Shown piece by piece: positions 1 through 64,000 of a stretch of DNA of 64,000 bases. Made by a program: the position numbers and the translations under genes. Position 1 is the first letter of the stretch. The number at the start of each line of letters is the position of its first letter. Origin of the DNA: Acidimicrobiaceae bacterium (GTDB lineage: Bacteria > Actinomycetota > Acidimicrobiia > Acidimicrobiales > Aldehydirespiratoraceae); assembly GCA_009835735.1 (NCBI GenBank), contig VXWX01000010.1, positions 21,824 through 85,823 of the forward strand, written 5' to 3'. Below the pieces are notes generated by a model that worked only from the letters and a program-made list of their open reading frames with translations, ran no database searches and was not told the DNA's origin.

Positions 1-126
1 ACTACCCGGCGTCCGCCGGCGGGGACGCTCACTGCCTGTCCGTGCCCGTTTTCAGCTGTCGGCCCGCGCCGACTACCCGGCGTCCGCCGGCGGGGACGCT
101 CACTGCCTGTCCGTGCCCGTTTTCAG
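1..126. repeat. 71-bp tandem duplication at window edge
   Basis: A 55-bp unit occurs at 1-55 and again at 72-126 with no mismatch seen, giving a 71-bp period. The second copy runs into the stop codon of the Calx-beta gene (123-125). Each unit holds a short GC-rich inverted repeat (CCGGC/GCCGG). Read on the minus strand it lies just after the stop codon, so it could act as a weak terminator. The array may continue left of the window. Confidence 0.85.
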
Positions 127-3100
127 TTGTCTGTGATGTGGCCTGTGCCCGAGTTGTTGTGGGGTTGGGCGCCTTCGATGTGCACGAGTTCGAGCACCAT
201 CTTCTCGGTGCCTTCTTGTTTGTTGTCGGTGCGGGTGGGGATGCGTATGGTTGTTTGGGTCTGGCCGGGCTCGATCTCGATGAGGTCGTTGGTGAATGTG
301 TAGTCTGTGGTGTCGGCGGTCCAGTCGGCTGTGACGTAGTAGACGGTGACGGTCTCGGTGGAGGGCCGGTTGAGGCTGACGGTGAATACGAGGTCGTCGC
401 CCTCGGCGGCGGCCGCGTCGGACACAGCCAGCGTCACGGGCTTGGTCGGGTCGGCGACGTCGTTGTCGGCGACGGCGACGACCGCGGCCGACGGTGTGCC
501 GATCTCGTAGTCGGAGTCCGACAGCGAGACGACGGTGGCGGTGATCGATCCGTCGGGTTCGTCTGTGATGTCGTCGGTGGTGGCGACGGTGACGGTGGCG
601 GTGCCGGTGCTGGTGATGGTGACGGTGCGGGCGCCGGTGGAGGTGGCGTAGGCGCCGTTCTGGGTGACGGAGACCTTGACTGTCATCGGCTGCAGCGGCG
701 CGGGTTTGGCGGTGAGGGTGAAGGTGGCGGCGCCGCCCTCGGTGACGCCGGGCCCCGCGGTGATGGTGACCGAGGGTGTCGGTGGGGGCGCGTCGTCGTT
801 GATGATGTCGACCTCCACCGAGGTGGCGCCGAGTGTCAACCCTCCGTCGATGCCGGATTCATAAGGCTGGAACCAGGGGCGTCTCATCGAGATGGCGACG
901 GTGATGGTGCGGTCCTCGTTGTCGGTGTTGGGCCGAGCATAAAGTTTGAGCTTCCCGGCGGTCGCGCCGGAGCTGAGGCGGACCTCGTACTTGAAGCCGG
1001 TCTCACTCTTGCTGAGGTGGATCTTGGCGCCGGGGTCGGTGAGGGTCACACCGCTCTGGCGGGGCACTTCGAGGTTCCAGTGGGTGTCGACCTCGCCGCC
1101 GGTCACTATCAGCGGCACGGTGACCGACTCGCCTGCCTCGAGGGCGCGGTTCAAAGTGAGCGTCACATCGGTGACCCCGTTGTTCTCGGCGATCGACGCC
1201 GCGGCCGCGGAGACGCCGAGCACCACTCCGACGGTGTCGGCGTCGTCGTTGTCGGCGACGGCCACCGTGGCGGTCGCCGACGGGCCGACGATGTAGCCCG
1301 AGCCGGGCTTCAAGGTGAGGGTGACCGTCCCGTCTGCCTCGTCGACGTCGTCGTTGATGGTGCCAATGCCCACCTTGGTAAAGAGGGGGCCCTTGAAGGG
1401 GTCGGAGCCCTCGAAGCCGACCATGTCGCCGGTCTCGCTCCAAACGTAGTTCAGCGCAAGTGGGTAGTCCGGGACCGGGGTGGCGGTGATGGTGAAGTAG
1501 GCGTATCGGCCCTCGGTGATGTCGCCTGCGGAGGCGACGTTGATCACCGGAGTCCCCTCCGGCGGCGGGTCGTCGTTGTCGGCGACGGCCACGGTGGCCG
1601 ACGCCGCGGCGCCGACGGTGTAGCCGTCGCCGGCGTCGACGGTGAGCGTGACCGTGCCGTGGGGCTCGTCGATCCTGTCGTCGATGGTGTCGCCTCTCAC
1701 AACCGTGGTCGCCGCGCTCACTCTCACGGTGAGGGATTTGGAGTCGTCGTAGTATGTGAAGTCCCCGGTCTCGGTGAAGGTGACGCTCACCGTCACAGGC
1801 ACGTTCGGCGCGGGTGCGGCGGTGAGCGTGAAGCTGGTCCTGTCGCCCTCGGTGACGTCGCCGCCGGCGGTGACGGTTATCTCCGGGACCACCGCGTCGT
1901 TGTCGGCGACTTCGACGGTGGCCGACGCGGCGGCGCCGACGCTGTAGCCGCTGCCGGTGTCGACCGTCGCGGTGATCGAGCCGTCGGGTTCGTGGGTGCT
2001 GTCGTCTGTGGTGGCCACCGTGAACGTCACGCTGCCGGTGGTGGGCACCGTCACGGTGCGCGATCCGGTGGCGGTGGTGTAGCTGCCGCTCTGGGTGATG
2101 GCCACGGTGACCGACTTGGGGGCTGAGGGCTTCGGTGCGGCGGTGAGCGTGAAGCTGGCGGCCGTGCCCTCGGTGACGCCGGCTCCGGCGGTGATGGTGA
2201 CCTCGGGGTTGGCCGGGGTCGGGTCGTTGTTGGTCACGTCGATGGTGAACGTGCCCGCGCCGAGCTCTATCCCGCCGGGCACCCCCACCGCGGACGGGGC
2301 CCGAGCGCCGGTGCCGAAAGCCACCGTGATGGGCCGGTCCGCGGTGGCGGGCTCGGCGCGTCCGATGAAGGTCAAAGTGGCCACCCGGCCGCCCGAGCTG
2401 AACCGCACCGCCGAGTTGGACCCCCAGGCGGTGCGGACCACCCCCGCGCCGTTGTCGGCGCTGCGGAACTCTATGTTCCAGTGCGTGTGCGGGTCGCCCC
2501 CCGACACCGTGAACGGCACCGTCACCTGCTCGCCCGCCCCCAGCGCGCGGCTGAGAGTGATCGTGAAGGTGGTCTCGCCGTCGTCCTCAGACACCGACGC
2601 CGCCGCCGACGCCAGCGTGACCGTCACCGGCACCGGCGGATCGTCATCGTCGGCAACAGCCACCGTCGCCGACCCAGGATCGCCGACGGTGTAGCCGTCG
2701 CCGGTGTTGACCGTCGCGGTGACCGACCCGTCAGCCTCGTCCACATCGTCGTCTGTAGTGGCCACCGTGAACGTCACGCTGCCGGTGGTGGGCACCGTCA
2801 CCGTGCGCGACCCGGCGCCGGCAGTGTAGTCGCCGCTCTGGGCGACCGTCACCGTCACCGCCAGCGCCGCCTCAGGCGCAGGCGCGGCCGTCACCGTGAA
2901 CGACGCCGCGGCGCCCTCAGTGACATCGGCGCCCGCAGATATCGTGACCTCCGGGGTCGGGGGCGGGACGTCGTCGTCGGCGACCGCCACCGTGGCCGAC
3001 GACGCGTCGCCGACGGTGTAGCCGTCGCCCGCGGCGACCGTCGCGGTGACCGACCCGTCAGCCTCGTCCACCTCGTCGTCTGTAGTGGCCACGGTGAACG

Positions 3101-4242
3101 TCACGCTGCCGGTGGCGGGCACCGTCACCGTGCGCGAACCGGCGCCGGCAGTGTATTCGCCGCTCTGGGCGACCGTCACCGTCACCGCCAGCGCCGCCTC
3201 AGGCGCAGGCGCGGCCGTCACCGTGAACGACGCCGCCGTGCCCTCAGTGACATCGGCTCCCGCAGCTATCGTGACGTCGGGATTCGCCGGCGTCGCAGCG
3301 TCGTCGTCGGCCACCCCCACAGTCGCCGACGAAGGATCACCGACGATGTAGTCGCCGACCCTGTGGCCGCCCACGGTGTAGCCCCCGCCCGGCTTCACCG
3401 TCGCGGTGACCGACCCGTCAGCCTCGTTGACGCCGTCATCGACAGTCGCGACATGCACAGTAGCCGACCCAGAATCGTCGATGACCACGATACGAGTGTC
3501 CACCGACGCGAAATCGCCGCTCTGAGTCACCGCCACCTCCACCGCCCGCGCGCCCCACGACGGCGGCGGTGTGGCGTCACCGTGAACGACGCCGTGCCGC
3601 CCTCAGTCACGTCACCGCCCGCCACGACAGTGACCCTGGGCCTGGCCGGGGGATCATTGTCGCGGACCCCGAAAGACACCGTCGACCGCGCGCCGATCGT
3701 GTAACCGCTGTCAGCGACGAGAGTGGCGGAGATGACACCATCAGGCTCGTCGATGCGGTCGTCGTCGGTGTACACGCAGAGCCTGCCGACATCGTCGCCG
3801 ACACGATGGACCCGCACGGTGTGGTGGGTCACTTTCGTCCCCTTGGTGAAGCCCCCGCTAGGCCTGCTTGTGGTGTCCTCGACGTCGATGGCCTGGATGT
3901 AATCGCCGGTCTGGGTGACGGTGATATGCACCACCAGCCGAGACTCCCGCGTCGGCGGAGCCTCGGACGGCCCCACGATCAACCTGAAGCACCCAAAACC
4001 GCCCTCGACACCCGTGCGACCAGGAGTAATCAGAGTGAATTGCACCTCCGGCACATCAGGCAGAACCTCCTGCGCGCCCCCGGCGACGCCGGCCCCACCA
4101 GCACCAACCCCACAACAGCCGCCGCAACCACAACACACCACACCGCCCCAACCAAACCACGCCCACCACGGCGCCCGGTCCTGCGCCGGGCGTCGGCAGC
4201 CCAGCCAGGGGCTTCGAAGCTCATCGACCCTCGCATCGCCAT
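123..4242 (-). pseudogene. Secreted Calx-beta repeat protein, broken by two apparent -1 frameshifts
   Basis: This is a large extracellular protein made of about ten Calx-beta-type repeats of roughly 100 residues. Each repeat has a [V/I]TEG or SEDD turn near its start and ends in a VADND/VADDD acidic motif of the calcium-binding Calx-beta fold. The best start is ATG at 4242: it has a GGAGG site 9 bases upstream and opens a frame encoding an arginine-rich stretch plus a long hydrophobic signal segment ending near PASPGA. That frame stops at 4030, while the repeat region continues one frame over. One missing G in the G5 run at 4077-4081 would join them. A second break near 3575 separates the last SFTVT from APS-like sequence, and one added base restores the usual SFTVTA pattern. 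The gene is therefore a decayed gene or carries two sequencing errors. A role in adhesion or surface binding is inferred from the family. Confidence 0.75.
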
Positions 4243-4350
4243 GTCCCAACACCTCCAAAACACCGGGCACGCACGTCCGAGGGCCCGATCACCGAAGACC
4301 TTAGCGCTCATTCGAGCAGGCCGGCGCCGGCGCGGCGGTAGGCTGCGACG

Positions 4351-5040
4351 ATGTCGGTTGTCACGAGCGCGCACGGGCCCGTTGTGGTGGTGACAGTCGA
4401 CGACGGACACACCAACATCCTCACCATCGAGGTCGTCGATGAGATGCTGCGCGCTCTGCGCGCCGCGCGCGACGAGGCTCAGGCGCTGGTCATCGCGGGC
4501 CGGCCGGGATGGTTCTCAGCGGGGCTCGATCAACAGGTCTTCAGCGCCGGCGGTGGGGCTGAGAGCGAACTGATGCATGGCGCCACCGAGCTGCTTCTGC
4601 GGACGGTGGAGTTCCCCCGCCCCACGGTCATCGCTTGCACCGGCACCGCGCTCGGCGCGGGCGCCGTGTCGCTGTTGGCGTCGGACTATCGCGTCGGCAC
4701 GGCCGGCGAACACAGGATCTGCCTCAACTATGTGGATGTGGGCTCGGAGCTTCCCCCTCTGGCCCTGGCGCTGGCTCGGGGCCGGTTGTCGCCGCGGCAC
4801 CTGACGTTGGCTTGCAACACCGCGCAGACCTATTCGCCCCAGCACGCCATCGAAGCGGGCTTCCTGGATGCGGTAACCACCGGCGACACCGTCAAAGAGG
4901 CGATCACCGCGGCGACACAACTCGCCCGAAGAGTCGACCCTGAGGCCTTCGCAGCGACCCGCGCCCTCACCTGCCGCAACCTCTCTGACACCATCATCGG
5001 AACCGCCGGCGCCTTGTGGCGGATCGATCACGGCACCTGA
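4351..5040 (+). CDS. Enoyl-CoA hydratase/isomerase (crotonase) family protein
   Basis: This 229-residue protein has the crotonase fold. The first oxyanion-hole region reads AGRPGWFSAGLD (about residues 49-60). The second glycine-rich turn reads GTALGAGAVSLLASDYRVG (about 96-114), followed by the region where hydratases carry an acidic residue. Enzymes of this family act on acyl-CoA thioesters in the cytoplasm. The usual catalytic glutamate positions are not clearly conserved, so hydratase, isomerase or hydrolase activity cannot be told apart. It starts at ATG 4351, divergent from the Calx-beta gene with a 108-bp gap, and has no obvious Shine-Dalgarno site. No metabolic partner lies beside it. 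Confidence 0.8.
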   Translation: MSVVTSAHGPVVVVTVDDGHTNILTIEVVDEMLRALRAARDEAQALVIAGRPGWFSAGLDQQVFSAGGGAESELMHGATELLLRTVEFPRPTVIACTGTALGAGAVSLLASDYRVGTAGEHRICLNYVDVGSELPPLALALARGRLSPRHLTLACNTAQTYSPQHAIEAGFLDAVTTGDTVKEAITAATQLARRVDPEAFAATRALTCRNLSDTIIGTAGALWRIDHGT

Positions 5041-5082
5041 ACCCAACCCTCAAGCCGATCCCGCCCAGCTCGGGTGCTGTCA

Positions 5083-5163
5083 CACTTCACCGTCGAGCAG
5101 CTCGCCCCGCAGCACGTCGCAGATGGCGAGCACAGCGTGCTTCGAGGCGGTGTAGGCCCCGGC
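5083..5163 (-). pseudogene. Remnant of a short-chain dehydrogenase (YxxxK segment)
   Basis: The last 26 or so codons of a minus-strand frame read AGAYTASKHAVLAICDVLRG and then a few more residues. This matches the catalytic YxxxK helix of classical SDR enzymes (YTASKHAV followed by an LRxEL pattern). No Rossmann TGxxxGIG segment is found upstream in any frame, so only this fragment survives. The match is short, but the motif order is characteristic. Confidence 0.45.
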
Positions 5164-5480
5164 GTGGAGGTGGGGCACTCCCACCCGAGTGCTCAGATCC
5201 GGTGGCCATGAGCCATCCGGTCCGGGCGTCGGCGGCCATGAGGCGTCCGAAGGCCTGGAGGGTGTCATAGGGTCGCAGCGCGCACCAGCGCCACCCCACC
5301 CGAGATGTCGGGTAGGCGCCGCGGCTACCTCCGGTGGCCGGCGGCGCATCTCCTCTTGAGCCGCGGGGCGTACTGGGAGCACACTCCGCCAGCCGCCGTC
5401 GTGGCCCCGCACAAACGGCGCCCGGCGGACGGGCGTGCCCCGTGGTTCCGCACGCCACCCAGAAGCCTCCCTTGGGACAT

Positions 5481-5615
5481 CGCCAGCGGGAACTCGCGGC
5501 TCAGCCCAGCCAGCTCGGGCACCGCGGTCTTCATCGTCTCCCACACGTAGGCCGGGGTGATTATCTCGTAGGCGTGGGCCAGCTGGTTGCGCGCCAGGTA
5601 CACCCGATCGCACAT
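5481..5615 (-). pseudogene. HepT-like (DUF86) fragment
   Basis: The frame starting at 5615 contains ARNQLAHAY followed by a PxxVWET segment and a PEL motif about ten residues later. HepT-type toxins of the MNT/HepT modules carry an RNxxxHxY motif in this arrangement, followed by a helix with VWE. The N-terminal helices of HepT are not present in this frame and a stop lies just upstream. No MNT-type nucleotidyltransferase gene is adjacent. It is best read as a decayed toxin remnant. Confidence 0.45.
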
Positions 5616-6008
5616 CTCTCAATATCCGCCCCAAGCTATGGATCGGGCCGTCGTTGTCCACCGCGATGCGCGCCGCCCGATGATCGGCAACCGGAAGAAA
5701 AGCCACATCACCGGTGATGGTGTTGAGCGAACGGCCTGGACAGCGTCGCCCGCCTCCCCTACGACCACACCCAAGAGCCCTCACCCAACCCGCCGACCGA
5801 GCGGCGCCGGTGCCCTCATCTTCGCTGCATGGCGCCGCGACGACAGCGATCGCAACTACAGCGATCAACACGGCCTGTAGGCGATCGCCGACAGACGGTC
5901 ATCGGATTATGCCGACGTTGACGAGCATGGCCGTTCTTGTGAACGGCCCGAGCCATAGCGCGGCCAGCAGGGAGCACCATAGGGAGCTGACTCGGTCGCC
6001 GTGACTCG

Positions 6009-6461
6009 CTAGGCGACCGCTGCCCGATTGCGAAGGCGCAGTGCTATGCCTGCCCCCATGTAGGACGCGCCGACTGCCCAGCCCCAAGTGTAAAGGATCC
6101 CCACGACCAAGTCTCCCACCATCGTCCACGTCGCCGGAAATGGCTCGAACCTGATGGGGTAGCCGAACCGCACAGGGTAGAAGGCCTCCCAGCCGCTGGG
6201 GAACCAGGATGCCCCGATGAGAGCCAGAATAACCGAGCACGGCAACAAGAAGACAGCGGCCACAGCGGTGGCCGCAGCTACTGGATGGTCTGGCGACAAC
6301 CAGCCCGCCACAAACATCACGGCCAGCAGCACTGGGAACACATAAGGCTGCGGCAACACCAAGAGGCTGACCACCACGACGACACCGCAAGCAGCCTGTC
6401 GCGCAGCGCCATGACTGCTCAGCCGCCCACCGACTGCCCGCAAGCGACGGAGCGACGACAT
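6009..6461 (-). CDS. Small multi-pass membrane protein, unknown function
   Basis: A 150-residue protein with about four hydrophobic segments: a pair near residues 25-65 (VVVVVSLLVLPQPYVFPVLL and on), one near 65-85, and one near 110-135 containing WGWAVGASYMGAG. The N-terminus is basic (SSLRRLRAVGGR). I do not recognise the family. The ATG at 6461 was chosen over an upstream GTG at 6485; neither has a clear ribosome site. It is isolated, with degenerate DNA on both sides. Confidence 0.5.
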   Translation of the reverse strand: MSSLRRLRAVGGRLSSHGAARQAACGVVVVVSLLVLPQPYVFPVLLAVMFVAGWLSPDHPVAAATAVAAVFLLPCSVILALIGASWFPSGWEAFYPVRFGYPIRFEPFPATWTMVGDLVVGILYTWGWAVGASYMGAGIALRLRNRAAVA

Positions 6462-6592
6462 AGCCCCAACACTAGCGAGCCCCACAGGACGGCCTCATCT
6501 GCAATGGAAGAAGCCAGCCACCGCTTGGACGACCCGACCGGTCGCACCGGCCGGTCCCATGTCACGCCGCCGGTACCAACTGGCTGACCGCC

Positions 6593-6650
6593 GCCTGTCG
6601 CCTGTCGCCTGTCGCCTCACTCGACACCTGATGCACTCGACACCTGATGC
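6593..6650. repeat. Two short tandem repeats
   Basis: GCCTGTC is repeated three times at 6593-6613. ACTCGACACCTGATGC is then repeated twice at 6619-6650 without mismatch. They abut an AT-richer junction (6651-6700) next to the truncated beta-propeller fragment, as at a recombination scar. Confidence 0.8.
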
Positions 6651-6698
6651 AATGTCTCAAGTAGTAACTGTCAGACATAGAAAAATCGTTTAGCCAGT

Positions 6699-7043
6699 TC
6701 AGAGGGCATATTTTGCGGGTGTTCTTGTGGAGCTGAGCACCGCGGCCCGGTTGGCCGTCTCGGCGACGTCGGTGGCGGAGTCGTTCTGGGGGAACACGAA
6801 CGGGAAGTTCCACTGGGGGTCGTAGCGCATGATCACGCGGGCCGTGCCGCCGACGCTGCGGGCGCTGATGTAGCTGCCCTGCACGTTCAGCGTCTCGACG
6901 ATCCGGGGCGTACCGCCGCTCACATCGATGCGCTGGAGCACGGTCTCGGAGCCGTCGGCGGCATCGCTCTGGGAGCGGGTGATCAGCAGCAGGCCGTCGC
7001 CGTTGATGAACAGCTCCCGTCCCCAGCCCTCGGCCACCGCCAC
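6699..7043 (-). pseudogene. Fragment of a secreted beta-propeller-domain protein
   Basis: The 114-codon frame reads EGWGRELFINGDGLLLITRS, then TVLQRIDVSG and YISARSVGGTARVIMR, and then FPFVFPQ. It resembles a blade region of the secreted C-terminal beta-propeller proteins of actinobacteria and archaea, in which a VxGDxLLxI strand is followed by an IDLS turn and a YxSARxVGxxxRVV strand. Full-length members have several hundred residues with a signal peptide. Here both ends are missing: the frame begins inside the blade, and the C-terminus stops shortly after an ANRAA helix. Confidence 0.55.
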
Positions 7044-7832
7044 CGAACCGGCGGTGCGGCGTGGCCTTTCGTCGCGGCGCGCCCGGCGACGCGCCTAGAA
7101 GTCAACAATGAGACGATCCTGGCTCCACTGTGGTTCCCGGGCCGGTCACCGCGCGGTCTGGCCGGCGCTTCGAGCCCGCTAGCCGGCAGGGCCATACGCG
7201 GCAGAGGCCTCCCCGGTAGCGGCCTGCGAAATCTGAGCAGACGCAACAGACAAGCGTGCGGTGTTGCGCCACAGCTGAAGCGACATCATCGACGAAACCT
7301 GAGCCACAGCAGCCGCACCCCAGTCGTCCTCGCTGGCCGCCAAAGCCGGAGCCGGCCGCCGCGCCCGCGCCGGGCGGGGTCGGCGGACTCGATCCGCTCG
7401 GTGTGACGGTGAAGATCCACGCCGCGCCCGCGCCGGGCGGGGTCGGCGGTGTCACCTGTGGTGCGCGGGCGGGCCGTGGCCGCCCAGCCGGGCAGGGTCT
7501 CCGCAACTGCTGTCCGCAACTGGGCCTGACTCGTCCTACGCCGCCCAGCAACTGTCGTGTTGTTGTCGGTCGTGTTGTTATGCGGACCGCGCACTCATCG
7601 GCCCGTTTCGGGCCGGTTCGCGGCACGGCTCTCCCTCACAAGGCTCTCGGGCGTACCCAGGACCAGCTCGCGCGTCCGTGTAGGCCTGCGCCTCCTCGCC
7701 CAAACCATCACGACCCCGCAACCTAGCCGCGTCGTGTCCGATTCGCAGCGGCTGACCGAACATCCTCGCGTCAACACTGCTCTGAAACGCCACCACCCGG
7801 CCCGCTGGCCGCCAACCTTGTCTGGGTCGGGC
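7044..7832. other. Intergenic region, no gene recognised
   Basis: Several overlapping frames are open because of high GC, but none shows family motifs. The stretch contains two copies of a 30-bp GC-rich repeat (annotated separately). It separates the beta-propeller fragment from the AbiE operon. Confidence 0.5.
7357..7449. repeat. Two copies of a 30-bp GC-rich repeat with internal hairpin
   Basis: Identical 30-bp units lie at 7357-7386 and 7420-7449, separated by 33 bp. Each contains GCCCG-CGC-CGGGC, a perfect 5-bp stem. Only two copies exist, so this resembles a REP-type or terminator-like element more than a CRISPR array. Confidence 0.7.
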
Positions 7833-8975
7833 TTAGAGCCCGATGCCGCCGCCGTAGCGGGTGTCTCGTCGCGGCCAGCGCGAGGTGTGGTAGTCGGGCG
7901 GGTATATGGCGTAGGGGTCGTCGTGTTCGATGTCGTCGCGGTCGAAGGGATGGATGTCGAGGTCGTCGTCTCGGTGGTCGTGGATGTCTCGGTCGTCGTC
8001 TCGGTGATCGCGGTCGTCTCGGTTGTGGGTGTGGTGTTGGTGGTGGGTGGTGCTGGCTTGTCTGAGGGCGGCTATGGCGTTTTGGATTTGGTGGGTGTAG
8101 GCGCCGGTGGTGTCTGATGCCCATCGGTTCATGTCGGCGTTCATCAACTCGATGCAGAAGCCGTACCGCTCCGGCAGTGCGGTGAGCATGTCTGAGATGA
8201 GTTGTTGTTTGTCGTGGCGGGTGGTGGGGACATCGAATTGCAGTTCGTTGGGGTTGAGGTCGCCGATGTCGGGGCCGTCGATGAGGCCTTCGAGCTCCAC
8301 TGGGGCAGGTGAGGCGGTGGAGGGCCCCTTGGTGGGGTTGTGGAAGTCCTGGTGGCTCTTGATCACATACATCTCACACACCGCCGCGGGGTCTTCGATG
8401 ACGGGCCGCAGACTGGTGAGGTCATAGAGGTCGCGCACGGTTGGGCGGCGCTGCCAGCGGGCGAGTTTCTCTGAGGCAACCTCGTCGGGGGTCATCACCG
8501 GCACCGCACAGGTGACATCGCTGCGGTAGTGGTCATGTATCGGCCGGGGCAGCAGCCTGGCCGTCACGGGCTGCTGTATCGGAACGCTTGGCGCGAAGTC
8601 GCAGGCAACGCTGAGCGGCTCGGCTATGAACGGAACGTCGATACGGACGCGGCTGTGGCGCCCCAGCGCCAGCGTGCTGTTGAGGCCGCGGCCGCGGTCG
8701 CGGATTGACATGATCCGGGTCAGTCTGTCGCGGTCGGGGGCTGCGGTGAGCGCGAAGTCCAGGTCATAGGAGATGCGCCGGTAGCGCTGCGGGTCGCAGT
8801 GGAACTTGCGCACCGCGGTGCCGCCCTTGAACACGAGACCGCCACGGGCGAAGGCGTCGTTTTCGGCCAGCGCCATCAGATACAGGTCCAACGCGGCGTC
8901 ACGGGCGACATCGCCCAGCCGCTGGGCGCTCAACCGCGGATGCAGACCCGCGATCACCCGGGGCGTCAACCCCAT
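7833..8975 (-). CDS. AbiEii-type nucleotidyltransferase toxin with His/Asp-rich tail
   Basis: This 380-residue protein shows the AbiEii/DUF1814 nucleotidyltransferase core. FKGGTAVRKFH (about residues 48-58) and SYDLDFAL (about 68-75) give the GG[S/T] and DxD catalytic motifs, with later VASEKLARW and RDLYDL segments typical of the family. AbiEii proteins are toxins of type IV abortive-infection modules. The gene starts 29 bp after the end of the AbiEi-like antitoxin gene, the usual operon order. The last 60 residues or so are unusual: a run of His, Asp and Arg (HHQHHTH, then RDDR/HRDDD blocks) of very low complexity, which I do not know from other family members. The tail may bind metal or reflect repeat expansion. 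Confidence 0.85.
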   Translation of the reverse strand: MGLTPRVIAGLHPRLSAQRLGDVARDAALDLYLMALAENDAFARGGLVFKGGTAVRKFHCDPQRYRRISYDLDFALTAAPDRDRLTRIMSIRDRGRGLNSTLALGRHSRVRIDVPFIAEPLSVACDFAPSVPIQQPVTARLLPRPIHDHYRSDVTCAVPVMTPDEVASEKLARWQRRPTVRDLYDLTSLRPVIEDPAAVCEMYVIKSHQDFHNPTKGPSTASPAPVELEGLIDGPDIGDLNPNELQFDVPTTRHDKQQLISDMLTALPERYGFCIELMNADMNRWASDTTGAYTHQIQNAIAALRQASTTHHQHHTHNRDDRDHRDDDRDIHDHRDDDLDIHPFDRDDIEHDDPYAIYPPDYHTSRWPRRDTRYGGGIGL

Positions 8976-9004
8976 CGCTACAACCCCCCGCTACAGCGCC
9001 ATCG

Positions 9005-9898
9005 CTACAACGACGACGAGGCCGCGCTGGAGGGCTCCCCATCCCAGCACACGAAATGGCTGCCGGGGGGCTCCCAGTAGCGCTCGAAGATGTAGTCGAC
9101 CACATCGAAATCCCCGTAGGTGCGCCCGCCCCAGCGGCGGCGGGGGACACCGAACTTGTACGGGCCGCGAGCACCCCCAGGCGCCAACGCCGACAACTCG
9201 GCCGCAGCCTCAGGCTGTTCGCCGCGCCACATGATGAACGCCGCCTTCATCCACACCGACCGCGTCCGCCCCCCCAACTCGCACACCAACTCCTCGACCG
9301 CAGCGGCGCCGCACACCGCGTCAAGCCACTCGCCGACATCTTCGAAACCGAACCTCGAAGGCCGAGCCGCCATAAAGGCCACCAACGTCGCCGGCGACCA
9401 CACCGGCAGACCCTCCACGCTCCCCAACGGCGCCCGCGCCTGCCAGCGCAACAGATTGAACCCACCCAAACACCGCGGCACCAACACCCCAGCCGGCATC
9501 GCGATCGTCGGCTCCGTCGGCCTCTTGAGCCAGCCGCACACCTCCAACACAGAACGCCCCGCAACCACCGCCGGCGTCCGCGGATGAGTACGCAACCGCC
9601 CCAACAACTCATCAAAAGCCGCCGTCACATGAAACTCCCACACACCACAACGCCACACCCCCCGAGCACGCATCGGAACCAACCAGCCACCCTCACGCAA
9701 CACCCGCACCGCACGACGAGCCGCAACCTCACCGCCGCACCACACCGCCAAATCCCCCACAGTCACAACCCTCAAACCACTCGCCGCCATCGCCTCCACC
9801 ACCGACCCCAACCCCACAGGCACTTCACGCAGACCCACATCAGACCGACCCCCAGCACCCACCGGCACCCCAGCCACAGCCGCCTCAACCACCACCAC
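9005..9898 (-). CDS. AbiEi-type antitoxin/transcriptional regulator
   Basis: This 297-residue protein lies directly upstream of the AbiEii toxin. An N-terminal winged-helix-like segment (residues about 40-80) reads VVTVGDLA, then ARRAVRVLREGGWLVPMRARGVW, the pattern of the AbiEi N-terminal regulatory domain. The C-terminal part carries the WSPATLVAFMAARPSRFGFEDV segment of AbiEi-like proteins. Such antitoxins neutralise AbiEii and repress their own promoter. The start is GTG 9898 or one of the next two GTG codons, just after an AGGAGG site. Phased GCGTTC motifs and an inverted-repeat array lie 125-215 bp upstream and could be operators. Confidence 0.75.
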   Translation of the reverse strand: MVVVEAAVAGVPVGAGGRSDVGLREVPVGLGSVVEAMAASGLRVVTVGDLAVWCGGEVAARRAVRVLREGGWLVPMRARGVWRCGVWEFHVTAAFDELLGRLRTHPRTPAVVAGRSVLEVCGWLKRPTEPTIAMPAGVLVPRCLGGFNLLRWQARAPLGSVEGLPVWSPATLVAFMAARPSRFGFEDVGEWLDAVCGAAAVEELVCELGGRTRSVWMKAAFIMWRGEQPEAAAELSALAPGGARGPYKFGVPRRRWGGRTYGDFDVVDYIFERYWEPPGSHFVCWDGEPSSAASSSL

Positions 9899-10021
9899 AC
9901 CTCCTGTCGTTCCAACACCATTCTAGACGCAAACGCCGTCGCCGGGCAAGCCACCCGCCAGCCCAACCAACCCCCAGATCAAAAACACCGACATACACCG
10001 TCACCGCAACCGCGTTCCTCA

Positions 10022-10037
10022 GCGTTCGCATGCGTTC
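10022..10037 (+). repeat. GCGTTC pair, 10-bp phase
   Basis: GCGTTC occurs at 10022 and 10032, exactly one helical turn apart. The same hexamer recurs in phased arrays at 11209, 12319 and (inverted) 13939. Confidence 0.7.
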
Positions 10038-10056
10038 CTCGGACCCCGGAGGCGTC

Positions 10057-10111
10057 GTTCGATACTCGAACACCCGGGCTGTTCAAACCGTCGAACGGCC
10101 TAGGTGTTCGA
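10057..10111. repeat. TCGAAC/GTTCGA inverted-repeat array
   Basis: The order is GTTCGA (10057), TCGAAC (10066), GTTCAA (10081), TCGAAC (10091), GTTCGA (10106). Two TCGAAC-N9-GTTC[A/G]A palindromes are repeated at a 25-bp period, and a tighter GTTCGA-N3-TCGAAC palindrome overlaps the left end. This looks like clustered protein-binding sites. LexA boxes of the GAAC-N4-GTTC type have different spacing, so LexA is not indicated. Confidence 0.7.
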
Positions 10112-10491
10112 TGGCGGCACTGCAAGTGCAAACGTGTGGTGACCAAACGACCCCACGAACGCACGCTGACGCCCCACACCCGGTCAACGACCCAGCCGCA
10201 ACAGACACCGACACCAGCATCCCGGCCCGGCATTGGACCAAGAACCGCACTCCCAACAACGAACGCAGCCTCAGCAATCCACCAGCACCCCTCGCAGAGC
10301 ACATGCCCGCCGCGCCAGGTGACCGCGGGCCGGGCCGAGCGTCTGCGGCGGGCTACAGCACCAGTGTTCTTGTCGGGCGGCTCGGTGCTTGAAGTGGCCG
10401 ATGCGACAGGGCTTCTTTGCGGCTTGCCAGTCTGTTCGGCTGTTACAACTCCGCCGCCGCTGTTCCCAGCTGGGACCCGGCCGGCCAACTC

Positions 10492-11067
10492 CTATGTCTC
10501 TTCGAGCGGATCGTCGCAAATGCGCTCGAACTCCGTGTGAGCATGGCGGACGCCGGAGACCTCCGGCAGCAGCGATGCGAAGTTCCCCCAGTTCAGGACG
10601 TGGCAGTTGTCGTAGACATCGGTCTGCTCTTCCTTGATGCCGGAGATGCCCTGTTGGTTCCAGTGGGGGGTGTGTGCACAGATCAGCAGCTTCTCGGCCT
10701 TGTCGATGGACGTTCCCCACAGCTCGTTATCGATGCCGCCCCGGTCCTGGTCATCTTGCGTCGGGTGAACGCGTCCCGTGAAGAACCGCAGCAGCGCGGT
10801 GTTGTCTTCCCACACACCGTCATCGGAGTCGGGGTTCCACCACCGGTGATCGCGGTTCGTGAACCTCGCGGCGAAGGTCTGATCGTTTGCCTTGCCGATG
10901 TAGAGCAGCGACTCGGTCCCGCTGGCTGGATGCGGGCCGTAGACCTGATAGATCCCGAAGTCCGTGCCGCCATCCATCTCCAAGACATCACCGAAGGTGT
11001 GCGGACCGCTCCATAGAAGGTGAATGCGGGTCGGTTCGCGGCGCTCGGTGTCGGGGTCTACTGTCAT
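10492..11067 (-). CDS. GIY-YIG nuclease-like protein, unknown function
   Basis: In this 191-residue protein, GIYQVYG (about residues 38-44) and LLYIGKANDQTFAARF (about 54-69) match the GIY and YIG strands and following arginine helix of GIY-YIG endonucleases. Beyond that, the protein has an acidic, tryptophan-rich stretch (RWWNPDSDDGVW) and a LLICAHTPHWN segment. I do not recognise a named subfamily or a second DNA-binding domain. A role in restriction, repair or mobile-element biology is possible but not shown. It reads away from the divergent ParA/TadZ-like gene. Confidence 0.6.
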   Translation of the reverse strand: MTVDPDTERREPTRIHLLWSGPHTFGDVLEMDGGTDFGIYQVYGPHPASGTESLLYIGKANDQTFAARFTNRDHRWWNPDSDDGVWEDNTALLRFFTGRVHPTQDDQDRGGIDNELWGTSIDKAEKLLICAHTPHWNQQGISGIKEEQTDVYDNCHVLNWGNFASLLPEVSGVRHAHTEFERICDDPLEET

Positions 11068-11208
11068 CGACTAACGGGTGGTTTGCGCTCGGGCGCAGTC
11101 CTCACCAGCCTCGATCATCGGTCTCAGCTTATGCCTGCGCCGGGTAGACCTACGCGTGGCCGTGATGGGCCCTGTCGAGCCGTTCGACAGGGCCGTCAGC
11201 GGCGTGGT

Positions 11209-11244
11209 GCGTTCGTTGGAGTGCCTGCGCGTTCGTGGGCGTTC
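11209..11244 (+). repeat. GCGTTC phased array upstream of ParA/TadZ-like gene
   Basis: GCGTTC occurs at 11209, 11229 and 11239, at spacings of 20 and 10 bp, all on the same helical face. The array ends 26 bp before the chosen start codon at 11271, a position suited to an operator or activator site. Confidence 0.7.
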
Positions 11245-11270
11245 CGGGGGCCTTCGTAGCTTGCGGGGCC

Positions 11271-12245
11271 ATGGCGACCAGATCGAACGGCCCGGTTCCC
11301 ACTGTGGTGGTGTACGGCGCTTCTGGCGGCGTGGGCACCACCACCGTGGCTGCGGCGATGGCCATGTTGACCCAGGCCAGCCACGACGGGGGCCACACCG
11401 TCCTGGTCGACTTCGACTCACGCGCCTTCGACGTGCTGGGCGAGCCGCCCTACAGCGACATCTCCGAGCCGGGGGCCACCCATCACGTCGGCGTTCATCT
11501 TGGCCTTGATGTGGTGTGCTGGCCCGGCGCCAGCTTCGATCCGATGGCTTTGCCCGGAGTGCTGGCCGCGGACCCGCAACCGGCCGGCGTGAACGCCGTA
11601 ATCGTCGACGCCGCCACGGCCAGCCCGGCTGCCATGGGGGCACTGGGCCGCCACCAGCCTGCTGCGAGGACGGTGCTCGTCACGGCGAGCACCTACCCGG
11701 CGGCGTCGGCGGCGCGGGACCACGTGGCCGCCAGCGGCGCGCACCCTGACGAGATCGTCGTGGTGGATGACTCCTCCAGGGCCTTCGGTGTGGCCCACTT
11801 CGCTACCTGGTGGCCGGCGGGCACCCAGCTGCGGGTGCTGCGACGCGACCCGGCGGTGGCCGAGGTCATCGACGCCGGGCTGTTCGGGCTCGCCTCCAGG
11901 CCCGGGGAGCGGATCTTCCCCCACGCTTTGGCGGAGCTCCAGGCCTCGGCTGTGTTGTGCGACAGCACCGATCGGCGGCGTCTGTGGGCGGCGCTGCACG
12001 CCTCGCGCCCCGACAGCCCCGCCGCGGTCCACCAGATGCGCGAGTGGACCCGACAGATCGACGGCGACCTCCCTTCGGCCACCGCTGCGGTGTCGTCCAA
12101 CGGCAGTTCGTTGCGCGCTGGCTGCGCGGTTTGTGGCGTCGAGGGCGCCGGCCACGACCCCGGCTGCCCGGCCCGAACGGCTGTGCCGGGCCGTCGTGCC
12201 CTCAGCGCCGTGGGTGACAGCCGCAACGGGCTGAGCATCGTCTGA
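11271..12245 (+). CDS. ParA/MinD-type P-loop protein, TadZ/CpaE-like
   Basis: This 324-residue protein opens with VVVYGASGGVGTTTVAAA (about residues 13-30), a MinD/ParA-type P-loop in which the signature lysine before the last threonines is replaced by threonine. That change is known in some TadZ/CpaE-like proteins. VLVDFDSRAFDVLG follows as the switch/Walker B region, and AVIVDAAT lies further on. The last part (from about residue 285) has a CxxC...C cluster (CAVCGVEGAGHDPGC) that could bind zinc. ATG 11271 is preferred over GTG 11235, which would overlap the repeat array. In context (relaxase fragment, iteron-like repeats) a plasmid partition or positioning role is plausible; no ParB gene is visible nearby. 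Confidence 0.6.
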   Translation: MATRSNGPVPTVVVYGASGGVGTTTVAAAMAMLTQASHDGGHTVLVDFDSRAFDVLGEPPYSDISEPGATHHVGVHLGLDVVCWPGASFDPMALPGVLAADPQPAGVNAVIVDAATASPAAMGALGRHQPAARTVLVTASTYPAASAARDHVAASGAHPDEIVVVDDSSRAFGVAHFATWWPAGTQLRVLRRDPAVAEVIDAGLFGLASRPGERIFPHALAELQASAVLCDSTDRRRLWAALHASRPDSPAAVHQMREWTRQIDGDLPSATAAVSSNGSSLRAGCAVCGVEGAGHDPGCPARTAVPGRRALSAVGDSRNGLSIV

Positions 12246-12318
12246 CGGGCCGCACAGGGGCTGCTGAAGGCCTCTTCGTGGTCTGCGACCTCGCTGCGGA
12301 CGGGCTCGTCTGCTGGCT

Positions 12319-12365
12319 GCGTTCGTGAGCGTTCATGAGCGTTCCTGGTGCGTTCGTGGGCGTTC
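12319..12365 (+). repeat. GCGTTC array, five copies at 10-11 bp period
   Basis: GCGTTC occurs at 12319, 12329, 12339, 12350 and 12360. The intervening bases are of the GTGA/ATGA/CTGGT/GTGG type. The array lies between the ParA-like gene and the small gene at 12424 and is the densest of the four arrays. Confidence 0.85.
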
Positions 12366-12423
12366 GGGGTGCTGGTGCACGGTGAGGGTCGATACCGCAG
12401 CCCAGCGGAGAGGAGCACCCCTG

Positions 12424-12846
12424 ATGGGCACCAACGGAAGCCGAGGCCACCTCCACAACGGCTCTGGGACCGCCGACTGGGCGGTCTGCGACACTGAGGA
12501 GCTGGAGGGGTCGGTGCTCGTGCAGGACCCGGCGGGGCCGGAGCTCCCGCCGTCGGTGATCGCCCCTGAGGGCTGGATGGCGGCCTGGGCGAACCGGTTC
12601 GACCCGGCTGCGCCCGACGCCGGCGAGGACCTGGCGGTGGCTTGGGACCCTGAGCGGGTGGCGCAGGTGGCGATGACGCTTGAGCCTGTCACCGCCGCTG
12701 AGGAGACGGCGCTGGCCGAGACGGGCTGGCAGCGGCTGCGAGTGGACAGCCATGAGGTGTGGGCGAGGACCCCCGAGGCGGCCCAGCTAGAGATCGAGTC
12801 CCGGCGGCGGCACCCGTCGTCGCGGTCGATGGGGATCGGGCTGTGA
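12424..12846 (+). CDS. Small acidic protein of unknown function
   Basis: The product has 140 residues, with a start at ATG 12424 supported by an AGGAG site 8 bases upstream. It is acidic in its first two thirds (DTEELEGSVLVQDPAGPELPPS) and then has a segment ETGWQRLRVDSHEVWARTPEAAQLEIE. No family is recognised and no membrane segment or signal is seen. It sits in the plasmid-like group behind a GCGTTC array and ends where a possible 27-codon ORF (GTG 12843) overlaps by four bases, suggesting an operon with the next gene. Confidence 0.55.
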   Translation: MGTNGSRGHLHNGSGTADWAVCDTEELEGSVLVQDPAGPELPPSVIAPEGWMAAWANRFDPAAPDAGEDLAVAWDPERVAQVAMTLEPVTAAEETALAETGWQRLRVDSHEVWARTPEAAQLEIESRRRHPSSRSMGIGL

Positions 12847-12922
12847 GCGCCGCGGCGATCATCGTCGCCGGCGTGGAACTGGCCGGCCCCGATGATGGCC
12901 CCCAGCGGGCCCGCTGCTGCCG

Positions 12923-13324
12923 GTGACTGGCCCCCAGCACCGCCACCGCAGCACCGCGGTGGTGCCGGTCAGCATCGAGGGTCTCGGCGACGAGGTGGTC
13001 ACCGTCACCCCTGCGACCGCTCTGCGCTGGTACGGCTCCCAGGAGCGCGGCCAGCGCCACGGAGCGGTACAGGGCTTCGACATCACCGACTGCGCCGCCC
13101 AGCTGGCGGCCGCATCGATGCTGGGCCGGCGCAGCATCTGGTACCGCCGGATTGACGCTTGGTGCTTCGAGGTAGGCCCGCTGTCTCGTGGGCGGCGCCT
13201 CGCCGGCTATGTGGGCGTTGTGGGCGAACCCCCCGAGGCGTGCCTCGGGGTGCAGGAGTGCGCCGACGCGGTCACCGAGCGCCTAGAGGCAGCCCGCCGC
13301 AGCACCGGCCGCGCCGGCCGCTAG
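12923..13324 (+). CDS. Small protein of unknown function
   Basis: The product has 133 residues and starts at GTG 12923. It shows VTVTPATALRWYGSQERGQRHGAV, then a DITDCAAQLAAASMLGRRS helix, and ends in a basic ATERLEAARR-type tail. I do not recognise it. It follows the 140-residue protein in the same direction and converges with the relaxase fragment, with only 27 bp between them. Coding character is supported by regular amino-acid composition, not by homology. Confidence 0.45.
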   Translation: MTGPQHRHRSTAVVPVSIEGLGDEVVTVTPATALRWYGSQERGQRHGAVQGFDITDCAAQLAAASMLGRRSIWYRRIDAWCFEVGPLSRGRRLAGYVGVVGEPPEACLGVQECADAVTERLEAARRSTGRAGR

Positions 13325-13351
13325 AGCCGGCTCTGGCGCCGGGGGCATCGG

Positions 13352-13918
13352 TCACATGTCAGTGGTGAGGTCTAGGTTGTGAGACGACGGAGGGGACCCG
13401 CCAGCGGCCAGCTGATCGAAGCGAGCCACGGTGGCTCCGTCGGGGACCTCGACGCGTTCGGTGCCGCCGGTGCCGGCCCGCGACGCCACCGCGTAGCGTT
13501 GCAGGTAGGAAATCACCGCCTCTGTGGAGGCGTCGAAGGCGGCCTCGATCTGTTTGCGGGTGTCGTCATCGGAGACCGCCCACGCCACCGAGACGCTCTT
13601 GGGCACGCTGTAGGTCATGTCATAGGCCGACATGGCCTTGCGCCGGCGTCTCACCCCCAACGCGTCGGTGTAGCGGCCGGCGGGGTTGTATCTCCGGCCG
13701 AGTTGCTCGCCGGTGCCGGGATCCAAACAGGCCAGCACAGCCCGCAGCGCCGCCGAGGTGACGAGGGAGCCCTCGGTGACGTTCATCGCCCCGCGGGAGG
13801 CCCATCGGCCCGGTTTCTCGCCGGAGTCGGTGTAGTAGCCCTCGCGGCCAGACGCCCGGCCGGTGTAGTAGTCGGCGTGAGCGACCCCGATCTTCCCGAT
13901 GGACAAGACCACGGCCAC
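13352..13918 (-). pseudogene. Truncated MobF/TrwC-type relaxase
   Basis: The 188 codons match the N-terminal relaxase domain of TrwC/TraI-like MobF proteins: VLSIGKIGVAHADYYTG with the catalytic tyrosine pair, ASGREGYYTDSGEKPGRW, then YDMTYSVPKSVSVAWAV. In complete proteins a three-histidine metal site (of the type HxHxH) and a helicase domain follow, bringing the length to around 900 residues or more. Here the frame ends shortly after RFDQLAAGG, before the histidine motif, and no continuation exists in other frames because a convergent gene occupies the next DNA. It is inactive as a relaxase but marks conjugative plasmid or ICE ancestry. Confidence 0.8.
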
Positions 13919-13938
13919 AGACAGTGCCCCAAGGCCGC

Positions 13939-14022
13939 GAACGCTCAGGAACGCACCAGCGCGAACGCTCAGGAACTCTCACGAACGCACCCAAGACGAC
14001 ACTCAGCAACGCTGGGGAACGC
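13939..14022 (-). repeat. GAACGC (GCGTTC on minus strand) array upstream of relaxase fragment
   Basis: GAACGC occurs at 13939, 13949, 13963, 13983 and 14017, with near matches at 13973 (GAACTC) and 14007 (CAACGC). Most spacings are 10 bp or near 10-bp multiples. Orientation is reversed relative to the other arrays, as is the gene it precedes. Confidence 0.8.
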
Positions 14023-14073
14023 ACCCCCTCGGACCCTGCTGGTCACCCGGGCGAACCCATCCGGGCGTGGCGC

Positions 14074-14238
14074 TCAGATTCCGATGCCGTCTCGGCGCTG
14101 GTCCCGTGGGGTGTCGACGAGGGTCCGGCCGTCGGGACCGAGGTATTCGCAGGGGATCTCCATAAGCCGCTCCTCGGCTTTAGCGGCCCGCTCGACGTCT
14201 GGTTCTCTGTTCGGCTGTTCGAGGCTCCAGATCACCAC
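14074..14238 (-). CDS. Possible 54-residue charged protein
   Basis: A short frame from GTG 14238 to TGA 14074-14076 reads VVIWSLEQPNREPDVERAAK, then EERLMEIPCEYLGPDGR and DTPRDQRRDGIGI. The composition is typical of a real actinobacterial protein, with balanced charged helices, unlike the arginine/proline-rich shadow frames here. No good ribosome site is seen. It lies upstream of the relaxase remnant in the same direction. The family is not recognised. Confidence 0.35.
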   Translation of the reverse strand: MVIWSLEQPNREPDVERAAKAEERLMEIPCEYLGPDGRTLVDTPRDQRRDGIGI

Positions 14239-14582
14239 CCGGCTGCGAACGCAAGCGGCGGGGGCGTCGCTGAGTGAGAGTGATCGCCGAACTGACGGCA
14301 GTGGCGTCCGAACCCGATGGCCTCCTGCTGGCGGTGAAGGGCCACCGGCGTGATCCTTGGCACAAGAGGATCACTTACTCGACGGGGAGGACACCACCCA
14401 AAGCGGGGACTTGGAGCCAAAGATCCCCAAGCTGTGTAAGGGTAGCTTCCAGCCGTCGGTGCTTGAGCCGCGCCGTCGCGGCGATCGATGGGACTGCTGT
14501 CTGTCTGTCTGTGCTGTCGTGGTAGGTATGCCCGACCTGAAGGGCCGACCTCGAGGGCCACGTCCGAGCCTAGAGTCGTGGG
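14239..14582. other. Intergenic region before the hopanoid operon
   Basis: No supported gene is present. The region contains a CTGT microsatellite of four copies at 14497-14512. It separates the plasmid-like region from the hopanoid genes and should hold the promoter of the acyltransferase gene, but I see no clear -35/-10 pair. Confidence 0.5.
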
Positions 14583-15551
14583 GTGCGCTGCTCGGAGTGC
14601 GATGAGGGCATTGGGCTCGCAGGGCCGTTCTCGGCGCCCCCACGCACCCGGATCCTGAGACTGGCCGCGGTCGGTCTTGCCCGGGTGATCGACGGCGCGG
14701 CCTGGGTCGGCTCACGCCTTCCTGGCTGGCTGGCCCACGCGCTGGCCGAGATCGCAGGCAACATCCAGTGGGCGCTGAGACCCAACAGGCGCAGGCAGTT
14801 GGCGTTCAACCTGTGCCATGCGGTGTCGCAGCCGCCCGACGATCGCGAGGTCGGTCGGCTGGTGCGCGAGGTAATGGTCAACGAGTCCCATGCCGCCGCC
14901 GACCTGCTGTGGGCCATCGGCCGGCCCCAGGAGTTCCTCGACACCGTCGTCTACAAGGACTGGCACCACGTGCAGGAGGCGGTCAACCAGGGCCGAGGCC
15001 TGATACTAGCCGGAACCCACCTCGGAGGATGGGAGGTGGCCACCGCGATCCCCGGCGCCAGGGTGCCGGTGCCGACCAATGTGATCGTGGCCGACAACTG
15101 GATCGCGTGGGCCATCGAGCACGTGAGGGCCTCGGTCGGGTTGAGGATCATGTATCGCCAGGTCGCGGCGTTGCGCAGCGTGAGGCGGCTTCAGGCCGGC
15201 GAGGCGGTGCTGCTGCTGGGCGACAACAGCGAGCTTGCCGGGCACACCCACCGGGTTCGCTTCTTGGACAGCGAGGTCCAGATGGCCGCAGGAGTAGCCG
15301 CGCTGGCCCGGCTGGCAGGCTCCCCGATCATCTCGTTCACGGTGCTGCCGCTGGGCCCGCGCCGCTGGCAGGCCGCGATGGACGCCCCCATCGACCCTCC
15401 ACGGGCTGAGTCGGGCAGACAGGGCGAACAGGCCGTTCTGCAGCAACTGGCGGACCGCTGGTCCCAAGCGATCACAACCAACCCGGGACACTGGGCGATG
15501 GCCACCCCACTCCATTGGCTCGACAGCTCCCTGGACACGTCGCGGGAATGA
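14583..15551 (+). CDS. LpxL/HtrB-family acyltransferase
   Basis: This 322-residue protein belongs to the bacterial lipid A biosynthesis acyltransferase family (LpxL/HtrB, and PatA in mycobacteria). GTHLGGWEVA (about residues 142-151) supplies the HX4E catalytic motif, and GEAVLLLGDNSE and the FTVLPLG region match the downstream family blocks. A hydrophobic stretch near residues 25-60 may anchor it to the membrane. Actinobacteria lack lipid A, so the acceptor is likely a phosphatidylinositol mannoside or another membrane lipid. Its position immediately before hpnH suggests a link to hopanoid-rich membranes. The GTG 14583 start is uncertain. Confidence 0.75.
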   Translation: MRCSECDEGIGLAGPFSAPPRTRILRLAAVGLARVIDGAAWVGSRLPGWLAHALAEIAGNIQWALRPNRRRQLAFNLCHAVSQPPDDREVGRLVREVMVNESHAAADLLWAIGRPQEFLDTVVYKDWHHVQEAVNQGRGLILAGTHLGGWEVATAIPGARVPVPTNVIVADNWIAWAIEHVRASVGLRIMYRQVAALRSVRRLQAGEAVLLLGDNSELAGHTHRVRFLDSEVQMAAGVAALARLAGSPIISFTVLPLGPRRWQAAMDAPIDPPRAESGRQGEQAVLQQLADRWSQAITTNPGHWAMATPLHWLDSSLDTSRE

Positions 15552-15675
15552 GCCCGGCTCGAGTCGCCATCGGTCCCGTGCGTTGGGCGGCTACCACAAC
15601 GTGCGTCGACAGAGGTCCTCCTCGGTGTCCTCGCCGATGGAGGCGCTTCTGACGTGTGTAGTGGGTCGAACTCTC

Positions 15676-15681
15676 TATAAT
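15676..15681 (+). promoter_or_regulatory. Consensus -10 hexamer upstream of hpnH
   Basis: A perfect TATAAT lies 47 bp before the chosen hpnH start. No strong -35 is visible at 17 bp; CTGACG is further upstream at a 21-bp spacing. Such an AT-rich hexamer stands out in this GC-rich DNA. Confidence 0.45.
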
Positions 15682-15727
15682 GTCGCGCGCGCAAGACTAG
15701 GTGATCGAAGGAACGGACTCGGCGCGT

Positions 15728-16750
15728 ATGGGGCTTCCCGCAGCACAGGCGTGGACGGTGGCGTCGTATGTGCTCAAACAGCGGTTGAGGGGCCGGGAGC
15801 GCTACCCGCTGGTGCTGATGCTCGAGCCGGTGCTGCGCTGCAACCTGGCCTGCGCCGGGTGCGGCAAGATCCAGTACCCGCCCCATGTGCTGAGACGGGC
15901 CCTCACCGTCGAGCAGTGCCTGGCCGCGGTCGAGGAGTGCGGGGCGCCGGTGGTGAGCATCCCCGGCGGTGAGCCGCTGCTGTACCCCCACATCGGCGAG
16001 TTGGTGCACGAGCTGACGAGCCGCAACAAGTACGTCTATTTGTGCACCAACGCGATCCGCCTGAAGCAGAAGCTCGAGGAGGGCGTGTTCGAGCCCTCCA
16101 AGCGGCTCAGCTTCAGCGTCCACATGGACGGCCTGCGGGCCGAGCACGACCTGTCGGTGTGCCGCGACGGTGTGTACGACATCGCGGTGGACGCCATCGG
16201 TGAGGCGCTGCGGCGCGGCTTCCGGGTGACCACCAACACCACGCTGTTCAACACGGCCGAGCCCATGCGGGTGCGCGACTTCTTCGACGCCATGATGGAT
16301 CTCGGAGTGGAGGGCATGATGGTGTCGCCCGGCTACAGCTACGACGCCGCCCCCGACCAGGACTCGTTCCTGGAGCGTGAGAAGACGGTCGAGCTGTTCT
16401 CGGCCATCATGGAGGGCAAGCCCAAGCGCTGGCGGTTCAACCAGTCGCCGCTGTTCCTGCAGTTCCTGATGGGCAAGCGGGATTACGAGTGCACACCGTG
16501 GGGCAACCCGCTGTACACGATCTTCGGGTGGCAGCGGCCCTGCTACCTGCTCCAGGACGGCTACGCCGCGACGTTCTCCGAGCTCATGGACGACACCCAG
16601 TGGGAGCAGTACGGGCGCAGCAGCGGCAACCCCAGCTGCCAGGACTGCATGGTGCACTGCGGCTACGAGCCCTCGGCCGTGCACGCCACCTTCAGCTCCT
16701 GGCGGGGACTGCGCGACAGCGCGGTCGCAACCGTAACCGGCCGGCTCTAG
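15728..16750 (+). CDS. hpnH: Adenosyl-hopene transferase HpnH (radical SAM)
   Basis: The product of about 340 residues matches HpnH, the radical SAM enzyme that joins a 5'-deoxyadenosyl group to the hopanoid side chain, the first step in making extended C35 hopanoids. CNLACAGCGK gives the CxxxCxxC cluster motif, SIPGGEPLLYPHI gives the GGEP SAM-binding motif, and a cysteine-rich C-terminus (CQDCMVHCGYEPSA) matches the SPASM-like tail of HpnH. ATG 15728 (MGLPAAQAW) is chosen because family members start near this sequence; GTG 15701 is possible. It is followed by a small gene and hpnG with overlapping or near-abutting ends, so one operon is likely. Confidence 0.93.
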   Translation: MGLPAAQAWTVASYVLKQRLRGRERYPLVLMLEPVLRCNLACAGCGKIQYPPHVLRRALTVEQCLAAVEECGAPVVSIPGGEPLLYPHIGELVHELTSRNKYVYLCTNAIRLKQKLEEGVFEPSKRLSFSVHMDGLRAEHDLSVCRDGVYDIAVDAIGEALRRGFRVTTNTTLFNTAEPMRVRDFFDAMMDLGVEGMMVSPGYSYDAAPDQDSFLEREKTVELFSAIMEGKPKRWRFNQSPLFLQFLMGKRDYECTPWGNPLYTIFGWQRPCYLLQDGYAATFSELMDDTQWEQYGRSSGNPSCQDCMVHCGYEPSAVHATFSSWRGLRDSAVATVTGRL

Positions 16751-16755
16751 AGGCC

Positions 16756-17091
16756 ATGAGCGCGTCCGACGGCGGCGCCGGCGACGGCGGCGACGAGATC
16801 GCGGCTCTGGTGGAGCGGGCGTTCCACTACCGCGGCGACGTCACCGTGCGCACCGCGGCTGGCGTCGAGGTCGTCGGGTACCTGTTCAACCGCAACGACC
16901 GGGGGGAGGATCGGTGCGCGCAGCTCTTCGAGACCGGGACCGGCCGCGAGGTAGCCATCGCCTACCGCGACATCCGCGACGTGCTGTTCACCGGGCGTGA
17001 CACCGCCGCGCCCAGACAGGACACCGGTGCGCCCGGACCGGTAGGCGGCAGCGACCCCGAGGCACCGGGGCGGACGGCCACGACGCCTTGA
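16756..17091 (+). CDS. Small hopanoid-operon protein, possible SH3/Sm-like beta fold
   Basis: This 111-residue protein sits between hpnH (5 bp gap) and hpnG (TTGA overlap). The central part (residues about 18-75) reads FHYRGDVTVRTAAGVEVVGY, LFNRNDRGEDRC, then an EVAIAYRDIRDVLFTGRD strand. This alternating beta pattern with RGDVT, VGYLFNR and IRDVLFTG could fold like an Sm/SH3 barrel. The tail is Pro/Gly/Ala-rich and probably disordered. I recall similar small ORFs beside hopanoid genes elsewhere but know no function. Tight coupling to hpnH and hpnG suggests a role in the same pathway. Confidence 0.65.
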   Translation: MSASDGGAGDGGDEIAALVERAFHYRGDVTVRTAAGVEVVGYLFNRNDRGEDRCAQLFETGTGREVAIAYRDIRDVLFTGRDTAAPRQDTGAPGPVGGSDPEAPGRTATTP

Positions 17092-17906
17092 CCACCCACC
17101 GGTCGGCTCGCGGTGGCGTGCTGGTGGTCGCACCGACGCGCCGGGAACTCGGCGGCCTCTCCCGCCGCGGCGGAAGGCTCGCTGCAGCGGGCCGGCCCGG
17201 CCGCGGACGCCGGCCGGCTAACGTTGGGCGGGTCGCCGTGGTAGGGATCGGGCGTGCTGCGGGACCGCGCACCGCAGCCATGCTCGACGCCGAGCCGAAG
17301 GCGGTGCTGGTTTCGCTCGGGTTCGCCGGCGGGCTAGACCCCGCCCTGAGGCCAGGTGACCTCGTTGTCGCTGGCACGTACCGCCACGGCGACGGTGAGA
17401 CCGTCGGCGACGCTAATCTTGCTGCCCGCGTCTCGATCCTGCTGGTGTGCCTCGGAATCGCCGCGCCCGCCGGAGTGGTGCTCACCACCGACGAGCCGCT
17501 GCTCACGCCCGACTCCAAGCAGCGGGCTCGCGCCGGCGGCGACCACCTGGTGGTGGACATGGAGGGCTACTGGATCGCCGGCGCCGCCCAGGCCCGGGGC
17601 GTGCCCCATATCGGGCTGCACTGCGTAGTCGACGAGGCTGATGTCGCTCTCCCCGACTTCGTGTCCAGAGTGGCCACGGCTCCTCATAGAAGAGAGTGGA
17701 TCCACGCCCTCGGCGCGCTGAGATCGGTGGGCGCCGCCCGAGATCTCTCCATCCTGGCACGAAGGGCTCGAACCGCAGGTTGGGCTTTACAAGAAGCCGC
17801 CTGGGCTGTCCTTGAGGCCGTCGCCGACGGAGCCCTCCCCGGTGGCGCACACGTCGCGCCCGAGAGCCCGTCCACTTCAACTATGCCTCCGTCCGGGGGC
17901 CGGTGA
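17088..17906 (+). CDS. hpnG: Adenosylhopane nucleosidase/phosphorylase HpnG
   Basis: This 272-residue member of the purine nucleoside phosphorylase/MTA-SAH nucleosidase superfamily matches HpnG, which removes adenine from adenosylhopane to give ribosylhopane. GIGRAAGPRTAAML, VSLGFAGGLDPALRPGDLVVAG and VVDMEGYWIAGAAQARGVPH (the conserved VDMEg[y/s] with substrate-binding Glu) are visible. It starts at TTG 17088, overlapping the stop of the preceding gene, and its end overlaps the hpnA start. It acts directly on the HpnH product encoded just upstream. Confidence 0.9.
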   Translation: MTTHRSARGGVLVVAPTRRELGGLSRRGGRLAAAGRPGRGRRPANVGRVAVVGIGRAAGPRTAAMLDAEPKAVLVSLGFAGGLDPALRPGDLVVAGTYRHGDGETVGDANLAARVSILLVCLGIAAPAGVVLTTDEPLLTPDSKQRARAGGDHLVVDMEGYWIAGAAQARGVPHIGLHCVVDEADVALPDFVSRVATAPHRREWIHALGALRSVGAARDLSILARRARTAGWALQEAAWAVLEAVADGALPGGAHVAPESPSTSTMPPSGGR

Positions 17907-18949
17907 TGGCCCGGCTGTTGGTGACCGGCGGCTCGGGGTTCATCGGGGGCCATGTGGTGACCGCGGCGCTGCGCCGGGGCCACCACGTCGTCGCCCTGAC
18001 CCGGGACGGGGCCTCGCCCGGGCCGGCCCATCCGCGGCTGGTCGTCGTATCGGGAGACGTGCGCGACCCCGAAACGGTGCGGCACGCCGCGGAGGGCTGC
18101 GACGCCGTGCTGCATGTGGCCGGGCTCTACACCTTCGACCCGGCCCGAGCCGCAGAGATGCTCGAAGTCAACGCGCAGGGAACCCGCAACGTCATGGAGT
18201 GCGCCCTCGCGGCCGGCGTGGCGCGCATCGTTTACACGGGCACGGTGGGAACGACCGACTTCTCGGTCCGAAACACCGGTCGCCTCCCCAACGAGGACGA
18301 CGTGGCCGGACCCGGCGCCGAGATGGGGCCCTACAAGCGCTCCAAACTCGAGGCCGAGCGCATCGTGGCCGAGATGGCGGCTCAGGGTGCTCCCATCGTC
18401 ACCGTCTGCCCGACCGCGCCGGTGGGGCCCGGCGACCACAAGCCGACGCCGACGGGACGCATCGTCGTCGACTTCATGCGCGGCCGGATGTTCGCCTACG
18501 TCGAGACCGGGCTGAACTTCGTGCACGTCAGCGACGTCGCCGAGGGCCACCTGCTGGCGCTGGAACGGGGACGCGACGGTGCCCGCTACCTGCTGGGCAG
18601 CCGCGACGGCAACCTCACGCTGGCGCAGGCCTTCGGCATCCTGTCCGGGATCACCGGCCGGCGGGCGCCCCGGGTGCGGGTGCCCTGCGCGGTGGCAGTG
18701 GGATTCGCCCACGCCACCGCAGTCGTCTGCCGGGCGTTGCGCCGGCCCCCGCTGGTCGGCCCCGAAGCGGCCCGGATGGCCTCGACGCCGATGTGGGTGG
18801 ACCCGTCGCGCAGTGTCGCCGAGCTGGGCCTCCCCCAGACGCCGGTCGCCGAGGCGTTCCGGGAAGCCGTCGACTGGTTCGCCTACCACGGCTACGCCAA
18901 CGCCCCCCGAAGCGCAGTCGCCGCCGGCTCAACGGCCGGGCGGACCTAG
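17906..18949 (+). CDS. hpnA: Hopanoid-associated sugar epimerase HpnA
   Basis: This 347-residue extended SDR has an N-terminal nucleotide-binding TGGSGFIGGHV, the AGLYTFDPA segment typical of HpnA, YTGTVGTT, and the catalytic YKRSK (YxxxK) near residue 145. The PVGPGDHKPTPTGRIVVDFM block matches the hopanoid-associated dihydroflavonol-reductase-like family. HpnA is found in hopanoid clusters; its exact substrate is not settled. ATG 17906 overlaps the hpnG stop (TGATG), and the squalene-hopene cyclase gene follows after 7 bp. Confidence 0.9.
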   Translation: MARLLVTGGSGFIGGHVVTAALRRGHHVVALTRDGASPGPAHPRLVVVSGDVRDPETVRHAAEGCDAVLHVAGLYTFDPARAAEMLEVNAQGTRNVMECALAAGVARIVYTGTVGTTDFSVRNTGRLPNEDDVAGPGAEMGPYKRSKLEAERIVAEMAAQGAPIVTVCPTAPVGPGDHKPTPTGRIVVDFMRGRMFAYVETGLNFVHVSDVAEGHLLALERGRDGARYLLGSRDGNLTLAQAFGILSGITGRRAPRVRVPCAVAVGFAHATAVVCRALRRPPLVGPEAARMASTPMWVDPSRSVAELGLPQTPVAEAFREAVDWFAYHGYANAPRSAVAAGSTAGRT

Positions 18950-18956
18950 CACCGCC

Positions 18957-21122
18957 ATGATGGACAACCATCAGGCTCACCAGAGCGTCCGCGAGGCGGT
19001 GGAGCGCACCCAGCAGTACTTCCTGCGCACCCAGCGCGATGACGGCTGCTGGTGGGGGGAGCTCGAGTCCAACCCCACCATCGAGGCCGAGTACATCATG
19101 CTCACCCGCTTCCTCGGATCCGACGAGGGCGACCGGACCGGACGGGTGGCCGCCGACATCCGCCGCCGCCAGCAGCCCGACGGCTCCTGGCGCATGTACT
19201 TCGGCGCGCCCGGAGACCTCAGCACCACCATCGAGTGCTACTTCGCCCTCAAGCTGGCCGGCGACCCGCCCGACGCGCCCCACATGGCCCAGGCCCGGGC
19301 CTTCATCATCGAGAACGGCGGCATCCCCAAATCCCGGGTGTTCACCAAGATCTGGCTGGCCCTGTTCGGTCAATGGGACTGGAGGGCGACCCCGTCCATG
19401 CCCCCCGAGATCATGCTGCTGCCGAAGTGGGCGCCCTTCAACATCTACCGGTTCTCCAGCTGGGCCCGGGCCACCATCGTGCCGATGACCATCGTGTTGA
19501 CCCTCAAACCGACCCGCCCGCCGCCCGCCGGCGCCGGGATCGAGGAGCTGCGCCGCGACGGCCCCGAAGCGCTGGCCGTGTCGCGTTTCAAGCCCAACCC
19601 GCTGTCGGTGCAGGGCGGGTTCCTGCTCATGGACCGCGCCCTGCGCCTGTGGCGGGGGCTGCGCCTGGTCCCCGGCCGCAGGCGGGCGCTGCGGGCCGCG
19701 GTCGACTGGATCGTCTCGCACCAGGAGGGCGACGGCTCGTGGGGCGGCATCCAGCCGCCGTGGGTGTACTCGCTGATCGCGTTGAGCGCCCTCGGACACC
19801 CGCTCGACCATCCCGTGCTGGCCAAGGGGCTCCAGGGCTTCCGCAACGAGTGGAGCCTGCCGTCGCCCGACGGCGCCGCGCTGAGGGTCCAGGCCTGCCT
19901 GTCGCCCGCATGGGACACCGCGCTGGCCATGCGCGGGCTGATGGACTCCGGAGTGTCCCCCGACCACCCCGCCATCCAGCGGGCCGCCGAATGGCTGGTG
20001 GGCAAGGAGGTGCGCTACGCGGGCGACTGGGCGGTCAAGAGGCCCCACCTCGAGCCCAGCGGCTGGGCCTTCGGGTTCGACAACGTCAACTACCCCGACA
20101 TCGACGACTCGTCAGTGATCGTCGCCAACCTCGCCCTCACCAACCTCGCCGACCGGGCCAGCGACTCGGCCAAGGAGGCCACCATCGACCGCGCCGTGGA
20201 CTGGCTCACCGGAATGCAGTCCTCCAACGGCGGTTGGGCCGCCTTCGACTACAACAACGACTCCCGCTCGGTCACCAAGATCCCGTTCGCCGACTTCGGA
20301 GAGGTGCTCGACCCGCCCAGCGCCGACATCACCGCCCACATGCTCGAGATGTACGGGATCCTCGGCTACTCACGGTGGCATCCAGCGGTGAGGCGGGGAC
20401 TCCACTACCTGTGGCAGCAACAGGAACCCGACGGCTCCTGGTTCGGGCGGTGGGGAGTGAACTACCTGTACGGGACCGGTGCCGTGCTCCCCGCGCTGGA
20501 GGCCCTCGGCGTCGACATGGCCCAGCCCGCGGTGCGCAAGGCCGTGCAGTGGCTCGTCGACACCCAGAACCCCGACGGCGGATGGGGCGAAACGTGCGAG
20601 AGCTATGTGGACCCCACCCTCAGCGGCCAAGGCGACAGCACCGCCTCCCAGACCGCCTGGGCCCTCATCGCGCTCATCGCCGCCGGCGAAGCGGCCGGCG
20701 AGCCCGTCACCAGAGGCATCGAGTTCCTGGTGGCCACCCAGCAGGCCGACGGCACCTGGGACGAGCCGCAGTTCACCGGCACCGGCTTCCCAGGCTACGG
20801 CCACGGCGACAGGCCCACCAAGAAGGGGGCTCCCGCCGACAGCCTCCAGGGCGCAGAGATGGGCGCCGCCTTCATGATCAACTACCACCTGTACCGGAAC
20901 TACTTCCCGCTGTGGGCCCTGGGCCGCTACCTCGCAGCAGTCGCACCGAGAGTCGCCCAAGCCGTACCCCTAGGGCGCACCGAGACCGAAACAGACAAGT
21001 CACCCAACGCCATACAAGAGGTGATTGACTTACCTACAGGACCTAGCCGCCGGGCACGGCGCCAGCGATCACCAATGGGAAGTCATCGCGCAGTTCACCG
21101 ACCTACAGCACCGCCCCCTTGA
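18957..21122 (+). CDS. shc: Squalene-hopene cyclase
   Basis: This 721-residue class II triterpene cyclase turns squalene into hopene at the membrane. The catalytic acid motif DxDD appears as NYPDIDDSS, and repeated QW motifs are clear (QQPDGSWRMYFG, GDGSWGG, SSNGGWAAF, QEPDGSWFGRWG, NPDGGWGE). The family usually ends soon after the LWALGRYL segment at about residue 660. Here another 55 or so residues follow, basic and arginine/proline-rich (RRARRQRSPMGS), so the original stop may have been lost. ATG 18957 is followed by a second ATG; the start lies 7 bp after hpnA. Squalene synthesis genes (hpnCDE) are not in the window. Confidence 0.95.
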   Translation: MMDNHQAHQSVREAVERTQQYFLRTQRDDGCWWGELESNPTIEAEYIMLTRFLGSDEGDRTGRVAADIRRRQQPDGSWRMYFGAPGDLSTTIECYFALKLAGDPPDAPHMAQARAFIIENGGIPKSRVFTKIWLALFGQWDWRATPSMPPEIMLLPKWAPFNIYRFSSWARATIVPMTIVLTLKPTRPPPAGAGIEELRRDGPEALAVSRFKPNPLSVQGGFLLMDRALRLWRGLRLVPGRRRALRAAVDWIVSHQEGDGSWGGIQPPWVYSLIALSALGHPLDHPVLAKGLQGFRNEWSLPSPDGAALRVQACLSPAWDTALAMRGLMDSGVSPDHPAIQRAAEWLVGKEVRYAGDWAVKRPHLEPSGWAFGFDNVNYPDIDDSSVIVANLALTNLADRASDSAKEATIDRAVDWLTGMQSSNGGWAAFDYNNDSRSVTKIPFADFGEVLDPPSADITAHMLEMYGILGYSRWHPAVRRGLHYLWQQQEPDGSWFGRWGVNYLYGTGAVLPALEALGVDMAQPAVRKAVQWLVDTQNPDGGWGETCESYVDPTLSGQGDSTASQTAWALIALIAAGEAAGEPVTRGIEFLVATQQADGTWDEPQFTGTGFPGYGHGDRPTKKGAPADSLQGAEMGAAFMINYHLYRNYFPLWALGRYLAAVAPRVAQAVPLGRTETETDKSPNAIQEVIDLPTGPSRRARRQRSPMGSHRAVHRPTAPPP

Positions 21123-21278
21123 CGACGCCCTGCGCCTGTTCAAGTTGCCGTCGCCTGTGCCGATCCCGAGTCGGTACTGGCGCGCAATCAGAATGCGATC
21201 CGGACCTGGTGGCCGAGCGGTGAAGCCTCCGGCCCGCCGACATCTTCGCGGCATGCGCTTTGGCGGCGGACGCCGGAG

Positions 21279-21902
21279 CTAGTCGATAAGGCCTTCTGCA
21301 GTTGCCTTGTGCACGCCGGCGGCTCGGCCTGACACCCCGAGCTTGTCCCACAGCCTGGAAAGTTCGCGGTACATCGAGCGCTCTGAGTAGCCCATCTCCG
21401 ACGCCACGTCCGAGATCGCCGCCCCCGATGCGAGCTTCCCCAGCATCAGCCGCTCAGAGGCCTTCAGGGATTGAGGCGCCTCAGCATCAAGATACAGCTT
21501 CACCGCGACACAGGCGTCCTTCAGCCTGCGAGTGCCGCCCTTGGTGGTCAACGCAGCCAAGGCGTCCCAGTGGACAACCCTTGGAATGTCAGCCATCAGC
21601 TCCGGAGACACCGCCAGACCTGATCGGTCCGGCCGAGGCTCGCCCGACGCCAGCCAGTCCTCGATCGCGTCGGCAGCCTCGCGCATGTAGGCGGTGACGA
21701 TCGCCCAGTCCTCGGCCAACTCCGCGGGGATCAAACCCCCTGCCATGGCACTCAAGCTGTCACGGAACAGCTTTGCGATATCGCGCTGATATGTCCACGG
21801 CAAAGACTCGTTGTAGACGTGGACTGCCTCGCGGTGGTACTCGGCCCCCCAAGGCTCGCTGTGGGGGCCCTCGGGCACCCCGAAGCGATAACACTCCGAC
21901 AT
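21279..21902 (-). CDS. LuxR-type HTH regulator
   Basis: This 207-residue protein has a C-terminal LuxR/FixJ-like helix-turn-helix. After LKASERLMLGKLASGAAISDVA, the segment EMGYSERSMYRELSRLWDKLGV (about residues 160-190) matches the recognition helix region. The N-terminal 140 residues are helical and do not resemble a receiver, PAS or autoinducer domain. The start at ATG 21902 has a GGAGG site 9 bases upstream and is preferred over the upstream in-frame start at 22013. It converges on the hopanoid operon; no target is evident. Confidence 0.7.
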   Translation of the reverse strand: MSECYRFGVPEGPHSEPWGAEYHREAVHVYNESLPWTYQRDIAKLFRDSLSAMAGGLIPAELAEDWAIVTAYMREAADAIEDWLASGEPRPDRSGLAVSPELMADIPRVVHWDALAALTTKGGTRRLKDACVAVKLYLDAEAPQSLKASERLMLGKLASGAAISDVASEMGYSERSMYRELSRLWDKLGVSGRAAGVHKATAEGLID

Positions 21903-22276
21903 GGCGTTAACGCCTCCGACCATACGACCACAAGCCAGACGGACACGCGCCAAAGCCAGACCTTCGCGCAGTTCGACGCCCACGGCGCCCACAATAGCCA
22001 GCAGGCAAACCACATTGCATAGAAGCAGACGGGACCACGAGCCTCACCCGGTATAGCGCAGGCTCTGGGGCTGCCCCTGGGTGTCGCGCGGTCCGGACAA
22101 TTGAAATCTCAAGCACATCACTACAGCATCCAAACACAATCTCCGATACTCTCGATACATGACCGCTGATTCATCCGCCGGTGACGGGCAGCGTCCCACC
22201 AACAGATACAACAGGCGCACCCGGCGAAGCTGCTGAGCGATGCGTGAAGTGTTGAGCGGCTGGTTCGGGCCGGTCG
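21903..22276. other. Intergenic region, AT-richer
   Basis: The DNA at 22080-22160 is AT-richer than its surroundings and probably promoter-bearing. A 25-codon ORF at 22159-22236 starts MTADSSAGDGQRPTNRY directly after a GATAC stretch but is too short to judge. No recognised gene is present. Confidence 0.4.
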
Positions 22277-22609
22277 TTGACAGCGGCGGCCGCCGGGTCC
22301 GCTTCCGGGTTAGCCGCCCAGTACTCGCGCTGTACGCCGCTCAGTTCGACACGACCCACCACCACGACACCCACCGCATCTGCCGACGGCATCTACGAGA
22401 TCGACGCGTGCTGGTCAGCCGATCGCAGCCGCTACTACGTCGTAATCGGCGGCGTTGATGCCCGCGCCTACTGCGAAGTCCACATGACCCTCGAGGGGCG
22501 CCGCACCGGCGACTGGGGCAACGACTACTGGGGCGGAGGCCGAACCCAGGTCACCATCGACGTGCTCGTCCAACACGAAGCCGACGGCTACGAAGTCGAA
22601 TGTTCATGA
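22277..22609 (+). CDS. Small protein of unknown function
   Basis: Residues 36-110 of this frame look like a real protein: GIYEIDACWSADRSRYYVVI, then DARAYCEVHMTLEGRR, GNDYWGGGRTQVTIDVLVQH and YEVECS. The first 35 residues are Ser/Thr/Ala-rich and doubtful, so the true start may be internal or the 5' part may be frameshifted. No family is recognised. A second small ORF follows within 30 bp in the same direction. Confidence 0.4.
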   Translation: MTAAAAGSASGLAAQYSRCTPLSSTRPTTTTPTASADGIYEIDACWSADRSRYYVVIGGVDARAYCEVHMTLEGRRTGDWGNDYWGGGRTQVTIDVLVQHEADGYEVECS

Positions 22610-22635
22610 TGGCTGCTGCTGATCGGACAGGAACC

Positions 22636-22797
22636 ATGCCTCGCACACCCGACGACCGCAGATGGGACGGCTGGGACGTCCCCGACTACCAGCCCACCGA
22701 AGACGAACTCAACGAACCCGTCGTCATCGACGCACCTACTCCCGAATCACTCGGCGAAGCACTCATGCGGCACAAGCCACGCCGCAAGAACCGATGA
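22636..22797 (+). CDS. Small acidic protein of unknown function
   Basis: The 53 residues start MPRTPDDRRWDGWDVPDYQP, followed by TEDELNEPVVIDAPTPESLG and a basic end (MRHKPRRKNR). The composition is protein-like and unlike the shadow frames. ATG 22636 has an AGGAA site just upstream. The family is unknown. Confidence 0.45.
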   Translation: MPRTPDDRRWDGWDVPDYQPTEDELNEPVVIDAPTPESLGEALMRHKPRRKNR

Positions 22798-22827
22798 CCC
22801 GCTGCATCGAAGCTAGAACTCGGTGAA

Positions 22828-23061
22828 ATGGTCTCCGACGGCCAAGGCGGCATGGTGCCGGCCGACAACGTGGACGAACACGGCCAATGCACCAACGAAG
22901 CCCATCCGGACCTCACGATCTGTATACGCTGCGCCCGCTTCTACGCATCCGACGCGTTGGTTAGCTGGGATGAGCGTCGATCCCCAACGGTGACGATCTT
23001 GGCACCATCCGATATAGGCCCCCGATACTGTCAGCACGCGAGATCCATCGGATTCTTGTGA
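22828..23061 (+). CDS. Possible small Cys-containing protein
   Basis: In this 77-residue frame, the segment ECTNEAHP-like then ICIRCARFYASDA gives a CX9-10CX2C pattern that could bind zinc. It lies in the same direction as the two small ORFs before it. The evidence is weak: no homology is recognised and the start has no clear ribosome site. Confidence 0.25.
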   Translation: MVSDGQGGMVPADNVDEHGQCTNEAHPDLTICIRCARFYASDALVSWDERRSPTVTILAPSDIGPRYCQHARSIGFL

Positions 23062-23409
23062 CCTATGTGATTGAGCAGTAGTGCATTGGCGTGCAACCCC
23101 ACGCCCTGGCCTCGGACGCGCGCTGAAGGAAGCTGTCGGCTAACCGAACCGGGCGTGCCTATTGCATGCTCCCATTGCAGCGCTGCCCAGCGAGCGCCTG
23201 TCGACTTCAGGGACTTCTCCTGATCTGCCAGTCGCGCCATTCGTCTGCGTCACAGCACAGAATGACCGAGTGTGTCGACTAGTCGAGGACGTGGCTCGGT
23301 CCAACATCTGCGGCGTCCCATACTGCGTCGTTGTGTCGCAGGTAATCCACTCCAAATCGTCTAGTCCGGCATGCCTCAAGAAGTACATCCCGTCGGCTCT
23401 GCCCCCGAC
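23062..23409. other. Intergenic region downstream of the integrase
   Basis: No gene, tRNA or rRNA is recognised. This is one of two possible places for an attachment site of the adjacent integrase, but no duplicated tRNA end was found in the window. Confidence 0.4.
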
Positions 23410-24570
23410 CTATGCGATGTAGTCGTTCCATTGCTGCATCAGCGTGCGGCGGCGCTCGAGCATGTCAGAGCGAGCGTATGCGCCCTCGACGCCCGCAACG
23501 GCGTGGCCCAGTGCCATCTCGGCGAGGTCTCGGGGCACGCCGGCATCTGAGCACCACGAACGGAACGTGGCTCGCAGCCCGTGCGCTGAGCTTGGGATAT
23601 CGAGGTCGCGCAGCAGCTTCACGTAGGTGTTCTCTGACACCGCTCGCCCCGTCACCGGCGACGGGAACACCAGCGCGTCGACGGTGGTGCCGTTGCGGGC
23701 TTCGGTGAGCACCTCAACAGCTCGTTTGCTGAGTGGCACGCGGAACTGTGTGCTGGTCTTGTAGCGGGCTGCGGGGATGGTCCACACCGCGGTGTCGAGG
23801 TCGAACTCGTCCCAGGTGGCACAGCGGACCTCGCCGGGTCGGGTCGCGGTCAAAGCCAGCAGCTCAAGAGCCAGCTTGGTGGCTGCGGCTGCGGCTGATG
23901 CGCGGACCATTTGGAGCGCGTAGGGGAGGTCGCTGTGGTGCAGCGCCCGCTGGTGGTTGGTGCGGTGGCGCAGTTTGGGCATCGCGGCCACAGCCGCCGC
24001 GGTGGGGTCGCTCTCTCGTAGGCCGCGGCCCATCGCGTATTTCATGGTGGTGGAGATCCGTTGTGCGGTTCTGCGGGCGAGTTCGGGGCGGTCCCACACC
24101 CGGTCAAGCACCGCCACCACATCGGCTGCGGCCACCTCTGCGACTGGCATCGGCCCGATCGTGGCGTCGATGTGGTTCGCCAGCAGTGACCGCCACGACT
24201 GTTCGGTGTTGCTGGTGGGCTTCCAGTTGGTGCGGTGCAACTCGATCACCGACACCATCGCGTCTGAGAAGGTCACCGCGTGGCGTCGGCGCGGGTCGCG
24301 TCCCTCCTCCACGGCCTGGCGGTTGGCCAGCGCCCGCTCACGCGCCAGCGCCAACGACACCGCCGGATAGGCGCCCAGCCCGAGGCTCACGACCCGGCCC
24401 CCGATGCGGATGCGCTGGGCCCAGGTCTTTGACCAGCGGCCGTTCACGGTCGGCTTCACCAGTAGGCTCAGCCCATGTCCGCCTCTGCCGTCTCCGTAGC
24501 GACCGGCCCGGTTGATGGTGCGCACGAAGGCCGCGGTCAGCACCTTCGGACGGGAGGAACTCGAACTCAT
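23410..24570 (-). CDS. Tyrosine recombinase/integrase, P4-type with arm-binding domain
   Basis: This 386-residue integrase has an N-terminal DUF4102-like arm-binding domain (GGHGLSLLVKPTVNGRWSKTWAQR, GLGAYPAVSLALAR), a SAM-like core-binding segment (about residues 95-180), and a catalytic domain. The catalytic domain has the first arginine in ATRPGEVRCATWDEF, a lysine in ARYKTS, HGLRATFRSW for HxxR, GHAV, and the nucleophilic tyrosine in EGAYARSD. All catalytic residues are present. Such enzymes insert genomic islands. The gene reads left, and palindromes lie in the 270 bp upstream. Confidence 0.92.
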   Translation of the reverse strand: MSSSSSRPKVLTAAFVRTINRAGRYGDGRGGHGLSLLVKPTVNGRWSKTWAQRIRIGGRVVSLGLGAYPAVSLALARERALANRQAVEEGRDPRRRHAVTFSDAMVSVIELHRTNWKPTSNTEQSWRSLLANHIDATIGPMPVAEVAAADVVAVLDRVWDRPELARRTAQRISTTMKYAMGRGLRESDPTAAAVAAMPKLRHRTNHQRALHHSDLPYALQMVRASAAAAATKLALELLALTATRPGEVRCATWDEFDLDTAVWTIPAARYKTSTQFRVPLSKRAVEVLTEARNGTTVDALVFPSPVTGRAVSENTYVKLLRDLDIPSSAHGLRATFRSWCSDAGVPRDLAEMALGHAVAGVEGAYARSDMLERRRTLMQQWNDYIA

Positions 24571-24608
24571 GGCTACCCTTCATGTTACCACTTTTCGTCT
24601 GGCATTGT

Positions 24609-24620
24609 ACGCTACAGCGT
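24609..24620. promoter_or_regulatory. Palindrome upstream of the integrase
   Basis: ACGCT-AC-AGCGT is a 5-bp inverted repeat 39 bp upstream of the integrase start, placed where a repressor or core recombination site could lie. Nearby GGCAC repeats at 24621-24632 may be arm sites. Confidence 0.3.
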
Positions 24621-24758
24621 GGCACACGCCGGCACAAACACATGGGCATTAAATACCTCTGACGTGGGCTTTGACCTCCTACTTTTAGCCCGTCACAGCC
24701 CGGCATGGCACCACCTGTCACAGTAGGGTATGAGTCCTGTCTCGGGCTCAGAAGAGAC

Positions 24759-24773
24759 CTGGTTCGGAACCAG
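24759..24773. promoter_or_regulatory. Perfect 7+1+7 palindrome upstream of SDR gene
   Basis: CTGGTTC-G-GAACCAG is a perfect inverted repeat 69 bp before the SDR start. The half-site reappears as GGAACAGGTTC near 24800. It is suited to a dimeric repressor of the TetR type, but no such regulator gene is adjacent. Confidence 0.45.
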
Positions 24774-24841
24774 CCCCCTGAACCGTGGTCCAATGGTGGA
24801 ACAGGTTCTGTGTTCTTCTGACGAAGAGAAACGAGATCATC

Positions 24842-25810
24842 ATGCCGCGGAAGAAACTCGCAATCGATGAGGCGACCCGTTCGAAGGACCTCACTGGCAA
24901 GACCTACATCGTTACCGGCGCGAACTCCGGCATCGGCCTCGAGACCACCCGCCAGCTCGTGAAGCAGGCGGGCCATGTGGTCATGGCCTGCCGCCGGACC
25001 GAGGCCGCCGAGGAGGCGGCTCGGAGCTTCGCCGGCCTCCGCGGAACGTATGAGGTCATGCGGCTCGACCTCGCTGACCTCCAGTCGGTTCGCGAGTTCG
25101 TCGCCGCGTTCACCGCCAAGCACGACCGCCTCGACGGGCTCGCGTGCAACGCCGGCATGGTGAACATGCGCGGTGACCTCCAGTGCACCAAGGACGGATT
25201 CGAGTCGACCATCGGAGTGAGCTACTTCGGCCACTTCCTGCTGACCGAACTCCTCCTCGACACACTCCAGGCGACCGCGCCCTCGCGAATGGCGATCGTG
25301 TCGTCGGTCGTCCACGCCGGAAGCCCCAGGAACCGGCCGCAGCTGGTACTCGACGACCTCAACTACGAGCGGCGCGACTTCAGCAACATGCGTGCCTACG
25401 GCGAGGCGAAGGTGGCGACGGTCCTCTACGCCAGGGAACTCGCCGAGCGGCTGACGGGCACCGGCGTCTCGACGTTCTCTGTCCACCCCGGATGGGCCCG
25501 TTCCAACTTCGGGTCGGGCGGCAGCCTGCCGATGCGCGTCGCCATGACGATCATGCGCCCTTTGACCCGGTTGGTGTCCGACAGCAACGAGGAGTCGGCC
25601 CAGACGACAATCCACTGCCTCTTGTCGGACGACGCACCCCGGCACTCCGGCGCCTACTTCAGCCAGTGGAGCATCCTCTACCGCGACAAGGAGTGCCGGG
25701 CTGGCGGCTGGCCCATGGAGACCCCGAACCCGAACGCCAAGAACATGGACACCGCACGGCGGCTAGTCGCCATCAGCTACGACCTCGTCGGGCTGGCCAA
25801 GCCCTCATGA
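24842..25810 (+). CDS. Short-chain dehydrogenase/reductase, retinol-dehydrogenase-like
   Basis: This 322-residue SDR has YIVTGANSGIGLETTRQL (TGxxxGIG, about residues 19-36), LDLADLQSVREF, CNAGM (NAG motif), SSVVH for the catalytic serine and AYGEAKVATVLYARELA for YxxxK. The length and the SVHPGWARSNF segment fit the retinol dehydrogenase/WWOX-like and protochlorophyllide-reductase-like SDR groups. The substrate is unknown. The ATG at 24842 follows a GAAGAGAAACGAG stretch; upstream in-frame codons were rejected because they fall in the palindrome-bearing leader. It is convergent with the catabolic operon. Confidence 0.85.
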   Translation: MPRKKLAIDEATRSKDLTGKTYIVTGANSGIGLETTRQLVKQAGHVVMACRRTEAAEEAARSFAGLRGTYEVMRLDLADLQSVREFVAAFTAKHDRLDGLACNAGMVNMRGDLQCTKDGFESTIGVSYFGHFLLTELLLDTLQATAPSRMAIVSSVVHAGSPRNRPQLVLDDLNYERRDFSNMRAYGEAKVATVLYARELAERLTGTGVSTFSVHPGWARSNFGSGGSLPMRVAMTIMRPLTRLVSDSNEESAQTTIHCLLSDDAPRHSGAYFSQWSILYRDKECRAGGWPMETPNPNAKNMDTARRLVAISYDLVGLAKPS

Positions 25811-25878
25811 CCTAGCCGGGATCACGGACTATCGAATGGCCCAGTTGAAGGGGGCTCACCCCGCGGCTGGGATGCGGG

Positions 25879-26658
25879 TCACGCTGGCACCGTCGATAGC
25901 AAGGCCGCGGCGAAGGCGGACGCGGTCGCTTCCAGGGGCACTCTGCCGTTCTGGATGACCTCGACTCGCGACGCGTTCATGTGCAGCTGCAGGACTGCTG
26001 TGTGCGGGCTGGCGAAAGGATCAGCGCTGTGTTCGACGAGCGTCACGGGACAGCGGACCCGGTTGGCGACGTTCTCCATCCGGTACCGTCCGACGGCTCG
26101 ATGGCCCGCTGCAGGGTCGTCCGCTCGAAGAGCGTCACTGACGAACCGGGTCAGCTGATCGGTGCTGCCGCCATAGAAGGGCGCTCGCTGGTTCCACAGG
26201 TCCAGCAGATGTGAGCCGTCCGACCGGGGCTCCACGGTGTCGATCGGCTGCTTGCCGGCCCGACGCGCCCGCTCGGTGCCATCGATCCACGGCGTCGATG
26301 ACAGGACCAAGCGATCGACGAGATGGGGATGGCGGGCCGCCAGCTCGACGGCCACTACCCCGCCGGTGTGATGGCCGCACACCGGCATCGGGCTGCGGCC
26401 CGACTGCTCGATGACAGCTGCCGCCGCGGCGGCGTAGTTCTCGATCGACGGTCCGTCCGGATGCTGGTCGGAGGAACCCATGCCTGGGAGGTCCATCGCG
26501 ATCAAGTGGAGGCGGTCTTCCAGCGCGATCATCACTTCGCGGAACTCGTCCCAGCTTCTCGGAGTCTGGTGGAGCAGCAGCACGCACGGGCCCCGGCCCG
26601 CCTCTGCCACGTGGATCTGGCCTGACGGTCCGTCGATGTAGCGCCTGACGATGCTCAT
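25879..26658 (-). CDS. Alpha/beta hydrolase-fold protein with non-canonical active site
   Basis: This 259-residue protein has the alpha/beta hydrolase layout: LLLHQTPRSWDEF oxyanion region, MDLPGMGSSD, then the nucleophile elbow CGHHTGGVV (about residues 93-101). The elbow has His where the usual GxSxG serine sits. The expected acid strand reads VEHSADPFASP. The expected terminal histidine motif GH.P.E reads GRVPLE, with Arg in place of His. So two of three triad positions differ from hydrolases. It is the last gene of a minus-strand run, 3 bp after the next hydrolase. It may be non-hydrolytic or use another mechanism. Confidence 0.75.
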   Translation of the reverse strand: MSIVRRYIDGPSGQIHVAEAGRGPCVLLLHQTPRSWDEFREVMIALEDRLHLIAMDLPGMGSSDQHPDGPSIENYAAAAAAVIEQSGRSPMPVCGHHTGGVVAVELAARHPHLVDRLVLSSTPWIDGTERARRAGKQPIDTVEPRSDGSHLLDLWNQRAPFYGGSTDQLTRFVSDALRADDPAAGHRAVGRYRMENVANRVRCPVTLVEHSADPFASPHTAVLQLHMNASRVEVIQNGRVPLEATASAFAAALLSTVPA

Positions 26659-26661
26659 CGC

Positions 26662-27516
26662 CTACGGGTGCGATGCGATGAAGTCGATGCTGAGGCGGTT
26701 GTACTCCTCGGCGTGCTCGTGCTGGGGCCAGTGTCCGCAGTTGTTGAAGATCTTCAGCTCAGACCCCTCGACAAGCTCGTGCATCCTCTGAGCTTCGGGC
26801 ACGTCGCCGAAGGGGTTCTGGCTGCCCCAGACGATCAGCGTGGGAGCGGCGATGCGTTGCAGGCGCTCGGGTCGCATGAGGTTGCGCTGGCGGACGTCCA
26901 TCTCTTGCAGGCACAGCAGGTTGTGGAGGTTCTGCTGGAACTCGGACTGGTGGTAGATGCGGTAGCGGATCTCGACCAGCTCCTCCGAGACGTCCCGCTC
27001 GCCGTCGTGCATCAGCAGATGCAGGCGGTCACGGGTCAGGGCGACATCGTCTTCAAGGGCGGCTCTGGTCGTGGTGGCCTTGATGCGTTCCATCACCTCG
27101 GGATTGGCCTTGGTGCCTCCCGCCGCCACGAGCTGAAGAGTCTGGACCCGATCGGGCTGCTCGCTGGCCAGCCATCCGGCTGTCCATCCGCCCAGCGACT
27201 CGCCGACGAGATGGGCTCGAGCGATGCCCATCGCGTCGAGATAGCCGACCAGGTGCTCCACGTACCGTGGGATCTCGTAGGGGTAGTCGGGCTTGGCCGT
27301 GTACCCGTGGCCGAGGGCGTCGATGGCGTGGCAGCGCAGACCGGCGGAGACATGGGGCACGAAGTTACGGGAGAAGGCCTCCAAGTGGCCGCTGGTCCCG
27401 TGGAGGAACACCACGTCGGCCCCTTCACCCGCGATGAGCGCCCTCGTCGGCACGCCGGCGGCTTCGACGGTCCTCACCTCGAAGTCGATTCCGGTCAGAT
27501 CAGTCCAAACGGTCAC
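26662..27516 (-). CDS. Alpha/beta hydrolase, meta-cleavage-product hydrolase type
   Basis: This 284-residue alpha/beta hydrolase has VVFLHGTSGHLEAFSRNF, DALGHGYTAKPDYPYEI, the nucleophile elbow GESLGGWTAGWLA, the acid region VWGSQNPFGD and the histidine in NNCGHWPQHEHAEEYN. The triad is intact. The family includes hydrolases that cleave C-C bonds of ring-fission products (MhpC/DmpD type). GTG 27516 is chosen because AGGAGG lies 7 bases upstream and the start overlaps the end of the extradiol dioxygenase gene, which would make its substrate. Confidence 0.82.
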   Translation of the reverse strand: MTVWTDLTGIDFEVRTVEAAGVPTRALIAGEGADVVFLHGTSGHLEAFSRNFVPHVSAGLRCHAIDALGHGYTAKPDYPYEIPRYVEHLVGYLDAMGIARAHLVGESLGGWTAGWLASEQPDRVQTLQLVAAGGTKANPEVMERIKATTTRAALEDDVALTRDRLHLLMHDGERDVSEELVEIRYRIYHQSEFQQNLHNLLCLQEMDVRQRNLMRPERLQRIAAPTLIVWGSQNPFGDVPEAQRMHELVEGSELKIFNNCGHWPQHEHAEEYNRLSIDFIASHP

Positions 27517-28474
27517 GGTCGTCCTCCTGTTCGCTCGACGGATCGTCGGGGGTGAAGACGGCGACGGCCATGCCGGTGAGCCATTCCGGCACGGCCGCAT
27601 AGGACAGAACGTCGCCTTTGGCCGAGCCGACCGCGGCTCGCATGGCCAGCCACGCCCTGATCTCATTGCCGCCGTTGCCGGCCGCGGCTACGAGTGCTCG
27701 GTTGCCGAGCTGCTGGGCGAACGTCTCGTGTTCGCCGGCGACCAGGCTGGCCAGGAACGCCTGGTCGAAACCGCTGTTGATGACGGCGGGCGAATCGAGG
27801 ATGATCCGGCGCCGGCGCGACTCGTTCGTGGACCAGCCGGTGCGGGCCTGCCGCCACGACTCGACGAGGAACCGGTCGTCGTCGGTGCTGGGGCTCGACC
27901 AGTCGGGGAAGGGCAGCGTGTGGCTGAGGCCGCCCGTGGCGATCATCACCACTCGCCTGTCGCCCGGCAGGGCGTGGGCGGCGGACCTGAGCGCGTGTCC
28001 GAACCGGCAGGTCCTGAGCAGGGTCGGCAGTGGCGGTGCGAAGACGTTGATGACGACGGCCACCACGGGAACGCCTTCAGGCAACAGGTACTGGATGGCG
28101 TGGCTGATGCCGTGGTCCACCATCAGCTCGGTGGAGAAGGCCATGTCGATTCCACCGTCGACGAGCCGCTCGCAGAGTCGCAGCGCGGCCGGCGGGTCGG
28201 TGATCTGCGGGCCGGCCGGAGTGCCGTGCTCGCCCGTGCCGATCAGGTCCCCCACCCCGATCGTGAAAGCGGGCATGAGGTCCAGGCCCGTGCCTCTGAA
28301 GTGGTTGGAGCCGACTATCACCGCGAGGTCCGGGGCCCGATGTTCGAGCCGCCCGCTGGCGTCGCTCAGGGCGTCGCGGAATTGACGGGCCCGGTCGAGG
28401 TGGGCCACCTCGTCCCAGCGGGTGTTCATGAGAGTGGTGTGCGACGCGCCCACACCGAGCACGACCCGGCTCAT
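27500..28474 (-). CDS. Class III extradiol ring-cleavage dioxygenase (LigB-type)
   Basis: This 324-residue protein of the LigB/MhpB superfamily uses Fe(II) to open catechol-like rings next to the hydroxyl pair. Conserved histidines lie in GASHTTLMN (near residue 12), SNHFRGTGLDLMPAFTIG (near 57), VDHGISHAIQY and ATGGLSHTLPFPDW. The layout, with FTIGVGD and VVINVFAPPLP, fits 2,3-dihydroxyphenylpropionate or gallate-type dioxygenases. The start overlaps the end of the M20-like gene by 4 bp. The true substrate is not shown by sequence. Confidence 0.85.
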   Translation of the reverse strand: MSRVVLGVGASHTTLMNTRWDEVAHLDRARQFRDALSDASGRLEHRAPDLAVIVGSNHFRGTGLDLMPAFTIGVGDLIGTGEHGTPAGPQITDPPAALRLCERLVDGGIDMAFSTELMVDHGISHAIQYLLPEGVPVVAVVINVFAPPLPTLLRTCRFGHALRSAAHALPGDRRVVMIATGGLSHTLPFPDWSSPSTDDDRFLVESWRQARTGWSTNESRRRRIILDSPAVINSGFDQAFLASLVAGEHETFAQQLGNRALVAAAGNGGNEIRAWLAMRAAVGSAKGDVLSYAAVPEWLTGMAVAVFTPDDPSSEQEDDRDRLD

Positions 28475-29733
28475 GTGTCGCCTCCGAAGTAGCCGAAGAC
28501 GGTCCGGATGAGGAGGCGCGACAGGGCGACCTGGTCGCTGGGCGCGACCGCGTTCATGCCGTACTGGAAGTCGACGTCGACGCCGGGCTTGGAGACCTTG
28601 GGAAGGCCGACCCGCGCCGTGGGGATGCCGCTGGCGCGGAGGATATTGGCGTCCGTGGCACCGGACAGGCCCCGTACCGGCTGGTGCAGCCGGCCGGTCT
28701 CGGCCTCCCAGGCCTTGACAGCCGCCTGCACGACCGGCTCCGAGGGGTCGGTGCAGGTGCCACCGATCGCAACCGTGCGGGTCACGGTGGCGTCGATGCC
28801 GGCGGCAGTCGCTCGCCGGCCGACGCGTTCTGCCAGCGCCCGCTCGGCTGAGTCGGCATCGACTCCGGGCGGGATGCGGAGATCAACCGTGAACTCACAT
28901 GTGCAGCCGGTGAACGCGGCCGCGGAAGGGTCTCCACCTCGGACTGCGGCCACGATGCCCTGCGGCCGGTTGAACTCATCGGATCGAGCCTCGGCCCATT
29001 CTTCGATCCAGGACTCCAGGTCGAGGATCAGGTCGGCGGCGTCGGCGATGGCGCTGCGGTATGCGAGCAGGTGGCGGCTGCCGGCATACGTGTGGATGCC
29101 CGACACCCGCACGGTGAACCAGGCCAGGCCGACCTCGCTCCACGACACCGCCCAGCCGGACTTGGCGATCACGGCCGCGTCCGGGCGGACGGCGTCGATG
29201 AGCGCCTCGCACCCCGCGCCGTGGCCGTCCCGCAGGTGCGGCGCACGCCGGTTCACCGGCATGCCCAGGCATCCGAAGCCGGCGATGACCCGGCCCGGCA
29301 GGTCGGCTCCGGCGGACAAGAGCGCTTCGACCGCCATGAGCACACATGCGGCATGGCCCTTGGGGTTCTGAGCACCCAACCCAACCATCCAGCCGTGCTC
29401 TTGACGGGCTTCAGGCTCCATGTCGGGTCGGGCCTGCGGGCTGGCCCAGGGGAGGCCCAGATCCGGATCCCCCGCGGTGAGCGTGTCGATCGGCGAGTAC
29501 AGCAGCAGCGACGGGCCGCACCCGTCCGATCCCAGGACGCCCCAGGAGTTGGCCGCATTGGCATCGAGCCACTGGGTGCGGCCCTGCATGCCGACCGCGT
29601 TGAGCGACTCCGCTATCTGCGCGGCTAGGGCACCTTCTTCGCCCGTCGGCGAAGGCGTGGCGACGAGCATCCCGGTGAGCTCGCGCAGCCGGGACGCCGA
29701 CACCCGGTCGAGGGCGTCGTCGAGCGCGCTCAT
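28471..29733 (-). CDS. M20-peptidase-like protein lacking the zinc ligands
   Basis: The product has 420 residues. The overall order matches M20 peptidases/amidohydrolases: TPSPTGEEGALA, LLLYSPIDTLTAGDPDLGLPW, GLGAQNPKGHAACVLMAVEAL, a dimerisation domain (about 200-310), then GLSGATDANIL and GIPTARVGLP. But metal positions differ: the usual HxD reads PID, the bridging GxxDMKG Asp is Asn (GAQNPKG), the Glu-Glu pair is replaced by a CLGMP segment, and no terminal HxPNE is seen. It may bind a catabolic intermediate or catalyse without metal. ATG 29733 is the first clear start; an earlier one cannot be excluded. Confidence 0.75.
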   Translation of the reverse strand: MSALDDALDRVSASRLRELTGMLVATPSPTGEEGALAAQIAESLNAVGMQGRTQWLDANAANSWGVLGSDGCGPSLLLYSPIDTLTAGDPDLGLPWASPQARPDMEPEARQEHGWMVGLGAQNPKGHAACVLMAVEALLSAGADLPGRVIAGFGCLGMPVNRRAPHLRDGHGAGCEALIDAVRPDAAVIAKSGWAVSWSEVGLAWFTVRVSGIHTYAGSRHLLAYRSAIADAADLILDLESWIEEWAEARSDEFNRPQGIVAAVRGGDPSAAAFTGCTCEFTVDLRIPPGVDADSAERALAERVGRRATAAGIDATVTRTVAIGGTCTDPSEPVVQAAVKAWEAETGRLHQPVRGLSGATDANILRASGIPTARVGLPKVSKPGVDVDFQYGMNAVAPSDQVALSRLLIRTVFGYFGGDT

Positions 29734-29824
29734 GGCTGCGATGGCGGTCGCACGGATCCGATCCAGGTGCCGGTGGTCCTGGTGAGGAGACGCACGAACA
29801 GCCGCATCAGGAAGGACAAGGGGT

Positions 29825-30718
29825 TCATGACACGTCGGTGACACCCGGCCGGTCGGCCTGGTCAAGGAAGCCGGCGACCACCGAGTGGAAGTGCTGGGGG
29901 CGTTCCTCCTGCAGATGGTGAGACGCCTTGTCCATCACGTAGAGCTGGCCGTGCTCGATCATGCTGGCCAGCATCAGCGGGTAGTCGGGAGTGAGGAAGG
30001 CGTCGTGCATGCCCCAGGCGAACAGCACCGGGCAGCGGATGGCGCCCAGTTCGGCGGTGAGGTCCTGCCACTCGCCCCTGGGGCTGTCGCTGCGGGCGGC
30101 GAGGCTCATCTCCTCGGTATCGATGGACTGCCGGTAGCGGCGCTCGACGGTCTCGTCGGGGATGGCGTCGGGGTCGTACCACTCCAGTGCCGCCATCAGC
30201 GCCCGCATCTTGGCCTCGGTGGGGCCCTCGCCGCCGAAGTAGGCATCGCGAGCTCTCCGACCCCTTCGGCCACCTTCGGGCAGCGGCGCCAACGGCCCCC
30301 TGAACACCGGCATCGACCCGGTCACGACCAGCGACCGGACGTTGTGCTGGTGCTTGGCGGCCAGATTCAAGGCGATGGAGCCGCCCCAGGAGTTGCACAC
30401 GAAGTCGGCCCGAGGCACGCCCAGCGCCGCCAGCAGGTCCGAGATGGTGCGGGCGTGGAAGTCCCACATGGGGCCGCGGATAGTGCGCTTGTCGGACTGG
30501 CCGTACTGGAGCAGGTCCACGAGATGGCAGACCCGGTCAGCCGCGAACAGCGGGGCCACCGCTCCGAAGTCGGTCCAGGCCGTGCAGCCCGGCCCGCCGC
30601 CGTGCAGGAACACGGTCGGCGGTCCGGCGTCGCCCAAGGTGATCACGTGGTATGCGACGCCTCCGGCGTCGACCATGCGGCCCGCGGGCTCAGGCCCGAT
30701 CGGCTCAGGACCGATCAT
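29825..30718 (-). CDS. Alpha/beta hydrolase, BphD/HsaD-type C-C hydrolase
   Basis: This 297-residue protein has FLHGGGPGCTAWTDF, the HGGGPG oxyanion motif typical of meta-cleavage product hydrolases (BphD, HsaD). It also has the CNSWGGSIAL nucleophile elbow, the acid region WGMHDAFLTPDYP and the histidine in KASHHLQEERPQHFH. The cap domain covers about residues 140-210. It likely hydrolyses the vinylogous 1,5-diketone produced by ring opening. Its start overlaps the Rieske oxygenase gene by 14 bp, so the two are translationally linked. Confidence 0.88.
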   Translation of the reverse strand: MIGPEPIGPEPAGRMVDAGGVAYHVITLGDAGPPTVFLHGGGPGCTAWTDFGAVAPLFAADRVCHLVDLLQYGQSDKRTIRGPMWDFHARTISDLLAALGVPRADFVCNSWGGSIALNLAAKHQHNVRSLVVTGSMPVFRGPLAPLPEGGRRGRRARDAYFGGEGPTEAKMRALMAALEWYDPDAIPDETVERRYRQSIDTEEMSLAARSDSPRGEWQDLTAELGAIRCPVLFAWGMHDAFLTPDYPLMLASMIEHGQLYVMDKASHHLQEERPQHFHSVVAGFLDQADRPGVTDVS

Positions 30719-31865
30719 TGCCCACCGCCTCCTCCACCAGTCGGCGCCATTCGATCAGCGAGATGTCGGGCCGGTAGAGCCGCTCAGGCGGGGCGTCGGT
30801 CTCGGCCACCATCCAATGGTCCTGGCGGGAGAACTGGCCGTGGAACAGCCACCGGATCCCGGCCAGGTACTTGAAGTAGAACAGGGCTCTGGCCAAGCCG
30901 GTCTTGAACTGGACCATGACACCCACGTACTTGGTGCGCCCGGCCTCGATCGGGACGTAGAACTCGTAGTGGATGAACTGCGGGTAGGCGATCCGGAGCA
31001 TCCCCGGCACGGCTAGCGAGGCGAAGCCGGGGAACTCCTGGGACAGGATGTACGGGTCGTTGCGCCTGGCTCCTCCGGTGTTGCCAAGCATCGAGCCCTG
31101 GCGCTGCTTGGGCTTGATCTTCCACCAGCGGTGGTTGGACCAGGTGCCGAGGTCACCGAAGTCGGCCTCCCAGTGGCGCTCGTCCTCCACCCGATAGAGC
31201 CATCGTCCGTGGCGCTCGATGTGAATCTTGTTCCAGGTGGGCATGACCTTGAAGGTCCTCCACCACGATGTGCGGTGCAGGTACTTGGCGTGGCCCTCGT
31301 CGAACCCGTTCTCGGCGAACAGGCGCCAGTCGCCATCGCGGTCCTCGATGCGTCCACCGACGGCGTACGGCGGCGGATCGACAAGTTCCTCGGGCAGTTG
31401 CTCGGCCAGTGGATGGGGCTCGGCGTCGCCCACGAACACCCAGACGAGCCCCACGGCTTCGGCCGTCGGGTAGGTGCGCACCGCGGCCTTGCCGCACATG
31501 GGTGAGTCAGGACCGTCGGTGATCACCGCCACCAGCTCGCCGTCTCTCAACCGGTAGGTCCAGCCGTGGTACGGGCACGAGACGGTTCCCGGAAACTCCT
31601 GGGTGCCCTGGCTGAGCTTGACACCGCGGTGAAGGCAGCGGTCGTGCAGGGCGTACACCGACCCTCCTAGGCCTCGCTGCAGGACGATGTCGTGCCCGCA
31701 AACCCGCCGGGCCACCGGCGAGTCGGAGACCTCGTTGGCCCACAGGATCGGGTACCAGTAGCCCTCCAGGCCCGAGGCCGCCGCGTCGTAGGTGGGCCAG
31801 GTCGACCAGTCGGCACGTCCAGTCGACCTCCTGGCCTCCTCGGAGCTTCTGTGAGCGGCTGCCAT
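30705..31865 (-). CDS. Rieske non-heme iron oxygenase, alpha subunit
   Basis: The product has 386 residues. The Rieske [2Fe-2S] site is CLHRG (near residue 77) and CPYHGWTYR (near 97). The mononuclear iron site is ENGFDEGHAKYLHR (near 190), with HxxxxH and a later acidic ligand. It resembles ring-hydroxylating or demethylating oxygenases of the VanA/KshA-like type. A small beta subunit, ferredoxin and reductase are not in the window, so electron partners must be elsewhere. It is the first catabolic enzyme after the amidase in the run. Confidence 0.9.
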   Translation of the reverse strand: MAAAHRSSEEARRSTGRADWSTWPTYDAAASGLEGYWYPILWANEVSDSPVARRVCGHDIVLQRGLGGSVYALHDRCLHRGVKLSQGTQEFPGTVSCPYHGWTYRLRDGELVAVITDGPDSPMCGKAAVRTYPTAEAVGLVWVFVGDAEPHPLAEQLPEELVDPPPYAVGGRIEDRDGDWRLFAENGFDEGHAKYLHRTSWWRTFKVMPTWNKIHIERHGRWLYRVEDERHWEADFGDLGTWSNHRWWKIKPKQRQGSMLGNTGGARRNDPYILSQEFPGFASLAVPGMLRIAYPQFIHYEFYVPIEAGRTKYVGVMVQFKTGLARALFYFKYLAGIRWLFHGQFSRQDHWMVAETDAPPERLYRPDISLIEWRRLVEEAVGNDRS

Positions 31866-31881
31866 CAGTGGTATGCGGCCC

Positions 31882-33246
31882 CTACAGGCCGGGAGCCTTC
31901 GTGTGGTGGTCGGTTCTGCGCTGGAAGGCTTCGCCCACCGCTGCCAGGGTGCGGTCGGCGAAAGGCCGCCCGATGATCTGGAAGCCGATCGGCATCCCGT
32001 CGCCGGCGAACCCGCCGGGGAGGGCGATCGCCGGCAGTCCCGCGGCGTTGACCGGGAACGTGAACTGTGTCGTCGCGGGGATCAGCGGGACACCGCCGAG
32101 TTCGACCGCGCCGTGGTCGAGCACCTGGTTGGGGTTGACGGGGGCGACGATCAAGTCGACGCCCTGTTCGTCGAACACGTCGAGGTAGGCGCGCTCGAAC
32201 GACATCCGTTGGGCTTGGGCGGCGGCCAGCGCGGTACCCGGGATCGCAGCTCCGGAATCCATGATCGCCCGAGGCTCCTCGCCGATCAGCTCGTTGCTGG
32301 AGGACCGCAACTCCTCCAGCAGGGCGGCCGACTCGGCGAACACGATGGCCGCGCCCGCGTCAAAGTGCTTCGCGGTGTGGGGCACCCGCACGGTACGCAC
32401 CTCGGCCACCACGGATCCGAGCACGTCGACGGCCTCCTCCAGTACCGCCCGCACCTCGGGATCGGTCTCGAACCCGTCGAAGAAGTCCTCGTCGGGAACT
32501 CCCAGCACGAGGGTGCCGGGCGTCTCCGCGGGCGCGAGCGCGGTCTTGGCCGAGTACGGATCCAACCGGGAGAAGCCGGCCATGACGTCGAGCAGCACCC
32601 CGCAGTCGGCGGCCGTGCGGGCCATCGGGCCGACGGTGTCGTAGGTCCAGGAGATGAGATGGACGCCGTCTCGCGGTACCGCGCCCCGGGTGGTCTTGAT
32701 GCCGGTCGTGCCGCAGCAGTTCGACGGGATCCGCACCGACCCCCCGGTGTCGGTTCCCAGCGCGCCGAACACCTGGCGGGCAGCCAGGCTGGCCGCGCTT
32801 CCCCCCGACGACCCGCCCGTCATCCGCTGGGAGTTCCATGGATTGCGCGACGCCGGGCACGACACGCCGTAGGCCAGCTCATGGGTGTTGGTCTTTCCCA
32901 CGATGACTGCTCCGGCGTCGCGCAGGCGGCTGACCACGGTCGCGTCGGCGTCGGGCGTGAAGCCTCTGAGTGCGTCGCAGTTGGCTTCCGTGGCCACCCC
33001 CTGGGTGAAGAAGAGGTCCTTGAGCGCGACCGGGACTCCGTGAAGGGGGCCACCAACCTCGCCCCGGTCGAGGCGGGCCGCGTCTGCTCGGGCCGCGTCG
33101 GCCTGGACCGACGCGAACGCCCCGACCGCCGGGTCGGTCTGCTCGATCCGGGCCAGGGACGCCTCCAGCAGTTCGGAGGCGGTCACCGTCTTGGACCTCA
33201 CCGCTTCGGCCGCCTCGGTGAGGCTCATCTGTGTCAGGTCGGTCAT
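31882..33246 (-). CDS. Amidase (amidase-signature family)
   Basis: This 454-residue amidase-signature enzyme has the catalytic Lys in VALKDLFFT, cis-Ser in the GGSSGGSAA loop and nucleophilic Ser in GTDTGGSVRIPSNCCGT. The family hydrolyses small amides, aryl-amides and, in complexes, Gln-tRNA. Here the neighbours (ABC importer on one side, Rieske oxygenase on the other) point to an imported amide substrate or an amide formed from a ring nitrogen. It is not GatA, since no GatB/C genes adjoin it. Confidence 0.92.
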   Translation of the reverse strand: MTDLTQMSLTEAAEAVRSKTVTASELLEASLARIEQTDPAVGAFASVQADAARADAARLDRGEVGGPLHGVPVALKDLFFTQGVATEANCDALRGFTPDADATVVSRLRDAGAVIVGKTNTHELAYGVSCPASRNPWNSQRMTGGSSGGSAASLAARQVFGALGTDTGGSVRIPSNCCGTTGIKTTRGAVPRDGVHLISWTYDTVGPMARTAADCGVLLDVMAGFSRLDPYSAKTALAPAETPGTLVLGVPDEDFFDGFETDPEVRAVLEEAVDVLGSVVAEVRTVRVPHTAKHFDAGAAIVFAESAALLEELRSSSNELIGEEPRAIMDSGAAIPGTALAAAQAQRMSFERAYLDVFDEQGVDLIVAPVNPNQVLDHGAVELGGVPLIPATTQFTFPVNAAGLPAIALPGGFAGDGMPIGFQIIGRPFADRTLAAVGEAFQRRTDHHTKAPGL

Positions 33247-33276
33247 GGGATTCCTTCCTTTCTTCGTGCCGCTCTC

Positions 33277-33963
33277 TCAGATCAACAACCGCCGAGCGAC
33301 TCGCGCCGCCAGGTCGGGGTCGGAGGCCGGTCCGCTGTCGACGATCTCGCCCTTCTCAAGGACGATGAAGCGGTCGGCGAGCCGCTTGGCCAGCTCGAGG
33401 TGCTGCTCGATGAGGAGCACTCCCCGCCCCGCATCTCGCGCCGATTCGATGTGATCGCCCAACAGGGCGACGTTGGAGGGCTGCAAACCCTCGGTGGGCT
33501 CGTCCATCACCAGCAGCGACGCGTCCGTGGACAGCGCGATGGCGGCGGCGAGCATCTTCTGCTCGCCGCCCGACAGTGTTCCCGTCCTCTGGGAGCCGCG
33601 CCCGGACAGCGCTGGACCGAACGCGTCGAGCATCCGATCGTGGCTCTCGGAACCGAAGCCGCTGAGGCGAAGGTTGTCGCTGACCGTGAGCGCGCCGAAC
33701 AGGGCCCGCTCCTGGAAGGTCGCACGCAGCCCGGCCCGCACCCGCCGCGAGGGCGGCATCCGGGTGATGTCGACACCGTCGAGGTGCAGAGCGCCTCCGG
33801 TGGAGCGCAGCACACCGAGAACGGTCCTCACCAGCGTGGTCTTGCCCGCGCCGTTGCGGCCCACCAGCGCGACGATCTCGCCGCTCGACACGGTGAGGCT
33901 CACGCCGTGAAGCACCGGCACCGTGCCGTAGCCGGAGCGCAGGTCGGTGGCTTCGAGGCGCAT
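33277..33963 (-). CDS. livF: Branched-chain-type ABC transporter ATPase (LivF-like)
   Basis: This 228-residue ATPase has Walker A GRNGAGKTT, signature LSGGEQKML and Walker B LLVMDEPTEGL, followed by the H-loop LIEQH. The short length and the SGYGTVPVLHGVSL N-terminus fit LivF. Its start overlaps the preceding LivM-LivG gene by one base. With LivH, LivMG and the lipoprotein it completes a HAAT-family importer. Confidence 0.93.
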   Translation of the reverse strand: MRLEATDLRSGYGTVPVLHGVSLTVSSGEIVALVGRNGAGKTTLVRTVLGVLRSTGGALHLDGVDITRMPPSRRVRAGLRATFQERALFGALTVSDNLRLSGFGSESHDRMLDAFGPALSGRGSQRTGTLSGGEQKMLAAAIALSTDASLLVMDEPTEGLQPSNVALLGDHIESARDAGRGVLLIEQHLELAKRLADRFIVLEKGEIVDSGPASDPDLAARVARRLLI

Positions 33964-35702
33964 CAGCGGTCGACTCCGCCGTACACGGCCACCACTTCGG
34001 GGGCGTTCTCGACCTCGGCCACGGTTCCGTCGGCCAGCAGTGATCCCCTTGCCAGCACGGTCACCCGGTCCGCCACTGCCCGGATGAACGCCATGTCGTG
34101 CTCAACGATCAGCACCGGCAGCCCGTAGTCGGTGTGCACCTCCCGCAGGAGCTCGGCCGCCGCGAGGCTCTCCGCCGCTGTCATGCCGGCGGTCGGCTCG
34201 TCGAGCAGCAGGACGCGGCAATGCCCCGCCATCGCCATGGCGATCTCCAGCCACTGCTTGTCGCCGTGTGAGAGCCCCCCGGCACCGGAGCCGGCCCGTG
34301 CGTCGAGACCGGTGCGCTCCAGTATCCGCAGCGATGCCTGCGGCACCGGGGCCTCCCAGGCAGCGAAGGTCAGTCGCCAGGGCGAGGGGTCGGCTCCCCA
34401 GGCCGCCACCGCGATGTTCTCGGCCACCGACAGCGAACCGATGACCTGGGGCGACTGGAACTTGCGGCTCACGCCGTGGCGGGCGAACTCCCAGGCTTTC
34501 AGCCCTGTGCAGTCCCGTCTGAGCATGGTGATCGAGCCGTTCTGGCAGTCCTGCTGGCCGCAGAGGATGTCCAGGAGGGTGGACTTGCCCGCGCCGTTGG
34601 GGCCGATGAGGCAGCGCAGCTCCGGTTCGTCCATGGTGAGGGTGACGTTGTCGAGGACCTTGAAGAACCCGAAGGTCTTGTCCACGCCGGTGGCCTCGAA
34701 CACCGCTGAACCGCTGCCGGCGGCGATGGTGGGGGCGGTGGCCGACAGCGGCAGGTCGCGGCTGCGCCTCGGTGGGCGTCCCGCCATTCTCAGGAGGCTG
34801 GGGACCAGCCCTTCGGGGACGAGGGCCACCGCCGCGACGAAGATCACGCCGGTGGCCAGGGTCCAGTACTGCAGCCACACGTCGGCGAGGGTCGCCGTGG
34901 CGAAGTTGATGGCCAAGGTGCCGATGACGGGTCCGATGATCGTTCCCCGACCGCCGACGAGCGTCCACAGCACCACGTTGGTGGCGAGGGCGAAGCCGAA
35001 GATCTGGGGAGACACGAAGCCGGTCCGGTGCACGTAGAGGGCGCCGGCCAGGCCGGCTACGGCCCCTCCGACGGTGAAGACCCACACCTTGAGGGCAACG
35101 GTGTCGTAGCCCAGCGCCTCCATGCGGCGCTCGTTGTCGCGGATGCCGATGAGCACCGCTCCGATGGGCCTGCTCACCAACAGACCTACGCATGTGATGA
35201 CGAGGACGGCCACGACCGAGATGAACAGGTCCTGGGCGCTGTCGGACCACTCCGACCCGAATGCGGTGATGCGTGGGATGTCGGTCAGGCCGTTGAAACC
35301 GCCGGTCACGTCGCGCCACTGCTCCGCGACCTGCTCGAGGGTGAGCGACAGCACCAGGGTCAACAGCCCGATTACGACCGGTGTGGGCCGGCGCCGGAAC
35401 GCGGCGATACCGACACCGGCCGCGACGGTCGCGCCGACCAGCGTCCCCACCAGCAGCGCGGGCAGGGTCAGGGCCGGTGCGGCCGCGGCCATTCGGGCGG
35501 TGGTGTAGGCCGCGATCCCGAAGGGCAGCAGTTGGCCCAGCGAGAGGATCCCCGCGTAACCCCAGACCAGGTCGAGGCTGACGGCTAGCACGGCGAGGCT
35601 CAGGAACAGCGATAGCTGCCCGGCCCGGAAGTCACCCAGAGTGACGCTGGCGACGGCCGCGGCCACCGCCGCGGTCGCGCCGTAGCTGAGGGGCCGCTTC
35701 AC
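33963..35702 (-). CDS. LivM-LivG fusion: permease and ATPase in one chain
   Basis: The chain has 579 residues. The N-terminal 310 or so residues form the LivM permease with about eight to ten hydrophobic segments (LSLFLSLAVLAVSLDLVWGY, GILSLGQLLPFGIAAY, IRDNERRMEALGY coupling helix). After a short Pro/Ser/Ala linker, a LivG-type ATPase begins near FEATGVDKTFGFFKVLDN, with Walker A GPNGAGKST, a signature region GGLSHGDKQWLEIAMAM and Walker B LLLDEPTAGM. GTG 35702 is chosen because it overlaps the LivH stop (GTGA). A longer in-frame extension to 36248 is an antisense shadow of livH. Fusion of the two is uncommon but known in urea/amide-type HAAT systems. Confidence 0.88.
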   Translation of the reverse strand: MKRPLSYGATAAVAAAVASVTLGDFRAGQLSLFLSLAVLAVSLDLVWGYAGILSLGQLLPFGIAAYTTARMAAAAPALTLPALLVGTLVGATVAAGVGIAAFRRRPTPVVIGLLTLVLSLTLEQVAEQWRDVTGGFNGLTDIPRITAFGSEWSDSAQDLFISVVAVLVITCVGLLVSRPIGAVLIGIRDNERRMEALGYDTVALKVWVFTVGGAVAGLAGALYVHRTGFVSPQIFGFALATNVVLWTLVGGRGTIIGPVIGTLAINFATATLADVWLQYWTLATGVIFVAAVALVPEGLVPSLLRMAGRPPRRSRDLPLSATAPTIAAGSGSAVFEATGVDKTFGFFKVLDNVTLTMDEPELRCLIGPNGAGKSTLLDILCGQQDCQNGSITMLRRDCTGLKAWEFARHGVSRKFQSPQVIGSLSVAENIAVAAWGADPSPWRLTFAAWEAPVPQASLRILERTGLDARAGSGAGGLSHGDKQWLEIAMAMAGHCRVLLLDEPTAGMTAAESLAAAELLREVHTDYGLPVLIVEHDMAFIRAVADRVTVLARGSLLADGTVAEVENAPEVVAVYGGVDR

Positions 35703-36553
35703 GCCACCGCTCCGGCCGGTGTGGGCCGCCGGAACTGAAGGACCAGCACCGCCAGCGCCAGGGACGCGATCTGGGCCCACACCGCGTCGTAGAAGTGGAT
35801 GACACCCGTCTGGACCGCGGCCACGGCCAGCGCGCCCACCGCCACGCCCCAGAGCCGGTTGTAGCCCCCGACGATCACCACCAGGAAGGCGCCCGGGAGA
35901 TAGGCGAGACCGGCCTGCGGCTCGACGGCACCCAGCGGCGCCACCAGCGCTCCGGCTATCCCTGCTGTGGCGGCGCCCACACCGAACGCGCAGAGGTTGG
36001 TCATCCCGGTGCGGATGCCCGCCGATTCGGCCAGGTCGCGATCGGCGACGATGGCCCGCACCACCAAGCCGAAACGGGACCGGGTGAACGCCAACAGGGT
36101 GGCCGCCACAATCACGGCTGCGATCGCGATGAGCAGGTAGCGGTATGTCGGGAACAGGACGCCGAAGGCCCTTGTTGCGCCCGGTACCGGGTTGGGGACG
36201 CTCTGGAAGTCCTTGCTGAACACCAGCTCGGCGATCTGGCGGAGGCACACCGACAGCCCGAACGTGGCCAGGATCGTCAGCTCGGGCTGGCGATGAATAC
36301 GCCGGATCAGGCCCACCTCGATAACCACGCCCAACACGAACAGCACGACCGCGGCCAGCGGCACGCTCAGCCAGTGGTTGAGCCCGACGGTGTGCACTAC
36401 GTAGGCGACGTAGGCGCCGAGCATCACGAACTCGCCGTGGGCGAGGTTGATCACGCCCATGAGGCCGAAGACGATTCCGAGTCCGAGCGCGACGATGGCG
36501 AGGATCGCGAAGAGGCTGACGCCATTCAGCAGTTCGAGTGTCAGCGCGTCCAA
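35699..36553 (-). CDS. livH: Branched-chain-type ABC permease (LivH-like)
   Basis: This 284-residue permease has about eight membrane segments. The N-terminal GIVFGLMGVINLAHGEFVMLGAY is diagnostic of LivH/UrtB permeases, and VRAIVADRDLAESAGI is the coupling loop. It forms the membrane channel with LivM. It follows the binding-protein gene after a 112-bp gap and ends overlapping the LivM-LivG start. Confidence 0.93.
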   Translation of the reverse strand: MDALTLELLNGVSLFAILAIVALGLGIVFGLMGVINLAHGEFVMLGAYVAYVVHTVGLNHWLSVPLAAVVLFVLGVVIEVGLIRRIHRQPELTILATFGLSVCLRQIAELVFSKDFQSVPNPVPGATRAFGVLFPTYRYLLIAIAAVIVAATLLAFTRSRFGLVVRAIVADRDLAESAGIRTGMTNLCAFGVGAATAGIAGALVAPLGAVEPQAGLAYLPGAFLVVIVGGYNRLWGVAVGALAVAAVQTGVIHFYDAVWAQIASLALAVLVLQFRRPTPAGAVA

Positions 36554-36665
36554 GTGCTCTCGTTCCGGTTTGTGGGGCGCTCAGGGTCTGAGTCGGTGCG
36601 GGCGCTGGAAGAAGACTGCGCCCGCACCGACTCTCAACCGGCTGCGACGAAGGCCCTACTTGGGG

Positions 36666-38057
36666 CTAGGCCGGGTCGCAGGTCTCGTCGGGCTCCACCG
36701 AGGCGAACGACTGCACGATCAGCTGCGAGCCGTCGGCCTGTATCTCAGCCACGTAGATGGGCTGGGCCAGATGACGGCTGCCGGTGATCGATATGTCTCC
36801 GGTCGGTGTGGTCATCGACAGACCCTCCATGGCGGCCGCCACCGCTGCGGTGTCGGTGGTTCCCGCTGCATTGGCTGCGGCCGCATACAGCAGCGCGGCG
36901 TCGTAGATGTGGGAGCTGAACGTCATGTGGGGAGGCGCGTCCGCTCCGAAGCGCTCGAAGTAGCGGCCCACGAACGCGTTGTTTAGGGCGCTGTCGACCT
37001 CCTTGAAGTAGCCGAGGGTGACCCGCATGCCTGCGGTGACCGCCGGTCCCATCGCTCCCAGGACGTTCTCCTCATAGATATTCGCCAGTCTCGGGATGGC
37101 GTCCTGGCCGATGCCGAAGTCCACTGCCTGGGTCTCGAAGGCGATGGCGTCGCCGCCTACAAGCGCTGGGAAGATCAGGTCAGCGCCAGATCCTGCGATG
37201 ATCTGGGCAACCGACGAGAAGTCTTGAGTGCCCAGCGGGACGTACTCCTCGCCGACCACCTCGCCGCCGGCCGCCTCGATGTACTGGCGAGCCCACTCGA
37301 AGCTGCGGCGGGGCCACACGTAGTCGTTGCCGAGCAGGAACCAGGTCTGGCCGCCGGTCTGCTCCATCATCCACGGGATCACGGGCGCAAGTTGCTGGCT
37401 GGGCACCTCGCCGGTGTTGAACATCACCGAAGAGCACTCGCCGCCCTCGTACAGGGCCGCGTAGATGTAGAGGACATTGGCGTCCTCCGCCAGCGGCTTG
37501 GCGGCCTGGCGCGTCGCGCTCGAGTGGGTGCCGAGGACCACGTCGACGTTGTCGGAGTCGATCAGCTGCTCCATGGCCTGCCGGCCGACGGCAGGATCGG
37601 TGGCGTCGTCGGCCAGGTACGTCTCCACGGGCCGGCCGTTGATGCCTCCGGCCGCGTTGATGTCCTCTTCGATGAATTCGGCGATGTTGGAAGTGGGCGG
37701 ACCGAAGAGGCCGGCCGGACCGCTGTTCGAGAACAGGATCCCGATGCGCACGGGCTCTCCCGAAGGCTCGGCCGGCTCCTGCGGCTCAGGCTCGTCGGGC
37801 GCCTCGGTGGTCTCAGGCTCGGGAGCCTCGGTCGTCTCCGGCTCGTCGGGTTCCGGCACCTCGGGAGCCTCGGTCGTCTCGGGCTCGGGTGCTTCCTCTG
37901 AGTCGGTGGATTCGGCGCCCGTGTCGGTCGCGGCCGGAGCATCCGGGGTCCCGTCGTCATCTTCTCCGCAGGCCGCGGCGACTAGAGCAAGGAGCGCGAC
38001 GAGCGCGGCCACGAACCACAAGCGAGACCGCGAGCGGGAGTCCTGTATTGTTCTCAT
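36666..38057 (-). CDS. ABC transporter substrate-binding lipoprotein (LivK/AmiC-like)
   Basis: The product has 463 residues. A basic N-terminus (SRSRSRLW), a hydrophobic core and the lipobox VAAAC mark a lipoprotein anchored outside the membrane. Residues about 35-100 form an acidic linker of repeated PEPETTEAP units. The binding domain starts near VRIGILFSNSGPAGLFG and carries DDATDP, GTHSSAT, GNDYVWPRR and PLGTQDFSS, a Peripla_BP_6 protein of the AmiC/UrtA-like group. It presents substrate to LivH/LivMG. It has its own promoter and a strong ribosome site (TAGGAGGG). Its ligand is probably the same as that of the cytosolic SRPBCC-fusion sensor. Confidence 0.93.
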   Translation of the reverse strand: MRTIQDSRSRSRLWFVAALVALLALVAAACGEDDDGTPDAPAATDTGAESTDSEEAPEPETTEAPEVPEPDEPETTEAPEPETTEAPDEPEPQEPAEPSGEPVRIGILFSNSGPAGLFGPPTSNIAEFIEEDINAAGGINGRPVETYLADDATDPAVGRQAMEQLIDSDNVDVVLGTHSSATRQAAKPLAEDANVLYIYAALYEGGECSSVMFNTGEVPSQQLAPVIPWMMEQTGGQTWFLLGNDYVWPRRSFEWARQYIEAAGGEVVGEEYVPLGTQDFSSVAQIIAGSGADLIFPALVGGDAIAFETQAVDFGIGQDAIPRLANIYEENVLGAMGPAVTAGMRVTLGYFKEVDSALNNAFVGRYFERFGADAPPHMTFSSHIYDAALLYAAAANAAGTTDTAAVAAAMEGLSMTTPTGDISITGSRHLAQPIYVAEIQADGSQLIVQSFASVEPDETCDPA

Positions 38058-38088
38058 AACAAAGCCCTCCTATATGTGAGCAGTTATT

Positions 38089-38120
38089 GACATATTGTCG
38101 GATAGGAGGGGCGCGGTCAA
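38089..38120 (-). promoter_or_regulatory. Promoter with operator-like palindrome upstream of the binding-protein gene
   Basis: On the minus strand TTGACC (38115-38120) and CAATAT (38092-38097) are 17 bp apart, a good sigma-70-type pair. The -10 lies inside the palindrome GACA-TAT-TGTC (38089-38099). A repressor at this site, such as the nearby ArsR protein, could block the promoter. Confidence 0.5.
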
Positions 38121-38166
38121 GTCTCGAAAGGTCACCCGCCGGCGACGGGCAACCGGTGCCGGCAAG

Positions 38167-39606
38167 TCAGGACGCTTGGGTGGCGGCCGGGAGTTCGTCC
38201 AGGACCCGCACGCCAGAACGGGTCGCTTCGCCCAGCAGCAGCGACTCGAGGGAGCCGCCCAGGGTGCAGCGCCGAGGACCGTTGAACCTGGATCTGCGCA
38301 GGCCGCTCAGCAGTGCGGTCGGCTCCACTCCCCCGCCGGCCCGGCACGAGCGGGCCCAGGTGTGGATCGCTTCGTACACGCCCTCCGCGGCTGCCGAGAC
38401 CGGCGGTGAGCAGGACCCGAACCGGTCCGAGTAGCGCCGGAGGAACTCGCGGTTCTCCGAGGTGTCGAGCGCGACGAAGTAGCCCAGCGCGTTCCAGGTG
38501 CCCTCACCGGACTCGCCGAGATGCTCGACCACGGCGTCGTCCATGAGCGGGGCGAACGTTCGGATGCTGTCTCTGAGGCCGGATGCCGCGAAGTCGCGCT
38601 GGAAGCCGACATGGTCCTGGCCGACGAAGCTCGACACCACGTGGTCGACACCGCTCCGCTGGATGGCTGCCAGCAGCGGTTCGAAATTCTGCGATCCCAA
38701 CGGCAGGTAGCCCTCACCGGCGACATGGCCGTCCATGCGTTCGATGACGGCCCTCGCTGTCGCGCCGACCGCTCGGGGCCACGAGTAGTCGTTGCCGGCC
38801 AGGAACCAGCGGGACCCGCCCGTCTGTGCCGCCATGAGCGGCAGGGCCCGGTGGAGCTGATCCATCGGCGTCTCGCCGAAGCGGACGAGCAGTGGATGTT
38901 CTGCGGTCGGCTCACTGGTCGGCGTGTAGAGATACGGGATGCCCTTCGCTACCGCCATGGGAGCGGTGACCGCGTAAGTGGCCGAGGAGTGCATCCCGAT
39001 CACGGCGGCCAGACCCGGTGTGCGGCACAGGCGGCGCATGGCGATCGCGCCTACGCCTGGGTCGGTGGCGTCATCGCCTACGACCAGTCTGACGGCTCGG
39101 CCCATCACACCACCGTCGGCGTTGATCTCCTCGACAGCGAGCTGTGCGCAGTTCGCAGTCGAGCGGCCCAGGATCCCCGCAGGACCTGACAGGGAGATCA
39201 GGAGCCCAAGAGGCACCTCCCACCATCCCGTCTCGTAGCCGCCGAGCAGCCCCAACTCAGCGCCGAGGCGAGCCACTTCGACGTCATCGATCGTCACACG
39301 TACCCGCAGCCGTGTGCCCCCGCTGTCCAACGGGTCGAAGCGGCAAACGACACGGCCCGCCCACGGTGTCTCGTGCATCAGGTCGATACGACGGTTCGGC
39401 TGGCACGAGAGCACCCGGGCCGTCCCCGGCGACCGGGCCAGGCCGCCGAGGGGAAGCGCCAGGCGGACCAGTGAACCGGGCCTCAGCAGGGGTGCCTCAG
39501 ACCCGAACAGCCACCCGACGGCCGCGTCGCCCTGGCCGAAGAGCGCGAACAGTTCGCTGGGGCAGGCCTCCAGCCGGAGTTCGTTGTTGAGGATGAGCTC
39601 ACCCAT
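38167..39606 (-). CDS. Cytosolic SRPBCC-domain/periplasmic-binding-protein fusion, probable ligand sensor
   Basis: This 479-residue two-domain protein has no signal peptide. Residues about 1-115 look like an SRPBCC/START-type fold (LILNNELRLEACPSELFALF, then LVRLALP, RIDLMHETPWAG, FDPLDSGGTRLRVRVTID). From about residue 130 a full Peripla_BP_6 domain follows (LGLLISLSGPAGILGRSTAN, DDATDP, GMHSSAT, GNDYSWPRA, PLGSQNFEPLL). It shares these blocks with the exported binding protein encoded next. AmiC-type cytosolic binding proteins act as ligand sensors, and ArsR genes are often paired with SRPBCC genes. Its start lies 10 bp after the ArsR gene. I infer it senses the transported compound and works with the ArsR repressor; this is not proven. 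Confidence 0.8.
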   Translation of the reverse strand: MGELILNNELRLEACPSELFALFGQGDAAVGWLFGSEAPLLRPGSLVRLALPLGGLARSPGTARVLSCQPNRRIDLMHETPWAGRVVCRFDPLDSGGTRLRVRVTIDDVEVARLGAELGLLGGYETGWWEVPLGLLISLSGPAGILGRSTANCAQLAVEEINADGGVMGRAVRLVVGDDATDPGVGAIAMRRLCRTPGLAAVIGMHSSATYAVTAPMAVAKGIPYLYTPTSEPTAEHPLLVRFGETPMDQLHRALPLMAAQTGGSRWFLAGNDYSWPRAVGATARAVIERMDGHVAGEGYLPLGSQNFEPLLAAIQRSGVDHVVSSFVGQDHVGFQRDFAASGLRDSIRTFAPLMDDAVVEHLGESGEGTWNALGYFVALDTSENREFLRRYSDRFGSCSPPVSAAAEGVYEAIHTWARSCRAGGGVEPTALLSGLRRSRFNGPRRCTLGGSLESLLLGEATRSGVRVLDELPAATQAS

Positions 39607-39616
39607 GAGACCGCGT

Positions 39617-39979
39617 CTAGGCGCTGCGCTCTTCGACTCGGCCAGCAGGGGTGTCCTCCGAGGTGGCCGCGCCCTGCACGGCCGACGCGAGCTGCTCCAA
39701 GGAGTTCTGGTACACGGAGGTGAGGAAGGCCACCACCGCGTCTGCCGGGGTAGGGGTGACCGAGTAGTGCCGGAACCGGCCGTCGCGGCGCTCTGCCACC
39801 AGCCCGGCGAGGCGGAGAATACGCAGGTGCGACGACACGGCGGTACGTCCCAACGAGTCGAAATGCGCGGCGATCTCGCCCGCGGTCAACTCCTCATGCT
39901 CGCCGATCAGGCTGAGGATGGCCCGTCGGGTGGGGTCGGCGAGAGCCGAGAAGATGGCGTCACTGTCGGAGGGGGCCAT
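39617..39979 (-). CDS. ArsR-family transcriptional regulator
   Basis: This 120-residue winged-helix protein has SDAIFSALADPTRRAILSLI, then ELTAGEIAAHF, the recognition helix TAVSSHLRILRLAGLV and the wing ERRDGRFRHYSVT. No metal-binding cysteine pair is seen, so it belongs to the AHSA1/SRPBCC-linked ArsR group and not the metal sensors. ATG 39979 (or GTG 39982) follows a GGAGG site. It is co-oriented with the fusion sensor and the importer, and is the likely regulator of the catabolic run. Before the IS insertion it lay about 57 bp downstream of the acyl-CoA synthetase stop codon. Confidence 0.88.
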   Translation of the reverse strand: MAPSDSDAIFSALADPTRRAILSLIGEHEELTAGEIAAHFDSLGRTAVSSHLRILRLAGLVAERRDGRFRHYSVTPTPADAVVAFLTSVYQNSLEQLASAVQGAATSEDTPAGRVEERSA

Positions 39980-40035
39980 CACGCCTCCTGTGTCTGCTTG
40001 TCAATACTTGCGCACACATACTGTCACACTGTCGA

Positions 40036-40089
40036 TCAGCCCGTCCTGTGATCCGGCGAACGCCTCAGGCTGAGTTCGTGCTTTTTTAC
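40036..40089 (-). pseudogene. Detached 3' end of the acyl-CoA synthetase gene
   Basis: Minus-strand reading from the target duplication gives VKKHELSLRRSPDHRTG and then TGA (40036-40038). This continues the LGKVKK end of the synthetase at 42742-42750 in frame if the IS and one target copy are removed. It therefore preserves the original C-terminus, now cut off by the element. Confidence 0.85.
40081..40089. repeat. Left target-site duplication of the IS
   Basis: CTTTTTTAC occurs here and at 42742-42750, directly outside both terminal repeats. IS1595-type elements usually duplicate 8 bp; the ninth base may be a chance match. Confidence 0.85.
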
Positions 40090-40143
40090 GGGAATTATAT
40101 ACGAAGGTTGCGAAATGGCGTACCCCGGTGGTAGAGTGAAGCC

Positions 40144-41151
40144 ATGAACACCGAGGTAGAGACACATAAAGCACCCGGCCGGAGCCACCGGCAGGGTATC
40201 GATCTGATCGAGTTGATGGACCGCTTCGACAGCGACGACGCGGCCCGTGTCTGGTTCGAGTCGATCATCTGGCCCGACGGCCGCATCTGCGGTCACTGCG
40301 ACTCGACGAACACCATCGAGGCGGTGCATCGGTCGATGCCCTACCGGTGCCGCGACTGCTCGGGCTACTTCTCGGTCAAGACCGGCACCGCTATTGAGTC
40401 GTCCAAGATCGGGCTGCGCAAGTGGGCCATCGCCATCTACCTCGAACTGACCAGCCTCAAAGGCGTCAGCTCCATGAAGCTGCACCGAGACCTAGGAGTG
40501 ACTCAGAAGACGGCGTGGTACATGCTGCACCGCATCCGCGAGAGCTTCGCAGTCCTCGCCGACGTCGTGGCGATGCAAGGCCCGATAGAGGTGGACACCA
40601 CCTACATCGGCGGCCTGGAGAAGAACAAGCACGCCAACAAGAAGCTCCGCGCCGGTCGCGGACCCGTCGGCAAGGCCGCAGTGATCGGTGCAGCCGACCG
40701 AGCCACCGGCAAGGTCACCGCCGCGGTCGTCGACGCCGAGACAGCCGCCACCGCGGACGCGTTCCTAGCGGACCACGCAGCCGAAGGCGCGGCCGTCTAC
40801 ACCGACGAAGCCAGCGCCTACCAGCATCTGCCGAACCACGAAGCGGTCAGCCACTCAGCGGGCGAGTACGTCAAGTACCTCGACGGGGTGAACATCGACA
40901 CCAACGCCGTCGAGTCGCTGTGGTCCACGATCAAGCGAGCCCACAAAGGCGTCTACCACCACCTGTCAGCCAAGCACCTGCAGCGCTACATCGACAGCTT
41001 CGCAGCGAAGCGCAACATCCGCGACGCCGACACGGCGGACCAGATGGCCGCTGTAGTGGCGTCGATGTTCGGCCGACACATCACCTACCGGGAACTGGTC
41101 GGGGCGCCTCAGCCGCTCGGCCAGACGCAACTAGCGCTCGAACCCTGGTAG
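40144..41151 (+). CDS. IS1595/ISXO2-type transposase
   Basis: The product has 335 residues. The N-terminal zinc ribbon ICGHCDSTN...YRCRDCSGYFSVKTGT (about residues 49-80) and the DDE-type core (IEVDTTYIGG near 156, VYTDEASAYQHL near 219, VNIDTNAVESLWSTIKR near 250, where N/E takes the last acidic position) match the ISXO2-like transposase family. The helix-turn-helix segment LGVTQKTAWYMLHRIRE lies between them. It is complete and apparently functional, 54 bp inside the left terminal repeat. Confidence 0.95.
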   Translation: MNTEVETHKAPGRSHRQGIDLIELMDRFDSDDAARVWFESIIWPDGRICGHCDSTNTIEAVHRSMPYRCRDCSGYFSVKTGTAIESSKIGLRKWAIAIYLELTSLKGVSSMKLHRDLGVTQKTAWYMLHRIRESFAVLADVVAMQGPIEVDTTYIGGLEKNKHANKKLRAGRGPVGKAAVIGAADRATGKVTAAVVDAETAATADAFLADHAAEGAAVYTDEASAYQHLPNHEAVSHSAGEYVKYLDGVNIDTNAVESLWSTIKRAHKGVYHHLSAKHLQRYIDSFAAKRNIRDADTADQMAAVVASMFGRHITYRELVGAPQPLGQTQLALEPW

Positions 41152-41173
41152 ACCTCAGCCGCCGAGGGGTCGC

Positions 41174-41425
41174 TCAAATGCCCAAATGGTCCTCGATCTT
41201 GTCGAGACGCCGGTTGTTTAGTATCTGCCGCTGAACAATCGACGACTGCGCGAACTCGATGCTGTCCAAGCGCGTCTCAACACCCGATACGCGCTCTGAG
41301 ACCTGCCCAAGCTCTTGCTCGATGCGGTCTAGTTGCTCACGGATCTGGCGCTGCCCGTCCGCAACGCTGGCAAGCAACTGATAAACCTGATCGATTGTGT
41401 GTTCTTCCACAGCCTTTTGCACCAC
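41174..41425 (-). CDS. Small coiled-coil passenger protein
   Basis: The product has 83 residues. Heptad-like repeats run through most of the chain: IDQVYQLLASVADGQRQIRE, then LDRIEQELGQVSERVSGVET and RLDSIEFAQ. It ends NNRRLDKIEDHLGI. No other domain is seen. It is antisense to the neighbours and convergent with the transposase within the IS. The function is unknown. Confidence 0.5.
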   Translation of the reverse strand: MVQKAVEEHTIDQVYQLLASVADGQRQIREQLDRIEQELGQVSERVSGVETRLDSIEFAQSSIVQRQILNNRRLDKIEDHLGI

Positions 41426-41596
41426 CCTACTTTGCTGGCTGGTTCGACTGTAGCGCTCGCCGCGCGGGGCGCGGCCACACCGGGCTTGTCGGCGCGCCTC
41501 CGTGGTGTCTTATGGTGCTGGTTGCCGTGCAGCATCGCAGGCTCAGCCGGAGCCCGCTTCAAGACCTAGCCGCCCGAGAACGGGGCTTGTCGTCAT

Positions 41597-41664
41597 GGTT
41601 CCCTTCGGGGCTAGGTCACAAGGTGTTGCACGGCAAACGACACCCCGACTCTCCGAAGGGAACC
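41597..41664 (+). promoter_or_regulatory. Inverted repeat covering the SLH gene ribosome site
   Basis: GGTTCCCTTCGG (41597-41608) is the exact complement of CCGAAGGGAACC (41653-41664), which contains the GAAGGG ribosome site of the gene starting at 41668. A flanking pair CCTAGCC/GGCTAGG (near 41565 and 41608) could form an alternative stem. The arms could pair in mRNA and hide the ribosome site. Confidence 0.5.
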
Positions 41665-41667
41665 ACC

Positions 41668-42483
41668 ATGCGCCGACTCATCTCAGTCGCCCTAATCGTT
41701 GTCGCCGTGCTCGTTGTAGGCGGCACCGTGGCCGCCCAGAGCGTGCAGCGCTTCTCGGACGTGCCCGCGAACCATCCAGCAGCCGAAGCCATCGAGTGGG
41801 CTGCGGTGTCGGGGGTGACCGTCGGTTACGGCGATGGCACGTTCCGGCCCGAGGTGCCGCTGTCGAAACAGCATGCGGTGATCTTCATGGAACGCTTCTA
41901 CGACGACATCCTCGGAGCCGAATCCTCACCCGATTTCACTCGCGGCGACATGATGATGGTGCTGCACAACATGTCCGGCCCGACCAACATCGAGCCCGAC
42001 GACGCTCTCGGCGACGCGTTCGATCTGGTGACGTTGCCGCCGACCACCTCCATCTACGGCGTCAATCTGCAATATGACGGCGGGGTGCGGCTCATTCTGT
42101 CCGCCACCCAGTTGCTTGGCCCTGAGAACCGCAGGCCGTCGGGTGGGTGGCTGCGGCTCATCTGCTCAACCACGACGGGGTGGGCATGGTTGGCGACGTT
42201 CGACATCGGAGGTGCGGACGCTGTTCTGCCGCAACTCTATGAGGGCCTCAACATCCGTGTGGACGGCGGTGCGTGGCGGGGGTTGCGCACCACCCAGAGC
42301 CAAGCACCAGGCCGGCCCCCGGCCCATGACAGTTGGGAGGTCACCGACGCCGATGCGCTGATGTCGGTGATCGTCGCCGGAGCGACGCTCGAGGTGCAGG
42401 TGCTCAACAACAAGGGTGCCGTCTTTGATGTCTCGGAGTTGCGGCTGTTCCGCGACTTCGTGCCCGACCGGTGCCGATGGTGA
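41668..42483 (+). CDS. Exported SLH-motif passenger protein
   Basis: The product has 271 residues. A signal peptide (RRLISVALIVVAVLVVGGTV then AAQS) precedes an S-layer-homology-like motif: RFSDVPANHPAAEAIEWAA, SGVTVGYGDGTFRPEVPLSK, then AVIFMERFYDDIL. The rest (about residues 90-271) is a beta-rich region with LRLICSTTTGWAWLATFDIG and no known domain. ATG 41668 fits the signal peptide. SLH domains bind cell-wall polymers. It is unusual cargo for an insertion sequence. Confidence 0.8.
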   Translation: MRRLISVALIVVAVLVVGGTVAAQSVQRFSDVPANHPAAEAIEWAAVSGVTVGYGDGTFRPEVPLSKQHAVIFMERFYDDILGAESSPDFTRGDMMMVLHNMSGPTNIEPDDALGDAFDLVTLPPTTSIYGVNLQYDGGVRLILSATQLLGPENRRPSGGWLRLICSTTTGWAWLATFDIGGADAVLPQLYEGLNIRVDGGAWRGLRTTQSQAPGRPPAHDSWEVTDADALMSVIVAGATLEVQVLNNKGAVFDVSELRLFRDFVPDRCRW

Positions 42484-42511
42484 CTTCCCACAGGTACGGG
42501 CTGCTATGCTT

Positions 42512-42527
42512 CCGTACAGATGTACGG
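42512..42527. promoter_or_regulatory. Perfect 7+2+7 palindrome before the 44-residue ORF
   Basis: CCGTACA-GA-TGTACGG lies 20 bp before the ATG at 42547, beside a TATGCT that could serve as -10. It could be an operator, possibly for the small protein itself. Confidence 0.5.
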
Positions 42528-42546
42528 CGCGAGAAGGGAGACTTCG

Positions 42547-42681
42547 ATGAGCACCAAGAAGCGTGAGCACAAGCGACGGTCAATGCCGTCGCCGGTACTC
42601 CAACAGGATGCCGAAGCGACACCAGAACAGGTAGCTGCGGCGTTGCTTCGTCGCACCGCGAAGCCTCAGGCGTCGGGCTAG
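42547..42681 (+). CDS. 44-residue basic passenger protein
   Basis: ATG 42547 follows a strong AAGGGAG site 6 bases upstream. The product reads MSTKKREHKRRSMPSPVLQQ, then DAEATPEQVAAALLRRTAKP and QASG. A basic N-terminus precedes a short helix (PEQVAAALLRRTA). It ends 37 bp inside the right terminal repeat. It may be a small DNA-binding or regulatory protein of the IS; the function is unknown. Confidence 0.6.
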   Translation: MSTKKREHKRRSMPSPVLQQDAEATPEQVAAALLRRTAKPQASG

Positions 42682-42699
42682 AGCGGTCACACGACCAGG

Positions 42700-44184
42700 C
42701 TACCGGCCACCGACCCGCTCGCAACCTTCGTATATAATCCCCTTTTTTACCTTGCCCAGCGACGTGCGCGGCAGGTCGTCGACGAAGATCCACTCTCGTG
42801 GCCGCTTGTAGACCGCAAGCCGCTGCCCGCACCATTGCTCGAGGGTCGCCGCATCGGGCAGCGCCCCGGCTTCAGGGACTATGTAGGCCGCCGGCACCTC
42901 GCCCCAGCGCTGGTCGGGCCGTCCGATGACGGCTGCCTGGGCCACCGCGGGATGTTCGCCCAGTACCCGCTCCACCTCCGCGGGATAGACGTTCTCCCCG
43001 CCGGAGATGATGAGCTCGCGGACGCGGCCGGTGATGTAGACGAATCCGTCTTCGTCGAGGCGGCCGACATCCCCGGTCCGGTACCACCCGCCCGCGAAGG
43101 CTCGGGCTGTTTCGTCGGGACGGTTCCAGTAGTGGGTGAACAGGTTGGGCCCCCGCAGCCACAGCTCCCCCGTCCGGCCCGGCGCGACGTCGGCTCCAGC
43201 GGCGTCGACGAGCCGTAGCTGGCAGTGCTGTGCGGGTCGACCGCATGAGCCGATCCGATCCGCGTCGCCGTAGCCGAGGACGACCGCGGTCGGGCCGGTC
43301 TCGGTCGACCCATAGACCTGCACGACCCGCACGCCGTAGGCGTTGAAGCGCCGGATGAGTTCTTCGGGAACGATCGAGGACCCGCAGTTGAGAGCACCGA
43401 GGGAGCTGAGGTCTTCGGGGGTCAGCGCGCCGCAGCCCAGTAGGGCCTCCATGGCCGTCGGCACGAGCAACAGGTGCGTCGGTCGATGGCGGCGCAGGAT
43501 CGCCACGAGGCCGTCGGGATCGAACCTCTCGGCCAGCACGACCGCGCCGCCGGCAAAGAGGCAGGGGACGGTCTGGATGTTGAGCCCGCCGACATGGAAC
43601 AGCGGCAGGACCGAGGCGACGACCGAGCCGGTGCCGAACCCCTCGTGAGCCACCCCGTTCAACACGGTGTAGTGGAGCGACCGCTGCGTCAGCACCGCAC
43701 CCTTGGGCGTGCCGGTCGTGCCCGATGTGTAGACCAGCAGCAAGGGGTGCTCCGGTGCGCCCTTCTCCTGAGCGCCCGGTACGGCGTCGAGAGCCTGAGC
43801 GGCGAAGGCATCAAGATCTTCTGGTTCGGTGCCGGCACGGCGGAGCAGGTCCTCAAGGGCCGGCTCGGCCAAGACTACGGACGGCTCGCAGTCCCCAAGC
43901 TGGAAGCGAACCTCGGGAGCGGTCAGCCGGTTGTTGACAGGAACCAGGATCGCTCCCACGTGGGCGCAGGCGAAGAGCAGTTCCAGCATTTCAACGCGAT
44001 TGAGGGCGCACACCGCCACGCGGTCGCCCACATCCACGTCGCGGCTGCGAAGTTGCGCCGCCATGCCTCGAACTCGGGCAGCCAACCCGGCATAAGTGAC
44101 CTGCCCGCGATCGCTGACGACGGCCGTGCGCTGCGGCGTCCACTGGGCCCAGTGATCGATCCAGCCGAAGATGCTCGCTCTCAT
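42700..44184 (-). CDS. AMP-forming acyl-CoA synthetase/aromatic acid-CoA ligase, C-terminus replaced by IS sequence
   Basis: This 494-residue ANL-superfamily enzyme has P-loop YTSGTTGTPKGAV (near 152), YGSTETGP, GGWYRTGDVG and the catalytic lysine in LPRTSLGKVKK. It activates a carboxylic acid to its CoA thioester. The last 13 residues (GIIYEGCERVGGR) are encoded by the IS terminal repeat; the original ending, HELSLRRSPDHRTG, survives at 40036-40080. The catalytic lysine is retained, so activity may persist. It follows the molybdenum hydroxylase genes in the same direction (23-bp gap). Confidence 0.9.
   Translation of the reverse strand: MRASIFGWIDHWAQWTPQRTAVVSDRGQVTYAGLAARVRGMAAQLRSRDVDVGDRVAVCALNRVEMLELLFACAHVGAILVPVNNRLTAPEVRFQLGDCEPSVVLAEPALEDLLRRAGTEPEDLDAFAAQALDAVPGAQEKGAPEHPLLLVYTSGTTGTPKGAVLTQRSLHYTVLNGVAHEGFGTGSVVASVLPLFHVGGLNIQTVPCLFAGGAVVLAERFDPDGLVAILRRHRPTHLLLVPTAMEALLGCGALTPEDLSSLGALNCGSSIVPEELIRRFNAYGVRVVQVYGSTETGPTAVVLGYGDADRIGSCGRPAQHCQLRLVDAAGADVAPGRTGELWLRGPNLFTHYWNRPDETARAFAGGWYRTGDVGRLDEDGFVYITGRVRELIISGGENVYPAEVERVLGEHPAVAQAAVIGRPDQRWGEVPAAYIVPEAGALPDAATLEQWCGQRLAVYKRPREWIFVDDLPRTSLGKVKKGIIYEGCERVGGR
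42742..42750. repeat. Right target-site duplication of the IS
   Basis: CTTTTTTAC here is identical to 40081-40089. It encodes the VKK of the synthetase LGKVKK end. Confidence 0.85.
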
Positions 44185-44207
44185 CGCCGGGCCGCGCCCA
44201 AGAGCTG

Positions 44208-44675
44208 CTATTCCATCCGGGCGAGCGCCACCGACAGGACGGCGTCGATGATCTTGCTGTACCCGGTGCAGCGGCAGAGATTGCCGGCCAAGCCTTCACG
44301 TATGGCGGCACCGTCCGGTTCCACGCCGTCGCGCAGCAGCTGTTCGGCGGCCACAACCATGCCCGGAGTGCAGAACCCGCACTGGGCGGCGCCGTGGGTG
44401 ACGAAGGCCTCCTGCAGGTCGTTCATCATCCGCCCGCGTCCCGCGATCCCCTCGATGGTGGTGATTTCGGCACCGTCGATCTGTCCGACGGTCTGCAGGC
44501 ACGACACCACCGATCTACCGTCGACGATCACGGTGCATGCGCCGCAGTCGCCGGTGAGGCATCCCCACTTCGTGCCGATCAGGTGGAGTTGCCCGCGCAG
44601 CACCGACAGCAAGGTGTCGGACGGATCAACCGGCCGGACCACGGGATCGCCGTTGACGGTGATGCTGATCCTCAT
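44208..44675 (-). CDS. Molybdenum hydroxylase [2Fe-2S] subunit (CoxS/HcrC type)
   Basis: This 155-residue protein binds two [2Fe-2S] clusters: plant-type ferredoxin site WGCLTGDCGACTVIVDG (near 37-53) and the alpha-helical site QCGFCTPGM...NLCRCTGY (near 97-135). It passes electrons between the molybdenum and FAD subunits. ATG 44675 overlaps the end of the FAD subunit gene by four bases. All eight cysteines are seen. Confidence 0.93.
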   Translation of the reverse strand: MRISITVNGDPVVRPVDPSDTLLSVLRGQLHLIGTKWGCLTGDCGACTVIVDGRSVVSCLQTVGQIDGAEITTIEGIAGRGRMMNDLQEAFVTHGAAQCGFCTPGMVVAAEQLLRDGVEPDGAAIREGLAGNLCRCTGYSKIIDAVLSVALARME

Positions 44676-45607
44676 GCCCTCGCCCCCGAGGAAGCCGCGG
44701 CCGGCGCCCGACCGTTCACCGGAGCCAGCCCACCCGGCCACAGCCCTGCGGCCCTGGCGTGGGCGATCGACAGGGCCCTCGCTGCCAGCACCCCGGCGAC
44801 GTGGCGGCGATGCTCGGCCGTTCCGCGGGTGTCGCTGATCGGTTCGCATGCGGCCGACGCGGCCGCGCTCACTGCGCCGAGTCGCTCGGTTGTGGGTGGC
44901 GCGCCGGCCAGCAGCGATTCGAGTCCGGGTACCAGCACCGCGGTGGGTGCGACTGCGCCGAGCGCCACCCGCGCCTCCTGGACTGCTGCCTCGCGGCCCG
45001 TTCTGTCAGTCAGGACCCAGGCAGCGACGCCAACTCCGGCGAGATCCATCGCCCAGCGGACCGTCTGGCGCAGATAGCACGAGCCGCTGAGGGCAGGAGC
45101 CCGCAGGCGCACGTTCGTCAGGATCTCGCCGGTCCCCAGGATCGTGGTCCGGGGTCCGGTGGCGAAGTCAGCGACAGCCTGCCGACGCTCGCCGTTAGGG
45201 CCCTGGATCGCCGCGACGGCGTCGTGAACCATCAGCGGCGGCGCCAGTTCAGCGGCTGGAGAGGCGGTGCAGAGATTCCCGCCCAGCGTGGCCATGTTGC
45301 GGATCTGCACCGAGCCGAGGACCCTGGCCGCCTCGGCCAGAGCCGAGGCTCGGACGATGACCGCCGGATCGGATTCGATCTCCCTGACAGTGGCCGTCGC
45401 GCCGAGGTGCAGCTCGTCGCCATCCCAGCGAACGCCCCGGAGTTCGTCGATTCCGGTCACGTCCACCAGCGGCGCCTGGGGATCGGCGCGACCGAGCCGG
45501 CGGTCGATCACCAGATCGGTGCCGCCCGCGATGACCACCGCCTCCGGATTGCCGGCCAGGAATGCCACGGCCTCTCGCACCGACCCCGGCCGGTAGTAGC
45601 CGTTCAC
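44672..45607 (-). CDS. Molybdenum hydroxylase FAD-binding subunit (CoxM type)
   Basis: The product has 311 residues. AVVIAGGTDLVIDRRLG and NMATLGGNLCTASPAAELAPPLM are the two FAD-binding motifs (AGGTD and TxGGN) of this family. The C-terminal domain includes RGTAEHRRHVAGVLAARAL. GTG 45607 overlaps the large-subunit stop (GTGA), which supports translational coupling. Confidence 0.92.
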   Translation of the reverse strand: MNGYYRPGSVREAVAFLAGNPEAVVIAGGTDLVIDRRLGRADPQAPLVDVTGIDELRGVRWDGDELHLGATATVREIESDPAVIVRASALAEAARVLGSVQIRNMATLGGNLCTASPAAELAPPLMVHDAVAAIQGPNGERRQAVADFATGPRTTILGTGEILTNVRLRAPALSGSCYLRQTVRWAMDLAGVGVAAWVLTDRTGREAAVQEARVALGAVAPTAVLVPGLESLLAGAPPTTERLGAVSAAASAACEPISDTRGTAEHRRHVAGVLAARALSIAHARAAGLWPGGLAPVNGRAPAAASSGARA

Positions 45608-47928
45608 CGTGCGTTCTCGTCCGGCACGGGATGCGGGTGCTTGTCCACATGGGAGCGCTCGCCGGTCTCGATCCATCGGCGCAGCCTCCAGGGCCGGATC
45701 GGATAGGACCGGGGCCGCACCCCTACCGCGTCGGCCACTGCGTTGGCGATCGCCGCGGGGGGAAGAATGATCCCTCCCTCGCCGATCCCCTTGGCACCGA
45801 AGGGTCCGAGTTCGTCGGCGGTCTCGATGAGGGTCACATCGATCGGTGGGGCGTCCATGGCGGTGGGCATGCCGTAGTCGTGGAGGTTCGGCGCCGGGAA
45901 CCGGCCGTCCTCCACGGGGAGTTCCTCGCTCAGCGCGAGGCCGACGCCCATGACCGCGCCGCCCTCGATCTGGCCCTCGCAGCTCATGGGGTTGATGGCC
46001 CGTCCCACGTCGTGCGCGGCCCACAGCCCGAGGACCCGCACCATCCCGGTGTCCGGGTCGACCTCGACCTCGGCCACATGAGCCCCGAAGCCGTAACTGG
46101 CGGAGATGTTGCCGATGTGGTTCTCGTCCTGGCGCTGGGTGGGTGGGTCATAGAAGGCAGAGGTCATGATGATCGAGCTGCCCTCTCGCAGCAGCCGCCG
46201 GCGCACGGCCTTCTCGTAGCGCAGGGTTGCGGTGGGCTCTCCGGGCACCGAGATGACCCCGTCCCGGATGGTGAGCGACCGGGCCGGACGGTCGAGCACC
46301 TCTGCTGCCGCCTCCAGGAGCTCGTCGCGGGCCTTGGCCGCGGCCATGCGGGCCGCGTTGCCGGCGACGAAGGTGGTACGGCTGGCGTGAACGCCCACAT
46401 CCCAGGGCTTGACGTCGGTGTCGTCGTGGCTGACGCTGACCGCTTCGAGCGGCACCCCCAGCGTCTCAGCCACGATCATGGCGAGCGCCGTCTCGGAACC
46501 CTGCCCGAGTTCCGAGGATCCGGAGATGAGGGCGACTCGTCCCGAGTCGTCGATCTTGATCATGGCCCCGCAGCCGTCCGATCCGTAGATGCGGGCACCG
46601 CCGCCGACGTGCACATACGCCGCCGCGCCGAGCCCCCGGTGCTGGCTGCGCATCCGGCCGCGGCGCTGGTCCCAGCCGGACTTGCGTCTCACCGTCTCCA
46701 GGCACTCACTGAGCCCGCAGGACGTGATCTCCAGGCCTTGGGGGGTCACGTCGCCGGGGCGGTTGGCGTTCTTGAGCCTCAGGTCCATCGGGTCCATGCC
46801 CAGGGCGTCGGCCAGTTCCTCCATCTGCTGCTCGACTGCGAATGTGGCCTGGGGATTGCCGAAGCCCCTCACCGAGCCGCCGTAGTTCTTGTTGGTGTAG
46901 ACGACTTTGGCGGCCAGCCGCGACGTGCCGACCCGGTACATGGAGGTGACGGTGTTCATCGCCACCAGCAGCGCGTGCGAGCCCCAGGCGTTGTAGGCGC
47001 CATTGTCGGAGACGACCTCGGCGTGGCGAAACTGCAGGGTGCCGTCGGCGGCGGCGCCCGTTCGCAGCCGGAAGTGGATCGGCTGGCGGGTGCGGGTGCC
47101 GGTGAACTCTTCCTCGCGGCTCATGGCCAGCTTGACCGGACGCCCGGCAGCCCTGGCGAGCATCACCGCGATGAAGTCGTGGGCGTCGATGTCGATCTTG
47201 CCGCCGAAGCTCCCGCCTACTGGGGGCTGCCTCACGGTGACGCGCCGCCAGTCCAGTCCGAGGCAGTCGGCCAGCTCCTTGCGGTACATGAACACCATGT
47301 GCACCGGGCTGATGACCTCCAGGTGGCCGTCAGCATCGAAGCCAGCGATGACCACATGCGTCTCGATCGGCGCGGGAGCCGCCTGAGGGCTCGAGTAGCT
47401 GCCACTCACGATCACCGCCGACCGCCGCTCGGCCTCGGCCAGATCGCCGGTCTGGAAGTTCCACTCCATTGACACGTTGCCTTCGATGTCGAGCTCGTCG
47501 TGGATCCGGGGAGCGCCCGGTTGCAGGGCTTCGAAGGGATCGTCCACGGCGGGCAGCAACTCGTACTCCACGCTGATCAGGTCGAGGGCGCTCTGGGCGG
47601 TCGCCGCGTCCACGGCGGCGACGGCGGCCACCTCGTCCCCGACGCAGCGGACTACCCGGTCCTTGAGCGGGATGTTGTCGTGGCCGTACCCGAACGGTCG
47701 CTGGGTGACGTTGCCGGCGTGGACCACCGCATAGACGCCCGGGACGGCTTCCGCCGCGGAGGCGTCGACGCTCAGGATCCGGGCATGGGGATACGGGCTG
47801 CGCTTGATGGCCCCGGCCAGCAGCCCGCTCATCTTCAGGTCGTCGGCGTAGGTGGTGCGCCCTGTGACCTTGTCGGGAGCATCGAGTTTCGGGATCCGCT
47901 TGCCCACGACTGCGTAGTCGGACCGCAT
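45604..47928 (-). CDS. Molybdenum hydroxylase large subunit, xanthine dehydrogenase family
   Basis: This 774-residue Mo-cofactor subunit has VGGSFGGKIDIDAH, SVRGFGNPQATFAVEQQMEELA, GSSELGQGSETALAMI and the catalytic glutamate in AKGIGEGGII. The RGFGxPQ loop fits hydroxylases such as 4-hydroxybenzoyl-CoA reductase or nicotinate/purine hydroxylases and not CO dehydrogenase (no AYxCSFR). With the FAD and Fe-S subunits it forms a soluble enzyme that hydroxylates (hetero)aromatic rings or reduces a phenol-CoA. ATG 47928 (MRSDYAVVG) lies about 3 bases after the predicted transcript start, so it may be leaderless; a TTG at 47967 is less likely. Confidence 0.93.
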   Translation of the reverse strand: MRSDYAVVGKRIPKLDAPDKVTGRTTYADDLKMSGLLAGAIKRSPYPHARILSVDASAAEAVPGVYAVVHAGNVTQRPFGYGHDNIPLKDRVVRCVGDEVAAVAAVDAATAQSALDLISVEYELLPAVDDPFEALQPGAPRIHDELDIEGNVSMEWNFQTGDLAEAERRSAVIVSGSYSSPQAAPAPIETHVVIAGFDADGHLEVISPVHMVFMYRKELADCLGLDWRRVTVRQPPVGGSFGGKIDIDAHDFIAVMLARAAGRPVKLAMSREEEFTGTRTRQPIHFRLRTGAAADGTLQFRHAEVVSDNGAYNAWGSHALLVAMNTVTSMYRVGTSRLAAKVVYTNKNYGGSVRGFGNPQATFAVEQQMEELADALGMDPMDLRLKNANRPGDVTPQGLEITSCGLSECLETVRRKSGWDQRRGRMRSQHRGLGAAAYVHVGGGARIYGSDGCGAMIKIDDSGRVALISGSSELGQGSETALAMIVAETLGVPLEAVSVSHDDTDVKPWDVGVHASRTTFVAGNAARMAAAKARDELLEAAAEVLDRPARSLTIRDGVISVPGEPTATLRYEKAVRRRLLREGSSIIMTSAFYDPPTQRQDENHIGNISASYGFGAHVAEVEVDPDTGMVRVLGLWAAHDVGRAINPMSCEGQIEGGAVMGVGLALSEELPVEDGRFPAPNLHDYGMPTAMDAPPIDVTLIETADELGPFGAKGIGEGGIILPPAAIANAVADAVGVRPRSYPIRPWRLRRWIETGERSHVDKHPHPVPDENAR

Positions 47929-47937
47929 TGACCGGCG

Positions 47938-47967
47938 AGTATGTTTCAATATGTAGTGACATGTCAA
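47938..47967 (-). promoter_or_regulatory. Sigma-70-like promoter of the molybdenum hydroxylase operon
   Basis: On the minus strand TTGACA (47962-47967) and CATACT (47938-47943) are 18 bp apart. The expected start of transcription falls beside ATG 47928. The -35 overlaps the perfect palindrome TGACATGTCA, a possible operator. The CoA ligase gene at 48013 is divergent. Confidence 0.55.
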
Positions 47968-48012
47968 ACTTATTGCGCCGCGGTCGACCGGGTGTGCCGT
48001 GCGCGTTGAGCC

Positions 48013-50046
48013 GTGGCTGAGACTCCGGACCTGAACCCGCTATTCCTGCCCCGGTCAGTGGCGGTGTACGGCGCTTCTACCCGGGATCCGTCCAGACTCG
48101 GGAACCGCCTGCTGCGCAATGCCATCGGTTCGGCATTGGACAAGGTGAGGGTGATCAGCCCGACCTCTGGCACCGCTGAGGGGCTACGCACCACTCGTTC
48201 ACTGGCCGGTGGTGTGGACCTGGCGTTGATCTCCGTGCCGGCGGTGTCCGTGGAGGCCGCCATGAATGACGCCGCGGCCGGAGGCGCACGGGCCGCGATC
48301 GTGCTGACGTCCGGTTTCGCCGAGACAGGCCAGGAGGGTCGGGCTGCTCAAGAACGGCTCCGAGCAATCGCTTCCGGAGCGGGAATGCGGTTCCTGGGCC
48401 CCAACTGCATGGGGGTGATCAGCCGGCTGGACGGCGGGCGGTGGATGAACGGCTCCTACTTCTGGGACGTCGACCTCGCGCCGGGCGGGGTGACCATGCT
48501 CAGCCAGTCCGGCGCGTTCGGCGGCATGTTCCTCGCGGAGATGAGCCGGAGGGGTCTGGGAGTCTGCCGGTTCGCCAGCCTCGGCAATGCTGCCGACGTT
48601 GACGAGACACAGGTCTTGCGGTGGCTCGCCCAGGACGACCAGACCAGGGTCATCGGCCTCTTCGCGGAGGCGCTGTCCGGAGGCCGCGGCTTCGTTGAGA
48701 CAGTGAGTTCGATATCGGCCCAGAGACCGGTAGTGGTGCTGAAGGCCGGCAAGACAGCCACCGGCGCCCGGGCCGCCATCAGCCACACCGGCTCCATCGC
48801 CGGCGCCCACGGAGCGGCGGCGGCCGCACTCAGGCGAGCAGGCGCGATGGAGGCGCAGACGGCCGACGAGTTCTTCGACCTGCTGGCAGTGGCCGCCTCC
48901 CCCATGCATCCCCCCGCCGGTCCGCGACTAGCCGTCGTGACGATCTCGGGGGGACCGTCAGTGCTGGCCGCCGACGAGGCAGAACGGCTGGGCCTCGTCC
49001 TGCCACGGCTGGCTGACTCGACGCTGAGGGCCCTCAAGGCCGTCGTGCCCTCGTTCGCCGCGACCGGCAACCCTGTCGATCTCACCCCTCAATGCCCACC
49101 TGAGGCGTACGCGCCCGCTGTGAATGCGGTCTACCGCGACCCGACCGTCGACGGAGTTGTGGTGATCGACTGCGGCCTCGACGTCGTAGAGCTCGCTGAC
49201 GGCGTGGCCGCAGCCCACAAGCACACCGGCAAGCCGACGGTGGCATTCACAACCGACACGCCCATCGTGTCCGGGAGGCTCGCGGCGGCCGGTGTACCCC
49301 TGCTGCCCTCGCCCGAACGGGCGGTGAGAGCCTTCGCGTCACTGATGCGACGATCGCCGAGACAGCGCTCGATGCGCGGGACGGGCCGACCGGAGCCCGA
49401 AGCAAGCACAGCTGAGCCCCGAGACCTCACGGCTCTGACGGAATGGGAGTCCAAGCAGAGGCTGCGCGGCCTTCCCCTGGTTCCGGAGCGTCGGACCAGA
49501 TCGCCGGCCGAAGCCGCCCGCGCCGTCGCGGAGCTGCGAGCCCCGCTCGTCGCGAAGGCCTCCGGCGTCGCCCACAAGTCGGAACAAGGCCTAGTGAGGT
49601 TGGACCTGTCCCCCGAAGAGGTTCTCGACGTCTGGCAGGAGCTTGCCGACACAGGCGACGGGGCCGTCCTCGTTGCCGAGTTCATCCGAGGCGAGCTGGA
49701 ACTCGTTGTCGGTGGTCTTCGCGATCCGCACTTCGGGCCGGCCGTCACGATCGGGCTGGGAGGCACAGCGGCCGAGATCCTCGACGACACCGTCACCGTC
49801 CTCGTCCCGCCCGAGCCGGGAGAGGTCGAGTCCGCGGTCAGGGCGCTCAAGGGTGCTCCGCTGCTCCACGGCTACCGGGGCGCCAACCCCCTAGACCTCG
49901 ACGCGCTCGAGGCAATCGTCCAAGCCGTGGCCGACGCCCTCGACAAGCAGGACGAGATCATCGAGATCGACTGCAACCCCGTGATCATCTGCGGAGGCTC
50001 TCCGAGAGTCGCAGACGCCCTAGTGGTCATCAGACGCTCTGATTAA
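48013..50046 (+). CDS. NDP-forming acyl-CoA ligase (fused alpha-beta)
   Basis: This 677-residue enzyme resembles ADP-forming acetyl-CoA synthetases. The CoA-binding domain is FLPRSVAVYGASTRDPSRLG (near 11-30) with GFAETGQEG and LGPNCMGV. The phosphohistidine segment is AAISHTGSIAGAH (near 257). The ATP-grasp part starts near 480 (LVAKASGVAHKSEQGLVRL, IGLGGTAAEILDD, IEIDCNPVI). These enzymes interconvert acyl-CoA and acid with nucleotide phosphorylation. No acetyltransferase domain is attached. Start GTG 48013 is divergent from the molybdenum hydroxylase operon. Confidence 0.88.
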   Translation: MAETPDLNPLFLPRSVAVYGASTRDPSRLGNRLLRNAIGSALDKVRVISPTSGTAEGLRTTRSLAGGVDLALISVPAVSVEAAMNDAAAGGARAAIVLTSGFAETGQEGRAAQERLRAIASGAGMRFLGPNCMGVISRLDGGRWMNGSYFWDVDLAPGGVTMLSQSGAFGGMFLAEMSRRGLGVCRFASLGNAADVDETQVLRWLAQDDQTRVIGLFAEALSGGRGFVETVSSISAQRPVVVLKAGKTATGARAAISHTGSIAGAHGAAAAALRRAGAMEAQTADEFFDLLAVAASPMHPPAGPRLAVVTISGGPSVLAADEAERLGLVLPRLADSTLRALKAVVPSFAATGNPVDLTPQCPPEAYAPAVNAVYRDPTVDGVVVIDCGLDVVELADGVAAAHKHTGKPTVAFTTDTPIVSGRLAAAGVPLLPSPERAVRAFASLMRRSPRQRSMRGTGRPEPEASTAEPRDLTALTEWESKQRLRGLPLVPERRTRSPAEAARAVAELRAPLVAKASGVAHKSEQGLVRLDLSPEEVLDVWQELADTGDGAVLVAEFIRGELELVVGGLRDPHFGPAVTIGLGGTAAEILDDTVTVLVPPEPGEVESAVRALKGAPLLHGYRGANPLDLDALEAIVQAVADALDKQDEIIEIDCNPVIICGGSPRVADALVVIRRSD

Positions 50047-50050
50047 TAAT

Positions 50051-50062
50051 TCAACTAGTTGA
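50051..50062. promoter_or_regulatory. Perfect 12-bp palindrome between convergent genes
   Basis: TCAACTAGTTGA is its own complement. It sits 4 bp after the CoA ligase stop. The position argues against a promoter operator; it may be a processing site or chance. Confidence 0.25.
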
Positions 50063-50070
50063 TACATCTT

Positions 50071-50091
50071 GAGAAGGCTTGCTCCCTTCTC
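50071..50091. terminator. Hairpin between convergent genes
   Basis: GAGAAGG (50071-50077) pairs with CCTTCTC (50085-50091) around a 7-base loop. No T-run follows, so it is a likely but weak bidirectional terminator for the CoA ligase and hydratase genes. Confidence 0.5.
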
Positions 50092-50109
50092 GGGCTCCCC
50101 AGCGTCCCG

Positions 50110-50898
50110 TCAGCGGGCCAGGCGGGTTGACACGCGGCCCAGCGGACCCAGGTCGGCGGACACCTCGGCGCCGGGGCCGACCGGCCTCATCGGGCCGAGC
50201 GACCCGGTCATGAGGCACTCACCTGCTCGCAGGGGCGTGCCGCGCTCGCACATCACATCGGCCAGCCACACCGCGGCGTTCAGCGGGTTGCCGAGGCACG
50301 CAGCGCCGGTTCCTGTAGCGGCGAGTTCACCGTTGATCGTCATGCTCATCTCGATGTCCCGCAGGTCCACGGCTTCGAGGCTCACCGGACGGGTACCCAC
50401 CACATAGAGCCCGCAGCTGGCGTTGTCGGCGACGGTGTCGACGATGGTGATGTCCCACCCCGAGATGCGGCTGTCGACGATCTCCAGCGCAGGCAGCACA
50501 TAGGCCGTCGCGTCGATGACGTCCACCACGCAGTGTCCGTCCTTGTCAAGGTCACGGTCGATGACCAGCGCCACCTCGGCCTCGACCCGGGGCTGCAGCA
50601 GCCGGCCCGCCTCGATGTCGGCGCCGTCAGCCAGGCACATATCAGCGAACAGAACGCCATAGTCGGGCTGGTCCACGCCCAGCTGCTCCTGCACCACCTT
50701 GGCCGTGAGTCCGATCTTGTGGCCGCTCACCCGGCGGCCGGCGGCCACATCCAGCTCGACATTGTGCTGCTGCACTGCATAGGCGGCATCAACATCGGTC
50801 GATGTACCCAACACCTCGCGAACGGGGTCGCACGGCACACCGGTCTCCGCCGCTGTACGCAACTGATCCGCCGCGGCCTCAACCAGCTCCAGACTCAT
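50110..50898 (-). CDS. 2-keto-4-pentenoate hydratase / 2-oxo-hepta-3-ene-dioate hydratase family
   Basis: This 262-residue MhpD/HpaH-type hydratase has AYAVQQHNVELDVAAGRRVSGHKIG, VLFADMCL, QPRVEAEVALVIDRDL (acidic metal ligands), DTVADNASCGLYVVG and GTGAACLGNPLNAAVWLA. In meta-cleavage pathways it hydrates the 2-hydroxydienoate released by the C-C hydrolase. It matches the dioxygenase and hydrolase at 26-31 kb. The aldolase and aldehyde dehydrogenase that would follow are not in the window. ATG 50898 (MSLELVEAA) is preferred to 50910. Confidence 0.9.
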   Translation of the reverse strand: MSLELVEAAADQLRTAAETGVPCDPVREVLGTSTDVDAAYAVQQHNVELDVAAGRRVSGHKIGLTAKVVQEQLGVDQPDYGVLFADMCLADGADIEAGRLLQPRVEAEVALVIDRDLDKDGHCVVDVIDATAYVLPALEIVDSRISGWDITIVDTVADNASCGLYVVGTRPVSLEAVDLRDIEMSMTINGELAATGTGAACLGNPLNAAVWLADVMCERGTPLRAGECLMTGSLGPMRPVGPGAEVSADLGPLGRVSTRLAR

Positions 50899-50947
50899 GC
50901 CTTCCATCACTCCCGCACCGGCCGGGTCACCCTGTCCCGGAGCGCAC

Positions 50948-51925
50948 TCAACCCGGGGAGCGGGTGATCTGGGCGGCGAGTGCCAGGTCCTCGGCCGCAG
51001 TGTTGAGATCGTTGACCGACACCTGGAACTCGTCGATCCTGTGGGCGTCCATCAGCGCCTTCAGCTCTGAACGGCACTCGTCCACCGATCCCGAGATCAC
51101 GAAGGCGTCGACCCAGTCGTCGAGCACGAAGCGGGCCGCAGCCCCGGGCCCGCCCTCGGAGAGGCCCCGGCGGATGGACGCCTCGGTCCGGGCGTCCAGG
51201 CCGATCCGGGCCTTGATGTGGTCGGGGGAATCCACAAGACGGAACGTCAAGGCAGCCCGGGCTGCCTCGCGGGCCCGATCCGTCGTGGCCAGGATGGTCA
51301 TGTAGCACAGCCTCGGGCGGGGACGGCCGTGCTCCTCGGCAGCCGCGCGGATCGCCCCGATGTGCTCGCCGATCAGCTCCTTGTGGACGAACGACAGGAT
51401 GAAACCGTCGGCCAACTCTCCCGCCAGCCGCATCACCCTCGGGCCGCGCCCGGCCAGCCAGACGGGAATGTCGGGCCGGCCGTAGCCGAGGCGGGCTCGG
51501 CGGAACCCGCCAGCCACACCGGTGTGATCGACGGTCTCGCCCGACCACAGCGCCCGGCTGGTCGTCACCAGCTCCCGCATGGCCGCGATCGGCGACCGGC
51601 GTTCGATGGCCAGCGCGGTGAGCGTGAGGGCCCCGCCCGCTCCGATCCCCAGCGCGGCCCGCCCACCGGAGGCCTCGTCCAGCGTGGCGACCGCCGCGGC
51701 GGTCATGCCCGGATGGCGGGTGTAGGCGTTGGTGATGCCGGTGCCGACCTCCACCGAGCTTGTAGCCGCGGCGACCGCGCCCAAGGTCACCCAGCACTCC
51801 CTGGCCGCCAGACCCTCGTCGGGGATCCACACCCGGCTGCACCCCAGCGCCTCGGCGGCCACTGCGGCATTCACGACCTGGTCGACCGGTCCCTCGGGCA
51901 TCACCATGCAAGCCAGCTCAACCAC
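50948..51925 (-). CDS. Luciferase-like monooxygenase (LLM), probably F420-dependent
   Basis: This 325-residue TIM-barrel protein of the bacterial luciferase/Mer superfamily has AAEALGCSRVWIPDEGL, VEVGTGITNAYTRHPGMTA, ALGIGAGG and PVWLAGRGPRVMRLAGELADGF. These blocks match actinobacterial F420-dependent reductases and oxidoreductases. The substrate is not indicated. It is co-oriented with and 49 bp upstream of the hydratase gene, so it may serve the same pathway. Confidence 0.85.
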   Translation of the reverse strand: MVELACMVMPEGPVDQVVNAAVAAEALGCSRVWIPDEGLAARECWVTLGAVAAATSSVEVGTGITNAYTRHPGMTAAAVATLDEASGGRAALGIGAGGALTLTALAIERRSPIAAMRELVTTSRALWSGETVDHTGVAGGFRRARLGYGRPDIPVWLAGRGPRVMRLAGELADGFILSFVHKELIGEHIGAIRAAAEEHGRPRPRLCYMTILATTDRAREAARAALTFRLVDSPDHIKARIGLDARTEASIRRGLSEGGPGAAARFVLDDWVDAFVISGSVDECRSELKALMDAHRIDEFQVSVNDLNTAAEDLALAAQITRSPG

Positions 51926-51987
51926 CGCGCCGACAATAGAGGCGCCCGGTCGGAACTGTGCGAACCGCGGTCTGCCATGCTCTATAC

Positions 51988-52752
51988 ATGGAGTTGGCAG
52001 GACGGGTCGCGTTGGTTACCGGCGGCGCCCACCGGGTGGGGCGAGCCATCGCTCTGGAGCTCGCGGCGGCAGGCGCCGGTGTGGCCATCGCATACCACCG
52101 GTCCGGGGATCGGGCCACCGAGACGGTCACCGAGTTGCGCAGCTGCGGTGTAGACGCCGGCGCATTCAAGGCCGATCTGGCCGTGCCGGCCGAAGCCGCC
52201 GAACTCGCTGAAGCCGTCGCCGGCCGACTGGGACCCATCGACGCCCTGGTCAACAGCGCGTCGTGGTTCGCCCGCGACGAGTTCCCCACCGGCGACACCG
52301 ACACCTGGTACCGAACCCTCGACGTGGTGCTCCACGGGCCGTTCCATCTCACCAACGCCGTCGCGCCGTCGATGCTCGAGCGGGGCGGCGGGGCGATCGT
52401 CAACATCGTGGACCTGTCGGCCTGGCAGCCGTGGCCCGGCCGCGCCGCCCACAGCGTGGCCAAGGCCGCGCTGCTGGCCCTGACCCGCCAGGTGGCGGTG
52501 GAGCTCGCCCCGACCGTGCGCTGCAACGCGGTAGCGCTCGGCCCGACGATCGCGCCCGCCAAGTTCGGGCCCGATCAGGTCGAGAGACTGAGACGGCGCA
52601 CGCTGCTCGGCCGCTGGAGCGGAGGTACCGAAGCCGGAAGGGCCGTGCGTTACCTCCTCGAAGCGGGGGCGGTCACCGGCGAGTGCCTGACTGTCGACGG
52701 CGGCGAGCAGTACGGCCACGTGCGCGACCGCTTCACCGACACCGCCGGCTGA
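51988..52752 (+). CDS. Pteridine-reductase-like SDR with His in place of the catalytic Tyr
   Basis: This 254-residue SDR has ALVTGGAHRVGRAIALELA, the TGxxxRxG form typical of PTR1/FolM-type NADPH enzymes, then NSASWFARD and a C-terminal TGECLTVDGGEQ. The expected YxxxK reads HSVAK in GRAAHSVAKAALLAL, so the catalytic tyrosine is His, while Lys and the NIVDLSAW serine region remain. ATG 51988 follows a CTATAC box almost directly, suggesting a leaderless transcript. Confidence 0.82.
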   Translation: MELAGRVALVTGGAHRVGRAIALELAAAGAGVAIAYHRSGDRATETVTELRSCGVDAGAFKADLAVPAEAAELAEAVAGRLGPIDALVNSASWFARDEFPTGDTDTWYRTLDVVLHGPFHLTNAVAPSMLERGGGAIVNIVDLSAWQPWPGRAAHSVAKAALLALTRQVAVELAPTVRCNAVALGPTIAPAKFGPDQVERLRRRTLLGRWSGGTEAGRAVRYLLEAGAVTGECLTVDGGEQYGHVRDRFTDTAG

Positions 52753-52764
52753 GAGCGACGAGGG

Positions 52765-54318
52765 TCAGGTCCCGGTGGAGCGGCCCCTGAGGATGTCGTC
52801 GTATCCCCGGATCAGGGTGTGCTCGGTCTCCTGCACATCCTCGGGGCTGGCCGCGAAATAGCCGGTCGCCATCCCCATGTCGGACGCGGCGTCCAGGTAC
52901 TCGGGCACGCTCGACAGGTACAGGCAGTCGTAGAGGTCCACCGACATCACCCGGCGGGTCGCCTCGAACAGCGACCGCTCGGGAAGCACAGCTCCCACAT
53001 CGCCGCTCACCAGCCACGACGACACAGAGTCCTCCAGCTCGGCCATGCGCCTCAACCGCAGCCCCCACTCTCGGGGCTGGTTGCCGACCGCCGCCACCGG
53101 CAGGCTCCGGCTGGCGACCCGGTCGAGGAACTGGTGCAGGCCCGGCACCAGCTTGAACGACGACAGGTAGCGGGTCTCCACGTCCCGGCCGATCGGACCG
53201 AGCCCGAGGTCGCTCCAGAACTCCTCGGCGGTGAGCCTGCCCAGCACCAGCATGCGATGCCGGTCGCGGATCAGCTCCGGATCGATGTCGGGGTTCTCGC
53301 CCAGGATCACCGGCAGCAGCAGGCCCTCCCGAGGGTCGGTGGGCCGCACGATCACACCGTGCACGTCCACCACCAGCAGGCGCAGCAGGCGCTTGCGGGG
53401 GCGGCTGGCCTCCGCCTCCCGGGCCGCAACCCGCTGTTGGCGGCGCCGCGTGGCCCGGCGGCCACGTCCCCGGGGAGCGCGCAGCAGTGCCACCAACCTG
53501 GCGACGATCACGCCCAGCAGCACTGCACCGAAGACGATGCCGGCCACCCGGGCGATGTTGAGCCACAGCGGCGCCAAGGTGTCGGAGATCATCGTGGAGG
53601 CGCCCACTCTCACCGGCTGGTCCCCGTAGGAGAAACGCCAAGTGGCCGTGGAGCCGTCGACCGCGGGCGACAGCTCCCCCATCGCGTCCTCGAGCTCCCC
53701 CTCTGCCCCGAAGGCAGACGAAGAGGCGTCGAAGGCCTCGTCGGAGTCGATCAGCGTCAACAGGAACTCGAAGCCCAGCGAGTCCGCGGGGGTGCCGGCC
53801 TCCGCGATCAGATCCTGAAGCGGGCGCCCGAAGGGCTGACCCTCGAAGATCGCGGCGAGCGCGTCATCGCTGAAATCGTCCAGCGGCGGGGTCGGATTGA
53901 TGTCGGCCTGGAAGCGGTAGGAGGTCTCAGCGAACGAGCGGGTCTGCTCCAGGACCACGCCGGTGAAGATCACATCCTTGCCGGCCAGCTCCTCGAGGAC
54001 CTGGGGCAGCTGCGCGGCCGACTCGAACCGCTTGACCGCCCGGATCTGCACACCGCCGTCGGCGCGGAACAAGGGGCCCTCCACCGCCCATCCGGCGTCC
54101 CGCGCATCGTCGAGGCGCAGCCCTCCGGCCAGTTCAGGGACGCGGGACACCGCCACCGCGTCGGCGTTGAACACCACCGTCACCGTGCCCGAGCCGACAT
54201 CCTCCACCTCGACGTGCACGCTGGTGTCGACCCGGCAAGCCGCGACCAGCAACGCCAGCCCAAGGACCAGCACGGCCGATCGCAACACCGCAACCGCACG
54301 CCGACGCTGTGCGGCCAT
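52765..54318 (-). CDS. LppM-like lipoprotein fused to a HAD-like domain
   Basis: This 517-residue protein has three parts. The first is a lipoprotein signal with lipobox LLVAAC and an extracytoplasmic domain of about 230 residues (SVHVEVEDVGSGTVTVVFNA, AVKRFESAAQLPQVL) like actinobacterial LppM proteins. The second is one membrane helix (IVFGAVLLGVIVARLVALL) with a basic stretch after it. The third, about residues 310-517, is a cytoplasmic HAD-like domain (LLVVDVHGVIVRP, VAAVGNQPREWGLRL, CLYLSSVPEYLDAASDMGM). The HAD DxD motif reads DVH. It lies downstream of clpC on the same strand (47-bp gap). The function is unknown. Confidence 0.75.
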   Translation of the reverse strand: MAAQRRRAVAVLRSAVLVLGLALLVAACRVDTSVHVEVEDVGSGTVTVVFNADAVAVSRVPELAGGLRLDDARDAGWAVEGPLFRADGGVQIRAVKRFESAAQLPQVLEELAGKDVIFTGVVLEQTRSFAETSYRFQADINPTPPLDDFSDDALAAIFEGQPFGRPLQDLIAEAGTPADSLGFEFLLTLIDSDEAFDASSSAFGAEGELEDAMGELSPAVDGSTATWRFSYGDQPVRVGASTMISDTLAPLWLNIARVAGIVFGAVLLGVIVARLVALLRAPRGRGRRATRRRQQRVAAREAEASRPRKRLLRLLVVDVHGVIVRPTDPREGLLLPVILGENPDIDPELIRDRHRMLVLGRLTAEEFWSDLGLGPIGRDVETRYLSSFKLVPGLHQFLDRVASRSLPVAAVGNQPREWGLRLRRMAELEDSVSSWLVSGDVGAVLPERSLFEATRRVMSVDLYDCLYLSSVPEYLDAASDMGMATGYFAASPEDVQETEHTLIRGYDDILRGRSTGT

Positions 54319-54365
54319 GGCCCTGGTCCCCCGACCCAATCTCAGCTGCCCCCGGAAGGGGAAGC

Positions 54366-56897
54366 CTAGAAGTGGCCCTCGCCGGCGGTCGGCTCCAGTT
54401 CGGGCTCGGGAGGCTCGAATCCCTCGATGGCGCGGAACACGATCACCTTCTTGCCCTCTTCGAGCGGATCGTCCTCCACGTCGACGATGACTATCTCTCC
54501 GGCCCGGAACTCCTTGTGCAGCAGCCGTTCCGACAGCGGATCCTCCACCAGCCGCTGGATGGCCCGGCGCAGCGGCCGCGCCCCCAGCGTGGGGTCGTAC
54601 CCGGTGGCGGCGAGGTAGTCCTTGGACGCGTCGGTCAGCTCCAGGCCCATGCCCTGACCGGCCAGTTGGTCGGCGGTGCGCACGATCATCAGGTCGACGA
54701 TGCGGCGCACCTCCTCCTGGGTCAGCTCGTGGAACACGATCACGTCGTCGATCCGGTTGAGGAACTCGGGCCGGAAGTGCTGCTTGAGCGCATCCTGAAC
54801 CTTGGACTTCATCCGCTCGTAGGTGACCCGCTCGTCGGCCTTGGTGAAGCCCAGGTTGGCCTTGCGCAGATCGGCGGTGCCCAGGTTGGACGTCATGATC
54901 AGCACCGTGTTGCGGAAGTCCACCGAACGGCCGTGGCTGTCGGTCAGGCGGCCCTCCTCGAGGATCTGCAGCAGGGTGTTGAACACATCAGGGTGGGCCT
55001 TCTCGATCTCGTCGAACAGCACCACCGAGAACGGCTTGCGCCTGACCCGCTCGGTGAGCTGGCCGCCCTCCTCGTAGCCCACGTAGCCCGGCGGCGAGCC
55101 GATCAGGCGGCTGACCGTGTGCTTCTGCATGTACTCGGACATGTCCAGAGCGATGAGGGAGTCCTCGTTGCCGAATAGGAACTCGGCCAGGGTCTTGGCC
55201 AGCTCGGTCTTGCCCACGCCCGAGGGGCCCAGGAAGATGAACGAGCCGCTCGGCCGCTTGGGATCCTTGAGGCCGGCCCGGGTGCGGCGGATGGCCTGCG
55301 AGACGGCGGAGATGGCGTCGTGCTGGGACACCACCCGCTTGTGCATCTCGTCCTCCATGCGCAGCAGCTTCTTGGTCTCCTCCTCGGTGAGCTTGTAGAC
55401 CGGGATACCAGTCCACAGCGACAGCACCTCGGCGATGGCCTCCTCGTCGACCTCGTCGAAGAGGTCGACCCCGGACGCCTTGGCCTCGCCCTCGAGGGTC
55501 TCGCGACGAGCCAGGAGCTCCTTCTCCTTGTCGCGCAGCTCGCCGGCGTCCTCGAAGCGCTGGGCGTCCACCGCGTCCTTCTTGCGGGAGATCACCTCGG
55601 CCAGCTCCGCCTCGAGCTCCTTGAACTGCGGCGGCGTGGACATGCGCTTCATGCGCAGGCGCGACCCGGCCTCGTCGATCAGATCGATGGCCTTGTCGGG
55701 CAGATGCCGGTCGGAGATGTAGCGGTCGGCGAGGTTGGCCGCGGCCACCAGCGCCTGGTCGGTGATGGTGACCCGGTGATGGGACTCGTAGCGGTCGCGC
55801 AGGCCCTTGAGGATCTCGATGGTGTGGGCCACGGTCGGCTCGTCCACGACCACCTTCTGGAAGCGGCGCTCCAGCGCGGCGTCCTTCTCCAGGTGCTTGC
55901 GGTACTCGTCGAGGGTGGTGGCCCCGATCGTCTGGAGCTCGCCCCGGGCCAGCATGGGCTTGAGGATCGAGGCCGCGTCTATGGCGCCCTCGGCCGCGCC
56001 CGCGCCGACGAGGGTGTGGATCTCGTCGATGAACAGGATGATGTCGCCCCGGCTCTGGATCTCCTTGAGGACCTTCTTGAGCCTCTCCTCGAAGTCGCCC
56101 CGGTAGCGACTTCCCGCGACCAGCGCACCCAGGTCGAGGGTGTAGAGCTGGCGGTCGCGGAGGGTCTCGGGCACATCGTCGGAGGCGATGGACTGGGCCA
56201 GACCCTCCACGATCGCGGTCTTGCCCACGCCCGGCTCGCCCACCAGCACCGGGTTGTTCTTGGTGCGCCTCGAGAGGATCTGCATGACCCGCTCGGACTC
56301 CCGGCCCCTGCCGATCACCGGGTCGAGGGCCTTCTCGCGGGCGAGCTGGGTGAGGTTCCGGCCGAACTGGTCGAGCACGTGCGAGCCCGAGGACGACTCG
56401 CCGCTGCCCCCGCCGGTGGTGGCGCCGGGCTTATCGCCTGGAGCCGATCCCGAGACACCGCCGTAGGCCGACAGCAGTTGGATGACCTGCTCGCGCACCC
56501 GCGCCAGGTCGGCGCCCAGCTTCACCAGGACCTGCGCGGCGACGCCCTCGCCCTCGCGGATCAACCCGAGCAGGATGTGCTCGGTGCCGATGTAGTTGTG
56601 GCCGAGTTGCAGAGCCTCGCGCAGGCTGAGTTCGAGAACCTTCTTGGCCCTGGGCGTGAACGGGATGTGGCCGCTGGGAGAGCTGCCGCCCTGGCCGATG
56701 ATCTCCTCGACCTGGCCCCGCACCGACTCAAGGCTGATGCCGAGGGACTCCAGGGCCTTGGCCGCGACCCCCTCGCCCTCGTGGATGAGGCCGAGAAGGA
56801 TGTGCTCGGTGCCGATGTAGTTGTGGTTGAGGAGGCGCGCCTCTTCCTGGGCCAGAACCACGACGCGACGTGCCCTGTCGGTGAACCGCTCAAACAT
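54366..56897 (-). CDS. clpC: ATP-dependent Clp protease ATP-binding subunit ClpC
   Basis: This 843-residue Hsp100 unfoldase feeds proteins to ClpP. It has two N-terminal Clp repeats ([20 protein letters not shown], then [12 protein letters not shown] seen twice), D1 Walker [10 protein letters not shown], a UVR-like middle domain ([19 protein letters not shown]), D2 Walker [10 protein letters not shown] and the LGF/ClpP-binding region. ATG 56897 has a GGAGG site 8 bases upstream; the ORF could begin 9 bases earlier. No ctsR/mcsA/mcsB genes precede it, as usual in actinobacteria. Confidence 0.97.
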
Positions 56898-57043
56898 CGC
56901 ATACACCTCCTGGCCAGTTGGGCTGCCTTCCCGCGGTCAGTGTAACCCGGACCCGTGACATGAGTTGCGTCGCCGAGGCAGCCCAGACCGTGACATTCGC
57001 CACGCCGCGCCCACGGCCGCGCGGTCCCCATTACCCTCGCGAT

Positions 57044-58039
57044 GTGGCCAACACCTCGCCGTTCGCTCTGCTGCCGTGCCTAGAGGACGACCTGCGGCGT
57101 GTCGAGGAGGAGCTGCTCAGGGCCGCCACGGCCCCCGACGACTTCGTCACCGAGTTGGCCCAGCATCTGATCACGGTCGGCGGGAAACTGGTCCGGCCCG
57201 GCTTCTGCCTCGCCTCGTCGCTGGTGTGCGACGCCGCGCCGAGGAGATCGTCCGATGCCGCGGTGCGGGGCGGTGCCTCGGTCGAACTGGTCCACATCGG
57301 CTCGCTCTATCACGACGACGTCATGGACGAGGCCACGACCCGGCGCTCGGTGGCCAGCGTCAACGCACAGTGGGGCAACCTGCGGGCCATCCTGGCCGGC
57401 GACTACCTGCTGGGGAGGGCCTCCGCCATGGCGGCCTCGCTCGGGGCCGAGGTCGCGGAACTGCTGGCCGAGGCGATCACCCAGCTCTGCGAGGGCCAGA
57501 TCATCGAACTCGAGAACGGCTACGACACCGAGCGCAACGAGCAGCGCTACGAGAAGGCCGTATCGGGCAAGACCGCCGCGCTGCTGTCCATCTCCTGCCG
57601 GATCGGGGCCACGGTGGGTGACGTGCCCCGGGCTGTGGTGGAGGCGCTCGGAGAATTCGGCTTCTCCTACGGCATGGCCTTCCAGATCGTCGACGACATC
57701 CTGGACCTGGTGGCCACCGAGTCGCAGCTGGGCAAACCGACCGGCAACGACCTGGCCGAGGGCACCTACACGCTTCCGGTCATCCGGGCGCTGGCCGACC
57801 CGGCGACGGGCGACGAGCTGCGCTCGATCCTCGGACGGCCCATCGACGCCGCGGCCCGCGACCGGGCCGCTCAGCTGGTCCGGTCCACCAGCGGTGTGGA
57901 CGAGGCCCGCGACACCGCCCGCATGTGGGCCGACAAGGCCCAGGCCGCGCTCACGTCGTTGCCCGACACCCCCGCCACCGCCGTGCTGCGCCTGGCGGCC
58001 GACCGTCTGACCGCAACCCCCGCCCTAATCGCCGGCTAG
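57044..58039 (+). CDS. Polyprenyl diphosphate synthase (trans-type)
   Basis: This 331-residue isoprenyl diphosphate synthase has the first aspartate-rich motif in GSLYHDDVMDEA, GDYLLGRA, SGKTAALL, and the second motif in FQIVDDILDLV. It extends allylic diphosphates with IPP, probably for menaquinone side chains, although chain length cannot be read reliably. GTG 57044 (VANTSPF) is chosen; the frame opens earlier but without domain content. It is divergent from clpC and convergent with lysS. Confidence 0.9.
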   Translation: MANTSPFALLPCLEDDLRRVEEELLRAATAPDDFVTELAQHLITVGGKLVRPGFCLASSLVCDAAPRRSSDAAVRGGASVELVHIGSLYHDDVMDEATTRRSVASVNAQWGNLRAILAGDYLLGRASAMAASLGAEVAELLAEAITQLCEGQIIELENGYDTERNEQRYEKAVSGKTAALLSISCRIGATVGDVPRAVVEALGEFGFSYGMAFQIVDDILDLVATESQLGKPTGNDLAEGTYTLPVIRALADPATGDELRSILGRPIDAAARDRAAQLVRSTSGVDEARDTARMWADKAQAALTSLPDTPATAVLRLAADRLTATPALIAG

Positions 58040-58047
58040 CCCGGCGA
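58029..58047. terminator. Bidirectional hairpin between convergent genes
   Basis: TCGCCGG (58029-58035) pairs with CCGGCGA (58041-58047) around CTAGC, overlapping the polyprenyl synthase stop codon and lying before the lysS stop. There is no T-run. Confidence 0.5.
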
Positions 58048-58054
58048 ATCCGAC

Positions 58055-59470
<1,416 letters not shown>

Positions 59471-59558
59471 CGGGGTGCCGCTTCGATGCGGGCGGACTTC
59501 AGCAAGCGGCCCACCGCATGGGTGGCGAAGCTGCAGCGCATTCGCCGGCGAAGGTCGC

Positions 59559-60356
59559 TCATCGGTCCTGGTTTCGCTCGTAGACGATGCGCAGGCCGTG
59601 CAGGGTCAGGAACGGCTCGACGTGCTCGATCGTCTGCGAGATGGGGGCGATCGCGTAGGCCAGACCGCCGGTGGCTACGACGTTGGCCTCGCCCAACTCG
59701 GCCAGGAAGCGGGCGTTCATGCCGTCGATCATGGCAGTGAACCCGTACAGGGCGCCGGACTGGATGGACTCGACAGTGGTCTTGCCGATCACACTGCGGG
59801 GCTCGACCAGCTCGACCGCGCCGAGGGCGGCGGCCCGGCCGATGAGCGCATCCAGGCTGATCTCGATGCCGGGTGCGATGGCGCCTCCCATGAAGGCTCC
59901 GTCGGCCGAAATGACGTCGAAGTTGTTGCCGGTGCCGAAGTCGACCACGATGGTGGGGCCGCCGTAGAGGTCGTAGGCCGCCACTGCGTTGGCGATCCGG
60001 TCGGCGCCGACCTCCTTGGGGTTGTCGTAGTGGATCGGCATGCCGGTCTTGACGCCCGGCCCGACTACCACGGGTGAGAATCCGAGCTGGCGCCGCACCA
60101 TCTCCCGCAAGCCTGCGAGCAGTCGGGGCACGCCCGAGCAGATGGAAACCCCGGTGACATCACTGTCGAAGTCGATGTCGATCACATGGAGCAGCGACCT
60201 GATCACCACGCCGAGCTCGTCGGCCGTGCGACTCGGGTCGGTGGAGAGCCTCCAGTGGTCGACCAGCCCGTCCGCCGCGGCCGAACCGTGGACCGCGCCC
60301 GGGTCGTAGATGCCGACGACGGTCTGGGTGTTGCCGACATCGATAGCAAGCAGCAC
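59559..60356 (-). CDS. coaX: Type III pantothenate kinase
   Basis: This 265-residue ASKHA-fold kinase has [18 protein letters not shown] (phosphate 1), [23 protein letters not shown] (pantothenate-binding GADR) and [14 protein letters not shown]. It phosphorylates pantothenate, the first step of CoA synthesis. It follows panC with a 148-bp gap that shows no clear promoter. Confidence 0.96.
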
Positions 60357-60504
60357 CGCCGCAGGATACGGCGGATCGGCCCGAGGCCGAGCGGGCAGGC
60401 GAGCAAATCGGGTTCATACGGGCGAGGCCGTGGCCCGAGCGGCCCGTGAGCGCAGCGAACAAGAGCGGGAAACACCCCGCCCCGACGCGACGGGCTTGCG
60501 CCGC

Positions 60505-61374
60505 TCAGCCGGCGCGGCAGCCGGTGTTGTCTATCAGGCGGGCCTTGCCGAACCGGACGGCCACCAGCAGCCGAACATCGCCTCGCAATGGTCCGTCCGC
60601 AACGAGGGTGGACGACGGCACCGCCGCGGTGTAGTCGATCTCCGCCAGCGGGGCGGTGGCGATCATCGAGGCCATCTCGGCTTCAACCGCCGTGGGGTCG
60701 GTCTCACCTGACTGCACCAGGGCCGCTCCGGCCTCGAGGGCGCGGCGCAGCACCGGAGCCTGGCTGCGCTCAGCCTCGCTCAAGTATGCGTTCCGGCTGG
60801 AGAGGGCGAGCCCGTCGGACTCCCGCACGGTGGAACAGCCCACCACCCGCACCGGCAGCGACAGGTCCGCGGCCATGCGGCTCACGATCGTGAGCTGCTG
60901 GAAGTCCTTCTCACCGAAGTAGGCCGAGCACTCGCCCACGATCGAGAACAGCTTGGCCACGACGGTGGCGACCCCGTCGAAGTGACCGGGGCGGGATGCG
61001 CCGCACAGCATGTCGGCAAGCTTCCCCAGGCGCACGGTGGTCACCACCGGCTCGGGGTACATCTCGCGGGTGTCGGGAACGAACACGAGGTCGGCGCCGG
61101 CCTTCGCGCACATCTCGAGATCACGGTCCAGATCCCGGGGGTAGTCGTCGAAGTCCTCGCCCGGATTGAACTGCAGGGGGTTGACGAAGATCGACACCAC
61201 CACAACGTCGTTCTCGGCCCGGGCCCGCTCGACCAGGGAACAGTGCCCCGAGTGGAGGAAGCCCATCGTGGGCACGAGCCCGACGGTGCGGCCCGCCGCT
61301 CGGGCCTCAGCAAGCCGGACGCGTAGACCGCGGATCGTGACCTCGCATTCGGGAGTGGGGCGACTGGTGCTCAT
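60505..61374 (-). CDS. panC: Pantothenate synthetase
   Basis: This 289-residue enzyme has LVPTMGFLHSGHCSLVERA (HxGH motif), IFVNPLQFNPGEDFDDYPR, LCGASRPGHFDGVATVVAKLF and YFGEKDFQQL. It condenses pantoate and beta-alanine with ATP. ATG 61374 overlaps the stop of the DUF2520 gene (ATGA). Confidence 0.96.
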   Translation of the reverse strand: MSTSRPTPECEVTIRGLRVRLAEARAAGRTVGLVPTMGFLHSGHCSLVERARAENDVVVVSIFVNPLQFNPGEDFDDYPRDLDRDLEMCAKAGADLVFVPDTREMYPEPVVTTVRLGKLADMLCGASRPGHFDGVATVVAKLFSIVGECSAYFGEKDFQQLTIVSRMAADLSLPVRVVGCSTVRESDGLALSSRNAYLSEAERSQAPVLRRALEAGAALVQSGETDPTAVEAEMASMIATAPLAEIDYTAAVPSSTLVADGPLRGDVRLLVAVRFGKARLIDNTGCRAG

Positions 61375-62093
61375 GCCTGTTCCGCGAGACGGCGGGCCTG
61401 CTGGCAGAGTGCCTCGTATGCGGCCCGCTCGTCGGGGCCGATCGCTTCCAGGTGCCGCCTGATCGTCTCGGTGTCGCCCCGGGCCGCGGGGCCGGTGAGG
61501 GCCGCGGCCGGACCCAACTCGTCGACGTTGGCCACGGTGGCTCCGACCAGGTCCATGAGGGCCGCGAAGGGCACTCCGGCCACCGAAGCGATGCGCTCGG
61601 CCTGGCCGAGGAGCGCCACCAGATGGTTGGAGGCCACCACCGCGGCCGCGTGGTAGGCGGACCGGTCGGCGTCGGCCACCTCGAACGCACGCCCGCCTAG
61701 ATCGGCGACGACCTGCCGGACGATCGGATCGCCCGCCACCGCGAACCACCCGCCCGCGAGCAGGCGTCGAGCGCCGACAGCAGCGTCCGGCAGCGCCACC
61801 AAGGGATGCAGAGCTGCCGGCCGCGGGTGCCCGGCGACGGCATCAAGACCGAGCGACCCGGCGAGGTGGGCCACCGCCGCGGTCGCAGCGGGTTCGATTG
61901 CGGCCGACACCTCTGCCACGGCGTTGTCGGGAGTGGCGATCAGCACCAGATCCACTCCGGCGGCGGCCCCCGATAGGGCGTCAGGCGTAGCCGACCGGCC
62001 CAGGATGGGGTGCAGGTGCCAGCCGACTTCGGTCAGGGCGGCAGCCATGGCTCCGCCCGCCCGGCCGCCGCCGATGATCCGAACCGACCGCAC
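61371..62093 (-). CDS. Rossmann-like/DUF2520 oxidoreductase
   Basis: This 240-residue protein has an N-terminal NAD(P)-binding fold (VRIIGGGRAGGAMAAAL), ATPDNAV, LAGSLGLDAV and AALHPLVALPD, followed by a helical C-terminal DUF2520 domain (YHAAAVVASNHLVALLG). It resembles F420/ketopantoate-reductase-like proteins and is commonly next to panC in actinobacteria, so a pantoate-forming reductase role is possible but unproven. Confidence 0.85.
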   Translation of the reverse strand: MRSVRIIGGGRAGGAMAAALTEVGWHLHPILGRSATPDALSGAAAGVDLVLIATPDNAVAEVSAAIEPAATAAVAHLAGSLGLDAVAGHPRPAALHPLVALPDAAVGARRLLAGGWFAVAGDPIVRQVVADLGGRAFEVADADRSAYHAAAVVASNHLVALLGQAERIASVAGVPFAALMDLVGATVANVDELGPAAALTGPAARGDTETIRRHLEAIGPDERAAYEALCQQARRLAEQA

Positions 62094-62095
62094 CG

Positions 62096-62578
62096 TTATA
62101 CGTCTAGGGGTCCGAGGTTGACGATGCCGTCAGCGGCTCCGGGTACATAGCCGTCGGGCAGCAGGTCGGGACCCACGTCCGCGAGGGGCACGAGCACGAA
62201 GTCCCGCTCATGCATGCGAGGATGCGGAACGACGAGGTCGGGCGTGCTCACACGCTCGCCGTCGATCCACAGCAAGTCCGCGTCGAGGGTGCGAGGCCCC
62301 CAGCGCACCACCCTCACCCGGCCTGCCTCGAGTTCTCTGGCCCGGCACTGGGCCAGCAGCTCCTGAGCACTGGCCGCGGTCCGAAGCCTGACCACCATGT
62401 TGAGGTACGCCCCCTGCTCCGGACCGCCCACCGGCTTGGTCTCGTACACGTCGGAGACCCCGTCGACGTCGTCGAACCCGTCCACCGCGCCCCGCAGGTA
62501 GGCCATCCGGTCTCCCAGGTTGGACCCCAGCGCCACGAACACCCTCCGAGTCGGCCCTCCATGATCCGGTGCGGTCAT
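62096..62578 (-). CDS. folK: 6-hydroxymethyl-7,8-dihydropterin pyrophosphokinase
   Basis: This 160-residue HPPK has FVALGSNLGDRMAYL, YETKPVGGPEQGAYLNMVV and WGPRTLDADLLWIDG...VPHPRMHERDFVLVPL, with the catalytic acidic pair DADL. It transfers pyrophosphate to the pterin in folate synthesis. No folP or folB gene is adjacent; the start overlaps the next upstream gene by 4 bp. Confidence 0.96.
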   Translation of the reverse strand: MTAPDHGGPTRRVFVALGSNLGDRMAYLRGAVDGFDDVDGVSDVYETKPVGGPEQGAYLNMVVRLRTAASAQELLAQCRARELEAGRVRVVRWGPRTLDADLLWIDGERVSTPDLVVPHPRMHERDFVLVPLADVGPDLLPDGYVPGAADGIVNLGPLDV

Positions 62579-63078
62579 GAGGCGGGCTTGAGCTGCTGGG
62601 CCATCGACACGATCTCACGAGCCATGGGACCGAGCTCGCGCTCCAGCAGCCGCTCGGCAATGGTGATGGCCTCGGGGCCGGTGTCGACCAGGCCCGACCA
62701 CAGCAGGTAGCCCGCCACCACACCCGACACCCGGTCCCCGATTGAATCGTGGTGGAGCACCACCCGCTGGTCGGTCGAGCGGTCCCGGATCGTGGTCAGA
62801 ATCTGCTCGAGACGCTCGGCGCCGTCGCCGGGCTCCGAGAAGGGCAGGTGGGCATAGGCCAGCCCGTGCTCGTCGTAGTCGTGGAGGTTGTAGGGAATCG
62901 ACGTGATGCTCACGATCAAGCCGATCTCGTTGCGGCTCAGCCAGATGATCTCCTCGACGCGCCGCACCCGCCGGTGGCCGACGCCATAGCCGCCGGGCCG
63001 CTCGCACACGCCGAAGCGATCGGTGATGATCCACCGGAAGCCCCGAGGCTCGATCCCTTCCGACCACTTGCTGCTCAT
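62575..63078 (-). CDS. Dual-specificity-phosphatase-like protein lacking the catalytic cysteine
   Basis: This 167-residue protein has the DSP/PTP-like layout: WIITDRFGVCER, RRVRRVEEIIWLSRNEIGLIVSIT (inner strand), AYAHLPFSEPGDG and then VVLHHDSIGDRVSGVVAGYLL at the HCx5R loop. In the loop the cysteine position is His (HHDSIGDR) while Arg is kept. It may bind phosphate without classic phosphatase activity. ATG 63078 overlaps the hpt stop, and its end overlaps folK, so it is firmly inside the operon. Confidence 0.75.
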   Translation of the reverse strand: MSSKWSEGIEPRGFRWIITDRFGVCERPGGYGVGHRRVRRVEEIIWLSRNEIGLIVSITSIPYNLHDYDEHGLAYAHLPFSEPGDGAERLEQILTTIRDRSTDQRVVLHHDSIGDRVSGVVAGYLLWSGLVDTGPEAITIAERLLERELGPMAREIVSMAQQLKPAS

Positions 63079-63644
63079 GCATCTTCCAGATCGAAGAGAT
63101 GCACCGAGGGCAGCTCCCGGTAGCGCTCGCCCACATCCAGCCCGTAACCCACCAGCCAGTCGGCCGGAACGGAGAATCCGACGTAGCGGATGCCCTCGGT
63201 GCGAGCGTCCTCCCGCACGAGCAGGGCGCACATCTCGAAGCTGGCCGGACGCCTGGCCCTCAACAACTCGGCCAGGTAGTCGGTGGTGAGGCCGGAGTCG
63301 ACTATGTCCTCCACCAGCACGACGTGACGGTCCCGCACGTCGGTGTCGAGATCCTTGATGATGCGGACCACTCCGCTGGACTCGGTGCTGAGTCCGTAGG
63401 AGGACACGGCCATGAAGTCGATCTCGACCGGCAGGTCGATCGCCCGGGCCAAGTCGCTCATGAACACGAAGGCGCCCTTGAGAACGCCGACCAGCAACGG
63501 GGGACGACCCTGGTAGTCGGCCGTGATCTCGGCACCGATCGCCTCCACGCGGGCTCGCAGCTCCTCGGGAGTGATGATGGCGCGCCCGACCGACCCCGGC
63601 GGCTTCGGCATCTGCGCCGCGGGCTGCTCCGGCGCCAAGCTCAT
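63075..63644 (-). CDS. hpt: Hypoxanthine(-guanine) phosphoribosyltransferase
   Basis: This 189-residue enzyme has LLVGVLKGAFVFMSDLARAI, FMAVSSYG, the PRPP-binding motif HVVLVEDIVDSGLT and VGYGLDVGERYRELP. It salvages hypoxanthine and guanine. It commonly follows tilS, as here (40-bp gap). Confidence 0.96.
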   Translation of the reverse strand: MSLAPEQPAAQMPKPPGSVGRAIITPEELRARVEAIGAEITADYQGRPPLLVGVLKGAFVFMSDLARAIDLPVEIDFMAVSSYGLSTESSGVVRIIKDLDTDVRDRHVVLVEDIVDSGLTTDYLAELLRARRPASFEMCALLVREDARTEGIRYVGFSVPADWLVGYGLDVGERYRELPSVHLFDLEDA

Positions 63645-63683
63645 CCTCGCACCATACCGGGCGCTGCCCGGGCCTCTACGGGG

Positions 63684-64000
63684 TCAATCCGGCGGTTGGT
63701 CCCGATGTCGGGGCTCGATGCGGAGGCGGCCCGCAGTGCGGGCCACTCGATGACCTCCGGTGATCTCGGTCGCGATGCCGCGACCCGCCGCGACGTCTAG
63801 CACCCGGCCGATCGAGGCGGCCGTCGGGGCCGAGCCGACGGCCTCAGCGATCCAGCTCCTCAGCGCCTCGGCCGCCACCGCTCGCGGTGCGGCGGCGAGG
63901 GCGGCCGCGCTGGTGGGATCGATCTCTGCAGCCAACCCGGCGATCACGTCCAGCGCTTGGGAGGCCAGATCGGCGTGGCGATTCAGAAGGGGAACCGGGT
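63684..64000 (-). CDS. tilS: tRNA(Ile)-lysidine synthetase, C-terminal part (cut by window end)
   Basis: The frame is open to the edge and reads VPLLNRHADLASQALDVIAG, then ALRSWIAEAVGSAPTAASIG and IATEITGGHRVARTAGRLRI. This is the C-terminal helical region plus start of the beta domain in TilS, which makes lysidine at the wobble base of tRNA-Ile(CAU). The SGGxDS P-loop lies outside the window. Position before hpt supports the call. Confidence 0.8.
   Translation of the reverse strand, partial: PVPLLNRHADLASQALDVIAGLAAEIDPTSAAALAAAPRAVAAEALRSWIAEAVGSAPTAASIGRVLDVAAGRGIATEITGGHRVARTAGRLRIEPRHRDQPPD

Follow-up and report, generated by a model that had tools for sequence, protein, structure and literature searches.

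The IS1595 family of insertion sequences, whose source description by Siguier, Gagnevin and Chandler (2009) is taken here from the accounts of it in PMC3129680, PMC8101967 and PMC12561309, produces 8-bp target duplications and encodes transposases with an N-terminal zinc finger (PMC8101967; PMC12561309). Its subgroups are ISPna2, ISH4, IS1016, IS1595, ISSod11, ISNwi1 and ISNha5, and the zinc ribbon is missing solely in the IS1016 group (PMC8101967). Elements of this kind with passenger genes are known in general, and PMC3129680 attributes these "transporter ISs" to Siguier, Gagnevin and Chandler (2009). The window analyzed here, i.e. the whole stretch of 64,000 nucleotides, contains such a passenger-bearing element inserted near the 3' end of an acyl-CoA synthetase gene. 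Like the family as characterized in these sources, this element has a DDE transposase carrying an N-terminal zinc ribbon, duplicates 8 bp of an AT-rich target and bears inverted repeats that begin with GGG; unlike the family, it has as a passenger a secreted protein with an S-layer homology (SLH) domain.

The element spans 2,653 bp (40090–42742, plus strand) and is bounded by 24-bp inverted repeats complementary at 23 of 24 positions, i.e. with one mismatch, the left one being GGGAATTATATACGAAGGTTGCGA (40090–40113, plus strand) and the right one (42719–42742, minus strand) reading GGGGATTATATACGAAGGTTGCGA on the minus strand. The octamer TTTTTTAC is duplicated at 40082–40089 on the ArsR side and at 42743–42750 on the synthetase side. 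The intact transposase gene (40144–41151, plus strand) encodes 335 residues that match NF033547 (165.7 bits, cut-off 75) and PF12762 (113.7 bits, cut-off 27, 1e-32), and the N-terminal zinc ribbon is recognized by PF12760 (29.3 bits, cut-off 25.4, 8e-7). Furthermore, the ends GGGRATTATATAC are common to most related elements with located ends: in the 21 whose ends were found the duplications are 8 bp long and the termini mostly resemble GGGRATTATATAC. The element is a member of the IS1595 family, and the event itself is ordinary.

The insertion is well proven by empty sites. The uninterrupted site is present in two congeneric genomes (L040, G009:C6, and L041, G014:C75), and both flanks of the window are collinear with them at 91–93% DNA identity and meet at the target octamer, the synthetase proteins being 92–93% identical. 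When the window's flanks are joined with one target copy, the reading frame continues as PRTSLGKVKK-HELSLRRSPDHRTG followed by a stop codon, as the preliminary description had stated, and the synthetases of the two relatives, which carry this joined form, end in LGKVKK-HELSVRRSPDREAG and LGKVKK-HELGL. Because the joined flanks match these uninterrupted ends, the present end of the window protein, LGKVKK-GIIYEGCERVGGR before the stop, is the derived one. Orthologues that naturally end like the present protein, which the preliminary description had named as the evidence against its replacement by IS sequence, were sought and none was present among 30 homologues. The same description derived the new tail from the terminal repeat, which is right for GIIYEGCE, the 24-bp repeat read in frame, and not for RVGGR, which comes from the five adjoining subterminal codons that precede a TAG. 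The stranded original 3' end (40036–40081, minus strand) still encodes HELSLRRSPDHRTG and its stop, the His codon CAC starting at the edge of the duplication; this stop had been placed about 57 bp before the ArsR gene, close to the distances measured here, 53 nt to a GTG or 56 nt to an ATG start.

We consider it very probable that the following explanation holds as a whole. An IS1595-family element with its passengers moved by DDE transposition, with duplication of 8 bp, into an AT-rich octamer lying in the Val-Lys-Lys codons near the synthetase stop, as the empty sites show. The host frame thereby came to cross the terminal repeat and to end at a TAG some 40 bp into the element, with 14 host residues exchanged for 13 element-encoded ones, both of which can be read directly at the junctions. 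The enzyme would most likely stay active, the exchange lying past the catalytic lysine region and leaving a hydrophobic residue at position +6 after that lysine, and the regulator would most likely keep its own promoter and operator, as sequence conservation suggests. The insertion would be near neutral because both enzyme and regulator are probably little affected. As in insertions known to truncate or re-end genes, the host frame enters the terminal repeat and stops inside the element; there is no categorical difference from other gene-re-ending insertions, and only a poorly conserved tail is swapped here. A literature search on such tail exchange found nothing specific. The locus is a clean case, proven by the uninterrupted site in sister species, of a transposon giving a metabolic enzyme a new end with little damage to be expected.

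The synthetase (42700–44184, minus strand; 494 aa) has the AMP-binding (PF00501, 1.2e-86) and AMP-binding_C (PF13193) domains and the PRTxxGK catalytic-lysine motif of the ANL-superfamily acyl-CoA synthetases, and differs from them in that its last 13 residues, GIIYEGCERVGGR, are of IS origin (42700–42742). PF13193 is matched over all its 76 positions, and the match ends at residue 478, before the new tail begins. The PRTSLGK motif is intact, as are its A10 catalytic lysine and the VKK that follows; the exchange starts four residues past this lysine. Across 30 homologues the lysine is followed mostly by Val or Ile at +1, Leu at +2 and Lys or Arg at +3, then by two variable positions, Leu, Arg and finally anything. 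The tails are 7–28 residues long after the catalytic lysine (L012 keeps only 8) and are not conserved beyond +6/+7. The only widely conserved downstream residue altered in the window protein is that at +6, Leu in 28 of the 30 and Ile here; the Arg at +7, found in 25, had already disappeared from the window's clade, where the two orthologues have Ser and Gly. Among relatives of known structure, 8WEU and 8WEV (annotated as fatty-acyl-CoA synthase and feruloyl-CoA synthetase) are the closest; their sequence here is GKILKGEV, so natural enzymes can have Gly at +4 and a beta-branched residue at +6.

Stability can depend on the residues that follow the catalytic lysine, and the main alternative is that the insertion inactivates or destabilizes the synthetase, which would be a pseudogene in the making. 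All 14 host tail residues are indeed gone, including the Leu at +6 common to nearly all homologues, and 24 residues are unique to the window lineage, against 4 and 10 in the two relatives, though this lineage is also the most distant of the three. Against this stand the full-length domains, the absence of other lesions and the mere change of Leu to Ile, together with dN/dS values of 0.165 and 0.22 relative to the two relatives, unchanged with respect to the 0.172 between them. These values give no sign of relaxed selection, with the proviso that dN/dS could not reveal relaxation after a recent insertion. Altogether we regard inactivation as unlikely, and the enzyme with its new tail is probably still active because the catalytic lysine region is intact and a hydrophobic residue is kept at +6. 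With such variable tails and a dN/dS that is not raised, there is no support for a large effect of the C-terminal swap.

The second question raised by this insertion concerns the gene order. In the two relatives, genes for the large, FAD and 2Fe-2S subunits of a molybdenum hydroxylase, the synthetase, ArsR and substrate-binding proteins lie in this order on one strand. In the window, the 2Fe-2S subunit gene (44208–44849, minus strand; PF01799, PF00111) is directly upstream of the synthetase gene, the ArsR/SmtB-type regulator is found beyond the element (39617–39982, minus strand; NF033788, 77.3 bits, cut-off 55), and the gene for an ABC-type substrate-binding protein (38167–39606, minus strand; PF13458, 5e-74) starts 10 nt after arsR. 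This last protein is extended at its N-terminus by about 130 residues that fall outside the binding-protein model, and a second substrate-binding protein gene follows at 36666–38057. Among nine relatives with arsR orthologues, the synthetase gene adjoins arsR in two and does not in six, and in one the contig ends at the gene. In the six genomes of the genus that have no adjoining synthetase, arsR retains 88–96% identity and stays together with the substrate-binding protein gene. The ancestral run that the insertion was said to have split is thus real as a contiguous same-strand block in two relatives, and is a local arrangement in view of the six others.

The 5' block of arsR (39983–40025, minus strand; GTGTGRCA...CATGTGTGCGCAAGTRTTGACA...), a candidate promoter/operator, is intact in the window and kept in 8 relatives. 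It is conserved with or without a synthetase gene upstream, and it is untouched by the element, whose left end lies 64 bp away. The block holds an imperfect dyad, TGNCANNA-N12-TRTTGACA, in the window and these 8 relatives, which is a candidate ArsR autoregulatory operator. A consensus scan of 39900–42900 in either direction found no sigma-70-like promoter. Since the block is kept even without the synthetase, it is simplest to suppose that arsR is served by a promoter and operator of its own, and since the insertion left it untouched, a loss of regulator transcription appears unlikely. The proposal that the insertion cuts transcription from the molybdenum hydroxylase operon toward the regulator is therefore improbable on comparative grounds.

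A real regulatory effect, in which the insertion would separate arsR and the transporter genes after it from the molybdenum hydroxylase/synthetase operon, is accordingly somewhat less probable still than inactivation of the enzyme. The shared strand and the short gap between synthetase and arsR in two relatives would agree with it, as would three weak terminator-like sites in the element that face that way (four in all, against 1.4 expected), but the 5' block persists where no synthetase precedes it, and the unit that travels together is arsR with the substrate-binding protein gene. Conversely, the end of the element might supply a promoter driving arsR, as a TATAAT is read outward near the left end (TATAATTCCC on the minus strand). 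This is very improbable: no matching -35 hexamer accompanies it, the consensus scan was negative, and the motif belongs to the AT-rich terminal repeat of the family, present in most relatives. Retention by arsR of its own upstream region remains the preferred reading.

The copy number of the element bears on the soundness of the assembly. Its ends are single-copy there, and a search of the same genome with the end sequences found no other copy; only distant transposase relatives are present, two of which span most of the length, at 44–50% identity. A DNA search with the whole element in 51 genomes of the family found no second full copy, returning parts of the transposase, at 74% identity or less over long stretches, and pieces of the SLH region, and plasmid records gave only transposases below 60% identity. 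The nearest transposase match outside the genome is that of L061, from an Acidimicrobiaceae MAG; the host probably belongs to the Acidimicrobiia. An assembly chimera, by which an error in this metagenome-derived, fragmented draft (3.29 Mb, 167 contigs, 84% complete) would have put the element here, can practically be dismissed, as each junction has its copy of the 8-bp duplication next to an intact inverted repeat, two relatives have the flanks joined exactly, and single-copy ends provide no repeat for mis-joining.

As for the choice of target, the octamer reads CTTTTTTAC in the window and CTTCTTCAC in the relatives. The two C-to-T differences (on the coding strand, GTG to GTA and AAG to AAA) are silent and, because both duplicate copies carry them, would most simply be older than the insertion. 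They gave an octamer with a single G/C; no second octamer with at most one G/C occurs elsewhere in the synthetase gene, and five occur in about 10 kb of flanking sequence. The target duplications of 23 family elements (the 21 related ones, that of the window and that of a second element, L161, described below) have a mean GC content of 30%, against 68.5% for the window. With the duplications of the family being AT-rich and such octamers rare in the gene, target choice by base composition is a sufficient explanation, and selection for the site is needless. The locus illustrates how, in a genome of 68% GC, an element that prefers AT-rich targets hits a rare AT-rich codon run.

The wider value of this locus lies in the cargo, a surface-protein gene on an IS1595-type element, which is more interesting than the insertion itself and merits separate study. 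Between the transposase gene and the right end are found an ORF for an 83-aa coiled-coil-like protein (41174–41425, minus strand; weak SpiroCoCo match below cut-off), one for a 271-aa secreted-type protein with an SLH domain (41668–42483, plus strand; PF00395, 2e-9) and one of 44 aa (42547–42681, plus strand). A literature search found no report of SLH cargo in IS1595-type elements. A second IS1595-type element, with the 8-bp duplication GAGTGGCT, lies in the sister genome G014 (L161:2233–5322); its transposase is 40% identical to that of the window element and its terminal repeats are different. The SLH protein that it encodes (L161:4061–4759) is 69% identical to that of the window over the N-terminal 103 residues, the C-terminal parts being different. 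The coiled-coil ORFs of both elements have weak similarity (28% over 61 residues, E 6e-5 in a single comparison) and end in LDKVVDHLGI in L161 and LDKIEDHLGI in the window. Since two distant elements each carry an SLH gene and a coiled-coil ORF of similar ending, the IS1595-family elements of this genus might be repeated vehicles of SLH proteins, the cargo having been acquired or swapped on more than one occasion, a possibility that we put forward tentatively. The idea that the SLH family as a whole is IS-borne was rejected, as a search for terminal repeats near SLH genes at 15 loci of the genus found them at L161 alone.

Other related elements carry an N6/N4 DNA methylase instead (L061:4997–6181, L064:5023–6039, L068:1099–2280 and L085:5363–6340); in all of these but L064 the methylase is fused to an HNH endonuclease domain. 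These come from genomes of two phyla, the MAGs being labelled Acidimicrobiaceae, Acidimicrobiia, Chloroflexi and Dehalococcoidia. The 44-aa ORF of the window element has a homologue in one of them (L064:6202–6315; about 62% identity over 35 aa) and is possibly part of the element's own machinery.
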